Assembly (NCBI GenBank): GCA_023511455.1 | Contig: JAIMBJ010000007.1 | Span: 1-64,000, forward strand | Origin: Bacillota bacterium | Lineage (GTDB): Bacteria > Armatimonadota > HRBIN16 | Direction of reading: 5' to 3' | Length of the DNA stretch: 64,000 bases | Part shown: one piece after another, positions 1 through 64,000 of the stretch | How the letters are laid out: each line of letters starts with the position of its first letter | How positions within the stretch are numbered: the first letter of the stretch is position 1 | Program-made: the position numbers and the translations under genes | The notes under the pieces: model-generated | The model's database searches: none | What the model was told of the DNA's origin: nothing | What the model saw: only the letters and a program-made list of their open reading frames with translations

Positions 1-4
1 ATGT

Positions 5-45
5 GACATTTCAAATTGGGAATAAAATAGGACATTTCAAATTGG
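5..45. repeat. Two direct copies of a 15-base repeat, possible IS end
   Basis: GACATTTCAAATTGG occurs at 5-19 and again, identically, at 31-45, with 11 bases between. Repeated 'GACATTTcaaatTGG'-like units near the tip are a habit of IS21-family termini, where they bind the transposase. No transposase gene is inside the window, so if this is an IS end the element lies to the left. Alternatively the repeats bind a regulator of the oxidase operon that starts about 90 bases downstream. Confidence 0.4.
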
Positions 46-69
46 AAACCACAATAAAACTTTAGGTGA

Positions 70-99
70 TTGAAATACCTCACTGGATTAGGATATAAT
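70..99 (+). promoter_or_regulatory. Sigma-70 type promoter of the CydA-like operon
   Basis: TTGAAA (70-75) and TATAAT (94-99) are separated by 18 bases. A GGAGG sequence and an ATG at 136 follow. The promoter overlaps the longest open frame (from 70), which argues that translation starts at 136. Confidence 0.6.
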
Positions 100-135
100 G
101 ATAACGGTTATGATTGTCGTCGTGGGAGGAAGGCG

Positions 136-1440
136 ATGGAGTACCCATTCTGGGATGTTCCTCTACTGGGTGGCGGAATGCTCATCGGCATTATTGCCAT
201 CCTGCACGTGTTTGTGTCCCACTTTGCCATTGGAGCAGGACTGTTCCTCGTGCTGACGGAGCGTAAGGCGCGCCGTGAGAATGATACCGCCCTGCTGGAC
301 TACTTGAAACGCCACAGTACCTTTTTTATCCTGGTAGTGCTGGTGTTCGGGGCAGTCAGCGGAGTAGGTATCTGGTGGGCTATCGGGTTGGTGCACCCCA
401 CAGCGACCTCCGCTCTCATCCACGTCTTCGTGTGGGCGTGGGCGATTGAGTGGGTGTTTTTCCTGGTGGAGCTGCTTGCCGCGTTCATCTACTACTATGG
501 TTGGGACAGGCTCAACGCCCGCACGCACCTTGCCGTGGGATGGATTTATTTCGTGGGCGCGTGGTTGAGCCTGTTCATGATTAACGGCATCCTGACGTTT
601 ATGCTGACCACAGGCAGATGGACGGAAACTGGGTCCATTGTGGACGCTTTCTTCAACCCATCGATGTTGCCTTCGCTGGTGGTGCGTACCGCGGTCACTG
701 TTGCGCTGGCAGGTCTGTACGCGCTAATCACTGCCTCCGCGGTGGCGGACGAGTCGCTGCGCGAGCGCGTGGTGAAATATGCCTCCAAGTGGGTTCTGGT
801 GGGAATGACCATTATTCCCATTGGCGGTATCTGGTATATCTCTCGTATTCCCGATCAGGCGCGAGAGATTTCGATGGGCGGCGCACCGGTGGTGACGCTT
901 TTCGCCGCGGCGAGCGTTATCTTTTCCGCCTTCGTGTTCCTGGCCACGTTCATCGGACCGTTCCTTTTCCCCAAGAGGTTCCATGTGACCTTTGCTTTTG
1001 TCATCGTGGCGTTGGGACTGGTCACAACGGGCCTCACCGAGTGGGTGAGGGAAGCCATCCGCAAGCCCTACATCATCTACGACTACATGTACTCCAATGC
1101 GATTCGCACCGAGGAAGTGCAGAATCTCTGGGAGACAGGCGTACTCGGCACGGCGAAATGGGCGCTGCTCACGCCCGAGGAAAAAAGCGACCCTCTCAAG
1201 ATGGGCGAAAAGGTCTTTCGGTTCCACTGTCAATCGTGCCATACCGTCAACGGCTTTAACGGCATCAAGTTCGCCGTCAAAGGATGGCAAAAGGATTTTC
1301 TGGACATACAGATACAAAACCTGAACCAGCTGAAGGGTTACATGCCACCCTTCCTTGGCACGGATGAGGAACGCCGTGCGCTGGTAGAGTGGCTATACAG
1401 CTTAAACAATCCGCCGCAGCAAACCGCGGCGCGTCGGTAG
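136..1440 (+). CDS. CydA-like quinol/cytochrome oxidase subunit with fused cytochrome c domain
   Basis: A 434-residue membrane protein, probably the catalytic subunit of a bd-type oxygen reductase relative. About eight hydrophobic helices fill residues 10-330. The first carries the HVFVSHFAIGAG segment and the third AIEWVFFLVELLAAF, which line up with the heme-ligand His and the acidic residues of E. coli CydA helices. The CydA quinol loop (GRQPW) is not visible. After the last helix comes a mono-heme cytochrome c domain with CQSCH (Cys365, Cys368, His369) and a GYMPPF segment giving the Met ligand. Start 136 was chosen because GGAGG precedes it and a promoter overlaps the upstream frame. It forms an operon with the next gene 15 bases on. 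The fused heme c suggests electrons come from or go to a periplasmic c-type carrier rather than quinol. Function is inferred, family membership is fairly secure. Confidence 0.75.
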   Translation: MEYPFWDVPLLGGGMLIGIIAILHVFVSHFAIGAGLFLVLTERKARRENDTALLDYLKRHSTFFILVVLVFGAVSGVGIWWAIGLVHPTATSALIHVFVWAWAIEWVFFLVELLAAFIYYYGWDRLNARTHLAVGWIYFVGAWLSLFMINGILTFMLTTGRWTETGSIVDAFFNPSMLPSLVVRTAVTVALAGLYALITASAVADESLRERVVKYASKWVLVGMTIIPIGGIWYISRIPDQAREISMGGAPVVTLFAAASVIFSAFVFLATFIGPFLFPKRFHVTFAFVIVALGLVTTGLTEWVREAIRKPYIIYDYMYSNAIRTEEVQNLWETGVLGTAKWALLTPEEKSDPLKMGEKVFRFHCQSCHTVNGFNGIKFAVKGWQKDFLDIQIQNLNQLKGYMPPFLGTDEERRALVEWLYSLNNPPQQTAARR

Positions 1441-1455
1441 AGGAGGTAATGCGAG

Positions 1456-2541
1456 ATGCCGGTTGTTGTTCCACCGCCCGATCCGGCGGGGCTTCCTGCT
1501 CCTGCGTGGTTGTTGCAGGTGTTGCTGGTGTTCACCTTCATCCTGCACTTGCTCGCGATGAACTTGCTCGTCGGCGGCACGACAATCATGGCAATCAGTC
1601 TGCGCAAGGGCAGAAACAGCCCGTTTCACGCCGAGCTGGCAAGGCGTTTGTCCAAAGCGTTGCCTGTGACCATGTCGCTGACCATTACACTGGGCGTGGC
1701 ACCCTTGCTGTTCGTACAGGTGCTGTACGGTCAAGCTTTCTACACAGCGTCCATCCTGATGGCGTGGCCGTGGCTTGCGGTCGTCGCGCTGGTCTTGCTG
1801 GCGTACTACGGGTTGTATCTGGTGCAGTTTCGCCCCGACTGGCTGGGCAAATGGGTAACGCCCATTGCCTGGGTGAGTGCGCTTTTCATCCTGCTGGTGG
1901 CGTTACTGTACACCCACAACGCCACGCTGAATCTCGCCCCGAACATGTGGGCATCTCTCTATGCGATGAGCGCAGCGGGATTGCATCTGAACTGGTCGGA
2001 GCCGACGCTGATCCCGCGCTATCTGCATTTCATGGTTGCCGCCTTTGCTGTTACGGGATTGGGTATCTCACTGCTTGGGGTACAGGCGAAGAAGGCGCAA
2101 AACGCCTGGGGGCAGGAGGCGGTTGCCTACGGCTCGCGGTGGTTTCTCGGTGCCACCCTGTTGCAGCTTGCCGTAGGGCTGTGGTTCCTGTTCAGCCTGC
2201 CGGGCAACCTGATGCAAAGCTTCATCGGAGGCAACGTAGTCCACACCGTCGTGCTGTGGAGTGGGGTGGTGCTGGCGGTAGTTGCGCTTTTGCTGGTAAA
2301 TCGCTACTTGCCGGCTGCCGTGGGGCTGACCGTGCTGGCTGTCGCGCTGATGGCTGTTACCCGGCACAACCTGCGCGAGATGTACCTGCGACCCCATCTG
2401 GATGTCCGCACGCTGGAGGTCAATCCCCAGTGGGGCATGTTCATCATCTTTGTGGTGCTGCTGGTGATAGGGCTGGCGGTGGTGGGATGGATGGTGTGGC
2501 AGTTCGCCAAAGCCAGTCAGCCGCAAGCCAGCGCAGAGTAG
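1456..2541 (+). CDS. Membrane partner subunit of the CydA-like oxidase
   Basis: A 361-residue polytopic membrane protein with about nine hydrophobic helices and almost no soluble domain. Its first helix (residues 15-48) reads FILHLLAMNLLVGG, which resembles the ILHVFVSHFAIGAG helix of the preceding gene, so the two subunits look like diverged paralogues. It has no CxxCH motif. It takes the place that CydB holds in canonical bd oxidases. A GAGGAGG Shine-Dalgarno sequence lies about 7 bases before the ATG, directly after the stop of the first gene, so the two are co-translated. The product is otherwise uncharacterised. Confidence 0.6.
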   Translation: MPVVVPPPDPAGLPAPAWLLQVLLVFTFILHLLAMNLLVGGTTIMAISLRKGRNSPFHAELARRLSKALPVTMSLTITLGVAPLLFVQVLYGQAFYTASILMAWPWLAVVALVLLAYYGLYLVQFRPDWLGKWVTPIAWVSALFILLVALLYTHNATLNLAPNMWASLYAMSAAGLHLNWSEPTLIPRYLHFMVAAFAVTGLGISLLGVQAKKAQNAWGQEAVAYGSRWFLGATLLQLAVGLWFLFSLPGNLMQSFIGGNVVHTVVLWSGVVLAVVALLLVNRYLPAAVGLTVLAVALMAVTRHNLREMYLRPHLDVRTLEVNPQWGMFIIFVVLLVIGLAVVGWMVWQFAKASQPQASAE

Positions 2542-2550
2542 AAGAGTTCG

Positions 2551-2579
2551 GCTCCCACCCCTCGCAGAGGGGTGGGAGC
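2551..2579. terminator. Bidirectional hairpin terminator between convergent genes
   Basis: Perfect 12-base stem (2551-2562 with 2568-2579) and a 5-base loop, placed 10 bases after one stop codon and just before the stop of the convergent protease gene. There is no strong U-tract on either strand. Confidence 0.6.
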
Positions 2580-2583
2580 TCGC

Positions 2584-5500
2584 TCACTCGTCCCCAATCG
2601 CGCCGAAGTTGCTCACGAGAATACCGAAGTCAAACAGGCTGACCTCATCATCTCCGTCCAGGTCTGCGTTAGGGTTCCAGTTGCTATCGCCCGGCACAGA
2701 GCCGAACGCGCCTACCAGCTGACCGAAGTCGAACAGGGTGACCTCGTTATCACCATCCACGTCACCGTTCATCACGGTGTAGAAGTCCACAGTAACGTCG
2801 CCCGTGAGGGAAATCTGGGTTCTGGTACGCCTCAGCCAGTGCGACACCTTTGCCGCCATGTCGTACGTGCCGTGAAGTGTGGTCTGCAAGGTGTAGCGTG
2901 CCTCGGCATCGAGGCTGAGGAAGTGTGTCTCCAGCGGGCTGGTGCTTCCCGGCAGGCGAATGTCGATGGTAGCCGTCAAACCGGAAGGGTATCCGATAAA
3001 CTGTTGCAAGTCCATCGTGCCGGATACCTGTTTGGTGCTTGCAGGAATGGTGTAGACTGGGCTTTCGGCGACATGACCCGCGACATCAGTTGCTATGAAC
3101 ATCACCTTCGTGGGCGGGTTTCCCTGCAGGTTCAGGGGTACCTCACTGGCGGTCAGCGTTTCGAACGCACGCGAGCCCGGAACTCCTGTGGTAGGTGCAC
3201 GGTGGAAGGACCACGTGTTGCCTCCGTCGGTAGAATAACCAAAGGAGCACGCTTGGGTGTTCAGCCCCGAGAGTTCATCCCGCACGCGCACCGTACAGGA
3301 GGCACTTCGTCTATCTGCGCTGAAACCAGTGATGGTGAAGTCCTGCCAGTCGCCAGGCGGGTGCGGGTCCAGTCTGATGGGGAACCACTCGCTGTCGGAG
3401 TAGTTGCCTGCCCGGTCGTAGGCGCGGAACCGTACCGCTGCCTCGGACACCAGGGGCACGTAATCCGTATAGACCCACTCCAGACTCGTCGAACCGTCGG
3501 GGAAGTAAGTGGTAGCGGAAAGCGGACCGACGGTGCCTAACTCCGGCGTCCAGTACCAGTAGTAGGCGCCGCTGGAGAGCAGCCCGGAAACGGCGTCGCG
3601 CACCCTGATTTGGAATAGCCCGTAACCGGCGTCCCAGCCGGAGGGGCCGTTCTGCCAGTCACCGGGCGGGGTTCCATCCACGATGACCAGGTTCGTTGTG
3701 TAGGCGATACCGCCGTTGACGGACGCCACGTTGTAGGTGATGTCGAGCGCCCCTTCGTCAAAAGCGGTTACATTCCAGATTAGTTGCCTGTAAAATCCGG
3801 CAGGGATGTTTCCCTGATTGATGCCATCTCTATCGGTGAAGGAGAAGCTCTCTTCCATGCCGTCCGGCGCGTAACGGACGAAGGTCATGTGAGCCAACGT
3901 CAGAGCGGGATGAAGGCTGATGCTTCCGTACACGCCGGATGCCACGTAGGAGTGTGCGTATGCCGTGCCGATGACATCAAACGGGGTAAAAGGCTGTACA
4001 GCCACCGGTGTGGAAAGGTGCAGCGTGATGTTCGGGAAACGCGGTCCATACACCGCCCGCACAGCGACCGCCCACTTCTGCCAGGGGTCTCCGCTATCGC
4101 GGTGTGCATAGGTATGAACGTCGATGCGGTAGTTTCCCGCTGGAGCATCGTGTATCTCGATGACCTCTACGGTGTCACGCATGGAGGTTCCCCAGCTACG
4201 GCCTGGTCCATAGAGGTAGAGGTCCAGGTCGTTGACGAGGGCGGTCGTGGCTCCGGAGGGTGCCGGAGCATCCGGGTAGACCAGCACGACGCGCAGCAGC
4301 GAGGCGTCGTACGGCAGAACGAACTCCCTGGACTGCACGTCGCCGGTACGGTAGTTTGCACCCCAGTACACCTCCCACCAGCCGTCCACGCCGAAGTGAC
4401 AGAGCATCGCATCCACTTTCCCAAGCCCCAGAGCATCAGGGTAGCCCAGTGGGATGGCGTTTGCCAGAATGATGGCTTTCGTGACCCACGCGTACAGGTC
4501 GTAGTTGCCGAACTGCCCGATGACGCCGGTCGCCAGCCCTGCCACGTGGGGAGCCGCCATGGAGGTGCCTGTCCAGTTGTACAGATATCCCGCATCGTCG
4601 GTGTTGCTGCACGAATCGATCCAGGCACCGGGCGCCACCACGTCCGGCTTGCGTCGCCAGTCACCGGTCGGTCCTCGTGAAGAGAAGTAGGTTACCTGAT
4701 CCACGTAGCCGGGGAGGTCATCATAGATGGCGCCCACGGTCAGTGCCCCTTTGGCAACCCCTGGCGACGCGATGGTGCGTTCACGGGGCCCTTCGTTGCC
4801 GGCGGCGATAACGGGTAGAATGCTCTTGCGGAAAATCTCGTCCACCTTGCGGGACTCGGCGTCCGTACCCTTGAGGTCTGTGCCGGCGGCACCACCGCTG
4901 AAGTTGAACACCTGGCGAGAGTACACCGTGCGATTCCCCATTGAGTCCAGCGCCGCCATATCCAGCAACCCGCGGTACACAGAGTCGCCCTCTGCATAGC
5001 GGTCTCCGCGAAACACCTTGCTGACGAGCAGGTTATAGCCGGGCAGACCGGTATCACGGAAGCCCTGTGCCGTACCGCGGTATCGTGCCGCCGCATTGCC
5101 CGCGCCGAGCAAGGTACCCGTCACATGGGTGCCATGACCGTGCACGTCGTCCCACCAGTAGGTTTCGGAGGTACGGTTGTAACCAGCCGTATTGCTCCAG
5201 ATGTTACTGAAGTCCAGGTGGAAGCTCAAGCCGGTATCCATCACTCCGACCTTGGTGCCTACGAACGGGTCTCCTCCATCGCGCCCGTAATACCATATCA
5301 GGTCGGCGCTGATAGACCCTTGCGACTCGGTGTGCAGGGCGCGTGAGGGACGGATGGGCTCCACAAACAGCACCGCGTCCATATCGAGTATGCGGTGTAC
5401 CGTAGGGGCATCCGCCACCACTGTCATCACCCCCAGTGAAGGGTCGTACACACCCATCTGTGCCACCCGACTCGCAATAGCGTCGCAAGCCGTCTCGTCC

Positions 5501-6243
5501 GCGCTAAACAGGTTCACATACAGCCAGATGCGCTCTCCAGACCTGTCTCCGAGAAACAAAAGGAGATCCGGGTCAACCTTCTGCAAAGGGTATGGATGTC
5601 CCACCCAGCGCACCTGCGGATGAGAAGCTACCGCCTGTAAGGCGTCTGCGGGGATGCGTGCCTGATAGGCGTTGTAGGGATAGAAGCCCAGCAGTTGCAC
5701 GCCCTGCGCTTCCAGCCATGTCTGCAGGGTCTCATCCAGCCAATCGTTAAGCAGGATGAGCGCATAGACGGTGCTCTGTGCGTTGACGCCCTGTCGAGCG
5801 CGTTGTTGCACCAGCGCGGCCAGAGCAGGCTGCAGCTTCTCGCCCGGGGGCGGTTCATAGTCTCCGCAGAGAAAACCGAGCGCAGCCTTCTCCCCCTTGG
5901 TGCCGAAGGAAAGCACACGGCGTTCTCGTTGTACCACTCCCTCGCCCCCCAAAACTCGTCCTTCCCGCAGATACTGGGGACCGACGGGCCGGTCGAGATT
6001 CGCAAGTTCCGGACGGGTATGCGCCACCGAGGTGTGGTACTGCAGAGGGGGAGCCAGATCGCCGGGAAGGGATGGCATCCCCACCGCATCGCGCATCTCT
6101 AATAACCGCTGGAACGGGAACAGCTCGGAACCCATGTTGGGGCGGTTCGCGTGTTGGGCGGTGGACACATTAGTGCAAACAACAACCAGGAACAGGATAC
6201 CCATCCAGCTTACAGGAAACCACCCGATGCTTTGCCGTTGCAT
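2584..6243 (-). CDS. Secreted S8 (subtilisin-like) serine protease with C-terminal dockerin repeats
   Basis: A 1219-residue secreted protease. Residues 1-30 are a signal peptide (basic start, WMGILFLVVVCTNVSTAQ). A long N-terminal region, around residues 150-225, resembles an I9-type propeptide. The S8 domain follows with the complete triad: Asp336 in VMDTG, His370 in HGTHVTG and Ser561 in GTSMAAPH. Residues about 680-1150 are beta-rich, Ig-like modules including a pre-peptidase C-terminal type segment. The last 60 residues hold two dockerin type I calcium loops (NGDVDGDNEVTLFDFG and NADLDGDDEVSLFDFG). Start 6243 was preferred over an upstream frame because AAAGGAGG sits 9 bases ahead and the signal peptide then begins at the Met. 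Likely role: extracellular protein degradation. No cohesin is visible in the window, so the dockerin partner is unknown. Confidence 0.88.
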   Translation of the reverse strand: MQRQSIGWFPVSWMGILFLVVVCTNVSTAQHANRPNMGSELFPFQRLLEMRDAVGMPSLPGDLAPPLQYHTSVAHTRPELANLDRPVGPQYLREGRVLGGEGVVQRERRVLSFGTKGEKAALGFLCGDYEPPPGEKLQPALAALVQQRARQGVNAQSTVYALILLNDWLDETLQTWLEAQGVQLLGFYPYNAYQARIPADALQAVASHPQVRWVGHPYPLQKVDPDLLLFLGDRSGERIWLYVNLFSADETACDAIASRVAQMGVYDPSLGVMTVVADAPTVHRILDMDAVLFVEPIRPSRALHTESQGSISADLIWYYGRDGGDPFVGTKVGVMDTGLSFHLDFSNIWSNTAGYNRTSETYWWDDVHGHGTHVTGTLLGAGNAAARYRGTAQGFRDTGLPGYNLLVSKVFRGDRYAEGDSVYRGLLDMAALDSMGNRTVYSRQVFNFSGGAAGTDLKGTDAESRKVDEIFRKSILPVIAAGNEGPRERTIASPGVAKGALTVGAIYDDLPGYVDQVTYFSSRGPTGDWRRKPDVVAPGAWIDSCSNTDDAGYLYNWTGTSMAAPHVAGLATGVIGQFGNYDLYAWVTKAIILANAIPLGYPDALGLGKVDAMLCHFGVDGWWEVYWGANYRTGDVQSREFVLPYDASLLRVVLVYPDAPAPSGATTALVNDLDLYLYGPGRSWGTSMRDTVEVIEIHDAPAGNYRIDVHTYAHRDSGDPWQKWAVAVRAVYGPRFPNITLHLSTPVAVQPFTPFDVIGTAYAHSYVASGVYGSISLHPALTLAHMTFVRYAPDGMEESFSFTDRDGINQGNIPAGFYRQLIWNVTAFDEGALDITYNVASVNGGIAYTTNLVIVDGTPPGDWQNGPSGWDAGYGLFQIRVRDAVSGLLSSGAYYWYWTPELGTVGPLSATTYFPDGSTSLEWVYTDYVPLVSEAAVRFRAYDRAGNYSDSEWFPIRLDPHPPGDWQDFTITGFSADRRSASCTVRVRDELSGLNTQACSFGYSTDGGNTWSFHRAPTTGVPGSRAFETLTASEVPLNLQGNPPTKVMFIATDVAGHVAESPVYTIPASTKQVSGTMDLQQFIGYPSGLTATIDIRLPGSTSPLETHFLSLDAEARYTLQTTLHGTYDMAAKVSHWLRRTRTQISLTGDVTVDFYTVMNGDVDGDNEVTLFDFGQLVGAFGSVPGDSNWNPNADLDGDDEVSLFDFGILVSNFGAIGDE

Positions 6244-6413
6244 CGTGCCGACCTCCTTTGCTAATGTGGTATACCTAGTATGCATAAGCAATTACAAAAA
6301 AGTCAATGCATCGACGTGCGTTTTTGCTCGCTATACCGCATGACACATCCAAAGTTGCACTGCGCCTGAAGGTGCTGGTATCATTAACATAGCCGATGCG
6401 CTGAGGTGAGGTC

Positions 6414-7676
6414 ATGAGCGATTTTTGTGCCATTGAAGAAGCCGTAGAGCGGCTGAAGCAGGGCGAGATGATTATCGTGGTCGACGATGAGGACCGCGAG
6501 AATGAAGGAGATTTTGTCATTGCTGCCGAGAAGGTCACGCCTGAAGCCATCAACTTCATGGCGAAGTATGGTCGGGGACTGATATGTCTGGCTGCCACCG
6601 CACAACGACTGGACGAACTGCGCATCGGGCCGATCACCAGCAAATACAACGCCCGGCACGGCACCGCGATGATGGAGCCAATAGACGCTCGAATCGGGAC
6701 GACCACGGGCATCTCTGCGCACGATAGGGCGCAGACCATTCGACTGTTTGTAGACCCGCGTGCCCGTCCGGAGGATTTCGAGAAGCCGGGGCATGTGTTT
6801 CCCCTGCGGGCGGTGGAAGGAGGTGTGCTGAGGCGCGCCGGACATACGGAGGCGGCAGTAGACCTGGCGCGGCTGGCAGGACTGTACCCGGCAGGTGTTA
6901 TCTGCGAGATTATGAACGACGATGGCACGATGGCACGCCTGCCACAGCTGATGGAGCTGGCGAGGAAGTTCGGTATGTGCCTGGTGACCATCGAAGACCT
7001 GATCCGTTACCGCCGGCGATACGAGAAGCTGGTAAACAAAGTGGCGGTTGCCAAACTGCCCACTCGCTACGGGGAGTTCACCATCCACGCCTACGAGTGT
7101 ACCGTCGACCCCAACCCATACGTTGCCCTCGTGATGGCCGATGTTGCCGATGGTAAGCCCACGCTGGTGCGGGTACACTCGAGTTGCCTGACAGGCGACC
7201 TGCTGGAGTCGCTGCGTTGTGATTGCGGAAGCCAGCTGGAAATCGCTCTGCAGAGGATAGCGCAAGAAGGGCGTGGGGTCTTGCTGTATATCCAGCAAGA
7301 AGGACGTGGTATCGGTTTGTTGAATAAATTGCGAGCGTATGCCCTTCAGGACGAGGGGCTGGACACGGTGGATGCCAACATCGAGCTGGGCTTCCATGCC
7401 GACGAAAGAGACTATGGCATCGGGGCGCAGATTCTGGCGGACCTCGGTCTGCGAGAAATTCGGCTGATGACCAACAACCCCACCAAGCGCATCGGGCTGG
7501 AGGCGTACGGCCTGAAGATTGTGGAAATTGTGCCGATTGTGGGCGATGTTACTCCTTACAACAAACACTACCTGCGCACCAAGCGGGAGAAGATGGGACA
7601 CACCCTTCCCGAAGATGTAGAACAAATGACTGAGCAAAATCCGGAGGGTACGGTTTGCCATGCCCAAAATGTATGA
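6414..7676 (+). CDS. ribBA: Bifunctional 3,4-dihydroxy-2-butanone-4-phosphate synthase / GTP cyclohydrolase II
   Basis: A 420-residue enzyme that makes both precursors of riboflavin: the four-carbon unit from ribulose 5-phosphate (residues 1-200) and the pyrimidine from GTP (residues 205-400). The N-terminal half shows [12 protein letters not shown] and the [10 protein letters not shown]-like substrate segment. The C-terminal half shows [18 protein letters not shown] with the three zinc cysteines, followed by [10 protein letters not shown]. Length matches the family. A GGTGAGG Shine-Dalgarno sequence precedes the ATG. It overlaps ribH by 17 bases, so the two are translationally coupled. No ribD or ribE lies nearby. 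Confidence 0.95.
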
Positions 7677-8142
7677 AGGACAGCTGGTGGCCACAGGCTA
7701 CCGCTTTGCCATTGTGGTCAGCCGCTTCAACGAGTTTGTTACATCCAAACTGCTGGGAGGCGCGCTGGACGTGTTGGCACGCCATGGCGTGGACATCGAG
7801 CGCGACGTGGAGATAGCGTGGGTGCCGGGCTCGTGGGAAATACCGCTGGTAGCGGCGCGCTTTGCGCGAACGAAGCGGTACGATGCGGTAATCTGTCTGG
7901 GCTGCGTCATCCGCGGGGATACGCCCCACTTCGAGTACATCGCGGCGGAGGCGGCAAAGGGTATCGCCCAGAGCATGTTAGAGTCGGGTGTGCCCATCGC
8001 CTTCGGCGTGCTGACCACTGACAATATCGAACAAGCCATTGAACGTGCGGGCACGAAGGCTGGGAACAAGGGTGGTGATGCCGCCATTAGCGCGATAGAG
8101 ATGGTCAGCCTGATGCGCCAGCTGCCCGAACCAGAGCGGTGA
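7660..8142 (+). CDS. ribH: 6,7-dimethyl-8-ribityllumazine synthase
   Basis: A 160-residue cytoplasmic enzyme that condenses the two RibBA products into lumazine, the penultimate riboflavin step. It usually forms pentamers or icosahedral shells. Family motifs are present in order: [13 protein letters not shown] near the start, [27 protein letters not shown] (with the catalytic His in the PHFEY segment) and [12 protein letters not shown], then KGGDAA. It starts inside the end of ribBA. Confidence 0.96.
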
Positions 8143-8145
8143 GGC

Positions 8146-9279
8146 ATGATGCCCAGACCATGGAACACGGTTATCGCTTTCGTGCTGGGATTCGCCGCCT
8201 GCGCATTGATACTGCGGTGGATGGGGTACCAGTCTCCATCGTCCTCCCGACAGCTGGTTCTGGCGACGCTGGATGCCCCCGTACGGCAGGTGGGTAGTGT
8301 AACCGGCGCGAACGCTATCGCGGAAGCCTGCGCACGTATCGAGCCTGCTGTGGTGAACATCGATACGTTTATGCGTCCCCGACGTTCCCTGCGCCTGGAG
8401 GATTTCTTCGGTCCGCAAGAGGCAATGCGAGGCTCTGGCTCGGGGGTCATTATCAGCCCGGATGGCTACATCATCACCAACCACCATGTAGTGCGAGGCG
8501 CGGACGAGATTGTGGTGTCGTTGGCTGATGGCAGACGGTACCTGGGCAAGCCGGTGGGTGCTGACGAACAATCGGACATCGCCGTGATTAAGGTCGACGC
8601 GCGAGGTCTACCCACTGCCGAACTGGGTGACTCCGATAAGCTGCGTGTGGGGGAATGGGCGATTGCGGTGGGTAACCCGCTGGGTTTGGGCAGCACGGTA
8701 ACGGTGGGAGTCATCAGCGCGCTCAATCGGCGCAAGCTGTTGGTCGAGGGAGACCGCTATCTGGAGGTGGCCATCCAGACGGACGCCGCCATCAACCAGG
8801 GCAACTCTGGCGGCGCTCTGGCGAATATCCACGGGCAATTGATAGGGATTAACACCGCCATTGCAGCTCCGCCCGGCGGCGGTTCCATTGGCATCGGTTT
8901 TGCCATCCCCATCAACCACGTCAAGAAAGTGGTGCGCGACATTCTTGTGCAGGGGGGAACGGTGCGGCGGGCACGACCCTGGATTGGTGTCTATTTCGAC
9001 GCAGTCCGCCCCTCCCTGATGCGGCGTGCGCGCCTCCCCGACCTGAACGGCGTAGCGGTCGAAGAGGTAGTGCCCAATAGCCCGGCGGATAGAGCGGGTC
9101 TCCGTGCGGGCGACGTGATACGCGCCTTTGGCGAACGCCCTGTACGCGCGACGCAGGAGCTGCTGGAGGAAATCATGAAACGACAGCCAGGCGACCGTGT
9201 GAACATCAAGGTGTGGAGAAATGGCAAGGAAATCACCCTCTCTCTAACCGTTGGGACTTTTCCCGATGGCAATCGGTAA
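8146..9279 (+). CDS. HtrA/DegP-family serine protease with PDZ domain
   Basis: A 377-residue envelope protease. An N-terminal hydrophobic segment (residues 8-25) anchors or exports it. The trypsin-like domain has His114 (TNHHVV), Asp144 (SDIAVIK) and Ser221 (GNSGG). A single PDZ domain follows at about residues 285-370 (GLRAGDVIRAFG). One PDZ plus a membrane anchor is the DegS/HhoA-like architecture. A GGTGAGG sequence that overlaps the ribH stop serves as ribosome binding site. Likely role: quality control of exported proteins. It is linked to ribH only by position. Confidence 0.9.
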   Translation: MMPRPWNTVIAFVLGFAACALILRWMGYQSPSSSRQLVLATLDAPVRQVGSVTGANAIAEACARIEPAVVNIDTFMRPRRSLRLEDFFGPQEAMRGSGSGVIISPDGYIITNHHVVRGADEIVVSLADGRRYLGKPVGADEQSDIAVIKVDARGLPTAELGDSDKLRVGEWAIAVGNPLGLGSTVTVGVISALNRRKLLVEGDRYLEVAIQTDAAINQGNSGGALANIHGQLIGINTAIAAPPGGGSIGIGFAIPINHVKKVVRDILVQGGTVRRARPWIGVYFDAVRPSLMRRARLPDLNGVAVEEVVPNSPADRAGLRAGDVIRAFGERPVRATQELLEEIMKRQPGDRVNIKVWRNGKEITLSLTVGTFPDGNR

Positions 9280-9294
9280 CATGAGGTGAGTGCG

Positions 9295-9741
9295 GTGACC
9301 GAGGAGATAGAGCGAACCGAAGCCCTGTTGAAGCTGGCGAGGCGATACCATCTGCAGGAACTGGAATGGCAGGAGGAAGGTTTGCGTGTTTTCATCCGCC
9401 GGGAAGCAACGCCGGTGGAAACGGTGGGTGTCCCCCTGACATCCGGGGTTGTACAGGACACAACTGCTGGTACTCCTGCCAGTGCCACGCTGGTTGAACT
9501 GTGCGCCCCGATGACGGGAGTATTTTACCGCGCCACCTCGCCCGATGCTCCTCCCTATGTCGAGGTGGGCGACTTCGTCGAAGAGGGACAAACCGTGTGC
9601 CTGATTGAAGCCATGAAGGTGTTTAACGAAGTGCCTGCCGAGCGTTCGGGCAGGGTGGTGGAGATATGTGCCTCCAACGGGCAGCTGGTGGAACAGGGAG
9701 CGGTGCTCTTTCGTCTGGAGCCAGAGGAGGTAAGCGCGTGA
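9295..9741 (+). CDS. accB: Biotin carboxyl carrier protein of acetyl-CoA carboxylase
   Basis: A 148-residue carrier that holds biotin for acetyl-CoA carboxylase in fatty acid synthesis. The C-terminal biotinyl domain has the EAMK motif with the acceptor Lys108, preceded by CAPMTGVFYRATSP and followed by the glycine turn near VEQGAVLF. The N-terminal 40 residues are a helix as in AccB. The GTG at 9295 was chosen because GAGGTGAG lies 4-7 bases upstream; an earlier GTG at 9286 would overlap that site. Its stop overlaps the start of hom by 4 bases. accC, the usual neighbour, is absent; the ligase BirA is encoded at 42828. Confidence 0.9.
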   Translation: MTEEIERTEALLKLARRYHLQELEWQEEGLRVFIRREATPVETVGVPLTSGVVQDTTAGTPASATLVELCAPMTGVFYRATSPDAPPYVEVGDFVEEGQTVCLIEAMKVFNEVPAERSGRVVEICASNGQLVEQGAVLFRLEPEEVSA

Positions 9742-11030
9742 GCAAGGAGGTCATCCATCTGGGCATCCTGGGGCTGGGCGTGGTCGGCTCGGGAACGGTC
9801 GAAGTGCTTCGGCGCAACCGCGAAAGCATCGAGCGCAAGATAGGAGCGCGTCTGGAAATCCGCCGGATTGCCGTGCGGGACGTGAACAAACCCCGCCGTG
9901 TGCCTGTAGACCGCTCATTGCTCACCAACAATGCCTATGAGGTCATCGATGACCCGCAGGTAGACATTGTGGTGGAGCTGATTGGCGGTGTGCATCCCGC
10001 CAAGGAGTATGTGCTGCGCGCGTTAGAAAACGGCAAGCCAGTGGTCAGCGCGAACAAGGAACTGCTTGCCAAAGAGGGCGCGGACATCATGATGGCGGCG
10101 GGTAGATGCCATCTGGACTTTGCCTTCGAGGGAAGCGTAGGAGGTGGCATCCCGATTATTCAACCCATGAAAAACGCGCTGGCAGGTAATCGTATCGAGC
10201 GGGTGATGGGAATCGTGAACGGCACGACCAACTACATCCTCACGAAGATGGCAGAGGATGGCACCGACTTCGACCAGGCGCTGAAAGAGGCACAGGCGCA
10301 GGGCTACGCGGAAGCCGACCCCAGCGCGGACGTGAACGGACATGATGCCCAGTATAAGATAGCTATCCTGGCATCGATCGCCTTTACTGCCCGTGTGAAG
10401 GTGGACGACGTGTATTGCGAGGGTATTGCCAAAATCACCCGCACCGACATGGAGTGGGCGAACCGGCTGGGATATGCAATCAAACTGGTGGCGATAGCGC
10501 AGGAGGTCTCGCCCAAAGCGGTACAGGTGCGCGTACATCCCGCGCTTTTACCTCTCTCACACCCGTTGGCAAGTGTGCGCGACGTTTACAACGCCATTCT
10601 GGTGCACGGAGATGCCGTGGGCGATGTGATGTTCTATGGGCGCGGGGCGGGCAGTTTGCCTACGGGCAGCGCAGTAGTCGGAGACATCATCGATGTGTCG
10701 CGCAACTTGCTGTTCGGTAGTAGCGGGCGTGTGGGCTGTACGTGCTTCGACCAGCGTTACGTCATTCCCATCGAGCAGGTGGAAACCAGCTATTACGTCC
10801 GGATGCGCGTGCAGGACCGTCCAAACGTACTGGCGCAGGTCGCCGGGGTGTTTGGCATTCACCACATCAGCATCTCCTCGGTGGTGCAAAGACAGATTAA
10901 CCCGCAAGAGGCGGAGATTGTGTGGATTACGCACCGCACGCAGGAGGGCGCGATACGCCATGCGACCGCCGAAATCCGACGTCTACCCGTCGTGATGGAC
11001 GTGTGTAGCACCATTCGCGTGGAAGAATGA
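9738..11030 (+). CDS. hom: Homoserine dehydrogenase
   Basis: A 430-residue enzyme that reduces aspartate semialdehyde to homoserine on the way to threonine and methionine. The Rossmann motif LGILGLGVVGSGTVEVL opens the protein. VMGIVNGTTNYILTKM and the EADPSADVNGHDAQYKI segment, with its catalytic acidic and lysine residues, lie at 150-230. A C-terminal ACT domain (residues about 350-430, YYVRMRVQDRPNVLAQVAGVF) gives threonine feedback. The GTG at 9738 has GGAGGT 8 bases ahead and overlaps the accB stop; a longer frame from 9666 merely reads through accB. It overlaps the next gene by 4 bases. Confidence 0.95.
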   Translation: MSKEVIHLGILGLGVVGSGTVEVLRRNRESIERKIGARLEIRRIAVRDVNKPRRVPVDRSLLTNNAYEVIDDPQVDIVVELIGGVHPAKEYVLRALENGKPVVSANKELLAKEGADIMMAAGRCHLDFAFEGSVGGGIPIIQPMKNALAGNRIERVMGIVNGTTNYILTKMAEDGTDFDQALKEAQAQGYAEADPSADVNGHDAQYKIAILASIAFTARVKVDDVYCEGIAKITRTDMEWANRLGYAIKLVAIAQEVSPKAVQVRVHPALLPLSHPLASVRDVYNAILVHGDAVGDVMFYGRGAGSLPTGSAVVGDIIDVSRNLLFGSSGRVGCTCFDQRYVIPIEQVETSYYVRMRVQDRPNVLAQVAGVFGIHHISISSVVQRQINPQEAEIVWITHRTQEGAIRHATAEIRRLPVVMDVCSTIRVEE

Positions 11031-12100
11031 AACTCATAGACCGCATGTTGCTATCCGAGCTGCTGGTGCCCTTCTTGGCGGGCACGCTGGCTGTGGTGCT
11101 GATGCTGATTGGCAACATGCTGTTTTTTTATGCCGAAGTGCTGTTTGCCAAAGGCGTACCGGTGGTTGCCGTCGCGCAGATGATTGTCTATCATACCCCC
11201 TTCTTGCTGGTGCTGACTCTGCCGGTCGCAACGGCGCTGTCGGTGTCGCTGGCGGTGAATCGGCTGGCGAGGGACTCCGAGATTGTTGTACTGCGCAACG
11301 CGGGCGCGAGCCTCTGGCGTATTTTCCTGCCCCTGCTGGTGGCGGGATTGGTGATTTCTGTGGTAAACTTCTGGCTTGAGGAATCGGTGGTGCCGCAGGC
11401 AGAACGACAGTTCCGCCGTGTGCGAGACCGCATCTTCCTGATGCAGACGGCGCCGATGTTCCGTTCCAACGTGGTTTTCAAAGTGAGCGATTATGCCTTC
11501 TACATTGGCCTGGTGGAGAGCGTCAAGGACAACCGCGCCGAGTTGCGAGATGTTCAGGTGTGGGAGATGCCCGTATCCGGCTATGCGCGGACGATTTTGG
11601 CTCCTCGCGCGGTGTACGACGACGGGACATGGCGTTTCTACAACGCGCATGTGCATATCTACGGCAGGGATGGGTTTGCCATTGATGCCCGCGCTGCCGG
11701 GGAGATTACCATCAACTTACGGGTGGCGCTGGAGGAACTGCTCAGCCCGCCGACACCGGAGGAAACCAACGCAGCGGAACTGCGTCGTCAGGCACAGGAG
11801 CTGGAGAAGGCAGGGATGCCAGCCACGCGGCTGTGGGTAGGATACTACTTCAAGTATTCCATCCCTTTTGCGTGCGCGGTGTTTGCTCTGTGCAGCGCGC
11901 CTCTGGCGTTGACCTTCGCCCGTGCGGGCAGCTTCATGGGAGTGTTGCTGGCGATTATTCTCGTATTCCTGTTCTGGAATACCCTGCTGCTGGCGCGATT
12001 GCTGGGCAATCAGGGGTTTTTGCCTCCGGCGGTTGCCGCATGGGCGCCCAACGTGCTGTTCGCCGCTGGCGGACTGTTTATTCTGTGGCGGTTGGAGTAA
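11027..12100 (+). CDS. LptF/LptG-family permease
   Basis: A 357-residue inner-membrane protein of the YjgP/YjgQ family, which forms the transmembrane part of the lipopolysaccharide export ATPase LptB2FG. Three N-terminal helices (residues 12-115) carry the family pattern LLSELLVPFLAGTLAVV and LPVATALSVSLAVNRLARDSE. A periplasmic beta-jellyroll domain occupies about residues 130-260, and three helices close the protein. Overlap with hom is 4 bases (ATGA). It is the only Lpt gene here; LptB and the second permease must be elsewhere. Presence supports a diderm envelope. Confidence 0.85.
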   Translation: MKLIDRMLLSELLVPFLAGTLAVVLMLIGNMLFFYAEVLFAKGVPVVAVAQMIVYHTPFLLVLTLPVATALSVSLAVNRLARDSEIVVLRNAGASLWRIFLPLLVAGLVISVVNFWLEESVVPQAERQFRRVRDRIFLMQTAPMFRSNVVFKVSDYAFYIGLVESVKDNRAELRDVQVWEMPVSGYARTILAPRAVYDDGTWRFYNAHVHIYGRDGFAIDARAAGEITINLRVALEELLSPPTPEETNAAELRRQAQELEKAGMPATRLWVGYYFKYSIPFACAVFALCSAPLALTFARAGSFMGVLLAIILVFLFWNTLLLARLLGNQGFLPPAVAAWAPNVLFAAGGLFILWRLE

Positions 12101-12103
12101 GGG

Positions 12104-14800
12104 ATGAGCCGTGTGAAATCCAAAAAGCAAGATTCGCCTGACGCGGTACAGGCTGGAGCCTGTACGACCCCATCCAGTGATAGCATCATTGCTCTCCACC
12201 TGCGTGAGGAATGGGTTCACGCGCTGGCTGAAATGCAGGACGCCCGGGAGATAGGGCAGTGGATAACGGAACAACGCGAGCAGCTGATGCATCACATTCA
12301 GCCCCACCAAGATGGACTGCATACCTGCCGTTCTTTTACAGCTCTTGCCGACGCGGTGGTGCGTCGTTTGTTTCAGCTTGCTGTCCAGCGCGCACACGTC
12401 GCACAGCCCCCGGAGATTGCCGTCGCCGCCACCGGCGGGTACGGGCGCATGGAACTGTCGCCGCACTCGGATATCGACATCACCTTCATCCCGGAGCGCG
12501 ACGGCGACGCCACTACCGATCGCATCATCCGCGAAATGTTTCGTCTGCTGATGCACGTGATGATGGAGTACGGGCATCTGAAGGTGGGCTACGCCTATCG
12601 GCTGATTGAGGACTGTGCCACGCTGGACCACACTACCCAGACGACCCTCGTGGATGCCCGACTGGTAACAGGGAGCCGACACATCTTCGCCCGCTTTCTG
12701 GAGGAGTTCTGGGCAAACTTCAATCCCACCGATTTTCTGTTCCGCAAAATCGCCGAGCGGCGCCAGGTACGCGCCCGTTATGGCACCACTCCTTATCTGG
12801 TGGAGCCGAACGTGAAAGAGGGGGCTGGCGGGCTACGTGATATTCACCTCGTGCGGTGGCTGGCAGCCGGATGGGCAGGGCTGCCCACGGCAGGGGAGTG
12901 GGAACAGCTGGTAGCCCGTGAGTGGCTGACGCCGGAGGACGCGGACCGCCTGATGGAGGCGCACGAGTTTCTGCTGCGCGTGCGCAACCACCTGCATGTT
13001 CTGGCAGGGGAACAGCGAGACGTTCTCACCCCCTCCAAACAAGAGCAAATCGCCTCTCGTCTCGGATACGAGCCCGGCGAGCACGCGCCCCCCGTGGAAC
13101 AGTTCATGCACGATTACTACCTTCACGCCGCAGACGCACACCGAATCTGCGAGGAGGTTATCCGTCGGGTCGAGCAGGGGAGGCACGTGCTGGGCATTGG
13201 ATTAGACTGCGAGCGCAAAGAGGTGATACCGGCACAAAACCTGTTGCAGCGCGAGGACCCTGTATGGATGGTGTGGGCGGTGCGATTAGCACTGGAGTAC
13301 GACCTGAATCTGAGCACACCTCTGCAACGGTTGATGAGGCAAACCGCTCAGCGGAAGCCGACCACGCATGACCCCAAACACCTTGCGGAGACGTTTCTTG
13401 CCATCCTGCGTGCCCCCAGCGGGGTGGCACGCGCCCTGCGCCAACTGGCAGACACGGGTGTGCTGGGATGGATACTGCCGGAGTTCGAGGCGACCCGCAC
13501 GCTAATCCCGTATGACCCCTCGCATAACTTCACCGTGGGCGAGCATACCCTGCGCGTGATAGAGAACGTCGATGCGCTGAACAGTATCACCGACCCCAAC
13601 TACGCGGATTACCGGCGCATTTTTCAGGAGACGCCGCACCGTGAGATACTGTACCTTGCTGCGCTGTTGCACGATGCGGGCAAGGCGAACCCACACATGG
13701 AGCACGCCGAAGCCGGAGCGCAGATGGCGCAGGAGGTGGGCAAAAGGCTGTACCTGAGCGAAGACGCGATTGCCGACCTGGTGTTTCTGGTGAGGCATCA
13801 CCTCTTAATGGCGGAAACCTCGCGGCTCCGCGACCTCAACCTGGAAGAAACCATACGCGATTTTGTCCACATCGTGGATACGGTAGAGCGACTGAACATG
13901 CTGTATATCCTGACGTATGCCGACACCCATGCGGTCGGCAGCGGGCAGTGGACGGAGGTAAAGGCCGCCTTCCTGCGAGAACTGCATCGCAAAGCGGAGC
14001 GGTTCCTGATGGCATCGGAAGCGGTGGATCACGCACCGCCTGACATCGGCAGATTCCGCCGCCGCCTGGCAAAGGAGCTGAGCCTGGAAAACCTGCCCGA
14101 AGAGCTGGTCACTCGCCACCTGAACCAGATGCCCGCGACCTACCTGCTGAACACGCCGCAGGAGCAGATTGGCTTGCACATCCGGATGGTGCAGGAGGCG
14201 ATACAGGGCACACCCCAGCTGGCATTCCAGACAGCTCCCGATGCATCGGTTACCGAGCTGACGGTCTGTGCTATCGACGACCCTGAGCCGGGCTTGCTGG
14301 CAAAGATTGCGGGCGTTCTTTACGCGGGACAGGTTGCCGTGCACGCGGCGAACGTGTTCACCCGCTCGGGGGAAATCAAGATTGCCCTGGATACGTTGTG
14401 GGTGGACTATCGCGGTCGCCCGATACCCCCTTCGAAGCGCGCGGAGATCGAGGAGCATATGGTCGCAGTGCTTACGGGCGAGTTGTCGGTAGCGGAACTG
14501 CTCCAACGTCGCCGTCGCCACGAACAGACGCCACCTGAGCTGGTCAGTCTGGTAGTGCATCACGACCTGTCCGAGCAGTTCACGGTGATAGAGGTGCGCA
14601 CCACCGAGCATATTGGGATGCTTTACTGGGTGTGCCGCGCGCTGTCGCAGCTGGGCTGGAACATCCACAGCGCGAAGCTCAGCACGTGGGCGGGCAAGGC
14701 GGTGGGCGTGTTCTACATCACCGACTCGGAGGGACGCAAAATCCACGCCGACGCCCAGCGACTGAAGGACACCCTCGCGGAAGGGGCAGAGGCGTTATAG
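12104..14800 (+). CDS. glnD: [Protein-PII] uridylyltransferase / uridylyl-removing enzyme
   Basis: An 898-residue nitrogen sensor that adds UMP to PII proteins when glutamine is low and removes it when glutamine is high. Nucleotidyltransferase motif GGYGRMELSPHSDIDI lies around residue 110. The HD hydrolase domain has LAALLHDAGKANPH near residue 520. Two ACT domains at the C-terminus (about 705-780 and 815-890) bind glutamine. The order and the length match GlnD. It starts 3 bases after the permease stop. No PII gene (glnB/glnK) is adjacent. Confidence 0.95.
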   Translation: MSRVKSKKQDSPDAVQAGACTTPSSDSIIALHLREEWVHALAEMQDAREIGQWITEQREQLMHHIQPHQDGLHTCRSFTALADAVVRRLFQLAVQRAHVAQPPEIAVAATGGYGRMELSPHSDIDITFIPERDGDATTDRIIREMFRLLMHVMMEYGHLKVGYAYRLIEDCATLDHTTQTTLVDARLVTGSRHIFARFLEEFWANFNPTDFLFRKIAERRQVRARYGTTPYLVEPNVKEGAGGLRDIHLVRWLAAGWAGLPTAGEWEQLVAREWLTPEDADRLMEAHEFLLRVRNHLHVLAGEQRDVLTPSKQEQIASRLGYEPGEHAPPVEQFMHDYYLHAADAHRICEEVIRRVEQGRHVLGIGLDCERKEVIPAQNLLQREDPVWMVWAVRLALEYDLNLSTPLQRLMRQTAQRKPTTHDPKHLAETFLAILRAPSGVARALRQLADTGVLGWILPEFEATRTLIPYDPSHNFTVGEHTLRVIENVDALNSITDPNYADYRRIFQETPHREILYLAALLHDAGKANPHMEHAEAGAQMAQEVGKRLYLSEDAIADLVFLVRHHLLMAETSRLRDLNLEETIRDFVHIVDTVERLNMLYILTYADTHAVGSGQWTEVKAAFLRELHRKAERFLMASEAVDHAPPDIGRFRRRLAKELSLENLPEELVTRHLNQMPATYLLNTPQEQIGLHIRMVQEAIQGTPQLAFQTAPDASVTELTVCAIDDPEPGLLAKIAGVLYAGQVAVHAANVFTRSGEIKIALDTLWVDYRGRPIPPSKRAEIEEHMVAVLTGELSVAELLQRRRRHEQTPPELVSLVVHHDLSEQFTVIEVRTTEHIGMLYWVCRALSQLGWNIHSAKLSTWAGKAVGVFYITDSEGRKIHADAQRLKDTLAEGAEAL

Positions 14801-14807
14801 CAACGGG

Positions 14808-14816
14808 TGATATAAT
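14808..14816 (+). promoter_or_regulatory. Extended -10 promoter ahead of the small toxin-antitoxin-like pair
   Basis: TGATATAAT (TGn plus TATAAT) sits right after the glnD stop. No good -35 box is seen, as is common with extended -10 promoters. A GGGAGGT ribosome binding site and a GTG at 14843 follow. Confidence 0.5.
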
Positions 14817-14842
14817 AGGAGTTGCAGGGAGGTGGCGCAAAG

Positions 14843-15073
14843 GTGGAAGAACGTGAAGAAGGCTGCACTCATCAGACGCCGTCGAGTAGGGATGTCTTTA
14901 CCACTTTGAAGCAGGCATCCATCCAACACGGCAGCAGCGAGGCTTTACTCTTCTGCTTTGGACGACTTGCCAGTTGCGCCGACGAGTTGAAACGACTGGA
15001 AGACCAGATTGAACAGATGGACACGGCCGCCGTCGAGAAAGCAGGCTCGTCTTTAACCTTTGCAGACAACTGA
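14843..15073 (+). CDS. Small hypothetical protein, possible antitoxin partner of the PIN toxin remnant
   Basis: A 76-residue protein not recognised by sequence. It starts at a GTG about 9 bases after GGGAGGT; a TTG at 14822 would run through that site. Its C-terminal half (ADELKRLEDQIEQMDTAAV) is predicted helical or coiled coil. It ends 5 bases before the ATG of a PIN-domain toxin reading frame and shares its promoter, which is the usual position for a VapB-type antitoxin. No AbrB, RHH or Phd fold can be recognised, so the antitoxin role is only positional. Confidence 0.45.
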   Translation: MEEREEGCTHQTPSSRDVFTTLKQASIQHGSSEALLFCFGRLASCADELKRLEDQIEQMDTAAVEKAGSSLTFADN

Positions 15074-15078
15074 CCACA

Positions 15079-15474
15079 ATGAGCCGCTACCTCATGGACA
15101 CCAACCATGTCAGTGGTCTGTGGAGAGGGGAGGAACGCCTCGCCGAAAGGATTAGGTCGTTCGATGGCGTAGTTTATCTGTGCACTCCAGTGGTTGGAGA
15201 GCTATAGCACATGGTGTATTCCAGTCATCGACAGGCAGAAAACATCGTCGAATTGGAGATTCTGCTGAGCCTTTTCCCTGTGTTGGCTTATGATGACCTT
15301 GCCGCACGTGAATATGGACGTATCCGCTCTTTGACGAAGCAACAGGGCTTCACACTACCGCCTGTTCACGCGATGATCGCTGCAACTGCACTGGTGCATG
15401 GTCTAACAGTGTTGACGTCGGATAGCGATTTCCTGCGGATTCCCGATTTGCGAGTGGAAAACTGGCTGATGTGA
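15079..15474 (+). pseudogene. VapC-like PIN-domain ribonuclease interrupted by an in-frame TAG
   Basis: One continuous reading frame of 131 codons encodes a type II toxin-antitoxin PIN nuclease, but codon 43 (15205-15207) is TAG. Before the stop are RYLMDTNHVSGLW (first catalytic Asp) and TPVVGEL (Glu). After it come HMVYSSHRQAENI, the AAREYGRIR segment, and LTVLTSDSDFLRI with the last acidic residues. In many PIN relatives the motif is GEL followed by an aromatic residue, so the lost residue was probably Trp (TGG to TAG) or Tyr. There is no frameshift. An in-frame ATG at 15211 could restart translation but would lack the N-terminal catalytic half. Most likely an inactivated toxin. Confidence 0.75.
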
Positions 15475-15544
15475 GCGCTGCTTAGGGCGATGATGGCAGA
15501 CAAGCGAACCGTGGGGAGGTGGACTCCCGTGACACCCGAAAGAT

Positions 15545-15580
15545 GAATCTGAGATGCTTCGCTAACACTCAGCATGACAA
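15545..15580. repeat. Small REP-like inverted repeat between toxin remnant and methylase
   Basis: The 155-base gap 15475-15629 contains ATGCT (15554-15558) facing AGCAT (15571-15575) inside a segment shaped like short dispersed palindromic elements found in several environmental bacteria. Only one copy is visible here, so it may be chance. Confidence 0.2.
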
Positions 15581-15629
15581 TGGAGTGCCAACATCACATG
15601 ACAGAAAGGTCATTGCTAGGAGTGCCGAC

Positions 15630-17063
15630 ATGAGTAAAGACGAGTCTCCGAACACGAGCGCGGACAAAGACGCACGTCCTATCGAGGTGGACTTCCCGTT
15701 GCAGAAAGTCTCCCAGGAGTCGGTGCGGGAGAAGAATATCCGACACGGGCACATCAGCACGCTGCATATCTGGTGGTCGCGCAAGCCGCTGGCAGCATCG
15801 CGGGCGTCCATCTTAGCCGCACTGCTGCCCGACAACCCCATCAAACGCCACGAGTACCTGAAACTCATCGAGCGACTCGCCCCGTGGGAAGACGCAAAGG
15901 CAAACAGCCGTGCGCTCCTACTACAGCAGGCGCGCGCCCTGATACGCGAGGCGTTCGGTGGGCGCGCCCCGCGCGTGTTAGACCCCTTCGCGGGCGGCGG
16001 CAGCATCCCGCTGGAGGCGATGCGACTGGGCTGCGAAACCTACGCGCTGGACTACAACCCCATCGCCGTGCTGCTCAATCGCTGCGTGCTGGAGTACCCG
16101 GCGCGCTTTGGCGCGCCCGACTCGGTGTCCAGCGTGCCCTTGCCACCATCCGACGCGCCGTCGCAGGCGACCTTGCTCGTGGATGTCCCTGCCCCATCGC
16201 CCCTGTTGCTGGCGGTGCAGGCGTGGGGCGACTGGGTGCTACACGAGGCGCGGAAGCGACTGGAACGCTTCTACCCGCCCGACCCTGACGGCTCGATTCC
16301 TGTCGGCTACTATTGGATGCGCACCGTGCCCTGCCAGAACCCCAGCTGTGGCGCGGAAATCCCCCTCACCGCCAACTTGTGGCTGGCAAAGAAAGACCAG
16401 AAAGAGGTGGCGCTGAAGATTGTGCCTGAGCGTGCGCAGAGGCGGGTGGCGTTCCAGATTGTGGGTCAGGAGGGCGAACCGATAGACTTCGACCCTGAGC
16501 GGGGCACGGTGGCGCGGGCGCATGTGGAGTGTCCCCTGTGCGGGGGCGTGATAGACGACAAGACGACCCGTCGTCTGTTCCAGGAGGGCAAGGCGGGTCA
16601 GCGGATGGTTGCCGTGGTGCTGCACCACCCTAATCATCGGGGCAAGCGGTATCGGCTGGCGACCGAAGCGGATGGGGACGCCTACCGCGCTGCTCAAGCG
16701 GAGCTGCAGCGTGTGCGCGACCGTCTGCGCGAAGAGTGGGGCATGGAGCCGGTGCCCGATGAGCCGCTGCCGCCGCTGGAAGCGCTCGGTTTTCGAGTCC
16801 AGCGCTACGGTCTGACCCGTTGGGGCGACCTGTTCAATGCGCGGCAGCAGTTGGCGTTGGTGACCTTTGTTGACCTGGTGCGTCGGGCGCACGCCGAGAT
16901 GCTGGCGCAGGGCGCCGACCCCGAATTCGCTAAAGCCGTGGCGACCTACTTGGCGTTAACAGTCTCTCGAATGTCCGATTTTGAGACATCGCTAGCAGCC
17001 TGGCATCCACAGTGGGAGTTTTCTAAGAACACATTCTCACGACAGGCAATCCCGATGACTTAG
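15630..17063 (+). pseudogene. DUF1156 adenine-specific DNA methylase, N-terminal part ending at a premature TAG
   Basis: 477 codons of a COG1743-type DNA methylase. The start at 15630 follows AGGAG by 7 bases and gives the family N-terminus [20 protein letters not shown] and [15 protein letters not shown] (DUF1156). The SAM-binding segment [18 protein letters not shown] lies around residue 118. Zinc-ribbon cysteines (CQNPSCG and CPLCGG) lie at 230-315. The frame stops at TAG 17061-17063 after RQAIPMT; in the family this is followed by WDY/WDF, so TGG became TAG. The next codons in the same frame read DYSELNP and continue the protein. The stop lies in a patch of clearly lower G+C (16981-17160). 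As read, the enzyme is truncated before its DPPY catalytic motif. Confidence 0.85.
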
Positions 17064-18479
17064 GATTACTCAGAGCTTAATCCGTTGTCTCCCATCCTAA
17101 CAGGCACTTGGCGGAGTATGTTTGGGCAAGTTATGGAAACCTTATCGAACCTTGTTAGCACTCCAATCTCAGATACGACTCTTGGGAGTATTCAACACGG
17201 TTCCGCGACCGACCTGCCGTGGGAAGACAACTTCTTCGACGCCGTCATCACCGACCCGCCCTACTACGATAATGTGCCCTACGCAGACCTCTCGGACTTT
17301 TTCTATGTGTGGCTCAAGCGCAGCGTGGGGCACCTGCACCCCGACCTGTTCGTCACCCCGCTCACGCCCAAATCCCAAGAGATGGTCGCCGACGCCAGCA
17401 AGGTGGGCGGCGATATGCAAAAGGCACGCGAGCGATTCGAGGCGATGCTTCTGCAGGCGTTTCGTGAAATCCGCCGCGTGCTGAAGCCGAACGGCATCGC
17501 CGTGATTGTGTTCGCGCACAAGACCACCGCAGCGTGGGAGACGGTGCTGGGCGCACTCACGGAGGCAGGACTGCGCATCACGATGGCATGGCCCATCCAC
17601 ACCGAGATGCAGGCGCGGTTGCGCGCGCAGGAGTCGGCTGCACTGGCGAGCAGCATCTATATGGTCTGTCGCAAGCGTCAAGGCGCGACAACGGGCTACT
17701 GGAGCGAGGTGCGCCGTGAGACGCGCGAGCGCGTGGAGCGCCGCCTGCAGCAGTTCTGGGACGCAGGGGTGCGTGGGGCGGATATGTTCATCAGCGCGAT
17801 TGGCGCGGCGATGGAGGTCTTCACCCGCTATGCTCGCGTGGAGAAAGCGTCGGGCGACCCTGTGCCGTTGGGCGAGTTTTTGCAGGAGGTGCGCCAGGTG
17901 GTCGCCGAGTTTGCGCTGCGGCGCGTGCTACACGAGCAAGCCGTTGCCAGCGAGCTGGACGCGCTCACCCGCTTCTACCTGCTCTATCGCTGGTCTTACG
18001 GGCGCGCGGAGGCGCCGTTTGATGAGGCGCGCAAGTTGGCGACCAGCGTCGGGCTGGAGCTGACGCAGGTGTGGGGCGCGGGCGAGGTCATCGAGCAGGA
18101 CAAGGAGCGCGTGCGCGTGCGGGCGCACTACGAGCGGGCGTGGGGCGTGCGTGTGGGCAGGAATGCGGGGCTTCGACGTCCAAAGACAACGATTGAGCAG
18201 TTCACGATGGAGGCGATGCAGCAGGGCGAGGGCGGGAAGGACGATGCGGTCGCCGCATGGGATGTGCTGCGGGAGCGCGGGCGCAGCGCGCTGATTGAGG
18301 CGATTCAGCTGGCAGCGGCGCTGTGGGAGGCGAACCAGCTGAGCCTGTTGCGCGAATGGCTCGACGAAGGCTACGGTAACCGCCCCGCCTTCTGGCTGAC
18401 GGCGCAAGCCATCTCGGAGCTCCTGCCCGACGGCGAGCGCGAACGCCGCGTCCTGCAAGGACTACTTGCACATCGGTAA
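17064..18479 (+). pseudogene. DUF1156 adenine-specific DNA methylase, C-terminal part after the premature TAG
   Basis: The same frame continues without a shift for 471 codons. It holds the catalytic motif ITDPPYYDNVPYADLSDFFY about 60 codons after the stop, then the family C-terminal region ending a few bases before the DUF499 ATPase. Re-initiation could occur at ATG 17118 (weak GGCGGAG ahead) or 17133, giving a protein with the catalytic motif but without the [10 protein letters not shown]-binding motif. Whether N- and C-terminal pieces could act as two chains is unknown. Most economical reading: a single methylase gene inactivated by one G-to-A change. Confidence 0.8.
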
Positions 18480-18499
18480 AATAACAGATGGAGGCACCC

Positions 18500-21139
18500 A
18501 TGCGGGCATGGTACGAGGTGATTAAGCCGCGCGCGGACATTCTGAGTGGCGAGTTGGACGAGGCGATTTTCGCGGCGAACTTGGCGGATGTGCTGCACGG
18601 GCGCGCGCCGCTGGAGTATGGCGACCCCGCGCGGTTCTTTCAGCAGACCTACCCGACGCAGGGGCTGGTGAACCTGCTGGCGGCGGTAGCGAAACGGCTG
18701 GCGCAGGGTACAGGCGACTCGGTGATTCAGCTCCAGACGCCGTTCGGCGGGGGCAAGACGCACGCGCTGATCAGCCTTTACCACCTGTTTCGGCATGGGA
18801 GGCAGTTCCCCGACGCCGTGCTAGTGCGCCAGACGGTGGAGCGGGCGGGGCTGGACGCGCTGCCAGAGGTGCGCATCGCCTGCTTCGTCGGCGAGGACGC
18901 CGACCCCATTCGCGGCAAGACGCCGTGGGGCGCGCTCGCCGAGCAGCTCGGCGTCTACCCGCTGGTGGAGGAACACGACCGCCGCCGCCGCGCGCCCGGA
19001 CGCGACCTCGTGCTGCAAATGCTCGGCGAACAACCGACGCTGATCCTGCTCGATGAGCTGGCGGTCTACCTGGTGGCAGCAAAAGACTTTCAGGATCAGG
19101 TGCTGGCGTTCTGTCAGCAGTTGACGGAGGCGGTGAGCGTCTCGCCGCGCGCCGCGCTGGTGGCGACGCTGCCCAGCAGCGCGCCCTACGGCGAGGAGGG
19201 TGAACGCGCCCTGCGTCAGCTGGAGCAAATCTTCGGGCGCGTGCAGGCACTCTACACCCCCGTTGAAGGCGACGAGTTCTTCCGCGTGCTGCGCCAACGC
19301 CTGATGCAGGAAGTGATTGACCCCACCGAGCTGAACCGCGTCGTGGACGCCTTTTTCGAACTCTACAAGCGCGCCGATGTGCCCGAAGAGGCGCGCCAAG
19401 ACGCCTACCGCGAGCGGATGCGCCTGGCGTACCCGTTCCACCCACTGGTCATCGACACGCTCAATCGGCGGTGGAGCACCTTTTCGAGCTTTCAGCGCAC
19501 GCGCGGCGTGCTGAAGTTTCTCGCCTCCGCGCTGCGCGACCTGTACGAGCGTCAAGTGAACACGCCGCTGATTCTGCCCGCGCACCTGAATCTGGAATAT
19601 GCCTCCATTCGGCAGGAGCTGCTGCGGCATATCGGCAACCCGTATGCAGGTGTCATCAGCCAGGACATTGCGGGCGCGGGCGCAAACGCCGTGCAGATTG
19701 ACCAGCAGCTGGGCGCGGAGTACGCGCCGATGCGCATTGCGTCGGGGCTGGCGACCGCCATCTTTTTCGGCTCATTCAGCGCGGGCGAGCAGGTGGGCGT
19801 CACGGAGCCTGAGCTGCGCTTGGCAGTCCTGCGCCCGAACCTGCCCCCCGCCGTGATTGGCGACGCGCTGCACAAACTCACCCAGAAGCTCTGGTACCTC
19901 CACTCCGAGAGCGGGCTGTACGCCTTTCGGCTCACGCCCAACCTGAACAAGGTGCTGCTGGAGAAAGAGGAGCAGGTGCGCGCCCACGACTTAGCACAGC
20001 GCGTGCGCGACGAGGTTCAGGCGCGCATAGGACGCGAGAGCCTGACGCCGCTGGCGTTCCCGAATAATTCCGGCGACATCCCCGACACAAAGGAGCTGAA
20101 GCTCATCGTACTGGCGCCTGAACATCTCTTCGGCAGGTCCGAGACGGAGGCGTTCGTGGGGGAGTTGCTCACGCGCGCGGGGGACAAGCCGCGCGTCTAC
20201 CGCGCCACTTGCTTTGTGCTTGCGCCCGACGCCAACGAACTGGAGCAACTCCAGCGTCGCGTCAAACAGCTGCTCGCGCTGGAGGCGATTCAACGCGACC
20301 AGAAGCTCCTGCAATCGCTCAGCGACGAAGACAAGCACACCGTCAGCGGTCGGATTAGCGAGATACGGAACGCCCTGCCGCAGTTGGCGCTGAGCGCGTA
20401 TCGGCATCTTGCTCTCTGGCGCGAGAACGCCGTGCAGTGGTTCAATCTCGGCATCCCGACGGCGGGCAGGCAGGAGACGCTCACCTCGCGCGTGGTGAAC
20501 TTTCTGCGCAAGGAAGACATGCTGGTCAGCCGCGTCTCGCCGCAGCTGGTGCGCGATAAGGCGGTCGGCGCGGATACCGATAAGCCCCTTGCAGAGGTGG
20601 TGGACGCTTTCTACAAGTACCCCTCGCTGCCGATAGTGGAGTCGCCGCGCGTGGTGCTGGACGCGATTCAGCGCGGGGTGCAGGAGGGGCTGTTCGCCGT
20701 GCAAATCGGCGAGCGCGTCTACTTCAAGGAGCCTGTGTCGCTGAGCGAGAGTGAGTATGGAGCGACGGTGCGCACCGACTACACGCCGCCTGCTGCGCAG
20801 CCGTCCGACCAGACCGCGCCCGCGACAGACGAGGCGACGCCTACGCCTTCGCGCGTTATCGAGAACGGCGTTGAGCTGCTTCCCCCGCCTGCGACGCCCG
20901 CCTCCGCGCCGACGCCCGCCCCCAGCTACCGACGCTACGCCCTGCGCGCCCGATTCTCCACCGACAAGTTCTCGGAGGTCTACTCCAGCGTCATCAAGCC
21001 GATTGTCGAAACGGGACGCAGCTTCACCTTCACGCTGGAGTTCGAGGTGGACGGCGAGCTGCCCAAGCAAGTGGTCGATATGCGCGTGTCGGAGTCGGCG
21101 CGGCAGCTCGGTCAAGTGGAACGCGAGGAGAAGGCATAA
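18500..21139 (+). CDS. DUF499-family ATPase of the defence module
   Basis: An 879-residue P-loop ATPase. Walker A is TPFGGGKTHAL (residues about 79-89) and Walker B is LILLDELAVYL (about 180-190). The C-terminal quarter contains a low-complexity Pro/Ala/Thr linker followed by a small alpha/beta domain. This is the COG1483 family that accompanies DUF1156 methylases and SNF2 helicases in defence islands. The ATG at 18500 is preceded by GGAGG at a 5-base gap; an ATG at 18488 overlaps that site. It begins 20 bases after the methylase frame ends and 3 bases separate it from the helicase, so all three form one operon. Codons are markedly rich in GCG/CGC. The molecular role in defence is not established here. 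Confidence 0.8.
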   Translation: MRAWYEVIKPRADILSGELDEAIFAANLADVLHGRAPLEYGDPARFFQQTYPTQGLVNLLAAVAKRLAQGTGDSVIQLQTPFGGGKTHALISLYHLFRHGRQFPDAVLVRQTVERAGLDALPEVRIACFVGEDADPIRGKTPWGALAEQLGVYPLVEEHDRRRRAPGRDLVLQMLGEQPTLILLDELAVYLVAAKDFQDQVLAFCQQLTEAVSVSPRAALVATLPSSAPYGEEGERALRQLEQIFGRVQALYTPVEGDEFFRVLRQRLMQEVIDPTELNRVVDAFFELYKRADVPEEARQDAYRERMRLAYPFHPLVIDTLNRRWSTFSSFQRTRGVLKFLASALRDLYERQVNTPLILPAHLNLEYASIRQELLRHIGNPYAGVISQDIAGAGANAVQIDQQLGAEYAPMRIASGLATAIFFGSFSAGEQVGVTEPELRLAVLRPNLPPAVIGDALHKLTQKLWYLHSESGLYAFRLTPNLNKVLLEKEEQVRAHDLAQRVRDEVQARIGRESLTPLAFPNNSGDIPDTKELKLIVLAPEHLFGRSETEAFVGELLTRAGDKPRVYRATCFVLAPDANELEQLQRRVKQLLALEAIQRDQKLLQSLSDEDKHTVSGRISEIRNALPQLALSAYRHLALWRENAVQWFNLGIPTAGRQETLTSRVVNFLRKEDMLVSRVSPQLVRDKAVGADTDKPLAEVVDAFYKYPSLPIVESPRVVLDAIQRGVQEGLFAVQIGERVYFKEPVSLSESEYGATVRTDYTPPAAQPSDQTAPATDEATPTPSRVIENGVELLPPPATPASAPTPAPSYRRYALRARFSTDKFSEVYSSVIKPIVETGRSFTFTLEFEVDGELPKQVVDMRVSESARQLGQVEREEKA

Positions 21140-21142
21140 CCG

Positions 21143-24100
21143 ATGGACGCGCCGCTACGCAAGGGGCAATTGCTGGAGTCCAGCCGCTACCCTGAACCCG
21201 TCACGGTCATCGAGGTGGAGCCTTACGGGGGGGATGGGATATGGCTATTGCGTGCAGTGGGCGTCAACTCGCGTCAATACTACGAAGAAATCCTCACAAC
21301 AGATGAGCTGCGTGCCTTGTGCCCCGCTGCGCCGCTGGCGAGCGACTCTCGTGGCGATGCGGAGCTGTTCTTTCTGGGCATCGAGGCGCACCGCCTGCGC
21401 GCGGCGTACCTGTTCGACCCGCTGCTCGCGGTCAATGTCTCGCAAATAGACCCGTTGCCTCACCAGATCGAGGCGGTGTACCACTACATTTTGCGCCAGC
21501 CCGATGTGCGCTTCCTGCTGGCGGACGACCCTGGCGCGGGCAAGACCATCATGGCGGGGCTGCTGCTCAAGGAGCTGAAGTATCGCGGAGTCGTGCAGCG
21601 CACGCTGCTGGTTGTGCCCGGACACCTCAAGTACCAGTGGCAGCGCGAGATGAAGGAGAAGTTCGGCGAGCCGTTCGCCATCATCGATCGGGGCGTGCTG
21701 GACACCCACTGGGGACGCAATGTGTGGGAGGAGCAAGCGCAGGTGATTACCTCACTCGATTTCGCCAAGCGGGACGATGTGCTGGAGACGCTGCAGGAGG
21801 TGCATTGGGACTTGGTGATTGTGGACGAGGCGCACAAGATGGCGGCGTACCAGTACGGCTCCAAGACGAACAAGACGGCGCGCTATCGGCTGGGCGAGCG
21901 GCTCTCGCTGCAGACACACGGACTACTGTTCCTGACGGCGACGCCCCATCGCGGCGACCCCGAAAACTTTCGGCTGTTTCTGGACCTGTTGCGCCCGGGC
22001 TTTTTCGGCACCGTGGAGATGCTCAACCAGTCGATCCAGCAGCAGGACAACCCGCTGTTTTTGCGCCGTCTGAAGGAAGACCTCAAGGACTTTCACGGAC
22101 GCCCGCTGTTCCCCCCGCGCCGTGTCTACACGCGCACCTTTCGGCTGAGCGACGCCGAGAAACGGCTCTACAATCGCCTCACCGAGTATGTGGAGCAGGA
22201 ATACGGGCGCGCGATGCAGGGCGAGAAGCGCAATGTCGCCTTCGCGCTGCTTTTGCTGCAGCGACGCTTCGCCTCCAGCATCTACGCCGCGCGCAAATCG
22301 CTGGAGCGACGCCGCGACCGCCTGCAAAAGTTTCTGGAGCTGGGCGCGCGATTCACTGAGCAGGGGCAAGGGGTGCTGTTCCTCGATGAAGACGAACTGG
22401 AGGAGTTGGAAGAGCAAGAGCGCGTGCAGCTGGAAGACGAACTGCTGGAAAAGCTCACCAACGCTGCCACGCAGGCAGAGCTGAGGCGTGAAATCGAAAC
22501 CCTCAACGATCTGGTGCAGCTTGCGCGTCAAGCAGAAAAGCAAGAGATTGAAACGAAACTGAACGAACTCCGCGAGGTGCTGGACGAACTCAACCTGCGC
22601 GGCACGCGCGAGAAACTGCTCGTGTTCACCGAATCGCGCGACACGCTCGACTATCTGGTGCGGCAGCTGCGCAAGTGGGGCTATGCGGTCACCGAGCTGC
22701 ACGGCGGGATGAACTTGGACGCACGCATCCGCGCCGAACACGAGTTCCGCCACGAGACTCAAGTCATGGTCTCCACCGAGGCGGGCGGCGAGGGGATTAA
22801 CCTGCAGTTCTGTGCGCTGATGGTCAACTACGACATCCCGTGGAACCCGAACCGCTTGGAACAGCGCATGGGGCGCATCCATCGCTACGGGCAAAGCCGC
22901 GAGGTGCATATCTACAACCTTGTCGCCGAGGACACCCGCGAGGGCGAGGTGCTGGCGACGCTGTTTGAGAAGCTGCAGAACATCCAACAGCAGATGGGCA
23001 CCGACCGCGTGTTCGATGTCATCGGTGACCTGCTGGAAAAGAGCCTGCGCGAGTTGATTGTGGAGGCGATTACGAACCCCACGCGCTGGCACGAAATTGT
23101 GAGCCAGATTGCCACGACCCCCGACGAGGCACTCATAGCGCGCGTGCGCGAAGCCACGCAAGAGGCGTTAGCCACGCGCCACATCGACATGCAGGCGATT
23201 CTGGGCGAGGAGCGTCGTGCCCGCGAGCAGCGTCTCGTGCCCGAGTATGTGGAGCAGTTCTTCGAGCGCGCATGTCGGCGTCTGGATATCCGCTTGCGCC
23301 GCCCTCCACCTCACCTGTGGAGCCTCGATACACCCTACGAGCTGCGTCGCCAGTCCCAAGCGTTCAAGCGCGCCTACGGCGAGGTGCAGCCCAGCTATCA
23401 GCGCTTGACCTTCCACAAATCGGTCGCCCGCGAGCAAGGCGCGGAGTTCATCGCGCCAGGACACCCCCTGCTGGAGGCGGTCGTCGAGCAACTGTTGGAG
23501 CAGAGCAAGACCGCTTTGGCGCAGGGCGCGACCTTCGTCGACCCCGACGGCAAGCGCGACCGCTGGCTCTACTTCTACGCTTTGGAACTGCGCGATGGGA
23601 ACAACCAAGTCGCCGCACAGCGGCTAACGGCGATTTTCTGTCCGCACGGCGGCGCGCCTCAAAGCGTCAACCCGTCCATTCTGTGGGATTTGCAGCCCGC
23701 CGTGTCGCCGCCGTATCAGGCGCAACCACCCGATGAAGCCGCCATTCACACCTACCTGCTGCAGCACCTCCTGGAGCCGTTGGAGCAAGAGCTGCGGGCG
23801 CATCGCGAGCAACTGGCGGAGATCAAGCGCAGGTATGGCGTCGCTTCACTCAACCGCCGTATCGGGGAGTTGACCCAGCGTCTGCTGGAGTACGAACAAC
23901 GCTTGGTGCCTGCGCCTGAAGTGGCGAATGTGCGCCGCCGCAAAGAGGAAGCAGAGGCGCGCAAACAAGCGTTAGAGGCACAGATCGAGCGCGAGCGCAC
24001 GATTCGGCGCGTGCCGCCGCGCTTGCTCGGCGTGGCGCGAGTGGTTCCCGCGCCGTCGGACAGCCTCCCGATGCACGCCGACGCCGCCATCGAAGCCATC

Positions 24101-24490
24101 GGGATGCAGGTCGCGATGGAGTACGAGCGTCAGCAGGGGCGCGTTCCCGTCGATGTCTCCGCCGAGAATCGCGGCTACGATATCCGCTCCGAAGCGCCCG
24201 ACGGCAGCGTGCGCTACATCGAGGTCAAGGCGCGCGCCCACATCGGCGACCTCGTGCTAACGCCCAACGAGTGGACGATGGCGCAACGGCTGGGCGACGA
24301 GTACTGGCTGTACATCGTCACGGCCGCGGCGAACCAGCCACAACTGCAGTGCATCCAGAACCCTGCAGCAGCACTCAAACCGCTGCCAATTGAGGGAGTC
24401 GTGCGCTATCAAGTGCCGATGGAACACTGGCAGCGAGTCGCACGTCCAGCGGAGCCGTCAGCTCAACTTTCGACCGAAGGCGCATTATAG
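21143..24490 (+). CDS. SNF2-type helicase with C-terminal DUF3883 domain
   Basis: A 1115-residue SF2 helicase. N-terminal lobe: ADDPGAGKTIMAGLLLKEL (Walker A near residue 135), VIVDEAHKMAAY (DEAH near 229) and TATPHRGDP (about 268). C-terminal lobe: LVFTESRDTLDYLV, EAGGEGINLQF and RLEQRMGRIHRYGQ (about 490-590). Long charged helices follow, then a DUF3883 domain at about 1000-1085 with GYDIRSE and YIEVKAR, which resemble the D and ExK of PD-(D/E)XK nucleases. With the ATPase and methylase it forms the helicase-methylase-ATPase type of anti-phage cluster. It is intact, in contrast to the methylase. Confidence 0.85.
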   Translation: MDAPLRKGQLLESSRYPEPVTVIEVEPYGGDGIWLLRAVGVNSRQYYEEILTTDELRALCPAAPLASDSRGDAELFFLGIEAHRLRAAYLFDPLLAVNVSQIDPLPHQIEAVYHYILRQPDVRFLLADDPGAGKTIMAGLLLKELKYRGVVQRTLLVVPGHLKYQWQREMKEKFGEPFAIIDRGVLDTHWGRNVWEEQAQVITSLDFAKRDDVLETLQEVHWDLVIVDEAHKMAAYQYGSKTNKTARYRLGERLSLQTHGLLFLTATPHRGDPENFRLFLDLLRPGFFGTVEMLNQSIQQQDNPLFLRRLKEDLKDFHGRPLFPPRRVYTRTFRLSDAEKRLYNRLTEYVEQEYGRAMQGEKRNVAFALLLLQRRFASSIYAARKSLERRRDRLQKFLELGARFTEQGQGVLFLDEDELEELEEQERVQLEDELLEKLTNAATQAELRREIETLNDLVQLARQAEKQEIETKLNELREVLDELNLRGTREKLLVFTESRDTLDYLVRQLRKWGYAVTELHGGMNLDARIRAEHEFRHETQVMVSTEAGGEGINLQFCALMVNYDIPWNPNRLEQRMGRIHRYGQSREVHIYNLVAEDTREGEVLATLFEKLQNIQQQMGTDRVFDVIGDLLEKSLRELIVEAITNPTRWHEIVSQIATTPDEALIARVREATQEALATRHIDMQAILGEERRAREQRLVPEYVEQFFERACRRLDIRLRRPPPHLWSLDTPYELRRQSQAFKRAYGEVQPSYQRLTFHKSVAREQGAEFIAPGHPLLEAVVEQLLEQSKTALAQGATFVDPDGKRDRWLYFYALELRDGNNQVAAQRLTAIFCPHGGAPQSVNPSILWDLQPAVSPPYQAQPPDEAAIHTYLLQHLLEPLEQELRAHREQLAEIKRRYGVASLNRRIGELTQRLLEYEQRLVPAPEVANVRRRKEEAEARKQALEAQIERERTIRRVPPRLLGVARVVPAPSDSLPMHADAAIEAIGMQVAMEYERQQGRVPVDVSAENRGYDIRSEAPDGSVRYIEVKARAHIGDLVLTPNEWTMAQRLGDEYWLYIVTAAANQPQLQCIQNPAAALKPLPIEGVVRYQVPMEHWQRVARPAEPSAQLSTEGAL

Positions 24491-24497
24491 TTGGTCC

Positions 24498-24516
24498 GAT
24501 AGACAAATTATCTATC
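24498..24516. promoter_or_regulatory. Near-perfect 19-base palindrome, candidate operator
   Basis: Eight of nine base pairs match around a central A (GATAGA...TCTATC arms). It lies 25 bases upstream of the beta-helix gene start, after the defence operon ends, so it is well placed as a regulator site. Confidence 0.4.
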
Positions 24517-24540
24517 CGAACATTCTCTAAGAGGACGATG

Positions 24541-27093
24541 ATGGACAAAAGTCTCATACTGTGTCTGTTGCTCTGTTTGTCGCTGATGACGGCGCACGCG
24601 CAACCCATTCGCTTCTACGTCGCAACCGATGGCAACGATGCATGGTCGGGCAGGCTTGCCAGACCGAACGCCCGCCGCACGGATGGTCCCTTTGCCACGT
24701 TGCAACGCGCGCAGAAAGCGGTGCGTGAGGTCAAAGCCAGCCGCACCGCGCAGCCGATCGAGGTCATCGTGGGGCAGGGGGTGTATTACCTGAAGGAGCC
24801 GCTGGTTTTCACTCCACAGGACTCGGGCACCAGTCCGTCTCCGATTACCTACCGTGCGCAACAGCCAGGCAAGGTCATCCTCAGCGGGGGCAGAGTTGTA
24901 TCGGGCTGGCGAAGGGTGGATAAACGACTCTGGTCAGCGCGGGTACCCGAAGCGCGAAGTGACGACTGGACTCCTCGCCTGCTGCGCGTGGGCAATCGCT
25001 GGGCAATCCGCGCGCGACATCCCAACTTCGATGCGAAAAACCCTCTCACTGGCGGCTGGCTCTTCGCCGACTTTCATGGGGAACGATGGGAGCGCGGCGT
25101 CTTTGGGCAGGGAGTTGGTAATATCCATAATCCTGGCGATACCCTCGCTTGGCGCGTGCGCGTTCCCGAGTCGGGCACGTATCGAGTATGGATGCGGTAC
25201 GCTGCCGATAACACTGGCGACGCGGTGGATATGAGCGGTCGGTGTGCCTTGCAGGTGGACGACGGTCAACTGGTAACCCTGCGAAACTTGCCGAACACGG
25301 GCGGCTGGGGAGCGTTTCGCTGGTCGATGGTGGCGGAGCTGCGTCTGGAAAAAGGGGAGTGTGTGTTGCGATGGAGGAACCTGCTGGGCGGCGGGCTGAA
25401 CCTGGACGCACTGGCGCTGGTGCAGGACAGCGATTGGAACCCCGAAACCGCCATCGGTGGCTACGAATGGTGGGGCGCGTATCGTCTGGAACAGCCCAGA
25501 ACCGGGCGCCTACTGCTGATTCAGGCGGAAGCCTGCGACGAAGCCATTGGCAAAGAGGTGACCGTTGCCACGCCACAGCCCCCCGGCTCGCGCGAGGTAT
25601 TGTCTTTCCGTGAAGGCGATATTCCCCGCTGGCGAGACGTATCAGGGGCAGAGTTGCACATTTTCCCCGCGTGGGGCTGGGTCAACGCGATTGCACCGAT
25701 TGTGCGTATCGACTACGACGCCAGAAGGGTGATTTTACCACCCGACGGTTATACGGATGAGATACGGCTCGGCAATCGCTATTTCATTGAAAACGTGCGC
25801 GACGCGCTGGATGCACCCAACGAGTGGTATCTGGACAAGCGCACGGGCGAGTTGCTCTACATCTCTGAGAACGAGAAGCCTCCTGTGGAGCCAGCCGTGC
25901 TGACACGGTTAGACCGCCTCATCGTGCTGAAGGGTGAGCCGGGGCAGAACCGCTGGGTGGAACACCTTCGCTTTGTCGGCTTCACTTTTATGGACACCGA
26001 CTACACCCTCACCACGAACTACTACATGCCTGCCGACGCGGTGATATGGATGTCGGGGGCGCGTGATTGTCTGGTCAAAGATTGCAGGTTCCGCCGTGTG
26101 GGCGGTTACGCGCTTCGGCTGGAGGAACAGAGCCATCGCGTGCAGTTTGTGAAGAACCGCGTGGAGGAAGCAGGGCAGGGGGGTGTTATTCTCGTTGGCG
26201 ATAACCGTTCGCAGCCACGCCATAACCTCATCGCAGGCAACGTAATGCAGCAGCTGGGTCTGGTGTACAAACACGTTGCCGGGGTGTACGTCATCACCGG
26301 CAGCGACAACCGTATTGCACACAACACTATCTGGGATACTCCGCGCTATGCGATTTCTCTCAAGACGCTGGACGAGACGCGGCAGTCTCACCGCAACATT
26401 GTGGAATATAACGACCTGCGCCGCACCAATCTGGAGACCAACGACACGGGCGCAATAGAGACACTGGGCAGAGACCAGCAGGACACCGGAAACATCATTC
26501 GCTACAACCTCATACTGGATTCGGTAGGCATGGTGAGTACACCCGACGGCAAGGTCATCACGCCGTACTTCACCTGGGGCATCTATCTGGACGACTACAG
26601 CAGCGGCACGACGGTGTATGGCAACGTCGTGGCGCGTACGGTGAACGGGGGCATCTGCGTACACGGAGGCAAAAACAACCTGTTCGAGAACAACATCTTC
26701 GTGGACGCCTCAGTAGAGCAAATTCGCCTGCAACCGCGCGATGAGTTCATGCAGGGCAACCGCTTCGTGCGGAACATTGTGGTCTACTCAAAACCCGAAG
26801 CATCGCTCATCTTCTCATGGGACAGTCGGCGCGACCGCTTTAGCGAATGGGACTATAACCTGTACTGGCTGCGCGGAGCAGATTTGCGCACAATAAGTCG
26901 GCGTATCACGCCCTTTGGTACCTTTGAGGACTGGATCAAAGCGGGCTTCGACGCACACTCGGTGGTTGCCGACCCCATGTTCGTTGCACCAGACAAGGAT
27001 GACTATCGTCTGCAGCCGGACTCACCAGCATACCGGCTCGGCTTCAAACCCATACCGGTGGAGAAGATAGGAGCAAGGGGGTATCAGGATTAG
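24541..27093 (+). CDS. Secreted right-handed parallel beta-helix protein
   Basis: An 850-residue exported protein. Residues 1-20 are a signal peptide (KSLILCLLLCLSLMTAHA). FYVATDGNDAWSGRLARPN and GPFATLQRAQKAVRE follow, the usual opening of pectate-lyase-like beta-helix proteins. A jellyroll-like insert (about 190-310) recalls a carbohydrate-binding module. Residues 470-780 contain repeated short coils with Asn ladders (NRIAHNTIWDTPRYAISL, NNLFENNIFVDAS). Members act as polysaccharide lyases or glycoside hydrolases; the substrate cannot be read from sequence. Tandem ATGs lie at 24538 and 24541; the second has better spacing (6) from GAGG. It opens the carbohydrate region. Confidence 0.8.
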   Translation: MDKSLILCLLLCLSLMTAHAQPIRFYVATDGNDAWSGRLARPNARRTDGPFATLQRAQKAVREVKASRTAQPIEVIVGQGVYYLKEPLVFTPQDSGTSPSPITYRAQQPGKVILSGGRVVSGWRRVDKRLWSARVPEARSDDWTPRLLRVGNRWAIRARHPNFDAKNPLTGGWLFADFHGERWERGVFGQGVGNIHNPGDTLAWRVRVPESGTYRVWMRYAADNTGDAVDMSGRCALQVDDGQLVTLRNLPNTGGWGAFRWSMVAELRLEKGECVLRWRNLLGGGLNLDALALVQDSDWNPETAIGGYEWWGAYRLEQPRTGRLLLIQAEACDEAIGKEVTVATPQPPGSREVLSFREGDIPRWRDVSGAELHIFPAWGWVNAIAPIVRIDYDARRVILPPDGYTDEIRLGNRYFIENVRDALDAPNEWYLDKRTGELLYISENEKPPVEPAVLTRLDRLIVLKGEPGQNRWVEHLRFVGFTFMDTDYTLTTNYYMPADAVIWMSGARDCLVKDCRFRRVGGYALRLEEQSHRVQFVKNRVEEAGQGGVILVGDNRSQPRHNLIAGNVMQQLGLVYKHVAGVYVITGSDNRIAHNTIWDTPRYAISLKTLDETRQSHRNIVEYNDLRRTNLETNDTGAIETLGRDQQDTGNIIRYNLILDSVGMVSTPDGKVITPYFTWGIYLDDYSSGTTVYGNVVARTVNGGICVHGGKNNLFENNIFVDASVEQIRLQPRDEFMQGNRFVRNIVVYSKPEASLIFSWDSRRDRFSEWDYNLYWLRGADLRTISRRITPFGTFEDWIKAGFDAHSVVADPMFVAPDKDDYRLQPDSPAYRLGFKPIPVEKIGARGYQD

Positions 27094-27098
27094 TGGCG

Positions 27099-27722
27099 TC
27101 AAACCCAACCCCATACTTTGATGACCTCCATCATTGGGGGACGTTCCCACAGCCACTCGACTCGAAGCCAGAAGCCTTCTATCGCAACAGAGTGGTACTC
27201 GCCTTCCTGTCCCACAAAGGCCGGTTGATAGATACCCTTCTCGGAAAGCACGTAAAACTCCACCTGCTTGCGCTCGGGGTCGATGATCCAGTACTCCCTC
27301 ACGCCTGCCTGCTCATACTCATAGTATTTCTCTCCGCGGTCGCGGGCACGACTTTCCGGGCTGATAACCTCCACCACCAAGTCGGCAGGTCCGTTCAGGA
27401 AGTGCCGTTGGATGAGATGTTGTCGCTCGGCGGAGACGAAGAGAATGTCTGGTGAACGACCGGGCAGGTTGGGACCGCTCTTCATCTGGAAAGGCTCGGT
27501 AAGTACTCTGCCAGCACGGGTCTCGAGCGTGTGAAAGAGGAGTAGCGTCGTGAGATAGTTCACTACTGCTTGATGTTCATCGCTCACAGGGCTCATGAGA
27601 ATAACCTCACCGTTCACCCACTCCGCCCAGGTGTCTTCGTCCAGCCACTCCAGGAACTGCTCGTAGGAGATTTTTCCTTCGGGCAGAGGACGGGCGGAGG
27701 ACGCTTGCGTCAGCGTTGCCAT
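27099..27722 (-). CDS. Uma2-family (DUF820) putative endonuclease
   Basis: A 207-residue protein of the Uma2 family, a PD-(D/E)XK-fold group expanded in cyanobacteria and several environmental phyla and of unclear role. Visible features: YEQFLEWLDEDTWAEWVNGEV near the start, RSPDILFVSAER, LVVEVISPESRARDRGEKYYEYEQAGVREYWIIDPE (core Asp, Glu-Val-Ile-Ser and Lys). The start at 27722 follows GGAGGTGA by 5 bases. It ends 5 bases from the end of the convergent beta-helix gene. A second Uma2 gene fragment lies at the right edge of the window. Confidence 0.85.
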   Translation of the reverse strand: MATLTQASSARPLPEGKISYEQFLEWLDEDTWAEWVNGEVILMSPVSDEHQAVVNYLTTLLLFHTLETRAGRVLTEPFQMKSGPNLPGRSPDILFVSAERQHLIQRHFLNGPADLVVEVISPESRARDRGEKYYEYEQAGVREYWIIDPERKQVEFYVLSEKGIYQPAFVGQEGEYHSVAIEGFWLRVEWLWERPPMMEVIKVWGWV

Positions 27723-27741
27723 GCGGCTCACCTCCGCCCGT

Positions 27742-27771
27742 ATTATATCCCATTCGCAAGCTATCGTTCAA
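27742..27771 (-). promoter_or_regulatory. Promoter of the Uma2 gene
   Basis: On the minus strand TTGAAC (27766-27771) and TATAAT (27742-27747) are 18 bases apart, 20 bases ahead of the start codon. It overlaps the 3' end of the upstream glycoside hydrolase gene. Confidence 0.5.
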
Positions 27772-30427
27772 TCAGGTAATACATCACCGTGGGCTGCAGA
27801 GTGACTTTGCCTCCCGTCGACGCTTTGCCTGCCGGATGGCCGTTTGCATCCAGAGGAGTTACTTTCATCTTGCTGGCATCGGGACGGTTGAGAGTAACCG
27901 TACCTGCGAACCGCCGGACGTTAATCGGCGCGGTACCAAGACTCTGGATGGCTCTTTTGCCGCTACCAGGCGCGCTCCAGCCGTAGTTGGTATCCTCGCT
28001 CATCACCTGCAGGAGCATCTTCCGCGAAGTGCGCAAAGGTTGCCCATCCAGCGGCACCAGCAACACCGTGCCGTAGTCCATCTGTGCGCTGATGCTGACA
28101 TCGCGCAGGCTCACGGTGCCTGTCTTCTGCAGGAAGCCGCAAGCACCCTGCGCTTTGGGAGCGTTCACCGTAACCAGCCCCCACTGGTAATCCCATGTGA
28201 GCTCGCCCGTCGCGCTGCGCACAACGCCTTTGGTGCGGTCGATGTAGCGGGAGAGGTTTGCGATTCGTGACGGTGTATCGCCCTCCACGAAGTTCATCTG
28301 TACCTTGCCGACCAGATGGACGAGGGGGTCTATCGCCTCCAGCTGCTGTACCTGAGCGGTTTGCCCGGCCGGGATGTCCTTCGCACGCAGTTCGTCGAGG
28401 TTCATCGGCTGAGAGACGGGCGCGCCCTTCAGGGCGAAAAGGTCTGCCATCTTCAGGTTCGCCTCCACCACGACGGGACCTTCCTGCACCAGCCCCAGCC
28501 GGTATACCAGCGCATTGGCGGGAAACTGTCCCATTACCACTGGAGTCTGGATGGAAAACTTGCTCAATACCTGCTGCCACGAGGGTCCGGCGATGGCGAA
28601 GAAGTACACGCCATCCGTGCCCTGAAGTATTCCATAGGTGGCGAACAGGAAGGGGAAGTCTGCACGGAATCGGTTGGGTGGAGTCCAGTTCACCTCGCTG
28701 ATGATGGAAGGCAGACCGTTGTAGATGACATCCATCAGCGGCAGGGAACCTTTCGCCACTTCGGTGAGGGCGCAGGCGTCGTCGTACAGGTCGCCAACGT
28801 TCAGAGACCATCCTGCGCGCTCGCCCTCATGCGGCCCGCCAAAGTAGCCGTGTCGGTCCATGTAATCGCACCCGGCGTTGCTCCACTTGTCCAGCGGACC
28901 CAGTATCTGCGCGCTGGCGGTAATCCAGTTGGAAGCCTGCACCAGCCCTTTGTAACCCAGCTCCTTCTTCAGGTAATCACGCATGCCGTCGAACCAGGCG
29001 CGCTGGTGTTTGGCGAGGAACTCGGCGGTGTCCTGCGCGCGCTTGTTGCGCTGGTTAAACATTTCCCACAAGCCCATGAATCCGGCGCGCCCTGCCGCTT
29101 CATCGTCTCCGCGGATGCGGTCGCCACCCCACGCCGCAAACGCTGCGCCCAGCGATCCATACTTCGCCTTCAGCCAGTTGCCGAACTCCTTTTCCAGTAT
29201 CTCCATCTGCTGAGCCGGGATGTTCTGGTAGGGGGTGAATGTCCAGAAGAAGTAAGAGTCTTCATTCATCAACTCCACCATCGCCACCGCTGGGTCATCC
29301 TTCAGCGCGACGCCTGTGTACGGATTGCGTGTGGTCATCAGCGCGCGCCACCAGCTCTTGTAGACCTCCTGAAATCGCTTGTTGAAAAACGGCATGGCGA
29401 AAGGATGCTGGTAGTTGTAGTCCCCGTAGCCGTCCTGCGGCGTGAACCGCAACCACAGGGGGAAATAAATCGACAGGGTAACGTAGATGCCTTCCCGCTT
29501 CATCGCGGCGATGAAGTAGAAGTACTTGTCCAGATACTCCCTGTCCACCTTCGTGTAGTCGTTCTCCTGCCAGATGCCTCCATGCAGCCGCACCATGTTC
29601 ACTCCGTATTTCGCCAGGTGGCGCGCCAGATAATCCACCGACGCCCTGTCCATGCGGATGATGTCGGGACCGACATTGACCGCCCAGAAGCGCACGGGTT
29701 TGCCGGTCTTGCTATGCAGAAACCGCCCATTTTTGACCACGATCCAGCCGTTTTCGCCCGCGACCTTCTCGTTCAAGAAGCGCAGGTCGATGGGCGATGG
29801 GCGGAAGTCATCCGGTGCAGGCTCAAAGGCAAACCATCCATCCATGCTGAGATTGTATTTTTCGTTCGGCTTCAGTTTGCCGCGTGGGATGATATAGCGG
29901 TTGGTCAGCAGGAAGGCGTCAAAGCAGACCGCGCCCTCGTTTTGCAACACCTCGACGCGCAACCGATGGGTTCCAGCCGATAGATTCACCTGCCCGAGAG
30001 ACACCCAGTTTGCTACCACGAACTGCCGTAACGGGGCTTCGTCCAGCAGCGATACATCGCGTCCACATATCTGCCACTCCTGGTCATCGAATCGCCAGCG
30101 GAAGGGACCATGCTTCCAGAACTTGCGGGCGAAGAAGAAGTAGTTGCCGCTCTGCGGCACCTTCACTTCGTATTCCAGAAACAGGGTCTTGCCGCCGTAA
30201 TTGCCGTCTGCGCCAATCCACCTGCTTTCAGACAGCACGCTTGCCTCTTGCGGATTGGCAAGTTCAAAGGAGTGACGTTCGGGAAAGTTGGTCGCTGAAG
30301 GCTTCTCGCCTTCCCACCATACCCATACCAGCCCCGGTTGCGCGGGCTGGCGCGGGGTAGGGGACTGCGCGTAGCAACCCACTACTGCCACGAGCAGAAG
30401 GGGTACCAGGCAGCTTCTTCTATTCAC
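27761..30427 (-). CDS. Lipoprotein glycoside hydrolase of clan GH-A (cellulase/GH5-like)
   Basis: An 888-residue surface or periplasmic hydrolase. The N-terminus is a lipoprotein signal with lipobox VVGC (about residue 15). A beta-sandwich domain (about 30-200) precedes a TIM barrel starting near WIVVKNGRFLHSKTGKPVRFWAVNVG. The GH-A catalytic pair is visible: Asn388-Glu389 in ELMNED (acid/base) and Glu578 in ISEVNW (nucleophile). The C-terminal 150 residues form a further beta domain. GTG 30427 was chosen because AAGGAGG lies 6 bases ahead and the signal peptide starts there; an ORF extends upstream to 30583 without a plausible start. It is divergently transcribed from the GH20-like gene. Substrate unknown. 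Confidence 0.82.
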   Translation of the reverse strand: MNRRSCLVPLLLVAVVGCYAQSPTPRQPAQPGLVWVWWEGEKPSATNFPERHSFELANPQEASVLSESRWIGADGNYGGKTLFLEYEVKVPQSGNYFFFARKFWKHGPFRWRFDDQEWQICGRDVSLLDEAPLRQFVVANWVSLGQVNLSAGTHRLRVEVLQNEGAVCFDAFLLTNRYIIPRGKLKPNEKYNLSMDGWFAFEPAPDDFRPSPIDLRFLNEKVAGENGWIVVKNGRFLHSKTGKPVRFWAVNVGPDIIRMDRASVDYLARHLAKYGVNMVRLHGGIWQENDYTKVDREYLDKYFYFIAAMKREGIYVTLSIYFPLWLRFTPQDGYGDYNYQHPFAMPFFNKRFQEVYKSWWRALMTTRNPYTGVALKDDPAVAMVELMNEDSYFFWTFTPYQNIPAQQMEILEKEFGNWLKAKYGSLGAAFAAWGGDRIRGDDEAAGRAGFMGLWEMFNQRNKRAQDTAEFLAKHQRAWFDGMRDYLKKELGYKGLVQASNWITASAQILGPLDKWSNAGCDYMDRHGYFGGPHEGERAGWSLNVGDLYDDACALTEVAKGSLPLMDVIYNGLPSIISEVNWTPPNRFRADFPFLFATYGILQGTDGVYFFAIAGPSWQQVLSKFSIQTPVVMGQFPANALVYRLGLVQEGPVVVEANLKMADLFALKGAPVSQPMNLDELRAKDIPAGQTAQVQQLEAIDPLVHLVGKVQMNFVEGDTPSRIANLSRYIDRTKGVVRSATGELTWDYQWGLVTVNAPKAQGACGFLQKTGTVSLRDVSISAQMDYGTVLLVPLDGQPLRTSRKMLLQVMSEDTNYGWSAPGSGKRAIQSLGTAPINVRRFAGTVTLNRPDASKMKVTPLDANGHPAGKASTGGKVTLQPTVMYYLIER

Positions 30428-30457
30428 GGCGAACCTCCTTAACCATTCAGATGGATT

Positions 30458-30473
30458 ACTTAAGCGTTTTAGT
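30458..30473. promoter_or_regulatory. LacI-type operator candidate in the divergent glycosidase promoter region
   Basis: A 16-base imperfect palindrome with central CG (six of eight pairs match; arms ACTTAAGC and GTTTTAGT). It sits between the starts of two divergent glycoside hydrolase genes, within the 142-base gap 30428-30569, in which nothing else is recognised. Confidence 0.4.
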
Positions 30474-30569
30474 ACTTCAGCAAAGTTGCGCTTTGTTCCT
30501 GCATCAGCAGGAGAAGCACTCATCTCTGGCGAAGCCATAGGCGAGTATGTGCAGGGAGAGGAGGAGCTG

Positions 30570-31496
30570 TTGTCGGTGAGCAATCAGCGCACCATCTGGG
30601 CTTACCTGGTGCACCTGAGCTTCAATATGTGGTGCGACCGTAAGGCACCAGAGTGGGAAGACTACGGTACATACCAGCCCGCCCTGCGTTTCGATGAAGG
30701 ATTGTGGAACGAGCTGCTGGATGAGATGCCTCGTGGCGGAGTAAATATGGTGGTTATAGACCTTGGCGATGGGGTGCAGTATCGTTCTCATCCCGAGATC
30801 GCCGTGCAGGGTGCATGGAGTACCGCAAGGCTGAAGGAAGAACTGAAACGCCTTCGAGAAAGAGGGCTGGAGCCCGTCCCTAAACTCAATTTCTCCACTG
30901 CACATGATGCCTGGATGGGCGAGTACTCCCGTTGTGTCTCCACGCCGCGATATTATGCTGTGTGCCGGGACCTGATTGAGGAGGTTATCGATCTGTTCGA
31001 ACAGCCTCGCTTCTTCCATCTGGGTATGGATGAGGAGACATGGGAGCATCAGCGGCACTACGCCTATGCGGTCGTTCGGCAGCACGAACTCTGGTGGGAG
31101 GATTTTCGCTTTCTGGTGGAGCAAGTGGAACGGCATGGCGTGCGGGCATGGATATGGTCGGATTATTACTGGCATCACCCGGAAGCTTTTCTGCAAAATA
31201 TGCCGCGTTCGGTGCTGCAGAGCAACTGGTATTACGGCGACGAGTTTGACCCGCAGGATGTCGCCGTACGCGCGTATATCGAACTGGCGCAACACGGCTT
31301 CGAGCAGATACCGACCGGCAGCAACTGGTCGAACGATGTGAACTTCGGGCGTACCGTACAGTTCTGTGTCCAAAACGTACCGCCGGAGAGGTTATTGGGC
31401 TTCCTGCAAACGACGTGGAAACCAACGCTTACGGAGTGCAGACAGAAACACCTCGAAGCGTTGCAGCAGGTGGCACGCGCAAAACATCCGGCATAG
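30570..31496 (+). CDS. GH20-like TIM-barrel glycosidase
   Basis: A 308-residue protein without a visible signal peptide. FFHLGMDEE near residue 150 (Asp154-Glu155) matches the catalytic Asp-Glu pair of GH20 beta-N-acetylhexosaminidases (HxGxDE). Other barrel strands read VNMVVIDLGDG, GLEPVPKLNFSTAHDAWM and RAWIWSDYYW. It is short for GH20 (only the barrel). The start is uncertain: TTG 30570 has AGGAGGAG 5 bases ahead; GTG 30576 or TTG 30486 are alternatives. It probably hydrolyses hexosamine- or hexose-containing oligosaccharides inside the cell; this is inferred. It could equally be an uncharacterised family near GH20. Confidence 0.65.
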   Translation: MSVSNQRTIWAYLVHLSFNMWCDRKAPEWEDYGTYQPALRFDEGLWNELLDEMPRGGVNMVVIDLGDGVQYRSHPEIAVQGAWSTARLKEELKRLRERGLEPVPKLNFSTAHDAWMGEYSRCVSTPRYYAVCRDLIEEVIDLFEQPRFFHLGMDEETWEHQRHYAYAVVRQHELWWEDFRFLVEQVERHGVRAWIWSDYYWHHPEAFLQNMPRSVLQSNWYYGDEFDPQDVAVRAYIELAQHGFEQIPTGSNWSNDVNFGRTVQFCVQNVPPERLLGFLQTTWKPTLTECRQKHLEALQQVARAKHPA

Positions 31497-31516
31497 TATG
31501 CATATGTATACTATGC
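31491..31516. promoter_or_regulatory. 26-base near-perfect palindrome upstream of the response regulator
   Basis: Arms GCATAGTA (31491-31498) and TACTATGC (31509-31516) with a nearly symmetric A+T-rich centre: 12 of 13 pairs match. It overlaps the stop of the GH20-like gene and ends 7 bases before the -35 box of the next promoter, so an operator is more likely than a terminator. Confidence 0.45.
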
Positions 31517-31523
31517 AGACCTG

Positions 31524-31553
31524 TTGACAATCTACCGACAGCTATGATAGCAT
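31524..31553 (+). promoter_or_regulatory. Promoter of the response regulator gene
   Basis: TTGACA (31524-31529) is followed after 18 bases by TAGCAT (31548-31553). The start codon is 66 bases further on, behind GAGGA. Confidence 0.5.
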
Positions 31554-31618
31554 GATTAAGGAATGAACACGAGGGCACACAAGCCTGATGGGAGGATAGA
31601 GGAGGAAAGGCGCGACTG

Positions 31619-32026
31619 ATGGAACGCAAATACAAGATTCTCGCGGTAGACGACGAGCCGCACATTCGTCGCCTCGTGCAGGTCAACCTGGAGAGGCATG
31701 GATACGAGGTGGTGACCGCCGCTGATGGCAAGGACGCGCTGGAGAAGGTTGCTACGGAGAAGCCGGACCTGGTAGTGCTGGACGTGATGATGCCGTATAT
31801 GGACGGTTTCGAGGTGCTGCAAACCCTGCGCAAGAACCCGGAGACGCGCGACCTGCCCGTCATCATGCTGACTGCGAAAGCACAGGACGCAGACGTGTTC
31901 CGCGGGTGGCAGTCTGGCGCGGACCTGTACCTCACCAAGCCGTTCAACCCGATGGAACTCATCTCCTTCGTGAAGCGCATCTTCAAGTCCAAAGAGGCTG
32001 GCGGCGAGAAACGTTACGAGCTGTGA
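31619..32026 (+). CDS. Single-domain response regulator (receiver only)
   Basis: A 135-residue CheY-like receiver. All key residues are present: Asp11-Asp12, phospho-acceptor Asp55 in VVLDVMMPYMDG, Thr85 and Lys107 in LTKPF. There is no output domain and no histidine kinase next to it, so it acts as a phospho-relay partner or by protein contact. It is followed 20 bases later by a small membrane protein and sits inside the carbohydrate region between two glycosidase genes. Its own promoter and a large palindrome lie upstream. Confidence 0.9.
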   Translation: MERKYKILAVDDEPHIRRLVQVNLERHGYEVVTAADGKDALEKVATEKPDLVVLDVMMPYMDGFEVLQTLRKNPETRDLPVIMLTAKAQDADVFRGWQSGADLYLTKPFNPMELISFVKRIFKSKEAGGEKRYEL

Positions 32027-32045
32027 CCCGAAAGCGAGGACTGCG

Positions 32046-32261
32046 ATGGGCAAGAACCGTCTCGGGCTGTGGCTGGCAGTGGCTGTCGCCACGATGGTGG
32101 GCGCAGGGATAGCAGCGTACCTTGCCCTGCGCCATGAGCGAGCGCAGAGTGAGATCAGCGAAGTGCAGCGATTGATCGAGCGCTCGCAAGATATCGTTCA
32201 GCGCATCGAGAGCGAATTGGGCAGCCGAGCCTCACCTGACGCTAAAACATCTCGTGCATAG
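32046..32261 (+). CDS. Small single-pass membrane protein
   Basis: A 71-residue protein with one hydrophobic helix (LGLWLAVAVATMVGAGIAAYLAL, residues 6-28) and a charged helical tail (HERAQSEISEVQRLIERSQDIV). It resembles YtxH-type or other small envelope proteins in shape but is not recognised by sequence. It lies 20 bases after the response regulator and ends just before a terminator, so both form one transcript. Confidence 0.55.
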   Translation: MGKNRLGLWLAVAVATMVGAGIAAYLALRHERAQSEISEVQRLIERSQDIVQRIESELGSRASPDAKTSRA

Positions 32262-32268
32262 TAAACAC

Positions 32269-32296
32269 ACAGCCCGAAACCGCGGTTTCGGGCTGT
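32269..32296. terminator. Bidirectional hairpin terminator
   Basis: Stem ACAGCCCGAAAC... pairs with GTTTCGGGCTGT around a CGCG loop (32269-32280 with 32285-32296). It separates the response regulator operon from the convergent GH106-like gene, whose stop begins at 32302. No long U-tract follows. Confidence 0.6.
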
Positions 32297-32301
32297 CTCG
32301 G

Positions 32302-35300
32302 TTACCGCAGAGTAAACAACCTGGTAGCGTAAAGTCGCACAGGCCCCAGCAGTCCCGAAAGTTGCAAGGGAGAGTCCTTCGCCCACAACCTCCATGTGGT
32401 GAACGTGTATCGTCCTGCAGGACTTGGACGCCCTTCCAGCAACCATGCGGGCCACTCGCGCAGAGTACCGTCCGGGTTGCGATTGCTGTCTTCCGGCAGA
32501 TGTTCGTCGCCAATCATACGGTTCACCCAGAGGTTGGTAACCTGTATCTCTATCAGATTCTCACCGGGGCGAAGAAGTTCGGTAATCTCCGCCCGATAAG
32601 GTGTTTTCCACAACACACCGGCAGGTTTTCCGTTGACGCGAACAGATGCGACTACCTCGACGCGTCCTAGGTCCAGGTAGATGCGCTGCCCTGAAAGCGG
32701 CAGGCTCGCCGGAATACGCAGCATCGCACGATAGCTCGCCGTACCGGAGAAATAGCGGATACCGGGATGTTCGTGCTCGCTCCACGAAACGAGTTTGGTA
32801 AAGACCGCTTCCGACGGCGCACCCCATCCGGGGGTAAACCGTACTCTCCACACGCTGGCGATGGGCAGGGCAGGTGGGAGGGCAGGCACCTTCAGCATCT
32901 TCATCTTACCGGAGCGGAAGTGCAGTTCGTAATCACCCGGTTGAAAAGCTTCCACACGCAGCCTTCCGTCCGGCAGCTTCTCGACATGCAACGGTGGTTC
33001 GCGGTCAGGAGGCGGGTACAGGACGATGGTATCCGGGTCTATCGCGGAAGTTGTGTACACCTTGCCCGCCACCTCATACTCCACCCGGAGGGTCTTCACT
33101 ACACCAAAAGCAGGGTCGCCTTCCGATGCCAGCTCGGCGACCGTGAACGACTGCCTGCCGCTATCTACCATGCGCTGTACCTGTGCGGTCACATCTTTCG
33201 TGCGCGCCGGGTCGCCCTCAGGTCCCCATAACGCGCTGCGGATGTGGAAGCGAGGCGACGGTGCGGTGGTGAAGTACACGTCGCGCCCTCCGCGTCTCAC
33301 CTGCACTATCGGGTCGTCGCGAGAAGAAGAGTTTCTGAAAACCACAAAGACCGACTCCGACGGCTTGAGGTGCACGGGCAACCGCGTTATCTGTCCGCTC
33401 TGACGGTAAACGGCAACCTGCTCGATGTGTCCTGTTTCAGGATGCCAGATTTCCGGGCGTTTGCCGGAGATGCGGAAAGCACAGGTCGCGCTGACGGCGC
33501 GGTCGCTGGTATTGGCAACGAAGTACACATCCATAGTTCCGATCCGCCGATGGGTGAACTCCAGCAGACGGTCGGCATAAAAGTCCGGCGGTACTCCCAG
33601 CGAGGTCAACACCTGCTGTACGGATTTGCCCCGGACGACCTTGCCCTTGCCCCAGAGTTCAGCAGCCAGCGTCCTGACCTCCTCGTCGGAACGTGGGTAG
33701 CCAGATAGACTGGGAGACTTTCCGGGCATAGCCTCAGCGATGACTACCGCTCCGGCGTCCACCAGTTGCTTGATGCGCCGCAGGAGACGCGGGGTCATCC
33801 GTTCGACGGCTGGAAGAACCAGCACGCGATAACTCATGCCATGCGGAAGCACCAGACGCCCGTTTTTAACTTGTAAGTCGCGCAACACCACCTCGGCCGG
33901 ACAGGCATCCGCGCTGTAGCCAGACTGTTTAACAGATGCAGGCGGAACAAAGCTGCGGGGTGCGCCCTCCGGTGCCATAAAAAGCACGTCCGCAACCGGC
34001 TTTCCCTGCTGCAACAGATACTGGCACCGGGCAAGATAAAGGTGCCACGGCTTGGAATACTCCCACCACGTTTGCGTGCGCTCATAGTGCAGTCCCCAGG
34101 GTCCCATGCTCATGCCGGGACGTCGGTCTTTCCATGGTTGCAGGGCATAGCGGTGGAAAACGAAGCGGTTGATACCCTGACAGAACGCCCAGTCGCCCAG
34201 CGACTTGATGCTTCCCGGATGATGCAACCAACGCTCAGCGGAGTCGGCGGTAAACGCCTCTGCACCCACCACACGCTTGCCGTAAACATGCGCGGCGGAT
34301 GCCATCGCGGGAAGCGTGGTGCTGCCTCCCAGACGAGGCGTTGTCCAGAACTCCGCCATCGGTTCATCGGCGCGACCGGCGTAAGCCATATCGTCGAAAA
34401 CGCAATCGCCGTACGCCTCGATACTCAGGCGCAAGCCGTGACGATGAGCGAGGGTACGAAGGTGCCCCGCGTAGTTTTCAATCAGCAATTCGGAGACGGT
34501 CTGCCGCCAGTCCCAGAGGAAGCGTTCCGAGACTTCCTGGCTTTCTATTACCCTGCCGGTGATAACTGGCAGGTAGGGTAGGGGGTCATAACCGCGTCGC
34601 CGCCGGAACTCCTCCCGGAAGCGCGGTGTCCAATTCTGAGAACCCACCTCCCAGCTGTCGATGTGCGTCGCGACCAGCGTCTTGCCAGCTAGTTCACCCA
34701 CATCAGCGGTGAGGTTCGCCATGAAAGCGGTGAAATGCGCCTCAATACCATCCTTACTCAGCTTATCGCACTCCAGACCGCGACCTGAAGTAGGCGAAGG
34801 GGCGTTCATTGCGCCGGTGGGCGTATGTCCGATGCGCAGGATGGTCCACTTGCCTTCCGGCACATCCCATGTGAGTGTGCCGTTTTCCTGCATATAAGAA
34901 GTGAGGTTTATTACATTTTTCCATCTGATCGTGGCAGAAGCATCCTCTCCCGGGTACGAAGCTGGCAGGAGAAATTCCTGCCGAATGAGAGCTGCCTTGC
35001 CCGCAATGTCGGGAATGCGACTATCCACTGTGGGAGCAGGGAAGGCGAGCACCACTATATCCCTGTAGTATCCCGCAACGGCCTGTGGCTGTGGTAGAAC
35101 TATGTTGACATGTGTGGGTCCAGTGACCTGTGTTTCCGTCCACACCAGCTTCTGCATGGCTTTATCGGGGGTTACCCAGGGACCGCCGCTGCCGCACCAG
35201 CCCGCGTCGTTATTCATGTTCACCTGCAGACCAAGCCGATGGGCCTCGGCAACCACGTGTGTGAACAGGTCACGCCACTGTGGGCTGGCGAAAGGCACCG

Positions 35301-35538
35301 GTCCCAGAGGAACACCCTGGTCCACCTCCATGATAAGCACACCACCGATGCCCACGCGCTGCATGGCTTCGAGGTCGGCAGTAATGCCTTCGCCCGTGAT
35401 GTTGCCGTTCAGCCAGAACCAGTAAACCCAGGGGCGCGCCCAGTCTGGCGGATTTCGGAACCCGGCTTCCAGCGATTGCGCCTTCGCGAAGCCGGCAATC
35501 GCAATACAGCAAAGCAGCGCAACGAACCAGTGCTTCAT
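32302..35538 (-). CDS. Secreted GH106-like alpha-L-rhamnosidase
   Basis: A 1078-residue exported glycoside hydrolase. Signal peptide: KHWFVALLCCIAIAGFAKA. The catalytic region opens with PWVYWFWLNGNIT, GITADLEAMQRVGIGGVLI and MNNDAGWCGSGGPWV, typical of GH106 rhamnosidases. The barrel continues with THIDSWEVGSQNWTP and EAYGDCVFDD. C-terminal beta-sandwich domains end in a GH2-type sugar-binding jellyroll (YLDLGRVEVVASVRVNGKPAGVLWKTPY). Start 35538 follows GGAGG; upstream codons to 35637 lack support. The likely job is removing rhamnose from plant or algal polysaccharides such as pectin or ulvan. The exact substrate is inferred. Confidence 0.85.
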   Translation of the reverse strand: MKHWFVALLCCIAIAGFAKAQSLEAGFRNPPDWARPWVYWFWLNGNITGEGITADLEAMQRVGIGGVLIMEVDQGVPLGPVPFASPQWRDLFTHVVAEAHRLGLQVNMNNDAGWCGSGGPWVTPDKAMQKLVWTETQVTGPTHVNIVLPQPQAVAGYYRDIVVLAFPAPTVDSRIPDIAGKAALIRQEFLLPASYPGEDASATIRWKNVINLTSYMQENGTLTWDVPEGKWTILRIGHTPTGAMNAPSPTSGRGLECDKLSKDGIEAHFTAFMANLTADVGELAGKTLVATHIDSWEVGSQNWTPRFREEFRRRRGYDPLPYLPVITGRVIESQEVSERFLWDWRQTVSELLIENYAGHLRTLAHRHGLRLSIEAYGDCVFDDMAYAGRADEPMAEFWTTPRLGGSTTLPAMASAAHVYGKRVVGAEAFTADSAERWLHHPGSIKSLGDWAFCQGINRFVFHRYALQPWKDRRPGMSMGPWGLHYERTQTWWEYSKPWHLYLARCQYLLQQGKPVADVLFMAPEGAPRSFVPPASVKQSGYSADACPAEVVLRDLQVKNGRLVLPHGMSYRVLVLPAVERMTPRLLRRIKQLVDAGAVVIAEAMPGKSPSLSGYPRSDEEVRTLAAELWGKGKVVRGKSVQQVLTSLGVPPDFYADRLLEFTHRRIGTMDVYFVANTSDRAVSATCAFRISGKRPEIWHPETGHIEQVAVYRQSGQITRLPVHLKPSESVFVVFRNSSSRDDPIVQVRRGGRDVYFTTAPSPRFHIRSALWGPEGDPARTKDVTAQVQRMVDSGRQSFTVAELASEGDPAFGVVKTLRVEYEVAGKVYTTSAIDPDTIVLYPPPDREPPLHVEKLPDGRLRVEAFQPGDYELHFRSGKMKMLKVPALPPALPIASVWRVRFTPGWGAPSEAVFTKLVSWSEHEHPGIRYFSGTASYRAMLRIPASLPLSGQRIYLDLGRVEVVASVRVNGKPAGVLWKTPYRAEITELLRPGENLIEIQVTNLWVNRMIGDEHLPEDSNRNPDGTLREWPAWLLEGRPSPAGRYTFTTWRLWAKDSPLQLSGLLGPVRLYATRLFTLR

Positions 35539-35572
35539 ACTTCGCCCTCCACCATGGAAATGCAAAGTCCGA

Positions 35573-35591
35573 TAAGAAATATTATGTCTTA
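35573..35591. promoter_or_regulatory. Short inverted repeat in the GH106 promoter region
   Basis: TAAGA (35573-35577) faces TCTTA (35587-35591) across 9 A+T-rich bases, in the 77-base gap between the permease stop and the rhamnosidase start. It could be an operator or simply promoter DNA. Confidence 0.25.
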
Positions 35592-35615
35592 TTACGCGAA
35601 TTCTGGGGCAGACTG

Positions 35616-36611
35616 TTACCGCTGCCGCCGTTGCCACGCATCCCCCAGCACCGCCAGCAGAATCACCACACCTTTAACCACTTTCTGATAAAACGCGGAG
35701 ACTCCTGCCATCACCAGCCCATTATCCAGCACGCCAATCAATATCGCGCCCACCACCGTGCCTCCAACACCGCCGCGTCCGCCTGCCAGGCTCGCTCCAC
35801 CCAGCACAACCGCTGCAATGGCGTTCAGTTCGTACATCTCGCCGTATTTGGGGTCACCCGCGCCCAACCTCGCTGCCTGCACGATGCCACATAGCCCCGC
35901 TAGAAACCCAGACAGCATGTACACGGTGATTTTCACTCTTGCCACATCCACGCCGGACAGGCGTGCCGCCTGCTCATTGCCTCCGACGGCGTATATCGCA
36001 CGCCCGAACTGTGTTGTCCTCAGCAGTATCAGTGTACACAACACCACAATAATGGCAATCCATACCGGAACAGGAATTCCCAGCACTTCGCCTCCGGTGC
36101 CTCCGCCCAGACGGTTGAACGCCTCCGGCAAATTGCCCACGGGCTTGCCATCGGAATACACGAACGCCGTCCCCCGTGCAATGGTCATTGTCGCCAGCGT
36201 CACGATGAAAGGCGCGATGTTCCAGCGTGCAATCAGCCAGCCGTTCCACCAGCCGATCAACACCCCCAGCGTGCACGACACTAGCACCGCCAGAGGTATA
36301 CCCACTACGAGGTTCGGCTTTGGAACCAGGGTTCGCCCCCCAAGCACCAGCCCGTTCATCATGATATCCGTACCCACCAGTCCACACAACGCCAGCACCG
36401 AGCCGACGGAGAGGTCTATTCCACCCGTAATGATGACCAGCGTCATGCCTACCGCTAAAATCGTGTTAATGGCACTTTGTAATAAAATGTTGACGATATT
36501 GCGCTGTTCAATGAAACGTCCCTCCGTGACCAGAGCGAAGAAAAAGACGAGAAACAACAGGTAGATGGCGATGGAGTATCTGGAGAACCCTTCTGTTTTC
36601 GGAGTGCTCAT
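35616..36611 (-). CDS. Ribose/sugar ABC transporter permease (RbsC family)
   Basis: A 331-residue inner-membrane permease with about ten helices. Family signatures: TLVIITGGIDLSVGSVLALCG (residues 55-75), WNIAPFIVTLATMTIARGTAFVYS and AVGGNEQAARLSGVDVARVK, which is the ATPase-contact loop. Such permeases pair with an RbsA-type ATPase and an RbsB-type binding protein; neither is adjacent. It starts 8 bases after the J-like gene stop and thus may be carried on the pspA transcript, while the rhamnosidase follows downstream. Substrate is probably a pentose or deoxyhexose. Confidence 0.88.
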   Translation of the reverse strand: MSTPKTEGFSRYSIAIYLLFLVFFFALVTEGRFIEQRNIVNILLQSAINTILAVGMTLVIITGGIDLSVGSVLALCGLVGTDIMMNGLVLGGRTLVPKPNLVVGIPLAVLVSCTLGVLIGWWNGWLIARWNIAPFIVTLATMTIARGTAFVYSDGKPVGNLPEAFNRLGGGTGGEVLGIPVPVWIAIIVVLCTLILLRTTQFGRAIYAVGGNEQAARLSGVDVARVKITVYMLSGFLAGLCGIVQAARLGAGDPKYGEMYELNAIAAVVLGGASLAGGRGGVGGTVVGAILIGVLDNGLVMAGVSAFYQKVVKGVVILLAVLGDAWQRRQR

Positions 36612-36619
36612 CGGCCGTT

Positions 36620-37114
36620 TCAGATTTCGAGGCGGTCGAATCGTGCGCTGGTGGGGTCCAGGTGTTGCCTGACCGCGTCATACGCCTGCTGTATCCTCTG
36701 ACAAATCTGCTCGGCCCTCCGACGCTCGTCTGTGCCCTCGGGGAAGCGCTGGGGATTTGCCCGTTCCATGAGCCGCTGATACGCCTCCCGCGCTTGACGA
36801 AGGTCAGCATTGGGCGGAATACCCAGCAGACGGAAATGTGCCAGCAGGTCTGCTGACATTTGCGCGGTGTTTCTTGCGGCGTTCTCCTGCCCTTGCGGCG
36901 CGCGTGTGGAGCCGCCCGGCGCAGAAGTTACCGGGGTGTCCGCAGATGGCAGCCCGGTTTTGGGCGCGCGAGTCGCCCTGGAGTCGGTTCCCGGCTCCAG
37001 AAAGTCCTCCAGCTCCCGGCGCGCGTTCAGTTCCGCCTCCAGCTCATCCAGCCTTTCACGAGCGGTTTTCATATATCCTTTGAGGATTCGCCGAATACGT
37101 CGTGAGATTCCCAT
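36620..37114 (-). CDS. Degenerate J-domain-like protein lacking HPD
   Basis: A 164-residue protein. A basic, coiled N-terminus (RRIRRILKGYMKTARERLDELEAELNARRELEDF) and a Pro/Ala/Thr linker lead to a J-domain-shaped C-terminus (about residues 90-155): HFRLLGIPPNADLRQAREAYQRLMERANPQRFPEG and a final helix AEQICQRIQQAYDAVRQHL. The HPD tripeptide that drives DnaK is replaced by NPQ, so normal cochaperone activity is unlikely. The start overlaps the stop of the porin-like gene by one base. It is part of the pspA operon. Confidence 0.6.
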   Translation of the reverse strand: MGISRRIRRILKGYMKTARERLDELEAELNARRELEDFLEPGTDSRATRAPKTGLPSADTPVTSAPGGSTRAPQGQENAARNTAQMSADLLAHFRLLGIPPNADLRQAREAYQRLMERANPQRFPEGTDERRRAEQICQRIQQAYDAVRQHLDPTSARFDRLEI

Positions 37115-37998
37115 CAGAAACTCGCCCTCAATTCCATGTTCACCTGTTCAAAATCGGCGCGTCGGAACACCACCTGCGGGTGGAGCACAAAACCACCGCC
37201 CATGTTTTGCTGTACCGATACCAGCCAGCGCACCTCGCCAGCGCGGCGGTCGGCTTCTGCACGCACTACCGGATTCAGACCGGCAGGTAGTCGTACCGAC
37301 GCCTGCACGATAAGAAACTCCGTATCCGGCATCATCCGACCACGTCTCGCCACAATCGCTTCCAGCTGCCACAGGGTCAACCCAGCAACCTGCCGCGTAT
37401 CCACTCCCACCAGCAACCCGTAGCCGGTGTCCAGTGCAGGCTCATAATCCTCGCCGCGAATAAAGCGAAAGGCGGTCTTGCTGAGCGCGAGGTGCTCCCC
37501 CACTGCGACCGACGCCCCCAGTGATCGTGAGCCGAAACGGCAGAACACCCCTTGTTGGCGTCGGCTACCATTGGTGGCAAGCGCGATGTCCAGTGCGTTC
37601 TTGCGCCAAAGGGGCACAGAAAAGAGAACACCCTTTGCCAGCTCGCGCTCCCCCATCCCCTGCCCAAACGGCATCCACATCTTTCCCGCCTGAAAACGCC
37701 AGCCTCGTCCATCATAACGGATAAAGGCTTGCTCGACCTCGTCCGGGTCTACCGGTTTATCAAAGTTCTGCAGCTTTTGTGCAAAGTACATGCTCAGCCG
37801 GTTCTCTCCGTACAGAGCGAGGTGCGCAGCAGAGTATTCCCCGAACTGCGAATACAGCAGCAGGTTGGCGTTGCGGTTGTCGTCCACTCTCATGCGCGCA
37901 CGAATATTGAAACCGAATTCGTATAGCGGTTCTGCGACACACCTTACCGTTAACGCCAACCACCCTGTCAACAGCACTCCCCAAAACCGGTTCATCAT
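37114..37998 (-). CDS. Small outer-membrane beta-barrel (porin-like) protein
   Basis: A 294-residue protein with a signal peptide (RFWGVLLTGWLALTVRCVAEP). The mature part alternates polar and aromatic residues (SAAHLALYGENRLSMYF, GRGWRFQAGKMWMPFGQG) and ends in Phe (ELRASF), as outer-membrane barrels recognised by BamA do. No named family is recognised. Its start overlaps the pspA stop and its stop overlaps the J-like gene start, so the three are translationally coupled. A link to envelope stress is inferred from the pspA neighbour. Confidence 0.6.
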   Translation of the reverse strand: MMNRFWGVLLTGWLALTVRCVAEPLYEFGFNIRARMRVDDNRNANLLLYSQFGEYSAAHLALYGENRLSMYFAQKLQNFDKPVDPDEVEQAFIRYDGRGWRFQAGKMWMPFGQGMGERELAKGVLFSVPLWRKNALDIALATNGSRRQQGVFCRFGSRSLGASVAVGEHLALSKTAFRFIRGEDYEPALDTGYGLLVGVDTRQVAGLTLWQLEAIVARRGRMMPDTEFLIVQASVRLPAGLNPVVRAEADRRAGEVRWLVSVQQNMGGGFVLHPQVVFRRADFEQVNMELRASF

Positions 37999-38783
37999 CA
38001 GCCAGAGGTTGTCGTGGTGCTGTCTCCTTTAAGGCGTGCTTCCAGTTCCTGAAGCTCCCTGTCTACTTCGCTGGAGTCGACCTGAACAGGCTGAGCCTGC
38101 TGCGTTTCGCTGGCTGCTGGAGCTAGTCCCAGTCTCGCTTCCAGCTTTGCCAGTTCCTCTTCTGCTGCCTGGCTTGCAGCGTAGTCTTCCAGTTCGGCTA
38201 CCCGTCCGGTCACGCTTTCGCGAGCCATTTCCGCACGCGCCTGAGCTTCTGCCTCTGCGCGGCTGATTTTGTCCTCCACGCGCTCAAGGTCACGGGACAC
38301 ATCGTCCAGCGACATCCCTTCCAGCGCTTTGTTGATCGAGTTCTGAATCTGCGCGCTCTTCCAGCGTGCCTTCTGAGCCAGAATTTCCGCCGTCTTCTGG
38401 CGCACGCGCTCCTCGTCGCGCTTAATAGCAATCTTCACCTGCTCTACCACCTGGTCCGCCTGCGCCAGAGCCTGTCTTACCGACTCCAGCGAGCGCTGAT
38501 AGGAGGCTTTTTCCATCAGGAACTGTTTTGCCAGCTCCCGGTCGCCCTTGCGCAGCGCCATTTCGGCTCGCCGCTCAAGGTCTATGCACGCACGCTCCAG
38601 CTTCTCGACCTCGGCGCGCAGGCGGTTGCGCTCGGTGATTGCCTGCACTGCTCGCTCCTTGTTCTTGAGCAGATTCTCGCGCATCTCTTCGCGCGCCTGC
38701 TCCAGTATCACCTCGGGGTTTTCCACCTGTCCCAACAGGCTGCCGAACAGCGCGCGAATATATCGGAAAAGTCGCTTGAGCAT
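37998..38783 (-). CDS. pspA: PspA/IM30 (ESCRT-III-like) membrane-repair protein
   Basis: A 261-residue, almost wholly helical protein. N-terminal amphipathic segment LKRLFRYIRALFGSLLGQVENPEVILEQA is the family signature. A long coiled coil (residues 30-180) and a short C-terminal helix (ELQELEARL, about 240-250) follow after a Gln/Ala-rich linker. Members coat and stabilise damaged inner membrane by forming rods. It is the first gene of an operon with a beta-barrel protein and a J-like protein, instead of the pspF/pspBC neighbours of enterobacteria. Confidence 0.9.
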   Translation of the reverse strand: MLKRLFRYIRALFGSLLGQVENPEVILEQAREEMRENLLKNKERAVQAITERNRLRAEVEKLERACIDLERRAEMALRKGDRELAKQFLMEKASYQRSLESVRQALAQADQVVEQVKIAIKRDEERVRQKTAEILAQKARWKSAQIQNSINKALEGMSLDDVSRDLERVEDKISRAEAEAQARAEMARESVTGRVAELEDYAASQAAEEELAKLEARLGLAPAASETQQAQPVQVDSSEVDRELQELEARLKGDSTTTTSG

Positions 38784-38926
38784 TCGCTACGGCCCACTCC
38801 TTTCGCCCTGCGTTATCAACGGTATTATCGCACCAACTGGGGGGTGTTGTCAACCTTTGTGCAGCCCGTATCCTGCCCCCGCCCTTGACTCTTAGACCCC
38901 GAGCATGAGGCGTTGGTTGCGCCGAC

Positions 38927-38948
38927 AAAAGAAAAACGGCGAGAGCCG
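38927..38948 (-). terminator. Intrinsic terminator of the pseudopilin gene
   Basis: On the minus strand a short CGGC/GCCG stem (38937-38948, loop of 4) is followed by TTTTTCTTTT (38936-38927). It lies 28 bases after the stop at 38976. The 192-base gap 38784-38975 holds only this and the pspA promoter region. Confidence 0.5.
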
Positions 38949-38975
38949 AAGCCCTCCCCACCTTCCATCCTGCGA

Positions 38976-39755
38976 TTACTTCCAGAGCTCCCAGTGCTGG
39001 GGCGCCTGATCCGACAGCAGATTGAGCGTGGAACAACCCATACCATCTCCCTGGGCGCACACTTTCTCATCCACCGGATACAGCGCCTCGAACGGGAGCG
39101 CCTTCACGTGGCCGTCGCAGAAAATGGTGGTCACTTTGCCCGTGTGTCTTCCGTGCGGGCGCTGGTGCCATGTCTGCCACGTTCCCGTCAGCCCCCATGC
39201 TGTCGGAGAGAATGGTGGCGACAGGTGGTTCATGTAAGCGCCCCATGCGTTATGCAGCGGCAGGCTGCTGGGACCATCGGGCACAGCATCGGCGACCAGA
39301 AGATGTGTCGCAGGGGCTTCTATGCGCGCCATCGCGCCAAACGCGCCGCTGCTGCCCGGCACCGGCACTGCCATACCGTAACCAACCCGTCCTTCCATCC
39401 ATAATCGCTTGCCGGCCGCGCCGGTGGTGTCCAGCTTCTTTGCCTCGGGACACTGCGAGTACAGATTGTTCTTCGAATAGGGCTGTACGAGGTACAGATA
39501 ACCAGCGGACACCAGTGAGGTACCGCATATATCCGGCCACGGACAGGGAATCACAATCTGGTAAGGCGGATAGGTTTCTTCGTAGTCCTGGGCGTACATC
39601 ATTATCGCCAGCCCGATCTGCTTGCTGTGGCTGATGCACGCTGTCTGGCGCGCTTTCGAGCGAGCCTGCGCGAAGACCGGGAACAGAATAGCTGCCAGTA
39701 TCGCGATGATCGCGATAACCACAAGCAGCTCAATCAGGGTAAAACCTTTTCGCAT
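38976..39755 (-). CDS. DUF1559-type pseudopilin (prepilin N-terminal methylation motif)
   Basis: A 259-residue pseudopilin. [36 protein letters not shown] forms the type III signal and first helix (residues 4-40), cleaved after the Gly by a prepilin peptidase. The C-terminal globular domain ends with [16 protein letters not shown], the His-X9-Asp-Gly signature of this family. The start at 39755 follows AGGAGGT. Such proteins form pilus-like or type II secretion filaments or are surface-anchored; function is not settled. Two close relatives lie at 55512 and 57708. Confidence 0.88.
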
Positions 39756-39868
39756 CGGAGACCTCCTGACCGTTTCCAACCGTTCTATAACGATGTTCGT
39801 TTAGTTACAGTATACAGCTCACGGCAAGGGATGTCAATAGGCAATCGCGCGATGGCGAGGGAATTTTC

Positions 39869-41614
39869 CTACTCGACCAGCAACAGGTCGGCTGCCGATT
39901 TAAACTGTTCCTCATACAGTGTGCGATACACACCCGGCTTGTTCACCAGCTCCTCGTGCGTGCCGATGTCTACCACCTCGCCCTTATCCAGCACCACGAT
40001 TTTGTCGGCGTTCACCACCGTCGACAGGCGGTGAGCAATCACGATGCTGGTGCGCCCCTGCATCACGTGTTCCAGCGCCTGCTGCACGTTCGCCTCGGTC
40101 TGGCTGTCCAGTGCGCTGGTAGCATCATCCAGTATCAGTATCTTGGGGTCGGTGAGGATAGCGCGCGCAATGGATAACCGCTGCTTCTGCCCTACCGACA
40201 ACTTAATCCCATCCTCGCCGATTTTGGTGTCGTACGCATCGGGCAGGGTCAGGATGAAATCGTGCAGGTCTGCCTGCTTGGCAGCGCGCACAATCTCCTC
40301 TTCGGTGGCATTATGCCTGCCATAAGCGATGTTCTCTTTGATAGTGACCGAGAACAGCAGCGATTCCTGCATGACCATGCCCACGTTACGCCGGATGGAT
40401 TCCAGTTTGATGTCCCGCACATCCACACCGTCGATCAACACCTGCCCGTCGGTTACATCGTAGAACCGCGCGATCAGGTTGACCAGGGTGCTCTTCCCCG
40501 CCCCGCTGGGACCAACCAGTGCAACCACTTCACCGGGGCGGATATGCAGGTTGACATTTTTTAACACCAGCTGGCCAGGGCGGTATCCAAAACTGACATT
40601 ACGAAACTCAATCTCGCCGCGCATCTGTGGCAGGGGACGGGCATTGGGTGAATCCTCGATATCCGGGCGGGTATCCAGAACCTCAAACACGCGGTCTATC
40701 GCCGCGCCAGCCCATTGCAGGGTAATGTTGAAATCAACCACGCGCACGGCGGGGTCATACAGGTAGCCCATATAGAAAGTGAACGCCAGCAGTTCGCCCG
40801 CCTGCAGCTGCCTGCCCAGCACCAGCACACTTCCGTAGTACCATACCGCTGCGGTTCCCACAGCCCGCACCAGTCCTGCGAACAGACCCAGCTGCCGGTT
40901 CAGGTGCACCTGCTTCATGCCCAGCGCGAAGTTCTCTTTCACCGTTTGCATGAAGCGCTCCGTCTCATAGTCTTCACGCACGAAGGCTTTCACCACGCTG
41001 ATACCGGCTATTTTCTCCTGCAATGTGCCCAGCATAGCGTCCCACTTCTCGCGCAGCTGCACACTCAAATCGCGAATATACTTCAGATACAGCTTGTAAA
41101 CCAGCACATACAGCGGAACCACAGCCAGTGTAATCAGCGCAAGCCGCCACTCCTTCCAGAAGATAACCCCGGTGACCGCTACCAGAGTTACAATATCGGT
41201 AATCAGTGTGACAAAACCGCCCGTAATCATGTACTGGATGACATCGATGTCGCCCGTAAGCCGCGCCATAATCTTGCCGGTTTGGCGCTGGTCATAGTAA
41301 CTGAGCGACAGACGGTTGAGATGACGGTAGCTCTGGAAGCGCAGGTCGAAAACCACCCGCTGCCCCAGCCAGTTGATGAGATAGTTGAGGGTGAAAGAGA
41401 CTACTCCGCGCAACACATGGATACCGATAACCGCCCAGAAGACCCAGGTCAACGCGCTCCACTTCTTGTTCGGAAACACATCGTCGATAACGTACTGGAA
41501 CAACAGGGGCATGGGCACTGCGCTGATGGTAATTAGCCCCATGAGGAGCACTGCCGCAATAACGCGCCATCGGTAAGGCTTCAGATAGCCCAGCAGTCGC
41601 CAGAAATTGTTCAT
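39869..41614 (-). CDS. ABC exporter, MsbA/lipid-flippase type (permease fused to ATPase)
   Basis: A 581-residue half-transporter that works as a homodimer. Six helices fill residues 15-310. The ATPase domain has Walker A GPSGAGKST (about 378), signature LSVGQKQRLSIARA (about 478) and Walker B ILILDDATSALDSQ. It resembles MsbA and multidrug exporters; lipid A core or drug export are both possible. Its start overlaps the stop of the LolA-like gene by 4 bases, which suggests a joint envelope role. Confidence 0.88.
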   Translation of the reverse strand: MNNFWRLLGYLKPYRWRVIAAVLLMGLITISAVPMPLLFQYVIDDVFPNKKWSALTWVFWAVIGIHVLRGVVSFTLNYLINWLGQRVVFDLRFQSYRHLNRLSLSYYDQRQTGKIMARLTGDIDVIQYMITGGFVTLITDIVTLVAVTGVIFWKEWRLALITLAVVPLYVLVYKLYLKYIRDLSVQLREKWDAMLGTLQEKIAGISVVKAFVREDYETERFMQTVKENFALGMKQVHLNRQLGLFAGLVRAVGTAAVWYYGSVLVLGRQLQAGELLAFTFYMGYLYDPAVRVVDFNITLQWAGAAIDRVFEVLDTRPDIEDSPNARPLPQMRGEIEFRNVSFGYRPGQLVLKNVNLHIRPGEVVALVGPSGAGKSTLVNLIARFYDVTDGQVLIDGVDVRDIKLESIRRNVGMVMQESLLFSVTIKENIAYGRHNATEEEIVRAAKQADLHDFILTLPDAYDTKIGEDGIKLSVGQKQRLSIARAILTDPKILILDDATSALDSQTEANVQQALEHVMQGRTSIVIAHRLSTVVNADKIVVLDKGEVVDIGTHEELVNKPGVYRTLYEEQFKSAADLLLVE

Positions 41615-42339
41615 CGCTTTGTGGCTCCCCTCGCCTGCTCGAAACGAAAACGGGTAGAAGGAGGCGGTTTCGATATCTGGCTGTTATCCCACCGTTGCCC
41701 GATAACAATGCTCATCCACGCCTCCTTGTCCACGGCAACATGATATCGATATTCCACCCGATGGATGAGCGCAGTTGGTACATCGACGAGGCAAGTAATG
41801 GTGCCCTGCCCTTTCATCCCCTCGTAGGTCACAGGCTCCGACCAGGTGAGCGTTTTGAAGTTCTTTCTGTCGGCAACCTGTTCCTTTGCGCCCAGCATCT
41901 TCTGGCGCAGCCGTGGCGAGCCGACAGCCAGCAGACGCAAAACATCGGTGATGTTCGGCTCTTCCAAACCCAGCCACCGATGATAGCGCGCTTCCGCCAT
42001 CTGGTAAAGCGTGCGCGGCGCTGGCGTCCTGTTCGTTGCGCCCCCCTGCACCTGCGCCTGCCAGACCTTTCCATCACACACACTGCGAAACCAGCCGAAG
42101 CCCGAGCGCTCCTCGATGAACAGCCGGTTCGGGCGTAACACTGCCAGCTCGGTGCGTATCTCCTGCCCGATGAGCCGTTTCACCTCTTGCTCCATCTGTT
42201 TCCAGCGTGCCGGGTCAATGTTTTCGTACACGCTGGGCTTCGCCTCCACAGACAGGTCCTCGAAACGCGATACCGCGCGAATCTGCAGGCCGGGCACCCC
42301 GGTATATCGCTTCCACACGCGTTGTGCGAGTTCGCCCAT
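41611..42339 (-). CDS. Hypothetical protein with LolA/DUF2092-like layout
   Basis: A 242-residue protein with no clear signal peptide. It has the sequence rhythm of LolA-like lipoprotein carriers: a helical start (MGELAQRVWKRYTGVPGLQIRAVSRFEDLS), then many beta strands (RTELAVLRPNRLFIEER, SVCDGKVWQAQVQGG, TYEGMKGQGTITCLVDVPTALIHRVEYRY). Family assignment is tentative. ATG 42339 directly follows the hisI stop; a TTG at 42369 inside hisI is the alternative. The gene is sandwiched between hisI and an MsbA-like exporter, overlapping the latter. Confidence 0.5.
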   Translation of the reverse strand: MGELAQRVWKRYTGVPGLQIRAVSRFEDLSVEAKPSVYENIDPARWKQMEQEVKRLIGQEIRTELAVLRPNRLFIEERSGFGWFRSVCDGKVWQAQVQGGATNRTPAPRTLYQMAEARYHRWLGLEEPNITDVLRLLAVGSPRLRQKMLGAKEQVADRKNFKTLTWSEPVTYEGMKGQGTITCLVDVPTALIHRVEYRYHVAVDKEAWMSIVIGQRWDNSQISKPPPSTRFRFEQARGATKR

Positions 42340-42340
42340 C

Positions 42341-42727
42341 TTAACCTGAATAGACCTCTTCGGGGTCAATGAGACGTTCCAGCACCACCTTCAGCTCGCC
42401 ACGCTCCGTATCCACCTGCCGGAAGAAGCAGCTGCGATACCCTTCGTGACAGGCTGCGCCCACCTGCTTCACTTTCAACAACACCACATCCGCGTCACAG
42501 TCTATGTAAATGCCCTGAACCTCCTGAAAGTGCCCTGACGTCTCGCCCTTCACCCAGAACTTCTGGCGTGAGCGACTCCAGTAGGTTGCCTTACCCGTTT
42601 CGATGGTTCGTTGTAACGCCTCCCGATTCATCCACGCCATCATCAACACGTCGCCGTTGTCGGCATCCTGTACGATGGCGGGAATCAACCCCTGCTCGTT
42701 GAACTTAAGGTCTTCCATCAACTTCAT
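42341..42727 (-). CDS. hisI: Phosphoribosyl-AMP cyclohydrolase
   Basis: A 128-residue enzyme for the third step of histidine synthesis, opening the purine ring of PR-AMP. Motifs: [44 protein letters not shown], then DCDADVV and [11 protein letters not shown] with the zinc cysteines and catalytic His. It lacks the C-terminal HisE (pyrophosphohydrolase) domain of HisIE fusions. Divergent from birA, with TATAAT at 42767-42772 on its strand. Confidence 0.95.
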
Positions 42728-42827
42728 GCGCTAACCTCTCTCCAGCCTCCAGCATTCAATGGATATATTATACCTGTGTCTTTTGGTGCCTGCAGGTTGT
42801 TCGCGTCCAAACCCGAATTATGATTTT

Positions 42828-43574
42828 GTGAACGAGCTCGGACTGATAGTGTACAGCGGCACTGTACCCTCCACGCAGGACCTGGCGCGCGAGGTCCTGC
42901 AAAGCCCGCCTGTACAAATCCGCGCGGTAGTGGCGGAGCACCAGACCGCCGGGCGCGGGCGGTACGGCAACCGCTGGTTAGATACGCCTGGCGAAAGCCT
43001 GCTGATGACCCTGTTGCTGCCCCTTCAAGTCGGGGAGTCCGATCGGGCGGGGCAGCTGGCATTTGTGCTCGCGCTGGCGGTAGCGGATGCTCTGCGCGAA
43101 CAGGCGGGGCTGGCAGTGCAGTTCAAGTGGAGCAACGACGTGCTGGTCAACAGGCGCAAGCTAGCAGGCATTCTGATAGAAACTGCTTCCGATGCCCATC
43201 AACAGATGTGGGCACTGGCAGGGGTCGGGGTGAATTTGCTTCAGGGCGACTTCCCCGAGGAGATACGGGAGAATGCCACTTCGGTATATCTGGAGACCGG
43301 GCGAAGGTTGCCTGTGGAGCCGCTGGCGCAACAGCTGTTGCGGTCGGTTGACCACTGGATGCACGTATGGAGGCGCGATGGTCTCCCCCCGGTGCTTAGA
43401 GAGTGGCGCAAAGCAGATGTTACTGCTGGACACCTCTACCGTCTGCCGTCCGGAGAGATAGGGGTGGCACGGGGCATTGACAACCATGGCAACCTGCAGC
43501 TCGAGGTTGCAGGACATGTACTGGTTGTGAGCTCCGCAGAGCCGGTTCGCGGGATAGACGCCCCGGGGGAATGA
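42828..43574 (+). CDS. birA: Biotin-[acetyl-CoA-carboxylase] ligase, group I
   Basis: A 248-residue ligase that attaches biotin to the AccB lysine via biotinyl-AMP. Motifs: YSGTVPSTQDLARE, AEHQTAGRGRYGNRW (ATP/biotin loop), KWSNDVLVNRRKLAGILIET and GVGVNLLQ. The C-terminal SH3-like domain is present (residues about 205-245). There is no N-terminal helix-turn-helix, so it does not repress biotin genes. GTG 42828 was chosen since the upstream ATG at 42759 overlaps a TATATTATA promoter element; no strong ribosome binding site is seen. Confidence 0.92.
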   Translation: MNELGLIVYSGTVPSTQDLAREVLQSPPVQIRAVVAEHQTAGRGRYGNRWLDTPGESLLMTLLLPLQVGESDRAGQLAFVLALAVADALREQAGLAVQFKWSNDVLVNRRKLAGILIETASDAHQQMWALAGVGVNLLQGDFPEEIRENATSVYLETGRRLPVEPLAQQLLRSVDHWMHVWRRDGLPPVLREWRKADVTAGHLYRLPSGEIGVARGIDNHGNLQLEVAGHVLVVSSAEPVRGIDAPGE

Positions 43575-43697
43575 TTTTACAAAGAGGCTCCTCTGCAGGA
43601 CACCTCGGCGTTGACGTCGAAACGTAACATCCCCCACAGCAGGCGTTCTACAACACTGCGGTGGGAACATCAACCTTTAGCCGATGGGAGGTCACCA

Positions 43698-44816
43698 ATG
43701 CAAGTTGGATTCTACGGTCATGTCCGTCAGTACCACAACCTGAAGGCGGAGATCGATAAAGCCATCGTGGACGTGCTGGAGACAGGTTCGTATATTACGG
43801 GACCCACACTGGAGCGATTCGAGCATGAGCTCGCGCAGTTCTTCGGCATGAAATACGCGGTCGGCGTCAACTCCGGCACCGATGCGATTTGGCTTGCGCT
43901 GATGGCCATGGGCATCGGTCCGGGTGACGAGGTCATCACCGTCACCAACACCTTCTTCGCCACCGCGGAAGCCATCTGGATTGCGGGCGCAAAGGCGGTG
44001 TTCGTGGATACCGAGCCGAAGACCAATAACATCGACGTCACCAAGATTGAAGCCGCCATCACGCCGCGCACCAAAGCCATCATCCCCGTTCACCTGTACG
44101 GGCAGTGCGCGGAGATGGACAAAATCGCGCAAATCGCCCGCAAACACAACCTGCTGGTTATCGAGGACTGCGCGCAGGCGATCGATGCGCACGGCGATAC
44201 CTTCAAGGTCGGCGAGCTTTCCGACGCGGTGGCAATCAGCTTCATCGCTCACAAGAATCTCGGCACGCCAGGCGACGCTGGCGCGGTCATCACCAACCGC
44301 GAGGACGTAGCTATGGGTGTAAAGCGACTGCGCAACCATGGCTCGCTCAAACGCTCGGTGCACAGCTTCGGCTTCAACAGCCGTCTGGACGACCTGCACG
44401 CGGGCATCCTCAGCGTGAAACTGAAGTACATTCACGAGTGGAACAACCGACGGCAAGAAATCGCGAAGATGTATACGAGCGCGCTGAAAGACACCTCCCT
44501 CAAACTGCCCTATGAGCTGCCCGGTTACCGGCACGTGTACCACCTGTACGTGGTGGAAACCACCAACGGCAAGCGCGATGACCTGCTCCACTTCCTGAAC
44601 AAGAACGGCATCGACGCCAAGTGCCACTACCCCATTGCCATCCACCAGCAGGAGGGCTTCCCCTGGGGTAAGGAGGCAGCAATCGTGGGGGGCGTGCCTA
44701 ACAGCGAATGGAACGCAGCAAACTGCGTGTCCCTGCCGATGTTCCCGGAACTCTATCAGGAAGAGATTGACTACACCATCGAGAAAGTGCTCGAATGGTG
44801 CAAGGCGAACCCATAG
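43698..44816 (+). CDS. DegT/DnrJ/EryC1/StrS-family PLP aminotransferase
   Basis: A 372-residue sugar aminotransferase-type enzyme. Visible: GSYITGPTLERFEHELAQFFG, GVNSGTDAIWLALMA, IIPVHLYGQCAEMDKI, VIEDCAQAIDA and SFIAHKNLGTPGDAGAV, whose Lys should bind PLP. It normally transaminates keto-sugars for surface polysaccharides. A GGGAGGTCA site precedes ATG 43698. The next gene, a Gfo/Idh dehydrogenase, follows directly; such pairs often act as dehydrogenase plus aminotransferase on one sugar (inference). The 123-base gap before it holds no recognised signal. Confidence 0.9.
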   Translation: MQVGFYGHVRQYHNLKAEIDKAIVDVLETGSYITGPTLERFEHELAQFFGMKYAVGVNSGTDAIWLALMAMGIGPGDEVITVTNTFFATAEAIWIAGAKAVFVDTEPKTNNIDVTKIEAAITPRTKAIIPVHLYGQCAEMDKIAQIARKHNLLVIEDCAQAIDAHGDTFKVGELSDAVAISFIAHKNLGTPGDAGAVITNREDVAMGVKRLRNHGSLKRSVHSFGFNSRLDDLHAGILSVKLKYIHEWNNRRQEIAKMYTSALKDTSLKLPYELPGYRHVYHLYVVETTNGKRDDLLHFLNKNGIDAKCHYPIAIHQQEGFPWGKEAAIVGGVPNSEWNAANCVSLPMFPELYQEEIDYTIEKVLEWCKANP

Positions 44817-44819
44817 GTG

Positions 44820-45899
44820 ATGAGCATGAGCCAGCCGGTCTATAAAGTCGTCGTGGTGGGCATGGGTAAGCGCGGGATGCACCATGCCACCACTTTCCAT
44901 GCCAATCCGCGCTTTGAGGTGGTGGGCATCTGTGACATCGACACCGCCAAATTGCAGTCTGCCGCTGCGCAGCTGGGCAACCCTATGACCAGCACCGATG
45001 CAGCGGATTTACTGGCGAAAACCAGACCCGACGTGTTCTGCCTGACCACCATGCCCAACATCCGCTACTCGATGATACAGCTGGCGGTAGAGGCGGGTGT
45101 CAAACTTATCGCCTACGAGAAGCCGATGGCGCTGAGCCTGCGAGAGGCACGGCAAATCATGGATCTGGTGCGGCAGGCGGGCGTCAAAACGGTGGTCAGC
45201 CACCAGCACCGTTACGGCGCGCACTACCAGAAGGTAAAGGAAATCATCGCCAGTGGAGCTATCGGGCGGGTGCACACGGTATACGGGCACGCAACGGGCT
45301 GGATGCTGCACATGCTGACTCACCTGATTGACTACATGCGGTGGTACAACGATAACGCTGAGGCGGAGTGGGTGATGGCGCAGGCGAGCGGGCGCGGTAA
45401 ACTTTCCGATAACCATCCCTCGCCCGACTACATCGGCGGCTTCATCCAGTTCGCCAACGGCGTGCGCGGCATCGTGGAGTGCGGCGCCGGCGCGCCCGAC
45501 GTGCCGGAAGTGGACTACTGGTGGCGCAAGGCGCGCATCGGCGCGCAGGGCACGGAGGGCTTTGCGGAGGTACTCACCGGCGGCGGCTGGCGTGCCGTGA
45601 CGAAAGACGGTGTGCTGCAGGGACCGGGCACGATGGATTACAACCTCGACATGCCCCCCTACATCGAGGATATGGCACGCTGGCTGGATGACGACAACGC
45701 CGTGCACCCCTGCAACGGTGAGGACGCCTACAAGGGCTTCGAAATCATGATGGCGATGGTTCGCTCGGTAGTGGAGCGCGGGCAGATTGCCCTGCCCCTT
45801 CCCGACGGGCCACCCGAAATCGAAGCGCTGGCTGAAGTACTTCCGGAGAAGCCTGTACTGCTCTCCATGCCCGAGAACCGCAAAGAATATCCGGTGTAA
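44820..45899 (+). CDS. Gfo/Idh/MocA-family oxidoreductase
   Basis: A 359-residue NAD(P)-dependent sugar or inositol dehydrogenase. The Rossmann motif VVVGMGKRGMHHATTF opens it. The family signature IAYEKPMALSLREA lies near residue 100, with the C-terminal alpha/beta domain after residue 125 (HQHRYGAHYQKVKEI). Start: GTG 44817, ATG 44820 and ATG 44826 are all possible; AGGTGATG favours 44826 on spacing. It is co-transcribed with the DegT aminotransferase (no gap). Substrate unknown. Confidence 0.88.
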   Translation: MSMSQPVYKVVVVGMGKRGMHHATTFHANPRFEVVGICDIDTAKLQSAAAQLGNPMTSTDAADLLAKTRPDVFCLTTMPNIRYSMIQLAVEAGVKLIAYEKPMALSLREARQIMDLVRQAGVKTVVSHQHRYGAHYQKVKEIIASGAIGRVHTVYGHATGWMLHMLTHLIDYMRWYNDNAEAEWVMAQASGRGKLSDNHPSPDYIGGFIQFANGVRGIVECGAGAPDVPEVDYWWRKARIGAQGTEGFAEVLTGGGWRAVTKDGVLQGPGTMDYNLDMPPYIEDMARWLDDDNAVHPCNGEDAYKGFEIMMAMVRSVVERGQIALPLPDGPPEIEALAEVLPEKPVLLSMPENRKEYPV

Positions 45900-45904
45900 G
45901 CGAT

Positions 45905-45951
45905 AAGGAGGAAGATGCCGGGCGCAGGAGGTTGCCGTGCATCTCCTCCTT
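45905..45951 (+). terminator. Intrinsic terminator after the oxidoreductase
   Basis: Stem 45905-45918 with 45939-45951 (13 pairs with one bulged A), followed by a C/T-rich tract. It comes 5 bases after the stop. Confidence 0.55.
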
Positions 45952-45971
45952 CCTCTTCTTCCTTTACCCCC

Positions 45972-46000
45972 TTACCAAACCTGCGCGAACGTGCTATAAT
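45972..46000 (+). promoter_or_regulatory. Promoter of the DUF3866-NUDIX operon
   Basis: TTACCA (45972-45977), 17-base spacer, TATAAT (45995-46000). The start codon at 46039 follows GGAGGACAC. Confidence 0.55.
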
Positions 46001-46038
46001 AGAGCACCTCCCATCGCGGAGGGAGAGGTGGAGGACAC

Positions 46039-47142
46039 ATGATTTCCAAGGCGATTGGCACGGTCACCGAGGTGCGGCAGACGCGCGCGGGCGTACAGGA
46101 GCTGGTGGTGCAAAGCGGCGAGGAGGTCCGCCTCGCGCTCAACCATATCAACCTGACCGGTGTGGCAGATGTGGGGGATGCCGTGGTGCTGAACACCACA
46201 GCGACCGAACTGGACCTCGGCTCCGGCGGCTACGACTTTGTAATCCACAACCTCACCCGTCCACTGGAACCGACGCCGATGGACGGGCACATCGTGCGCC
46301 TGCGCTACACTCCCATGCAGCACACGGTGCTGGCTGTGGAAGAGCCCGCGTCGCCTCACCATGAGGTCATGCAATCTGCCAGCTCATTGCACGGGATGCC
46401 GGTGGTCTGCTGTGGACTGCACAGCCAGATAGCCCCCGTCGCCGCAGCCCTGCACCACTATACCGGCGGAAAATGCCGGGTGGTTTACGTGATGACCGAC
46501 TCGGCATCCCTTGCGCTGGGAGTCAGCCGACTGGTGCCTGCGCTCAGTGAAGCGGGCTTGTTGCACGGTGTCATCACGGTCGGTCAGGCGTACGGTGGCG
46601 ACATCGAGGCGGTGAACGTCTACAGCGGACTGCTCGCCGCGCGGCATGTGATGGGTGCGGACGTGGCTATTGTCTCGCAGGGGGTAGGCAACACCGGCAC
46701 AGCGACCGCCTTCGGTTTCTCAGGCATCGACCAGGGAATTGCGCTGAACGCGGTTGCCTCGCTGGAGGGTATTCCTGTAGCCTGCTTGCGTCTCAGCTTT
46801 GCCGACCCCCGCCCACGTCACTATCGCGTCAGCCACCATACGCTGACGGTGCTGAGCAAGGTAACGCTGGCTCGTTGCCATGTTCCTGTGCCGGAGCTGA
46901 ATCCCCCGCGGCTGTGGGAGGTTTTGGGACAGCTGGAAGAGCATGGTATCGCCGCGAAGCACCTGGTGCGGGTACTGGATGGTTCAGCGGCGCTGGACCT
47001 GCTGCGAAAACATCACATTCACGTGACCACGATGGGACGTTCCGTGCTGGAGGACCGCGAGTACTTCCTTGCTGCCGCAGCGGCAGGCGCGCATGCCGCG
47101 GAGCTGGTTTCTACAACGCAAACCATGAGACAGGTGGGATAG
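46039..47142 (+). CDS. DUF3866 family protein
   Basis: A 367-residue protein of the DUF3866 family, conserved in Firmicutes and a few other phyla without known function. A beta-barrel-like N-terminus (TVTEVRQTRAGVQELVVQSGEEVRLALNH) is followed by an alpha/beta region with VVCCGLHSQIAPVAAALHHYTG, VVYVMTDSASLALGVSRLV and VAIVSQGVGNTGTATAFGFSG. It has no signal peptide. It stops directly before the ATG of a NUDIX ADP-ribose pyrophosphatase, the neighbour it also has in Firmicutes, so a shared role in nucleotide clean-up is possible. Confidence 0.8.
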   Translation: MISKAIGTVTEVRQTRAGVQELVVQSGEEVRLALNHINLTGVADVGDAVVLNTTATELDLGSGGYDFVIHNLTRPLEPTPMDGHIVRLRYTPMQHTVLAVEEPASPHHEVMQSASSLHGMPVVCCGLHSQIAPVAAALHHYTGGKCRVVYVMTDSASLALGVSRLVPALSEAGLLHGVITVGQAYGGDIEAVNVYSGLLAARHVMGADVAIVSQGVGNTGTATAFGFSGIDQGIALNAVASLEGIPVACLRLSFADPRPRHYRVSHHTLTVLSKVTLARCHVPVPELNPPRLWEVLGQLEEHGIAAKHLVRVLDGSAALDLLRKHHIHVTTMGRSVLEDREYFLAAAAAGAHAAELVSTTQTMRQVG

Positions 47143-47679
47143 ATGCAGGAAGAGGTCATCCGTTCCGAACGCATTTTTCAGGGGCGTGTTGTCAATCTGC
47201 GAGTGGATACGGTTCAGCTGCCTAACGGCAAGGTCTCGCAGAGGGAGATTGTGGAGCACCGAGGCGCGGTAGCCATCGTGCCCCTGCTGAACGACGATAC
47301 TGTGCTGATGATCCGGCAGTTTCGGCTGGCTGTCAACGAGGTGCTGCTGGAAGTACCTGCAGGCACCCTCGAACCCGATGAACCGTCCGAGGTATGCGCC
47401 GCCCGGGAGCTGGAAGAGGAGACGGGATACCGCGCCGGAACCCTGCGCAAGCTGTTCAGCCAGTATCTCGCGCCCGGATATTCTCAGGAGATTCTGCATG
47501 TGTTTCTTGCGAAAGACCTTGAGAAAACCGCTCAGCACACAGAAGACGATGAAAGCGTGGAGGTTGTTCCAGTGCCTCTATCCCTTGCGGTAGACATGGT
47601 GCTGAGCGGCGAGATCCGAGATGCCAAAACGATTGCCGCGCTGCTGGTCACACACTATATACTTGCCAGCCGACGGTAG
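47143..47679 (+). CDS. NUDIX hydrolase, ADP-ribose pyrophosphatase type
   Basis: A 178-residue enzyme that probably splits ADP-ribose or related nucleotide sugars. The NUDIX box spans GTLEPDEPSEVCAARELEEETGYRAG, with REL-EE-TG intact, around residues 85-105. The N-terminal part (FQGRVVNLRVDTVQLPNG, HRGAVAIVPLL) matches NudF-type enzymes. Its last 25 bases overlap the end of the convergent glycosyltransferase gene. Confidence 0.9.
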   Translation: MQEEVIRSERIFQGRVVNLRVDTVQLPNGKVSQREIVEHRGAVAIVPLLNDDTVLMIRQFRLAVNEVLLEVPAGTLEPDEPSEVCAARELEEETGYRAGTLRKLFSQYLAPGYSQEILHVFLAKDLEKTAQHTEDDESVEVVPVPLSLAVDMVLSGEIRDAKTIAALLVTHYILASRR

Positions 47680-48728
47680 ACATCCAGCAGACGCTGTGTG
47701 GTGTGCTCCCAAGTGAAATGTTGCCTCACGTGCGCCATGCCTCGCCGTCCCATATCGTGCCACACTGGTCTCTGGCAGATAGCTTGCTGCAGGGCGTTCG
47801 CGAGCGCAACGGGGTCATCTGGAGGTATCAGCCAGCCTGTTTCACCATGCAAAACAATTTCCGCCAGCCCCCCAATGTTCGTAGCGATGACCGGCTTCCC
47901 CGCTGCCATTGCCTCCAGGGCAAATAAACCCAGTCCTTCCCGGCGCGAAGGTATCACCGCGATGTCGCACGCAGACCATGCGCTATCCAGCTCGGGAAGA
48001 TAGCCGGCGAACCGCGCCCGCTCTCCTACTCCAAGCTCTAATGACATTCGCAGGAGGCTCTGGTGCTGTGGTCCTTCGCCCACAATCAGCACAAACCATC
48101 CGTGCGCGTGCACCAGTGCCTTCAGCAGGATATCTACCCCCTTGTCCTCCATCAACCGCGCAACGCACAAGGCAACGGGAACATCAGCGGGCAGGTTCCA
48201 CTGCTGCCTGGCGACCTGTATGTCCACTGCGTGAGCATGTATGGCATCTACGTCGACGCCTCCGTATATCACTTCGCACTTTGACGCTGATCGAGGAAAA
48301 TGATGCAGCCACGCATCGCGCACAGCCCTTGAAACCGCCAGAACCCGTTGCGCGGAGTTAGCGGCACGGTTGAGAAGCCAGCGCACAGAGGGAGCCAGAT
48401 GCTCGGGAGGGAGATTGTGCAGTGTAAAAACCCAGCGACGAGGCGGCGCCAGCGCGAGAACGCCCACCGTCCGCAATCCGTGTGCGTGAAGCAGGTCATA
48501 ATGCTTTTGCCAGCCTCTTGCCAGCAAGGCGCAGTGCAGGTCAGTCAGCATCTGTGGACGGTCTGAGATGTTCCAGCGCAGGGTGTGTAAAGAAGACAGC
48601 GAGGGATGCATGGACAGCGGACAGGCAACAGCGCACTCTATCCCTTCCCTTTCCAGACGGGGCACCACGTTCTGCAAGAAGCGCAACACCCCACCCGCTG
48701 CTGGACGCGCCAGATGCAACACGCGCAT
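47655..48728 (-). CDS. GT4-family glycosyltransferase
   Basis: A 357-residue retaining glycosyltransferase (GT-B fold). N-terminal acceptor domain: LHLARPAAGGVLRFLQNVVPRL and LLHAHGLRTVG. C-terminal donor domain: VALCVARLMEDKGVDILLKAL, IVGEGPQHQSLL, FAGYLPELDSAW, then IPSRREGLGLFALEAMAAGKPVIATNIGGLAE with the EX7E motif. It transfers a sugar to lipid or exopolysaccharide; substrate unknown. It lies 6 bases downstream of cdaR in the cdaA operon, where glmM is found in many bacteria. Confidence 0.9.
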   Translation of the reverse strand: MRVLHLARPAAGGVLRFLQNVVPRLEREGIECAVACPLSMHPSLSSLHTLRWNISDRPQMLTDLHCALLARGWQKHYDLLHAHGLRTVGVLALAPPRRWVFTLHNLPPEHLAPSVRWLLNRAANSAQRVLAVSRAVRDAWLHHFPRSASKCEVIYGGVDVDAIHAHAVDIQVARQQWNLPADVPVALCVARLMEDKGVDILLKALVHAHGWFVLIVGEGPQHQSLLRMSLELGVGERARFAGYLPELDSAWSACDIAVIPSRREGLGLFALEAMAAGKPVIATNIGGLAEIVLHGETGWLIPPDDPVALANALQQAICQRPVWHDMGRRGMAHVRQHFTWEHTTQRLLDVYRRLASI

Positions 48729-48734
48729 CGGAGT

Positions 48735-49685
48735 TCACGGCGTCGGGCGTTCCGGCAGCTTGCGCACGCGCACCGTCACACGCACGTTCGTCGTGGTTAA
48801 CTGTGCGCCCTCCACCGAACGCAGAGCGACGCTCCTGGTGACATCGGATGTGAGGTTATCTATGTCAATGGGTTCCGTTTCCACGCTGTGTACCTGGGCG
48901 AGTACCTCAGGTTTACCCGAAATGACCACCGTGCGAGGCTCCAGCACAATCTCCTCGATGGCAACACTGGGGTCGGGTTTGCCCTTCCAGACCGGGGTCA
49001 CCAGCACGGTCTTGGTCAGGCTTACCGGCGCCAGCTTCAATACCACCCGCACATGAGAGGGGCGAATGGTGACGCCACCGCTAACTGGACGGTTCTCGGC
49101 ATCCAGTGCCACCACCGGCAGGTCGTCATCCACTTCGTCACCCATCTTTTGGGGAACGGCGTTCACGATGAGCCGCCGTACCTGATTCACCTGCTCCCGT
49201 GCACCGGAGACCACCACCGTCTCGGGATACACCACTGGCGAGAGGTAAACATAACCTTCGGGCGGTGCATTCACGAAAAGACACTCCACCTTGAATGTCT
49301 TACTGATGCGCCTGGTCAGGGTTACCTGCACTGTCGGCGGGATAATCTCCACCTGTACGTCTTGCAGCAGGTCTCTGGTCAGGTTGAGCTGCACCGGCAA
49401 CCGTTGCTTACCTTCGGTTAACCCAGATACGTCTACCGTTGCACGGATGCCACGGGGGGCAATCTGTTCCACACTGCTGCGCATGCCGGTTAGCACCACC
49501 GTTACCTGCGAGGGGTTCACTGTCGGTGGCTCATAGCCGTTTTGTAAATGCCGTACTTCTACATCCACTGTGAACCGCTGGGTGATGGTGGGGTTCCTTT
49601 CCGCGTTGACGTACAGCCATATCAGTATCGCACTGCTCAGTGCCATCAGCTTCTCCGGGATGTTTTCGCGGAGCACACGCCACAT
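48735..49685 (-). CDS. cdaR: CdaR-like YbbR-domain protein, regulator of the diadenylate cyclase
   Basis: A 316-residue protein with one N-terminal membrane helix (KLMALSSAILIWLYV) and an extracytoplasmic part made of three or so YbbR repeats, each ending in a pattern like VTVVLTGMRSSVEQI, VVVSGAREQVNQV and VVISGKPEVLAQV. CdaR binds CdaA and modulates c-di-AMP production. It sits 6 bases after cdaA. Confidence 0.85.
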   Translation of the reverse strand: MWRVLRENIPEKLMALSSAILIWLYVNAERNPTITQRFTVDVEVRHLQNGYEPPTVNPSQVTVVLTGMRSSVEQIAPRGIRATVDVSGLTEGKQRLPVQLNLTRDLLQDVQVEIIPPTVQVTLTRRISKTFKVECLFVNAPPEGYVYLSPVVYPETVVVSGAREQVNQVRRLIVNAVPQKMGDEVDDDLPVVALDAENRPVSGGVTIRPSHVRVVLKLAPVSLTKTVLVTPVWKGKPDPSVAIEEIVLEPRTVVISGKPEVLAQVHSVETEPIDIDNLTSDVTRSVALRSVEGAQLTTTNVRVTVRVRKLPERPTP

Positions 49686-49691
49686 GACTGT

Positions 49692-50603
49692 CTACCTCCT
49701 CCCCGTCCGCGCAGATTGCTCCTGCTGCCGTCGACCAAAGGTCCACGCAGGACGCCAGCGCATGGTCTGGCGCAGGCTCTCCAGCGCCTGTCTGGGAGGT
49801 TGTGCGGAGAGCAGGTTTATCAGCCGCTCGCGCAGGGTGTCCTCGCGGAAACCGCGCTGTAACCTTCCCGAAAAAGCAACCGAGATGATGCCCGTCTCCT
49901 CCGAAACCACCAGCGCGACCGCACCCCTTTCCGACGCCGCTATTGCCGCCTTGTGGCGCATGTGCACGTTCTGGTCAATCATCGGGTTCTCCGTCAGGGG
50001 TAAAGTGCAACCCGCCGCGACGATACGGTCGCCACAGATAACAACAGCACCGTCGTGCAACGGATTGCCCGGGTAAAACAAAGAGGTCAGCAAGCGTGCG
50101 CTGACCTTCGCATCTACGGGTACGCCCGGTGAGACATAATAGTCCAGCGAAGGATACGGTTCAAACACGATAAGCGCGCCGATTTTCTGTCGTGCCATCT
50201 CGGTGGCGGCGCGTACCACCTCATTGACCACAGCCGTCAGGTTCTCGCGTCCCGTAGGGTTGATACTCTGTCCCCAGAAGCCAAGCCGTCCCATCTCCTC
50301 CAGCACATGGCGAAGCTCGGGATAAAAGAGGATAACCAGCGCTACAGGCCCCAGGGGCAGCACCTGACGCATCAGCCAGTTGAGCGTGGTTAAGCCCAGC
50401 TTACCGCTGATATACATCAGCAGGAAGAAAAGGAACAGCCCGGACATGATTTGCCACGCGCGGGTGCCCTTTGCCAGGAGGATGAGGCGATAAAGCAGGT
50501 AGGCTACAGCGAGGATGTCTACCAGCAACACCAGCGTGGATGCCACATCCAGCTCGCTTAGGGTCACCAGTAACGGCTTGAATACCGCTTCAATGACGGA
50601 CAA
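49692..50603 (-). CDS. cdaA: Diadenylate cyclase (c-di-AMP synthase), CdaA type
   Basis: A 303-residue membrane enzyme joining two ATP into c-di-AMP. Three helices occupy residues about 20-100. The DAC domain follows with GQSINPTGRENLTAVV, FYPGNPLHDGAVVI (DGA motif) and MRHKAAIAASERGAVALVVSEETG. The second motif is RHK where RHR is usual; the change is conservative. TTGCAG, 17 bases, TATACT lies upstream on the same strand. First gene of cdaA-cdaR-GT4. Confidence 0.92.
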   Translation of the reverse strand: MSVIEAVFKPLLVTLSELDVASTLVLLVDILAVAYLLYRLILLAKGTRAWQIMSGLFLFFLLMYISGKLGLTTLNWLMRQVLPLGPVALVILFYPELRHVLEEMGRLGFWGQSINPTGRENLTAVVNEVVRAATEMARQKIGALIVFEPYPSLDYYVSPGVPVDAKVSARLLTSLFYPGNPLHDGAVVICGDRIVAAGCTLPLTENPMIDQNVHMRHKAAIAASERGAVALVVSEETGIISVAFSGRLQRGFREDTLRERLINLLSAQPPRQALESLRQTMRWRPAWTFGRRQQEQSARTGRR

Positions 50604-50644
50604 TGCACCACCCTGCTACCTGAAAATGTGATGGGGACGGTTTC

Positions 50645-50673
50645 AGTATAGCACAACCCACTGCCTGCTGCAA
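50645..50673 (-). promoter_or_regulatory. Promoter of the cdaA operon
   Basis: On the minus strand TTGCAG (50668-50673) and TATACT (50645-50650) are 17 bases apart, about 42 bases before the cdaA start. Confidence 0.5.
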
Positions 50674-50717
50674 CCTGTTCCATCTCTATCTCTGACACCG
50701 TTTGCAGCCAGTGGGTT
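50655..50717. terminator. Long imperfect hairpin between the coiled-coil gene and cdaA
   Basis: AACCCACTG (50655-50663) pairs with CAGTGGGTT (50709-50717), with further inner pairing (CTGCAA with TTGCAG). It starts 3 bases after the stop of the upstream minus-strand gene and may end its transcript; it overlaps the cdaA promoter. Confidence 0.35.
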
Positions 50718-50720
50718 CCA

Positions 50721-51575
50721 TCAAATGGTTTCAGATGGTGGTTCAGAGGGAAGACGCCGGAAGCGAAGGAAGCCCTGTGAGACGCCCCCGCCTACCATCC
50801 ACTCCACGCCTTCTTGCTGCGCCAGCGCCTGCGACTCGGGAGTTGCCCACTCCTCACCAATCACGACAGGTATAGCCTGAACGCCCACCTCACGCAGCGT
50901 GTTTGCCCGAAGCTTTGCACGACGAACGTCCTGCCCGTTCACTTTCTGCGACACCTCGGCGACCACGACCTCGTCTCCCTTCCACCAGATAATATCAGCC
51001 AGCAGCGGGTCGGCAAGAGGTTCCGGCATCTGTTGTTCTTGATAGTAGGGCTGCAGCCACCTTGAGATACGACGCCGCACGCTGAACTCAATCGCGTTAC
51101 CTCCCTCGCCGCCGGCGAAGAGGTTCGGAGCGCGTCGCAGGGTATGTTGCTCGTACTGTTCGCCTTCGCGACGCCCAGATTCACCCCGCTGCCACTCCGC
51201 AAGCCGGTCTACCGTCCTGCTCAAACGGCGTATCTCCTCCGCCAACTCCTGGAAGCGTGCATCCGTCTCCGCACGAGAAGCCGCTATCTGCTCTTCCGTG
51301 CGCCGTTGGGCTTCCGCTAACTCTTCTACGCGCTGTTCGGTGCGCCGTTGGGCTTCAATCAGTTGCATCACGAGCGCTCGCAGCTCGCTAATCTCACGCG
51401 AGTGTTGTTCCAGCAGCTCCGAATGCCGACGTTGTATCGCTGCAATCTCGCGGACGAGCTCGGGCAACTCTAGCAGCTCGCTGCTCAAAAGAACCCGTCT
51501 CAGTTCCGCACGCCAGTCCGGATGCTCCTCCAGAAGACGTATTAAATCATGGAGATCTTGTACCGTCATGTCCAT
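50721..51575 (-). CDS. Coiled-coil protein with PD-(D/E)XK-like C-terminus (DUF3782-like)
   Basis: A 284-residue soluble protein. Residues 35-135 form a long coiled coil (EQRVEELAEAQRRTEEQIAASRAETDARFQELAEEIRRL). The C-terminal domain contains LLADIIWWKGDEVVVAEVSQKVNGQDVRRAKLRA, where Asp and Glu are spaced as in PD-(D/E)XK nucleases although the Lys position is Ser. Such proteins are frequent, multi-copy and uncharacterised in Chloroflexota, Cyanobacteria and Armatimonadota. The ATG 51575 follows AGGAG by 6 bases. Confidence 0.6.
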   Translation of the reverse strand: MDMTVQDLHDLIRLLEEHPDWRAELRRVLLSSELLELPELVREIAAIQRRHSELLEQHSREISELRALVMQLIEAQRRTEQRVEELAEAQRRTEEQIAASRAETDARFQELAEEIRRLSRTVDRLAEWQRGESGRREGEQYEQHTLRRAPNLFAGGEGGNAIEFSVRRRISRWLQPYYQEQQMPEPLADPLLADIIWWKGDEVVVAEVSQKVNGQDVRRAKLRANTLREVGVQAIPVVIGEEWATPESQALAQQEGVEWMVGGGVSQGFLRFRRLPSEPPSETI

Positions 51576-51598
51576 CAATCACTCCTGCCATGAGTATT

Positions 51599-52213
51599 TT
51601 ACCCCACGCGAAATACCCATTTCAGTAGCGGTATCGCTGCCGACAGGGTCTTCGCGCGGTGGCTAATGCGATTCTTTTGCTCCATCGGTAGCTCCGCCAT
51701 GGTGCAGCCCAGCTCGGGCAGGTAAAACACGGGGTCGTAGCCAAAGCCATGCTCGCCGCGGGGTTCCCAGTAAATCCATCCGCGACAGGTATCGCGCAGA
51801 GTATACTCAGCATCCCATGGAGTGCTGATGGCAACTACCGAATTAAACCGCGCTCCCCGCTGTTCCTGCGGGACACCTTCCAGCAGCTCCAGCAGTTTGG
51901 AGATTTTGACCTCCCAGGGCGTATCTTCCCCTGCAAACCGCTTGGAATGCACCCCCGGTTTGCCGCCGAGGTGGTCTACCTCCAGCCCGCTGTCGTCGGC
52001 AATGCAGACCCTGCCCGTTTGCGCTACGGCTGCACGTGCCTTGGCAAGGGCATTGGTAATGTAGTCATCCCCGTCTTCCTCGGGCTCAGGATACGCGGGG
52101 AAATCCCGTAGCGACTTGATCGCGATGCCGTCCTCCTCCAGCACCTGCAGCAGGGCGTTCATCTCGCGGAACTTTTTGAGGTTGTTGGTGGCAATGACCA
52201 GTTCTCGTTCCAT
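51599..52213 (-). CDS. rdgB: RdgB/HAM1-type XTP/dITP diphosphatase
   Basis: A 204-residue house-cleaning enzyme that removes dITP, XTP and dITP-like nucleotides. Motifs: IATNNLKKFREM at the start, DDYITNALAKA, IADDSGLEVDHLGGKPGVHSKRFAG and GFGYDPVFYLPELGCTMAELP. It sits 1 base after rph, the widespread rph-rdgB pairing. Confidence 0.95.
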   Translation of the reverse strand: MERELVIATNNLKKFREMNALLQVLEEDGIAIKSLRDFPAYPEPEEDGDDYITNALAKARAAVAQTGRVCIADDSGLEVDHLGGKPGVHSKRFAGEDTPWEVKISKLLELLEGVPQEQRGARFNSVVAISTPWDAEYTLRDTCRGWIYWEPRGEHGFGYDPVFYLPELGCTMAELPMEQKNRISHRAKTLSAAIPLLKWVFRVG

Positions 52214-52214
52214 C

Positions 52215-52940
52215 TTACAGAATGTCTTTCAGCACCTCGCGCTGTATCTTAAAAATTTGCTCCAATCCCTGCTGCGCCAGGTCCAACAATTTGTTGAGTC
52301 GATCTCTACCGAAGGGCAAACCTTCCGCCGTACCCTGCACCTCCACAAACTTGCCCTTGCCCGTCATCACCACGTTCATATCCACTGAGGCTTGATAATC
52401 CTCATCGTAGCAAAGGTCAAGCAGGTCTGCGCCACCGACCACCCCCACGCTCACCGCCGCTACGATGTCGTTTAGAGGCATGTGCTTCATCATGCCCTTC
52501 TGGCGCATCCAGTGCAGAGCCTCCGCCAGCGCCACGAAACCACCAGTGATCGATGCGGTGCGCGTGCCCCCATCTGCCTGCAGGACATCGCAGTCGATAG
52601 TGATAGTGCGTTCTCCCAGGCTTTCCAGCTGCACCACCGAGCGCAACGCGCGTCCGATGAGCCGCTGTATCTCCATGGTGCGTCCGCCCGGAGCACCTTT
52701 GGTAATCTCGCGCGGGGTGCGCTGGCGACAGGAACGAGGTAGCATCCCGTACTCTGCCGTTACCCAGCCCGTTCCCGTACCTTTGAGGAAAGGCGGGACG
52801 CGGTCCTCTACTGAGGCAGTACAAATCACGCGGGTATCTCCTGCTTCAATCAGGCAAGAACCTTCCGCGTACTTCATCACCCCCCGCGTTAAACGCAGGG
52901 GACGCAGCTCCTGTGAGCCGCGCCCATCAGGACGTGCCAT
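52215..52940 (-). CDS. rph: Ribonuclease PH
   Basis: A 241-residue phosphorolytic exoribonuclease that trims tRNA 3' ends. Motifs: [81 protein letters not shown] and [22 protein letters not shown]. Length is standard. The tRNA-Arg gene is 81 bases upstream on the same strand. Confidence 0.96.
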
Positions 52941-53021
52941 GAACCGACCCCTTTCTGCTGAATTGCGTCACTAAGATTATAACTGAAAAGCGCCTGCAGC
53001 GGAAGACGGAAGCAATAAAAT

Positions 53022-53097
<76 letters not shown>

Positions 53098-53109
53098 ACT
53101 CACACCTTT

Positions 53110-53138
53110 ATTATAACCTCAGTTGACGCCGTTGTCAA
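53110..53138 (-). promoter_or_regulatory. Consensus promoter of tRNA-Arg
   Basis: On the minus strand TTGACA (53133-53138), 17-base spacer, TATAAT (53110-53115): a perfect sigma-70 consensus 12 bases before the tRNA 5' end. Confidence 0.85.
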
Positions 53139-53141
53139 AAC

Positions 53142-55397
53142 CTATACCCCGGAACGCGGGCGGCGCAGAAACTGCAGCTCGTTCATGGTCGCCCGAGAAG
53201 CCACTCTCACGAACGCCGCACCCCGATACGGCATCACCACGCTGCCCCACCACACTGCCTGCCTTCCGATAAAAACGCACCAGTCCTGAAACCCCTGCCT
53301 GCCCTGCGGCAGGCGCAGAGCGGTGAGCCGCACCCCAGCCTGACGCAAATGCACGGTTCGCTCGTGCAGGTCTGCCTCTTCGGCGTGCAGAATGGTTACA
53401 TCCACGCCTGCTCGCAGCAGGTTCAGCAATAAGTCTGCCAGCGTTTCTCCGTCGTCGCGGTGCAGCAGAGGCTCCATAACCGTAACGCCCCCCCTTCCCC
53501 GCATCGCTTCACGCAGGTCTTGCTGAAGCATTTGGGCAAAATCGGTTTCGCCCACCCATCGCCACAGGCGATTGTTATCCAGAGCTACACCGGCAAAACG
53601 TGAACCATCTGTCACCGTTCCCCCATCGCGGATGCTCTGCAGGATATACCGCAGCAAAGCCTGTGGGGGCAGCTTGCGCTCCAGATATCCGGCATCACCC
53701 ACCAGATAGAGCTGCTGCTGTGCCCGCGTCACCGCCACATTCAGCAGGCGTGTGCTCTCCTCGGCGGGGCTACTGCCACGCAGGAAATGCCCCACCCAAC
53801 CGAAAGGCGGGGCGTCTACACAATCAAAAAGGATAACCTGTCTCTCCTCGCCCTGAAATCGGTGCACGGTAGCCACACGCACCTCATGCGCGAGGTCGCA
53901 ATCCAGCAGCATGGCGTGTATCAGAGATGCCTGTGCGTTATACGGAGTCACGATGCCGATGCGTGCAAAGGGGTTTTCGCTCAGCAGGCGCTGCGTCAGC
54001 CCCACGCATACCAGCGCGCTAGCGACGTTGAAATGGGAATACCCGCTGGTGCGGTCGGAACAGGCTCGCATGGGGGCGGTATCCACAAGGTAGAGGCAAT
54101 CCTCCGCATTGCCGTGAAGGTGCTCGGGAGTGCGAAGCATTCCTTCGTACATCGGCTCGTTCACCAGCTCGCAGATGGGGGTTCGCATGCGCCACTGTTC
54201 CGCCAGAGACACCAGATTCCAGCGGTGCTGCACGCTCCCATCTGGCGCGACGATGCCTGCTTGCTGGAAAATGTCGGTGTTCAGCCATCGTGCCGCATCC
54301 TCGTCCTGCGTCACGCTGATAGGCGGCAGCTGGCGGAAATCGCCGCCGATAACCGCCCGCTTCCGACACAATGCAGCAAGCGCAGCGACATAAGGCAGAG
54401 GCGCCATGCTTCCTTCGTCTATCAGCAGTACATCGAACCGTCTCTCACGCAGGTAGGGGTCGGTGGCGGCTTTTGCCAGTGTGCAGGCAATCAGTTGCGC
54501 CTTTTCTATCAGGCGTCGTCTCTCGTTTTGGGAGCTGTGTTCGCCTCTGTTGCGGTTGTGTTCAGACTCATTGGCTGTTCCGAGCCGCTCCAGATGACTG
54601 CTCAGCAGTAACGGCTGGAGTAGAGGCAATTCCGATATACCCAGACGCAATATTGCACCCTGCGCCATCCTGCGTGCCCATTCACCATCGCTACCCACTG
54701 CATCCAGTAATTTGGTCAGGGCGCGGTCTACCGCCACATTGGTATTGGAGACGAGCAACACGCTCTCACCCCGCCGCACACACACCTCGGCAATCCACGC
54801 CAGCGTGGTAGTTTTGCCTGTGCCGGGAGGACCCCATACAAACAGCACGGGTGCATGGCTGGACAGGTCAATCGCAGCGCGTTGCTCGGGGTTCGGTCGC
54901 TCGTGTGCAGGAGCATCCTGCTGCATACAGCGCAGGAGATGGCAGACTCCGCCGTTTGCCGACACCTCCGCCAGGCGGCGAAGCCCCAGCACCGCCTCCG
55001 CCATGGCTATCTCGAAGTGGTGCGGAGACCGGATTTGCTCTTCCAGAAGCTGATGCAGCCGTTCCAGAATGAAGGTCAGGTCGATCAAAAGCTGGCACGC
55101 GTCCAGAGACTCGCCGAGGTCGGCGGTAACCACGTGCACCTCATATCCCAGCGCAAAGATGACCTCGCCCGGTACTTCCACTTCGCCTGTATCTACCACC
55201 ACAGGGGCGTCTTCCAGAGACGGGTGTACCTGTTTGGCGGTCTCAAAGCGGTACACAGCCCTCTCTTCTTCCATCTGGCGGATTCGCTCTGCCCACACGG
55301 CACGCAGGCTTTTGAGGTTTGCTTTATCCGCTTGTTGGGCGATGATTTCCGCTTCCACTGCGGCTTTGAGGTTTTCGTACAGAGCCATGATGTTCAT
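53142..55397 (-). CDS. Superfamily 1 (Upf1/DNA2-like) helicase with degenerate PLD-like C-terminus
   Basis: A 751-residue helicase. Motif I FVWGPPGTGKTTTLAWIAE, motif II VLLIDEGSMAPLP, motif III GDFRQLPP, motif IV-V IVTPYNAQASLI and VATVHRFQGEERQVILFD, motif VI NVAVTRAQQQLYLVGD. The last 120 residues look like a phospholipase-D-like domain (EPLLHRDDGETLADLLLNLLRAGVDVTILHAE) but the HKD motif is lost (GFQDWCVFIGRQAVWWGSVV). The N-terminal 150 residues are helical. No Shine-Dalgarno sequence is seen; CATAAT lies close to ATG 55397, so the mRNA may be leaderless. ATG 55388 is an alternative. It may act in repair or defence. Confidence 0.8.
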   Translation of the reverse strand: MNIMALYENLKAAVEAEIIAQQADKANLKSLRAVWAERIRQMEEERAVYRFETAKQVHPSLEDAPVVVDTGEVEVPGEVIFALGYEVHVVTADLGESLDACQLLIDLTFILERLHQLLEEQIRSPHHFEIAMAEAVLGLRRLAEVSANGGVCHLLRCMQQDAPAHERPNPEQRAAIDLSSHAPVLFVWGPPGTGKTTTLAWIAEVCVRRGESVLLVSNTNVAVDRALTKLLDAVGSDGEWARRMAQGAILRLGISELPLLQPLLLSSHLERLGTANESEHNRNRGEHSSQNERRRLIEKAQLIACTLAKAATDPYLRERRFDVLLIDEGSMAPLPYVAALAALCRKRAVIGGDFRQLPPISVTQDEDAARWLNTDIFQQAGIVAPDGSVQHRWNLVSLAEQWRMRTPICELVNEPMYEGMLRTPEHLHGNAEDCLYLVDTAPMRACSDRTSGYSHFNVASALVCVGLTQRLLSENPFARIGIVTPYNAQASLIHAMLLDCDLAHEVRVATVHRFQGEERQVILFDCVDAPPFGWVGHFLRGSSPAEESTRLLNVAVTRAQQQLYLVGDAGYLERKLPPQALLRYILQSIRDGGTVTDGSRFAGVALDNNRLWRWVGETDFAQMLQQDLREAMRGRGGVTVMEPLLHRDDGETLADLLLNLLRAGVDVTILHAEEADLHERTVHLRQAGVRLTALRLPQGRQGFQDWCVFIGRQAVWWGSVVMPYRGAAFVRVASRATMNELQFLRRPRSGV

Positions 55398-55511
55398 ACG
55401 GGTATTATGCGCATGAAGGAAGGCGTTGTCAACCAGCGCTGTTCGCAGGGCAGAACGAATCACAAAAAGGTCAGGAGGAGTACCCTCCTGACCAGCCGCA
55501 TGACATGACCG

Positions 55512-56273
55512 CTATAGTGTCGAGCAGTTGGCAGGGTCTTCGTATGCGTAGTTGGGAGGATTGCCCGGATAGAAGTTCTCTGGCTTCAGCCCGGGTTGTC
55601 GGATCCACTTGGCGTGTCCGTCTGCGAACACGAAGTTCGCGCCGTTCGCGTGGCGCCAGTGGATGGCAAAACCTGACTGCCCGCGCGAAGCCGCATACGG
55701 ATGGAAGGCATCGTATCTCTGCTGACAGCGCACCGACGCCCAGTCAGGGAACCCACCGCCGATGTCGTTGTGGTGCCAGGGGTTCATGGTCGATGCTGCG
55801 CGAATCAGACTGCCGTTACCGTTCCAGTCGTTCACGCCGGTCTCGCCGATGATAATCGCGTCAGCCACACGCTCATAGGCGGCGAGCGATACACCCCATC
55901 CCACATGCCAGTTGCCCGCGTAAGCGGGACCTGCTGCACCGTTGTCGGTGCGAGTCATGTCTGTCGGATTGACACGAGGTGCGCTGGGGCACAAAAACAC
56001 CCCGTTGTTTTTCACGTATGGGTAGATGCGCTGCACCCAATGGATGGCACTACCGTCCGGCTGTGGAAACCACCATAGCAAAATCGTGGTCTCATCATAA
56101 TCCTGGGCATACATCGCCATGGCGGTAGCGAGCTGCTTCATGTTCGACAGGCAGGCAGTCTGCCGGGCTTTGTCCCGTGCTTGGGCAAACACGGGGAAAA
56201 GAATTGCCGCGAGAATCGCGATAATCGCGATGACCACGAGCAATTCGATCAGGGTAAAGCCGCGTCTGGACAC
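55512..56273 (-). CDS. DUF1559-type pseudopilin
   Basis: A 253-residue pseudopilin with [36 protein letters not shown] at the N-terminus and a globular domain ending in [16 protein letters not shown], the exact His-X9-Asp-Gly pattern. GTG 56273 follows GGAGGT by 7 bases. It lies about 100 bases downstream of the lacI-type gene on the same strand. A LacI-like half site lies at 56293-56310 in its leader. Confidence 0.88.
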
Positions 56274-56292
56274 AGTTGAAACCTCCTTCTGT

Positions 56293-56310
56293 TGCGTAAT
56301 CGTTGTCGCA
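56293..56310. promoter_or_regulatory. LacI-type operator-like site before the pseudopilin gene
   Basis: The TGCGTAATCG half site is the same as in the operator at 58455-58470, with outer arms TGCG/CGCA symmetric about a central CG. The right half is imperfect. Confidence 0.35.
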
Positions 56311-56376
56311 TATTTATCATAACATACTCCACTTCCTGTTGTCAAGCGGTGCCGCGTGTTATGAACAACGACGCTG

Positions 56377-57432
56377 TTACGCCTCGTTTGTCGGGTGCTG
56401 GGCTCCACACGATTGCCGGACCACCAGATGTGGAGCCAGAAGAGTCTGTTGTTGCGGCGTCGCCCTGCCTTTGTGTATCCTTTCCAGCAAGAGGGACGCA
56501 GCCTGCTGACCTATCTCCCGCATCGGCTGTGCTACCGTAGTGAGCGGGGGCAGGAAGAATTTGCTGGTGTCCTGATTGTCGAAGCCGACTACGGAAACAT
56601 CATCCGGCACGCGGATACCGTGTGTTTGCAGGGCACGGATGGCGCCATAAGCCACATCGTCGTTCACCGCGAAAACGCCATCCATTGTCCCGCCCTGATC
56701 CAGATAGTGGCTGACCGCATTGTAGGCGTACTCCTCTTCCGGCAAGATGTCGGGCAAGCCAGGACCAAGTTCGATAGTCTGACAGATATCGCACTCGGCA
56801 AGGGCGCGCTGGTAACCTGCAAAACGCCCGACGACCGAAGTCGCACGCCGCTCCCGTGACCCGTTCGATACAAACACAATCTGTCGCCTGCCCAGTTGCA
56901 GTAGATGTCGGGTTGCCAGATAGCCGCCCAGTTCATTGTTGGTCGCTACAAAATCAATCGGCAAACCGGGAATGTAGCGGTCTATCAGCACCACAGGCAC
57001 CTGTAATACCAGCAGTTCCTCGTAGAAATCTCTGTTCTCTTCGGGGTCTGCGGGGGCTACAATCAATCCGTCCACCCGCTTGTCCAGCAGCATCTGAATG
57101 ATTTCTCGTTCCCTCTCGGGGTAGCCGTAGGAGCAGGCGAGCAGTACGCCATACTGGTTTGCCTGCGCTACGCCGTCCACGCCTTCCAGAATGTGCGAGT
57201 AGAACCAGCCGGTGAGACCGATGACGACCAGACCGACGGTCGAGGTTTTCTGTATCCGCAGGCTTCTGGCGACCAGGTTTGGGCGATAACCGAGCTCCTG
57301 AGCGACACGAAGAATGTGCTCACGGGTTTCGGGGTGTATCCTGCCCTTATTGTGCAGGGCGCGGTAGACGGTCGTTTTAGACACCCCCACTTCCCGGGCA
57401 ATCATATCCATATCGGCACGAAGTCTTTTCAT
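56377..57432 (-). CDS. LacI-family transcriptional regulator
   Basis: A 351-residue repressor-type protein. The helix-turn-helix and hinge lie at residues 7-60 ([44 protein letters not shown]). The periplasmic-binding-protein-like sensor domain follows from residue 65 ([21 protein letters not shown]) to 340 with [12 protein letters not shown]. Such proteins bind a palindrome with central CG and respond to sugars. It is flanked by pseudopilin genes whose leaders carry matching half sites, so they are likely targets; the glycosidase cluster operator at 30458 may be another. Confidence 0.92.
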
Positions 57433-57449
57433 GCGCAGTCCTCACGATT

Positions 57450-57483
57450 CTGATGTCCGAACCCATGCGGGTTCGGACATCAG
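57450..57483 (-). terminator. Perfect 15-base hairpin
   Basis: Stem 57450-57464 with 57469-57483 and loop ATGC. It lies 2 bases after the stop of the small membrane protein and 17 bases before the lacI-type start, so it can end one transcript or shape the leader of the next. No U-tract. Confidence 0.6.
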
Positions 57484-57485
57484 AG

Positions 57486-57695
57486 TTATCTCGGCATATT
57501 TCTCTGCTGTTGCTCCCACTGCTCTTTGGAGCGTTTAATCGCCTCCAGCACTTCGGGTGGCGGCTGTTGCATCCCCGGTGGCGGAGGGTTTTTGGGACGG
57601 GTAGACCACCAGCCCAGCACGACCACCACGAGCAGCACCAGCCCGATGATCACCACCGCCGTCAGCGGGCTGATTTCACGCTTCAAGGGTGACAT
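57486..57695 (-). CDS. Small Pro-rich single-pass membrane protein
   Basis: A 69-residue protein with one helix (SPLTAVVIIGLVLLVVVVLGWW) and a proline-rich exposed part (RPKNPPPPGMQQPPPEVLEAI) ending in charged helix residues. It is not recognised by sequence. ATG 57695 has AGGAGAAGAGGTG upstream. It lies 12 bases after a pseudopilin gene, and probably shares its transcript and pathway. Confidence 0.6.
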   Translation of the reverse strand: MSPLKREISPLTAVVIIGLVLLVVVVLGWWSTRPKNPPPPGMQQPPPEVLEAIKRSKEQWEQQQRNMPR

Positions 57696-57707
57696 CACCT
57701 CTTCTCC

Positions 57708-58427
57708 TTATAGTGGTGCGGCGCGCTCGAAGTAGTCCAGCCTGTCGCCGTTCTGGAACTTGGCATGCCCGTCGGCGTAAGCCGCGTTCTTGCGCGACAT
57801 TCCTGCTGTGCGGCCCGTCATGTGATAGTATACCAAATCTCCGATGGTGGGTTTCTCGGCGGGGTTGGTCACCGACGCCAGCGAGCGGCTGTCGCCCGAG
57901 TGATAGCCGGAGCAGCTATCCCAGTTGGTAATCACGTAAATAGACAGTCCGTTGTCGCAACGCCGGGTACCGTTATCACACAGTGCAGGCATCCAGCAGA
58001 ACATCGCGGCAGGCTTGGCGTAATACTCGTAGCTGGTTTTGCCCGTCCAGTCGGGGCTCCACATATTGGGCACATTGATGCCCCACCAGGTCAGCGGCGC
58101 GCCGTTGTCGCTTGGGCAGGCGAAAATGCCCATATTCTTCACGTAGGGGCGCAGACGGAAGACGATGCCTCCCGGGAAGGTAGCGGGATTATCATGCTCG
58201 GCCTGCCACTCCCACCACTCCCAGCTGCCCGCATTCGGGAACTTCTCGTCGTAGTCCTGCGCATACATGACAATCGCGAGCCCCAGCTGCTTGAGATTGG
58301 ATAAACACGAGGTCTGACGTGCTTTCTCCCGTGCCTGTGCGAACACAGGGAACAGGATGGCTGCCAGTATCGCGATAATCGCGATAACCACCAGCAGCTC
58401 GATGAGCGTGAATGCGCGTCGTTTCAT
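57708..58427 (-). CDS. DUF1559-type pseudopilin
   Basis: A 239-residue pseudopilin. [39 protein letters not shown] is nearly identical to the other two copies. The C-terminal part ends with [10 protein letters not shown]; the upstream His of the His-X9-Asp-Gly pattern is displaced. Start 58427 follows GGAGGGTG. A LacI-type operator lies 28 bases upstream. Confidence 0.88.
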
Positions 58428-58454
58428 TGTGCTTACACCCTCCTTGAAATTTTC

Positions 58455-58470
58455 GCGTAATCGGTTACGC
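58455..58470. promoter_or_regulatory. LacI-type operator, central CG palindrome
   Basis: GCGTAATCGGTTACGC: seven of eight pairs match around a central CG, a form close to PurR/LacI-family operators. It lies in the leader of the pseudopilin gene and upstream of the divergent trpS promoter. Confidence 0.55.
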
Positions 58471-58563
58471 AACAATATCTTAACAGAGGTGTTTCCTTGA
58501 TGTCAAGAGATTTCGCAACATTTTTCCACAAATTCCCTCAAAAAACCGCTTTCTTACCTGCCC

Positions 58564-58592
58564 TTGCATACCCCGTGTCATTCCGTTATAAT
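58564..58592 (+). promoter_or_regulatory. Promoter of the trpS operon
   Basis: TTGCAT (58564-58569), 17-base spacer, TATAAT (58587-58592), then GGGAGG (58615-58620) and the start codon. It overlaps an upstream extension of the frame, which argues for the downstream start. Confidence 0.7.
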
Positions 58593-58631
58593 GCGTGTGA
58601 TGAACCTGTTTCTCGGGAGGTAGCACGCTTG

Positions 58632-59612
58632 ATGTCCAAACCCCGCCTTCTCAGCGGAATGCAGCCGACTGGCGTTTTGCATCTGGGCAATCTGGAGGGC
58701 GCGCTGCGCAACTGGGTGCAGCTGCAGCACCAGTATGATTCCTATTTCTGCATTGTAGACTGGCACGCGCTGACAACACTCGCCGAGCGCACCGAAGAGA
58801 TACCGCACAACGTGCGCGAAGTGGCGATCGACTATATCGCTGCGGGGCTGGACCCCGAAAAGTGCGCCATCTTCGTACAGTCTCACATCAAAGAGCACGC
58901 CGAACTGCACCTACTCTTCTCGATGATTACCCCGCTGGGCTGGCTGGAACGGGTCCCTACCTACAAGGAGAAGCGCGAGAACCTGCAGCTGGAGTCTGTC
59001 TCCTATGGCTTGCTGGGCTACCCGGTGCTGCAGGCGGCGGACATCCTCATCTACAAGGCGCAAGTGGTGCCTGTGGGCGAAGACCAGCTGCCCCATCTGG
59101 AGCTGACGCGGGAAGTCGCCCGACGGTTTAACTATCTCTATGGCGAAGTATTTCCCGAACCTCAGGCGCTACTGACGCCAGCCGCGCGTGTGCCGGGGCT
59201 GGATGGGCGCAAAATGAGCAAGTCTTACGATAACGCCATCTACCTTTCTGACGATGCCCAGACCGTAACGCAAAAGGTAAGGCAGGCTTTTACCGATCCT
59301 CAGAAGATTCGCAAGAACGACCCCGGTCACCCCGAAGGGTGCGTGGTCTTCGCCCTGCACCAGATATACAGCAAGGAAGAGATACAGACCATCGAAAGCG
59401 AATGCCGCGCCGGACAACGCGGTTGTGTGGATTGCAAGATGCAGCTGGCGAGCAACCTGAATACCGCGCTGGACCCACTGCGTCACCGGAGACAGGAACT
59501 GCTGGCGAAAGCGGGCGAGCTGGAGCGCATCCTGAAGGAAGGAGCAGAGAAAGCACGTGCGGTTGCCAGCGAAACAATGAAAGAAGTACGCGCTGCCATG
59601 CATCTGGAGTGA
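58632..59612 (+). CDS. trpS: Tryptophanyl-tRNA synthetase
   Basis: A 326-residue class I synthetase that loads tRNA-Trp. LLSGMQPTGVLHLGNLEGAL carries the HIGH-type motif (HLGN); GRKMSKSYDNAI carries KMSKS; GYPVLQAADILIYKAQVVPVGEDQLPHLELTREVARRFN is the dimer/tryptophan region. ATG 58632 or the preceding TTG 58629 are both possible (GGGAGG gap 11 or 8). An open frame back to 58497 overlaps the promoter and is not coding. Confidence 0.95.
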   Translation: MSKPRLLSGMQPTGVLHLGNLEGALRNWVQLQHQYDSYFCIVDWHALTTLAERTEEIPHNVREVAIDYIAAGLDPEKCAIFVQSHIKEHAELHLLFSMITPLGWLERVPTYKEKRENLQLESVSYGLLGYPVLQAADILIYKAQVVPVGEDQLPHLELTREVARRFNYLYGEVFPEPQALLTPAARVPGLDGRKMSKSYDNAIYLSDDAQTVTQKVRQAFTDPQKIRKNDPGHPEGCVVFALHQIYSKEEIQTIESECRAGQRGCVDCKMQLASNLNTALDPLRHRRQELLAKAGELERILKEGAEKARAVASETMKEVRAAMHLE

Positions 59613-59615
59613 GCA

Positions 59616-60791
59616 ATGGAAGTTACTTTCCGAGCGATCCATCCCGATGAATTCGAGGCGTGCCTGGACGTTTGGGATGCCGCTTTCTCGGACACCCCGC
59701 GTGAGTATTTCCGCAAGTATTTCACGGGCGACCCCTGGTTCCATCCCGAATACACGCGTTGTGCCTTCGAGGGCAAGCGGATGGTCTCGGCGGTACAGAT
59801 TGTGCGGCGAGAGGTGCGCGTTGGGCAGGCGACGTTGACACTGGGTGGCATCGCTAACGTGGGCACGGTCCCTGCCTACCGTTCGAGGGGGTATTCCACC
59901 CAGCTGCTGCGCGATGCCATCACCGTGATGGAGAACGACGGCTTCGATTTTTCGATGCTCTTCACGGGCATTCACGGCTTCTATGCACGTTTGGGATGGG
60001 AGAATCTGCCCGTAAAAGTGATGCACGCCGAAATCCGCCCCGAGCTTCCTCTCCCCGAAGGCGGATACCGTGTCCGTCCGCTTGCCGACGCTGACCTCGA
60101 GGCGTTGTGCGCGTGCTATGAGCAGTGTAATGCGGGACGCAGCTTCACCGTAGTGCGTTCCCCTGCCTACCTACGCGGCTGGACAGGGTGGGAAGAACGC
60201 ACGCCGCCGGATGTCTACGTGGCAGAGGCTGCTGGCAAAGTGGTGGGATATATTGTTGCCCCGATAGGCGAAAGCCTCTCGGTCACGGAAGTGGGCTGGC
60301 TACCTGCATACAGTGAGTGTGTGTTCGCACTCATGCTGCACGTCACGCGGCTGGCTGCGGAATGCCAGGTGACCCAGGCGCGTCTGCATATTCCCCGAGA
60401 TCCTGCATTGATGGGCGTTGTACGCAACCTGTTCCATCGTTTTACGTGGCACGAGTACCTGCCGATGGTGCGCGTGATACGTCTGCAGCCGCTGGTAAAC
60501 AAACTCTTACCCGAGTTATCCCGGCGCATACAGGCAGTGGGTGCTAAAGGTACGGTGCGGCTCCGCCTGCCTTCGGGCACAATAGGTTTGAGGGCGGCGG
60601 GCGATGAGGTGACGCGGGATGCAAATGCCCTGCCCGAAGTGGCAATAACGCAGGCGCAGTTTCTGGGTCTGGTTTTCGGGCTGGTCGGTGCGGAGGAACT
60701 TCCCGAACCTGTTCCCCCTCAGACGCGCGTCCTACTGAACGTGATGTTTCCCCGTCAGCCCGCGATATACTGGGCGTGGGACGGTTTCTAA
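59616..60791 (+). CDS. Eis-like GNAT N-acetyltransferase
   Basis: A 391-residue acetyltransferase of the Eis type: a first GNAT domain (residues 1-140, GGIANVGTVPAYRSRGYSTQLLRDAITVMENDGFDFSMLF with the acetyl-CoA loop), a second GNAT-like domain (about 150-285) and a C-terminal SCP2-like domain (about 290-391). Eis proteins acetylate lysines or aminoglycosides; the natural substrate is unknown. It follows trpS by 3 bases. Confidence 0.82.
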   Translation: MEVTFRAIHPDEFEACLDVWDAAFSDTPREYFRKYFTGDPWFHPEYTRCAFEGKRMVSAVQIVRREVRVGQATLTLGGIANVGTVPAYRSRGYSTQLLRDAITVMENDGFDFSMLFTGIHGFYARLGWENLPVKVMHAEIRPELPLPEGGYRVRPLADADLEALCACYEQCNAGRSFTVVRSPAYLRGWTGWEERTPPDVYVAEAAGKVVGYIVAPIGESLSVTEVGWLPAYSECVFALMLHVTRLAAECQVTQARLHIPRDPALMGVVRNLFHRFTWHEYLPMVRVIRLQPLVNKLLPELSRRIQAVGAKGTVRLRLPSGTIGLRAAGDEVTRDANALPEVAITQAQFLGLVFGLVGAEELPEPVPPQTRVLLNVMFPRQPAIYWAWDGF

Positions 60792-60812
60792 AAAGAGCTG
60801 AGGAGCAGTACC

Positions 60813-61859
60813 ATGGCAGAACAACACCACATGCATCGTGAAATACACGAACAACCCCAGGTGATTCGCACTGTGGCGGAGAAAAGTGTGCGCTCTGCAC
60901 AGGCATTGGCGCAGGCAATCCGCGACAGGGGCATCCAGTTTGCGATGATTAGCGCTCGAGGCACCTCGGACAACGCAGCACTTTACACCAAATACCGTCT
61001 GGAGATAGAAGCAGGCATCCCGGTCGCCTCGGCGGCACCCTCCATCTTCACGCTTTACAACGGGCAGCTCAACCTCTCTCGCGCGCTGGTCATCGGCATC
61101 AGCCAGTCCGGCAAGGCGCAGGACGTGGTGGAGGTGGTTTCCGCGGCTCGCGCCGCGGGGGCATTGACAGCGGCTATCACCAACGACCCCAGCTCCGAGC
61201 TGGCGCAGGTAGCTGAGCATGTATTGCTGTGTCATGCAGGCGAGGAACGCAGTGTCGCCGCTACCAAGACCTACACCGCCACACTGGCGAATATCGCCCT
61301 GCTGGTGGATGCTCTGGCGGGACGGTCGCGTATCGGTGAAGACATCGAAGATGCGGCACAGGGAATGGAGCAGGTGCTGGCGATGGAGGAAGAGATAGAA
61401 CTGCTCGCCGAGCGTTATCGCTATATGTCTGCCTGCATGGTGCTGGCACGCGGATACAACTTTTGCACTGCGCACGAAGCGGCATTGAAAATGATGGAGA
61501 CAGGCTACGTGATTGCACGCGCCTATTCTGCCGCCGACTTCATGCACGGACCCATCGCCGTGGTGGATACAGGATTCCCCTGCTTTGTATACGCCCCCAA
61601 CGGCAGCGCATACGCGACGATGCTCCAGCTGACGGCAAGACTGCGAGAGCGTGGCGCAGAGATTGTGGTGATTTCCTGTAACCCGGAGATACTGCGTTTA
61701 GCCACCCGCATGGTAGTGCTGCCTTGTGATATTGCCGAGCGTATCAGCCCTCTGGTTTACATCGTGGTGGGTCAGCTATTCGCGTTCCATCTCTCAGAAA
61801 CGCGCGGTTACGACCCGGACCGCCCGCGTGGGCTGAGCAAAATCACCATCACCCGTTAG
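60813..61859 (+). CDS. GlmS-like SIS-domain protein without glutaminase domain
   Basis: A 348-residue cytoplasmic protein with two SIS (sugar isomerase) domains. SARGTSDNAALYTKYRLEIEAG and IGISQSGKAQDVVEVVSAAR resemble the GlmS isomerase half, and the end DPDRPRGLSKITITR matches the GlmS tail. The N-terminal Cys-glutaminase domain is missing, so it likely interconverts or deaminates an amino sugar phosphate rather than making one from glutamine. It overlaps nothing and is followed 11 bases later by an M20 peptidase. Confidence 0.85.
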   Translation: MAEQHHMHREIHEQPQVIRTVAEKSVRSAQALAQAIRDRGIQFAMISARGTSDNAALYTKYRLEIEAGIPVASAAPSIFTLYNGQLNLSRALVIGISQSGKAQDVVEVVSAARAAGALTAAITNDPSSELAQVAEHVLLCHAGEERSVAATKTYTATLANIALLVDALAGRSRIGEDIEDAAQGMEQVLAMEEEIELLAERYRYMSACMVLARGYNFCTAHEAALKMMETGYVIARAYSAADFMHGPIAVVDTGFPCFVYAPNGSAYATMLQLTARLRERGAEIVVISCNPEILRLATRMVVLPCDIAERISPLVYIVVGQLFAFHLSETRGYDPDRPRGLSKITITR

Positions 61860-61870
61860 GAGGTAGCACA

Positions 61871-62992
61871 ATGGTCAACACCCAGCGGCTGGTGGACGAT
61901 TTCCTGGCACTATGTCGCATCAACAGCCCGCCCAAACAGGAATCGGAAATCATCGCGGCTGTAATACCCCGCTTGATTCGCCTGGGATTGGAAGTCAAAC
62001 AGGATGAGGCAGGCAAACAGATTGGCGGGAATGCGAACAACGTCATCGCCCGGCTGCCCGCAAACGTGCCCGGTGTGCCCCCCATCTTCTTCAGCGTGCA
62101 CTTCGATACGGTGGAGCCCAATCCGAACGTGCAGATAATCGTGGAAGACGACCTGATCCGCACCGACGGCTCCAGTATTCTTGGCGCGGACGACAAGGCG
62201 GGACTCGCCCCGCTGCTGGAGGCAATACAGTGTATCGTGGAAAACAACCTTCCGCACGGGGAAATCTGGTTGTTGCTCAGCGTGGCGGAAGAGATTGGTC
62301 TGCTGGGGGCGAAGCACCTGCCTCTGCAAGGGGTCAACGCCACGATGGGCTTCGTGCTGGATACGGGACCGCCTGTGGGTAAAGTGGTTGTGGGTGCCCC
62401 CACCCACGACCACCTGACGGTGCGCGTGATAGGACGTGCCGCCCATGCCGGAGCTGCTCCTGAACAGGGTATCAGCGCGATTGTGGCGGCGTCGCGCGCG
62501 ATTGCCCGCATGAAGCTGGGACGCATCGACGGGGAGACCACTGCCAACATCGGCTCGTTTCACGGCGGACAGGCGACTAACGTGGTGTGCCCGGAGGTGG
62601 AAATCCGCGCCGAGGCGCGCAGCCACAATAGCGAAAAGCTGGAAGCGCAGATAGCGCACATGATAGCCTGCTTCCGTGAGGAAGCGGAGGCAATGGGTGC
62701 GCAGGTGGAGGTAGAAACATCGCGTCACTATGAGGCATATCGCCTCCCCGAAGACGCTCCGGTCGTGCAGGTCGCCCGTGAGAGCGCGCTCGCATTAGGG
62801 CTTCCCTACGAGGCGAAACTGGCGGGCGGCGGCAGCGACGCCAATGTGTTTAACGCCAAAGGCATCCCTACCGTCGTGCTCAGCACGGGCATGGATAAGG
62901 TGCATACCCACGACGAGTGCTGTCGCATCTCCGACCTGGAGAAGACCGCCCTCTGGGTGCTGGAGATTGTGCGTCAGGTGGCACTCGGCTAA
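61871..62992 (+). CDS. M20-family metallopeptidase (PepT-like)
   Basis: A 373-residue zinc aminoacylase/peptidase. Zinc ligands are visible: His in SVHFDTVEP, Asp in LGADDKAGLAP, Glu-Glu in SVAEEIGLLG, and His in KVHTHDECC near the end. The lid domain is at about 180-290 (HDHLTVRVIGRAAHAGAAPEQG). PepT-like members cleave tripeptides or small amides. GAGGTAG precedes the ATG. It is in the trpS-Eis-SIS operon. Its end overlaps the convergent PhyH gene by 4 bases. Confidence 0.88.
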   Translation: MVNTQRLVDDFLALCRINSPPKQESEIIAAVIPRLIRLGLEVKQDEAGKQIGGNANNVIARLPANVPGVPPIFFSVHFDTVEPNPNVQIIVEDDLIRTDGSSILGADDKAGLAPLLEAIQCIVENNLPHGEIWLLLSVAEEIGLLGAKHLPLQGVNATMGFVLDTGPPVGKVVVGAPTHDHLTVRVIGRAAHAGAAPEQGISAIVAASRAIARMKLGRIDGETTANIGSFHGGQATNVVCPEVEIRAEARSHNSEKLEAQIAHMIACFREEAEAMGAQVEVETSRHYEAYRLPEDAPVVQVARESALALGLPYEAKLAGGGSDANVFNAKGIPTVVLSTGMDKVHTHDECCRISDLEKTALWVLEIVRQVALG

Positions 62993-63762
62993 AGCTCGGG
63001 TACCGGCGTGTAAATGTTTTTGCCGCCTGTTCGGTCTTTGCCCCGCAACAGGTAAATGCGATGCGTGCCAGGCGGGTCGTGATGTACCACATAAGCGGGC
63101 ATGTATCGCATGGTGTAGCCGCATCGTCGCTTGCTGGACGTGTTGGGGGCAGAGCCGTGCACGGTCCAGGCATCATGGGCACTGCACTCACCCTCTGCCA
63201 GCACCACATCCACGGCCTGGGAAGTGTCAACACCCTCCAGCTCTGAGGAAAACACATGTGTGGTCATATCCACCGGGCGATACGCATCTCTTCCGGGATG
63301 CGCCCACCGGTGCGAGCCGGGAATAACGCGCATACAGCCGTTTTCGGGGGTAGACTCGTCGACGGCTAACCATAAGGTGATGACCTCCATTGGGGAGAGC
63401 CGACTGCCCCAGTAGTCGCCGTCGGTATGCCAGGGTACAGCTTTACCATCCCCGCCGGGCTTCGCAATGACGTGGCTACTCCACAGAACGATATCGGGTC
63501 CGATGAAACACTCTACCACATCCAGCACGCGCGGATGCGCCAGATAACGAAACAGCCACGGGTCTTCAAAGTGTGGCACATCCAGCTCCTCCGGGCGTTT
63601 GCCGGGCGGCAGCGAAGCAATCATACCGTCGACATGGTCGCGCAGCGCGTCCAGCTCTTCCCGCGTGAAGAGGCGTCCCAGCTTCACGTAGCCGTGCTCC
63701 TGATAAAAACGCACCTGTTCGGGCGTCGCGCGAGAGATGACCTCCCATTCTTCAGGCACCAC
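62989..63762 (-). CDS. Phytanoyl-CoA dioxygenase (PhyH) family protein
   Basis: A 257-residue Fe(II)/2-oxoglutarate oxygenase. VPWHTDGDYWG gives the His and Asp ligands, AHDAWTVHGSAPNTS the distal His, followed by RRCGYTMRY for the 2-oxoglutarate Arg. QEHGYVKLGRLFTREELDALRDHVDG is the usual N-terminus. The substrate is unknown; relatives hydroxylate lipids, amino acids or natural products. GTG 63762 follows GGAGG by 8 bases; an earlier GTG at 63771 overlaps it. Gap 63763-63885 shows no clear promoter. Confidence 0.85.
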   Translation of the reverse strand: MVPEEWEVISRATPEQVRFYQEHGYVKLGRLFTREELDALRDHVDGMIASLPPGKRPEELDVPHFEDPWLFRYLAHPRVLDVVECFIGPDIVLWSSHVIAKPGGDGKAVPWHTDGDYWGSRLSPMEVITLWLAVDESTPENGCMRVIPGSHRWAHPGRDAYRPVDMTTHVFSSELEGVDTSQAVDVVLAEGECSAHDAWTVHGSAPNTSSKRRCGYTMRYMPAYVVHHDPPGTHRIYLLRGKDRTGGKNIYTPVPEL

Positions 63763-63885
63763 TGTCCCCACCTCCGTGATTATTTTGCATACCTAATCTA
63801 TTTGGTCGGGAACGTGTAACTATCCTGCTCACGGCAAACGGGGGATGGGCAAATCGGCGACGGCGACTTATCCCGCAATCCCGCC

Positions 63886-64000
63886 TTAGTCGCCAAGCAA
63901 GTCAGTCAGCTTCAGTTCCAGTCCCTCGAAAAGACGCGGGCGGAAGACGGCATCACCTTCCACATGGCTGCGCAAGACGTAGCCTTCGGGAGTCAGCTCG
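63886..64000 (-). CDS. 3' end of a Uma2-family (DUF820) gene, cut by the window edge
   Basis: The last 38 codons of a minus-strand gene read in frame to TAA (63886-63888): YVLRSHVEGDAVFRPRLFEGL then LKLTDLLGD. A C-terminus of this type, with VF-PRLFEGLEL, is usual in Uma2 proteins. The rest lies outside the window. Confidence 0.5.
   Translation of the reverse strand, partial: ELTPEGYVLRSHVEGDAVFRPRLFEGLELKLTDLLGD

What the first reader, a model, noticed from the sequence alone, without database searches (positions are those of the whole stretch)
15205..17063. Two in-frame amber codons within 2 kb, each splitting an otherwise intact defence-type gene
TAG at 15205-15207 cuts a PIN toxin and TAG at 17061-17063 cuts a DUF1156 methylase. 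In both cases the frame continues without a shift and the family pattern calls for Trp at the stop (certain for the methylase, where RQAIPMT is followed by WDY; probable for the toxin). One G-to-A change explains each. Either two independent inactivations hit neighbouring costly genes, or there is TAG readthrough as Trp, or assembly error.
Basis: partly seen in the sequence, partly recalled or inferred. Interest (0 to 1): 0.75.

Follow-up and report, generated by a model that had tools for sequence, protein, structure and literature searches.

The report
Two broken defence genes, ordinary decay
Two neighbouring bacterial defence genes each carry a real, ordinary stop codon where relatives have the amino acid tryptophan; the evidence points to recent loss of function in genes that decay often, not to a changed genetic code.

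Summary
TAG 15205-15207 interrupts a PIN/VapC-type toxin gene (15079-15474). TAG 17061-17063 interrupts HmaB, the DUF1156 adenine methylase (15630-18479) of an Hma / type-1 BREX-related operon whose HmaC and HmaA remain open. Relatives have Trp at both sites: sister species G007 has an intact PIN gene with Trp at the same locus, and the HmaB Trp is invariant in all 34 aligned homologues.

Readthrough is not supported. TAG ends 29 of 79 homology-supported genes on this contig, 26 of them where their orthologues stop. Release factor 1 is intact, no CUA tRNA was found, and there is one tRNA-Trp (CCA).

Best reading: nonsense mutations in accessory genes that decay easily. The PIN gene has also lost a conserved Asp, and the same gene is broken differently in two congeners. 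Premature stops of all three kinds occur in 5 of 44 HmaB loci. HmaABC show ordinary purifying selection, so the HmaB stop is recent. A consensus error or mixed population at the HmaB codon cannot be excluded without reads.

Side findings: a MNT-HEPN pair inside HmaB in two phyla, inteins at HmaB catalytic motifs, and a low-GC hypervariable segment containing the HmaB stop.

The parts
14843..15073 (+). 76-aa ORF, likely antitoxin partner of the PIN gene (GTG start, conserved in sister G007; no Pfam match)
15079..15474 (+). PIN/VapC-type toxin gene, interrupted (pseudogene)
   Evidence: Pfam PF01850 on the part after the stop; intact 96% identical gene in sister G007
15205..15207 (+). in-frame TAG, codon 43 of the PIN gene; Trp in G007 and G003
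15367..15369 (+). second lesion: His at codon 97 of the PIN gene where relatives have a conserved Asp
15630..18479 (+). HmaB, DUF1156 N6-adenine methylase gene, interrupted
   Evidence: PADLOC HmaB on both halves, consecutive profile positions; PF06634
17061..17063 (+). in-frame TAG, codon 478 of HmaB; Trp invariant in 34 of 34 aligned homologues
16968..17195 (+). low-GC hypervariable segment of HmaB (residues 447-522), probably an exchanged part of the target recognition region
18488..21139 (+). HmaC, DUF499 AAA+ ATPase, open
21143..24490 (+). HmaA, SNF2 helicase with C-terminal NOV_C domain, open

Best explanation
Both genes are recently inactivated accessory defence genes. In each, a Trp codon has become a TAG that the cell reads as a stop. 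The PIN/VapC-type toxin of a toxin-antitoxin pair next to a glnD-like gene would end after 42 residues, and its coding sequence has also lost a conserved catalytic-site Asp. HmaB would end after 477 residues, separating the SAM-binding part (DPFAGGGS) and target-recognition region from the catalytic DPPY half, so the Hma operon should be unable to methylate. By analogy with BREX, where the methylase is needed for host methylation and its gene is often disrupted, the operon is then probably silent. Shown: the stops, the Trp in relatives, TAG as a working stop, the second PIN lesion, and the recurrent decay of both genes in relatives. Inferred: that the two mutations were independent, that no functional methylase is made, and that the operon is off.
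For: TAG is a normal stop: 29 of 79 homology-supported genes, 26 ending where the orthologue ends, 11 of those with TAA or TGA in the orthologue; RF1 intact; no CUA tRNA, one tRNA-Trp CCA; no PylS above cut-off. PIN: intact in G007, Asp97 lost here, internal deletion in G003, deletion plus stop in G002. HmaB: Trp478 invariant; other HmaB loci have TGA at 397, TAG near 68, TAA at 551, a multiply broken copy, and a deletion. dN/dS of HmaB parts, HmaC and HmaA against G007 is 0.16-0.26, so the lesion is recent. PMC9122589 reports phase variation and frequent disruption of BREX PglX.
Against: HmaB has a single lesion and HmaC/HmaA are open and under purifying selection, so error, polymorphism or a still functional system cannot be ruled out from one consensus sequence. 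Two broken neighbours among some 80 genes is a little more clustered than chance, although both lie in accessory DNA. An intact helicase-nuclease without its methylase could be harmful to the host if the methylase is the self-protection component (PMC12839542).
Confidence: 0.82

Rival explanations
1. TAG is read as Trp in this organism, wholly or in part, by a suppressor tRNA or by leaky termination, so both proteins are made at full length.
For: Both stops fall exactly at Trp sites with no frame shift. The tRNA set found is incomplete: Tyr, Ile-GAU, Ala-UGC and Thr-GGU were not seen.
Against: TAG is the commonest stop among 79 supported genes and coincides with orthologous ends; RF1 intact; no CUA tRNA and no second Trp-like tRNA; the PIN gene has a further lesion that readthrough would not rescue; broken HmaB genes elsewhere carry TGA, TAA and TAG at other sites.
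Confidence: 0.02
2. One or both stops are consensus errors or strain polymorphism in a metagenome-type assembly; the living population largely has Trp codons.
For: Single-base differences in otherwise open frames; the genome is in 73 contigs and reads are not available here.
Against: The PIN gene has an additional change of a conserved Asp, and relatives show real decay of the same gene. Only one such interruption shows among 79 supported genes of the contig, so the assembly is not generally error-prone.
Confidence: 0.11
3. The interrupted HmaB is still functional or switchable: the two halves are made as separate polypeptides that complement each other, or the break is a reversible off state.
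For: HmaB loci in two phyla are in two pieces around a MNT-HEPN pair near residue 515. BREX methylases show phase variation. In-frame ATGs follow at 17118 and 17133.
Against: The natural split keeps the invariant WDxxE motif in the first piece; here the motif would fall in neither piece. No tandem repeat lies at the TAG and the inverted repeats found are imperfect and chance-like. The Acetothermia example has a shifted HmaC frame and may itself be decaying.
Confidence: 0.05

Closest known systems
Hma system (PADLOC; PMC8565338), reclassified as type-1 DUF499-centred BREX-related (BR) system (PMC12839542)
   Same: Helicase, DUF1156 methylase and DUF499 ATPase in one operon, matched by the PADLOC models HmaA, HmaB and HmaC
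   Different: The methylase gene has an in-frame stop; gene order here is B, C, A
Disrupted or phase-variable BREX methylase genes (PglX; PMC9122589)
   Same: The methylase component of a BREX-like system is interrupted while neighbours stay open
   Different: Here a plain nonsense codon, with no repeat that would make it switchable
VapBC-type toxin-antitoxin pair with PIN-domain toxin
   Same: Small upstream ORF followed at once by a PIN-domain ORF
   Different: The PIN gene has a nonsense codon and has lost one conserved Asp; the antitoxin candidate matches no Pfam family

Membership tests
Hma / type-1 BR system | Three core genes, HmaA helicase, HmaB methylase, HmaC DUF499 ATPase, in one operon | tested here: met
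   PADLOC matches E 7e-215 (A), 6e-71 and 7e-54 (two halves of B), 1.5e-143 (C)
Hma / type-1 BR system | DUF1156 at the N-terminus and DPPY catalytic motif of the methylase | tested here: met
   PF06634; DPPY invariant in A1
Hma / type-1 BR system | Intact methylase reading frame | tested here: not met
   TAG at codon 478
Hma / type-1 BR system | C-terminal nuclease-like domain on the helicase | tested here: met
   PF13020 NOV_C at residues 983-1071, with E-x-K (IEVKA) present; nuclease activity not tested
Hma / type-1 BR system | Anti-phage activity | not testable with these tools
   none
VapC-type PIN toxin | PIN domain | tested here: met
   PF01850 on the part after the stop, E 2e-10
VapC-type PIN toxin | Conserved acidic catalytic residues | tested here: not met
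   His97 where the sister and most homologues have Asp
TAG recoding / suppression | TAG rare or absent as a genuine stop | tested here: not met
   29 of 79 supported genes end in TAG, 26 at the orthologous end
TAG recoding / suppression | A tRNA with anticodon CUA | tested here: not met
   none among the typed tRNAs; tRNA set incomplete in gaps
TAG recoding / suppression | Loss or change of release factor 1 | tested here: not met
   prfA 529 bits against a cut-off of 423, open frame
Phase-variable methylase | Tandem repeat or invertible repeats at the break | tested here: not met
   no tandem repeat at the TAG; only imperfect chance-like inverted repeats

The most novel reading that the evidence does not exclude
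The stop-interrupted HmaB is a functional or reversible state (two complementing fragments, or a nonsense-based off switch of a costly methylase), in line with HmaB genes elsewhere that are naturally in two pieces around a MNT-HEPN pair.
Probability: 0.05. Interest if true: 0.5.

Novelty: new member of a known kind. Interest (0 to 1): 0.15.

Why it matters
It removes a candidate genetic-code exception and replaces it with a documented case of decay in a defence block. It adds a rough rate: premature stops in 5 of 44 HmaB loci examined, in line with the reported frequent disruption of BREX methylase genes. The side findings (a MNT-HEPN pair inside HmaB in two phyla, inteins at its catalytic motifs, a low-GC hypervariable segment) may interest specialists more than the two stops.

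Tried and rejected
Readthrough or recoding: rejected. Pyrrolysine: the only PylS-like hits are far below the model cut-off. Phase-variation repeats: none at the stop. The idea that the low-GC segment around the HmaB stop is peculiar to this genome was rejected: many close HmaB homologues show the same drop in GC and identity there. The idea that the natural split near residue 515 explains the TAG: the break is about 40 residues earlier and would leave the invariant motif out of both pieces. The structure search with the HmaB model (mean pLDDT 87) gave only weak Rossmann methyltransferase matches, and the profile search of solved structures two weak ones; neither adds anything. A first survey of stops over all six-frame ORFs was too noisy and was replaced. 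One tblastn run used HmaB one base out of frame; its HmaB rows were disregarded and the other rows kept.

Full report
What is there. The window lies in a 135.5-kb contig of a 3.85-Mb genome (99% complete, 73 contigs). Its relatives are Armatimonadota: the G007 contig C139 and the record titled Armatimonadetes bacterium RSWS16 have the same length and give the same match. Reading rightwards from a glnD-like gene (12104-14800; the name is from memory and was not checked against a family library) come a 76-aa ORF, a PIN-domain gene, HmaB, HmaC, HmaA and a beta-helix gene. The PIN gene starts at ATG 15079 and has TAG as codon 43. HmaB starts at ATG 15630 and has TAG as codon 478. The longer ORF from GTG 15519 is not the conserved start, since a 26-nt indel against the sister falls in that stretch. 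PADLOC matches the two halves of HmaB at consecutive profile positions (10-518 and 520-879), so nothing is missing except the sense of one codon.

The residue at the stop. For the PIN gene, sister G007 has TGG and an otherwise 96% identical protein, and G003 also has Trp. For HmaB, Trp is present in all 34 homologues of alignment A1. W478, D479 and E482 are three of only ten invariant columns, along with the catalytic DPPY. In the AlphaFold model of the read-through sequence (mean pLDDT 87), W478 lies directly before a strand (479-483), between the long insert after the second core strand and the catalytic half of the fold.

Is TAG a stop here? Yes. On the contig, 79 genes have homology support in two congeners; 29 end in TAG, 26 in TAA, 24 in TGA. 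Of the 29, 26 end within 12 residues of the orthologue's end, and in 11 of these the orthologue uses TAA or TGA. The PIN gene is the only clear case in that set where conserved protein sequence continues past the stop. RF1 is intact. Of 43 Rfam tRNA hits, 42 were typed and none has CUA; there is one tRNA-Trp, CCA, and no second Trp-like tRNA. No pyrrolysine synthetase reaches its cut-off. The tRNA set is not complete (Tyr, Ile-GAU, Ala-UGC and Thr-GGU were not seen), so a suppressor in a gap cannot be formally excluded, but the stop usage alone makes general readthrough untenable.

Decay of the PIN gene. Against G007 the TA stretch is 96-98% identical in DNA, higher than the glnD-like gene beside it (84-94%), with synonymous divergence 0.04-0.06 in the two TA genes against 0.47 in the neighbour. 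This suggests a recent common source of the TA pair. Within that short time the window copy gained the TAG and lost the Asp of the PPFDAMIAA motif (PPVHAMIAA here). G003 keeps only an internally deleted PIN gene and no recognisable antitoxin; G002 keeps pieces of both joined by a deletion with a stop between. Three of the nine other genomes of the genus therefore hold recognisable copies or remnants at this place, and only G007's is intact. The Hma operon sits between this TA pair and the beta-helix gene in the window genome and G007; in G003 the PIN remnant is followed by the beta-helix gene without Hma.

Decay of HmaB. Of 44 HmaB loci with at least 400 aligned residues, five contain in-frame stops: this TAG at 478, G212 TGA at 397, G062 TAG near 68, G090 TAA at 551, and a multiply broken second copy in G005. 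G107 has lost HmaB after residue 363 and most of HmaC while HmaA stays open. The mix of TAG, TGA and TAA at different sites is what random loss gives, not recoding. HmaB, HmaC and HmaA all show ordinary purifying selection against G007 (dN/dS 0.16-0.26), so the HmaB lesion is recent. PMC9122589 states that phase variation of the BREX methylase PglX has been observed and that PglX genes are often disrupted. PMC12839542 places Hma next to BREX as a type-1 BR system, with the methylase as the self-protection component and the helicase-nuclease as effector. On that reading a lost methylase with an intact effector looks dangerous, but in the Acinetobacter BREX study a PglX deletion was constructed, and only deletions of PglZ, BrxB and BrxR are listed as slowing growth. 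Whether Hma behaves alike is unknown.

A caution on the sister. G007 holds at least two HmaB copies. Its contig C96 (glnD-like gene, TA, HmaB start) joins C139 by an exact 127-nt overlap, but C139 runs on into unrelated genes, while C93 starts with a slightly different HmaB end followed by HmaC and HmaA. Its Trp478 may therefore come from either copy. The invariance over 34 homologues does not depend on this.

The stretch around the HmaB stop. Residues 447-522 are 46% GC against 62-66% in the flanks, and only about 35% identical to G007 against 76% in the flanks. The same drop in GC3 and identity is seen in many close homologues, such as L020, L157, L011 and L009. This fits an often exchanged part of the target recognition region; PMC12839542 describes a target-recognition insert after core strand 2. 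The stop may have arrived with such an exchange or after it; this was not resolved.

Verdict. Interest is low. The item most worth following is the recurrent interruption of HmaB by other elements, listed separately.

Noticed in passing
L172 8289-8995 (G032) and L014 11461-12124 (Acetothermia bacterium 64_32): A MNT-HEPN toxin-antitoxin-like pair sits inside the HmaB gene, between the SAM-binding part and the DPPY part, at the same place (near residue 515) in two phyla. In L006 and L011 such a pair lies between HmaB and HmaC instead.
   Followed up: partly
L015 3-2450 and L022 1-2784: HmaB genes carry intein-like insertions that begin with Cys and end with HN before Cys: one after FFY in L015, and two in L022, one of them inside the DPPYYDN catalytic motif.
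   Followed up: no
window 16968-17195: Low-GC hypervariable segment of HmaB; the same fall in GC3 and identity recurs in many close HmaB homologues, suggesting frequent exchange of part of the target recognition region.
   Followed up: partly
window 14800-15600: The TA stretch is 96-98% identical to sister G007 while the glnD-like gene beside it is 84-94% identical, suggesting recent transfer or exchange of the TA pair.
   Followed up: partly
L173 (G107) 4646-6465: A deletion joins HmaB residue 363 to HmaC residue 615 while HmaA stays open.
   Followed up: no
L007 4880 (Blastocatellia) and L020 2632: HmaA genes with in-frame stops: TGA at a Trp site in L007 and TAG in L020.
   Followed up: no
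L005 3-2603 (G007 C139): G007 has an HmaB copy that is not followed by HmaC or HmaA but by unrelated genes, possibly an orphan methylase.
   Followed up: partly

Follow-up and report, generated by a model that had tools for sequence, protein, structure and literature searches.

An Hma-family locus with an amber-interrupted methylase, intact effector genes and an exchangeable cassette in HmaB

The closest described relatives of the locus studied here are the Hma systems of the PADLOC collection (Payne et al. 2021, PMC8565338) and the Type-1 DUF499-centred BREX-Related systems (Rakesh and Krishnan 2026, PMC12839542). In the passages of the latter, comparative paper that deal with them, these systems are treated as BREX relatives, the Hma family is described as related to Type-3 BREX, and the methylase is proposed to protect self DNA; methylase loss is not discussed in these passages, and neither swapping nor recombination of the target-recognition domain (TRD) came up in a text search of the paper. 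The methylase is thus assumed there to be a shield, while the question that matters for the Hma/BREX-Related systems is whether it is a shield only or also the trigger of the attack. In BREX itself, site-specific binding is a property of BrxX alone, and deletion of brxX or the substitution Y511A abolishes both defence and methylation with no toxicity (PMC11842806). Disruptions of pglX are also frequent in BREX (PMC9122589).

The window, i.e. the whole stretch of 64,000 nucleotides analysed here, represents contig C7 of a genome in 73 contigs that is 3.85 Mb in size and 99% complete. At 15630-24490 it harbours a head-to-tail trio of genes for a DUF1156 methylase, a DUF499 ATPase and an SNF2-family helicase that ends in a NOV_C/DUF3883 domain. 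An earlier note on this DNA had recognised a helicase-methylase-ATPase system in the trio, and rightly so: the products match the PADLOC profiles of HmaB (PDLC00661, 1.4e-133), HmaC (PDLC00662, 1.5e-143) and HmaA (PDLC00659, 7.1e-215, residues 17-1065), and E-values of 1e-133 or better put the family assignment far beyond chance. HmaC additionally matches Pfam PF04465 (DUF499) above the cut-off, and HmaA carries NOV_C (PF13020) at residues 983-1071. The operon, in the order hmaB-hmaC-hmaA, is therefore a member by descent of the Hma family, alias Type-1 BREX-Related, with a broken HmaB component; apart from the broken methylase it is an ordinary representative of a known family. Its features and those of its immediate neighbour are the following.

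15079-15474, plus strand: VapC-like PIN gene next to hmaB, interrupted by a TAG at 15205-15207
15630-17063, plus strand: N-terminal part of hmaB (residues 1-477), with DUF1156, SAM motif I, Zn-ribbon cysteines and most of the TRD insert
16968-17204, plus strand: hypervariable, specificity-like cassette of hmaB (residues 447-525), recognised by low GC3 and divergence
17061-17063, plus strand: in-frame TAG replacing the conserved Trp478, from frame reading and homologue alignment
17064-18479, plus strand: part of hmaB 3' of the amber codon, frame open, with motif IV (TDPPYYD, 17250-17270) and C-terminal helical domains
18488-21139, plus strand: hmaC, DUF499 AAA+ ATPase, intact, with Walker A GGGKTH at 18746-18763
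21143-24490, plus strand: hmaA, SNF2-family helicase with C-terminal NOV_C/DUF3883 nuclease-like domain, intact, with GAGKT at 21533-21547 and DEAH at 21824-21835
24173-24184 and 24218-24229, plus strand: GYDI and IEVK, the NOV_C/DUF3883 residues of hmaA, from a motif check

Both effector genes are uninterrupted, and every motif checked in them is kept (Walker A, DEAH, helicase motif VI and the D/ExK residues of NOV_C). This bears out the central observation of the earlier note, a broken methylase beside an intact ATPase and helicase, since hmaB holds one TAG while the frames of hmaC and hmaA are open, and of the inactivating changes that it had considered for the latter two, none was seen in the motifs checked. 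The D and ExK residues that it had pointed out in DUF3883 are likewise present here, and are conserved in 60 of 60 homologues having the domain, so that a nuclease is predicted. Each of the three genes has one well-placed Shine-Dalgarno site: the hmaB start (ATG 15630) is preceded by AGGAG, and hmaC probably starts at ATG 18500, behind GGAGG. Promoter-like or terminator-like signals did not exceed shuffled expectation.

The frame of hmaB (15630-18479) has a single interruption, the TAG at 17061-17063 in place of the expected TGG of Trp478, a position at which 89 of the 91 readable homologues have Trp (45/45 in an earlier set). The amber codon falls between SAM motif I (DPFAGGG, residues 118-124, 15981-16001) and catalytic motif IV (DPPY, residues 542-545), and neither part of HmaB alone should therefore methylate. 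In a confident structure model built from 83 sequences (pLDDT 91; an earlier one from 8 sequences was poor, pLDDT 56) about 400 residues separate the two motifs, and the Foldseek matches of the HmaB model are generic methyltransferase folds only. The source genome holds a single copy of hmaB, and a search of its contigs for a backup HmaB returned only distant matches. In the same-genus genome G185 (L053, L101, L102, L103) there is an apparent second hmaB copy besides that of the operon, with its N-terminal end beside metK and its C-terminal end beside NYN/ABC/MetX genes.

Comparison with G185 yields dN/dS values of 0.23 before and 0.24 after the cassette in which the amber codon sits, against 0.20 for HmaC and 0.17 for HmaA. 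Downstream of the amber codon hmaB thus displays neither decay nor relaxed constraint, and the values indicate a lesion that is young relative to the split from G185, with further decay absent. The same lack of relaxed constraint would also be expected if HmaB were still functional here, either as two polypeptides or through readthrough of the amber codon, and two distant lineages do possess a split hmaB, namely L014 (Acetothermia, 9977-13452) and L072 (in genome G062 of the home phylum, 8843-12222). In both, the halves, ORFs of 502 and 409/410 aa that overlap in L072, flank a HepT/MntA toxin-antitoxin pair, an arrangement that we regard as split genes and not as damage, and a two-part HmaB may work. 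However, the split point of these relatives lies at about residues 512-518, just downstream of the cassette, whereas Trp478 lies earlier, within it; moreover, all in-frame starts 3' of the amber codon lack a usable Shine-Dalgarno site, unlike hmaB, hmaC and hmaA. Amber suppression or recoding was rejected because the tRNAs that could be read from the genome's 43 tRNA hits include none with a CUA anticodon, and because ordinary genes end in TAG, which is used by 6 of 11 genes checked and is the most frequent stop of the window. Readthrough is accordingly unlikely, and we give a functional HmaB, in either form, little credence. Of the split or read-through methylase that the earlier note had offered as one way to survive the lesion, the two-part protein is possible in principle, judging from L014 and L072, but nothing supports it for this copy.

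Further single in-frame TAG codons occur in the same genome. In the VapC-like gene upstream of hmaB, a neighbour that probably does not belong to the Hma system, the TAG (15205-15207) replaces a Trp codon, TGG in G185. A solitary second DUF1156/PglXI-like methylase (contig C39; L105 3891-6213, minus strand) has its TAG just before DPPY, at a position where relatives have R, D or G. All three such lesions seen in the source genome are TAG; the idea that TAG means Trp here nevertheless fails on the third of them. The amber codon of hmaB, which alters one base of a gene otherwise under constraint, could in principle be an assembly error, a minority base or a population polymorphism, in which case the living organism would mostly carry an intact hmaB. 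Against this, the two other single-TAG genes fit real lesions at least equally well, and a similar methylase-dead locus exists in the finished genome of an isolate, Thermus oshimai JL-2, so that we regard such an origin as very improbable.

The stretch around the amber codon has a character of its own. Among close relatives the cassette (residues ~447-525) retains only 23-46% identity, compared with about 58-81% in the flanking segments, and its GC3 at this locus is 0.48 versus 0.81 for the rest of hmaB. The cassette has the lower GC3 in 82 of the 92 homologues compared (Wilcoxon p 6e-15, mean difference -0.15), and the drop has sharp edges at about residues 440-520. A one-off foreign patch or an assembly error at the amber codon was therefore rejected as the source of the low-GC3, divergent stretch, which is a recurrent cassette of the whole family. 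Low cassette GC3 was also seen both in GC-rich hosts and in all six GC-poor ones, and since it is low even in the latter, a random donor pool explains it only incompletely.

Across the 92 sequences, cassette identity barely tracks backbone identity: HmaB backbones that are 94% identical can carry cassettes of 35-39% identity, and backbones of 36% identity can carry cassettes of 59%. Two pairs of loci illustrate this most directly. In L155 and L158, HmaC is 100% and HmaA 99% identical, and HmaB is near-identical except for segments ~379-396, 446-540 and 661-671, the main one being the cassette, of which 264 bp cannot be aligned as DNA. Similarly, the plasmids of T. thermophilus SNM3-3 and SNM1-7 share 99% identity in HmaA, 99% in HmaC and 98% in both the N-terminal and the C-terminal part of HmaB, but 52% in the cassette. 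The alignments thus point to an exchange of the HmaB cassette while HmaA and HmaC remain 98-100% identical, a finding that is new here, and the analogy with target-recognition domains makes it probable that the DNA target is set by the cassette. We consider an exchangeable recognition cassette combined with constant effectors a more interesting result than the broken locus itself.

To see which of the three genes are lost, they were scored in three-gene loci from the home phylum, a second phylum and scattered genomes, within a comparison that took in about 110 relatives. Where the contig holds the full trio, 55 loci scored as fully intact. Lesions confined to one gene affect HmaB in four cases (this locus, G176, G183:C1 and G518), HmaA in two (L007, L020) and HmaC in one (L008), a small tally of seven that stems mostly from metagenome assemblies. 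Eight further loci were flagged for HmaA alone; in one the stop lies close to where the protein normally ends, and in seven HmaA does not extend beyond profile position 610-700 or so, which looks like a different helicase architecture and not like damage. The HmaB interruption of L015 was likewise set aside as an intein (a LAGLIDADG-domain intein at 3-2402, just after the DPPY...FFY catalytic region). Two finished isolates add to the picture. On plasmid pTHEOS01 of T. oshimai JL-2, hmaB is interrupted where the cassette region begins by an IS4 element that has a 10-bp target duplication, and both HmaA (1161 aa) and HmaC (1099 aa) are intact; this applies to the plasmid, and the chromosome may carry a second hmaB. 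On a plasmid of Microbacterium paraoxydans 70447, hmaB is frameshifted and both effector genes are open. Toxin genes of the Fic, HicAB and RelE types recur between or beside the hma genes on Thermus plasmids (L254-L264).

If HmaB were an indispensable antidote to HmaA and HmaC, no lesions in HmaB alone would be expected, yet such lesions equal or outnumber those in HmaA or HmaC, which disfavours that view. The comparison also suggests a reason why loss of the methylase can be survived, namely that HmaB is at the same time the sensor that aims the attack. Cassette exchange leads in the same direction: effectors with a target of their own would leave the host unprotected after a swap, and as swaps have occurred with unchanged effectors, the target of the latter is most likely supplied by HmaB. 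The best explanation, and one that we hold to be reasonably probable, is thus that HmaB both marks host DNA and recognises the target for the whole system, as its only sequence-recognition sensor, aimed by the exchangeable cassette, and that HmaC and HmaA, having no sequence specificity of their own, would depend on HmaB for any action. By taking away the catalytic half of HmaB, the amber codon would then remove modification and restriction jointly (r- m-), and we infer that the locus is switched off but not toxic.

The earlier note had reasoned that, in a restriction-type system, loss of a methylase that protects self DNA would be toxic. This assumption fits Type II restriction-modification, with its independent methylase and nuclease, and not systems of the Type I or BREX kind; it is countered by the BREX precedent (PMC11842806), by cassette exchange with unchanged effectors and by the recurrence of methylase-only lesions. 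Among the ways of survival proposed there, a conditional effector is the best, provided that the condition is HmaB itself, while it does not follow that the methylase is no protector. Taken as a whole, the earlier interpretation is partly supported.

A different kind of conditional effector would be HmaA, with or without HmaC, acting on its own and responding to replicating phage or to DNA ends and not to unmethylated sites; the methylase would then be dispensable for defence and for self-tolerance, and the locus would still defend. Antiphage activity of HmaA has indeed been reported in Halomonas (Liu 2024, as cited in PMC12839542), and if HmaA there acts alone against phage it would not depend on HmaB, which counts against HmaB as the sole sensor; in addition, hmaA and hmaC are open here, keep their motifs and have Shine-Dalgarno sites of their own. 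HmaB is, however, normally retained, being intact in most complete loci, and a tight single operon with hmaB together with continuing diversification of the HmaB cassette would be odd for a dispensable gene. We therefore consider a stand-alone effector unlikely, if the least so of the alternatives.

Returning to HmaB as marker and sensor, a more general proposition is that Hma/BREX-Related systems are aimed by a portable methylase cassette of about 80 residues with a foreign-looking codon composition, which would be exchanged across strains and phyla and would redirect an unchanged helicase-nuclease and ATPase. Such systems could be re-aimed by a swap or shut off by a break, in both cases without self-harm, because all recognition would reside in HmaB. 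To this proposition we give slightly better than even chances. Natural methylase-dead loci (the present one and, better, that of the T. oshimai JL-2 plasmid) and the cassette swaps of T. thermophilus plasmids make the choice between shield and trigger testable in culturable laboratory thermophiles. A literature search found no usable published account of a T. thermophilus methylome. Should the cassette set specificity, it would also offer an easy way to predict, from sequence, which motifs are methylated by thousands of such systems.

Compared with the known systems, the locus agrees with PADLOC Hma in having HmaA, HmaB and HmaC in one operon, but most relatives are ordered hmaA-hmaB-hmaC, whereas here the order is hmaB-hmaC-hmaA, with the amber codon in hmaB in addition. 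With the Type-1 BREX-Related systems, as described in the passages of PMC12839542 on them, it shares the DUF1156 methylase with TRD insert, the DUF499 ATPase and the Snf2 helicase with a PD-(D/E)XK domain, predicted here. In agreement with that description, the TRD lies between motif I (118-124) and motif IV (542-545), and the C-terminal putative PD-(D/E)XK nuclease of the helicase keeps its NOV_C residues. The DISARM helicase profile DrmD (NF038317) scores 364.7 bits, below its curated cut-off of 610. The three hma genes gave no PADLOC hit to PglZ or BrxC (DUF6079), and no PglZ was found by Pfam in the flanking genes tested. BREX (PglX/BrxX) nevertheless likely shares the logic proposed here, with a methylase that doubles as sensor, whose loss is non-toxic and whose disruption is frequent (PMC11842806, PMC9122589), but the effector here is a helicase-nuclease fusion, unlike in BREX. 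Finally, as in Type I restriction-modification with its HsdS, specificity is apparently changed by the exchange of a short domain while the catalytic subunits stay constant; there, however, the S subunit is separate, whereas here the cassette lies within the methylase, beside catalytic motif IV.
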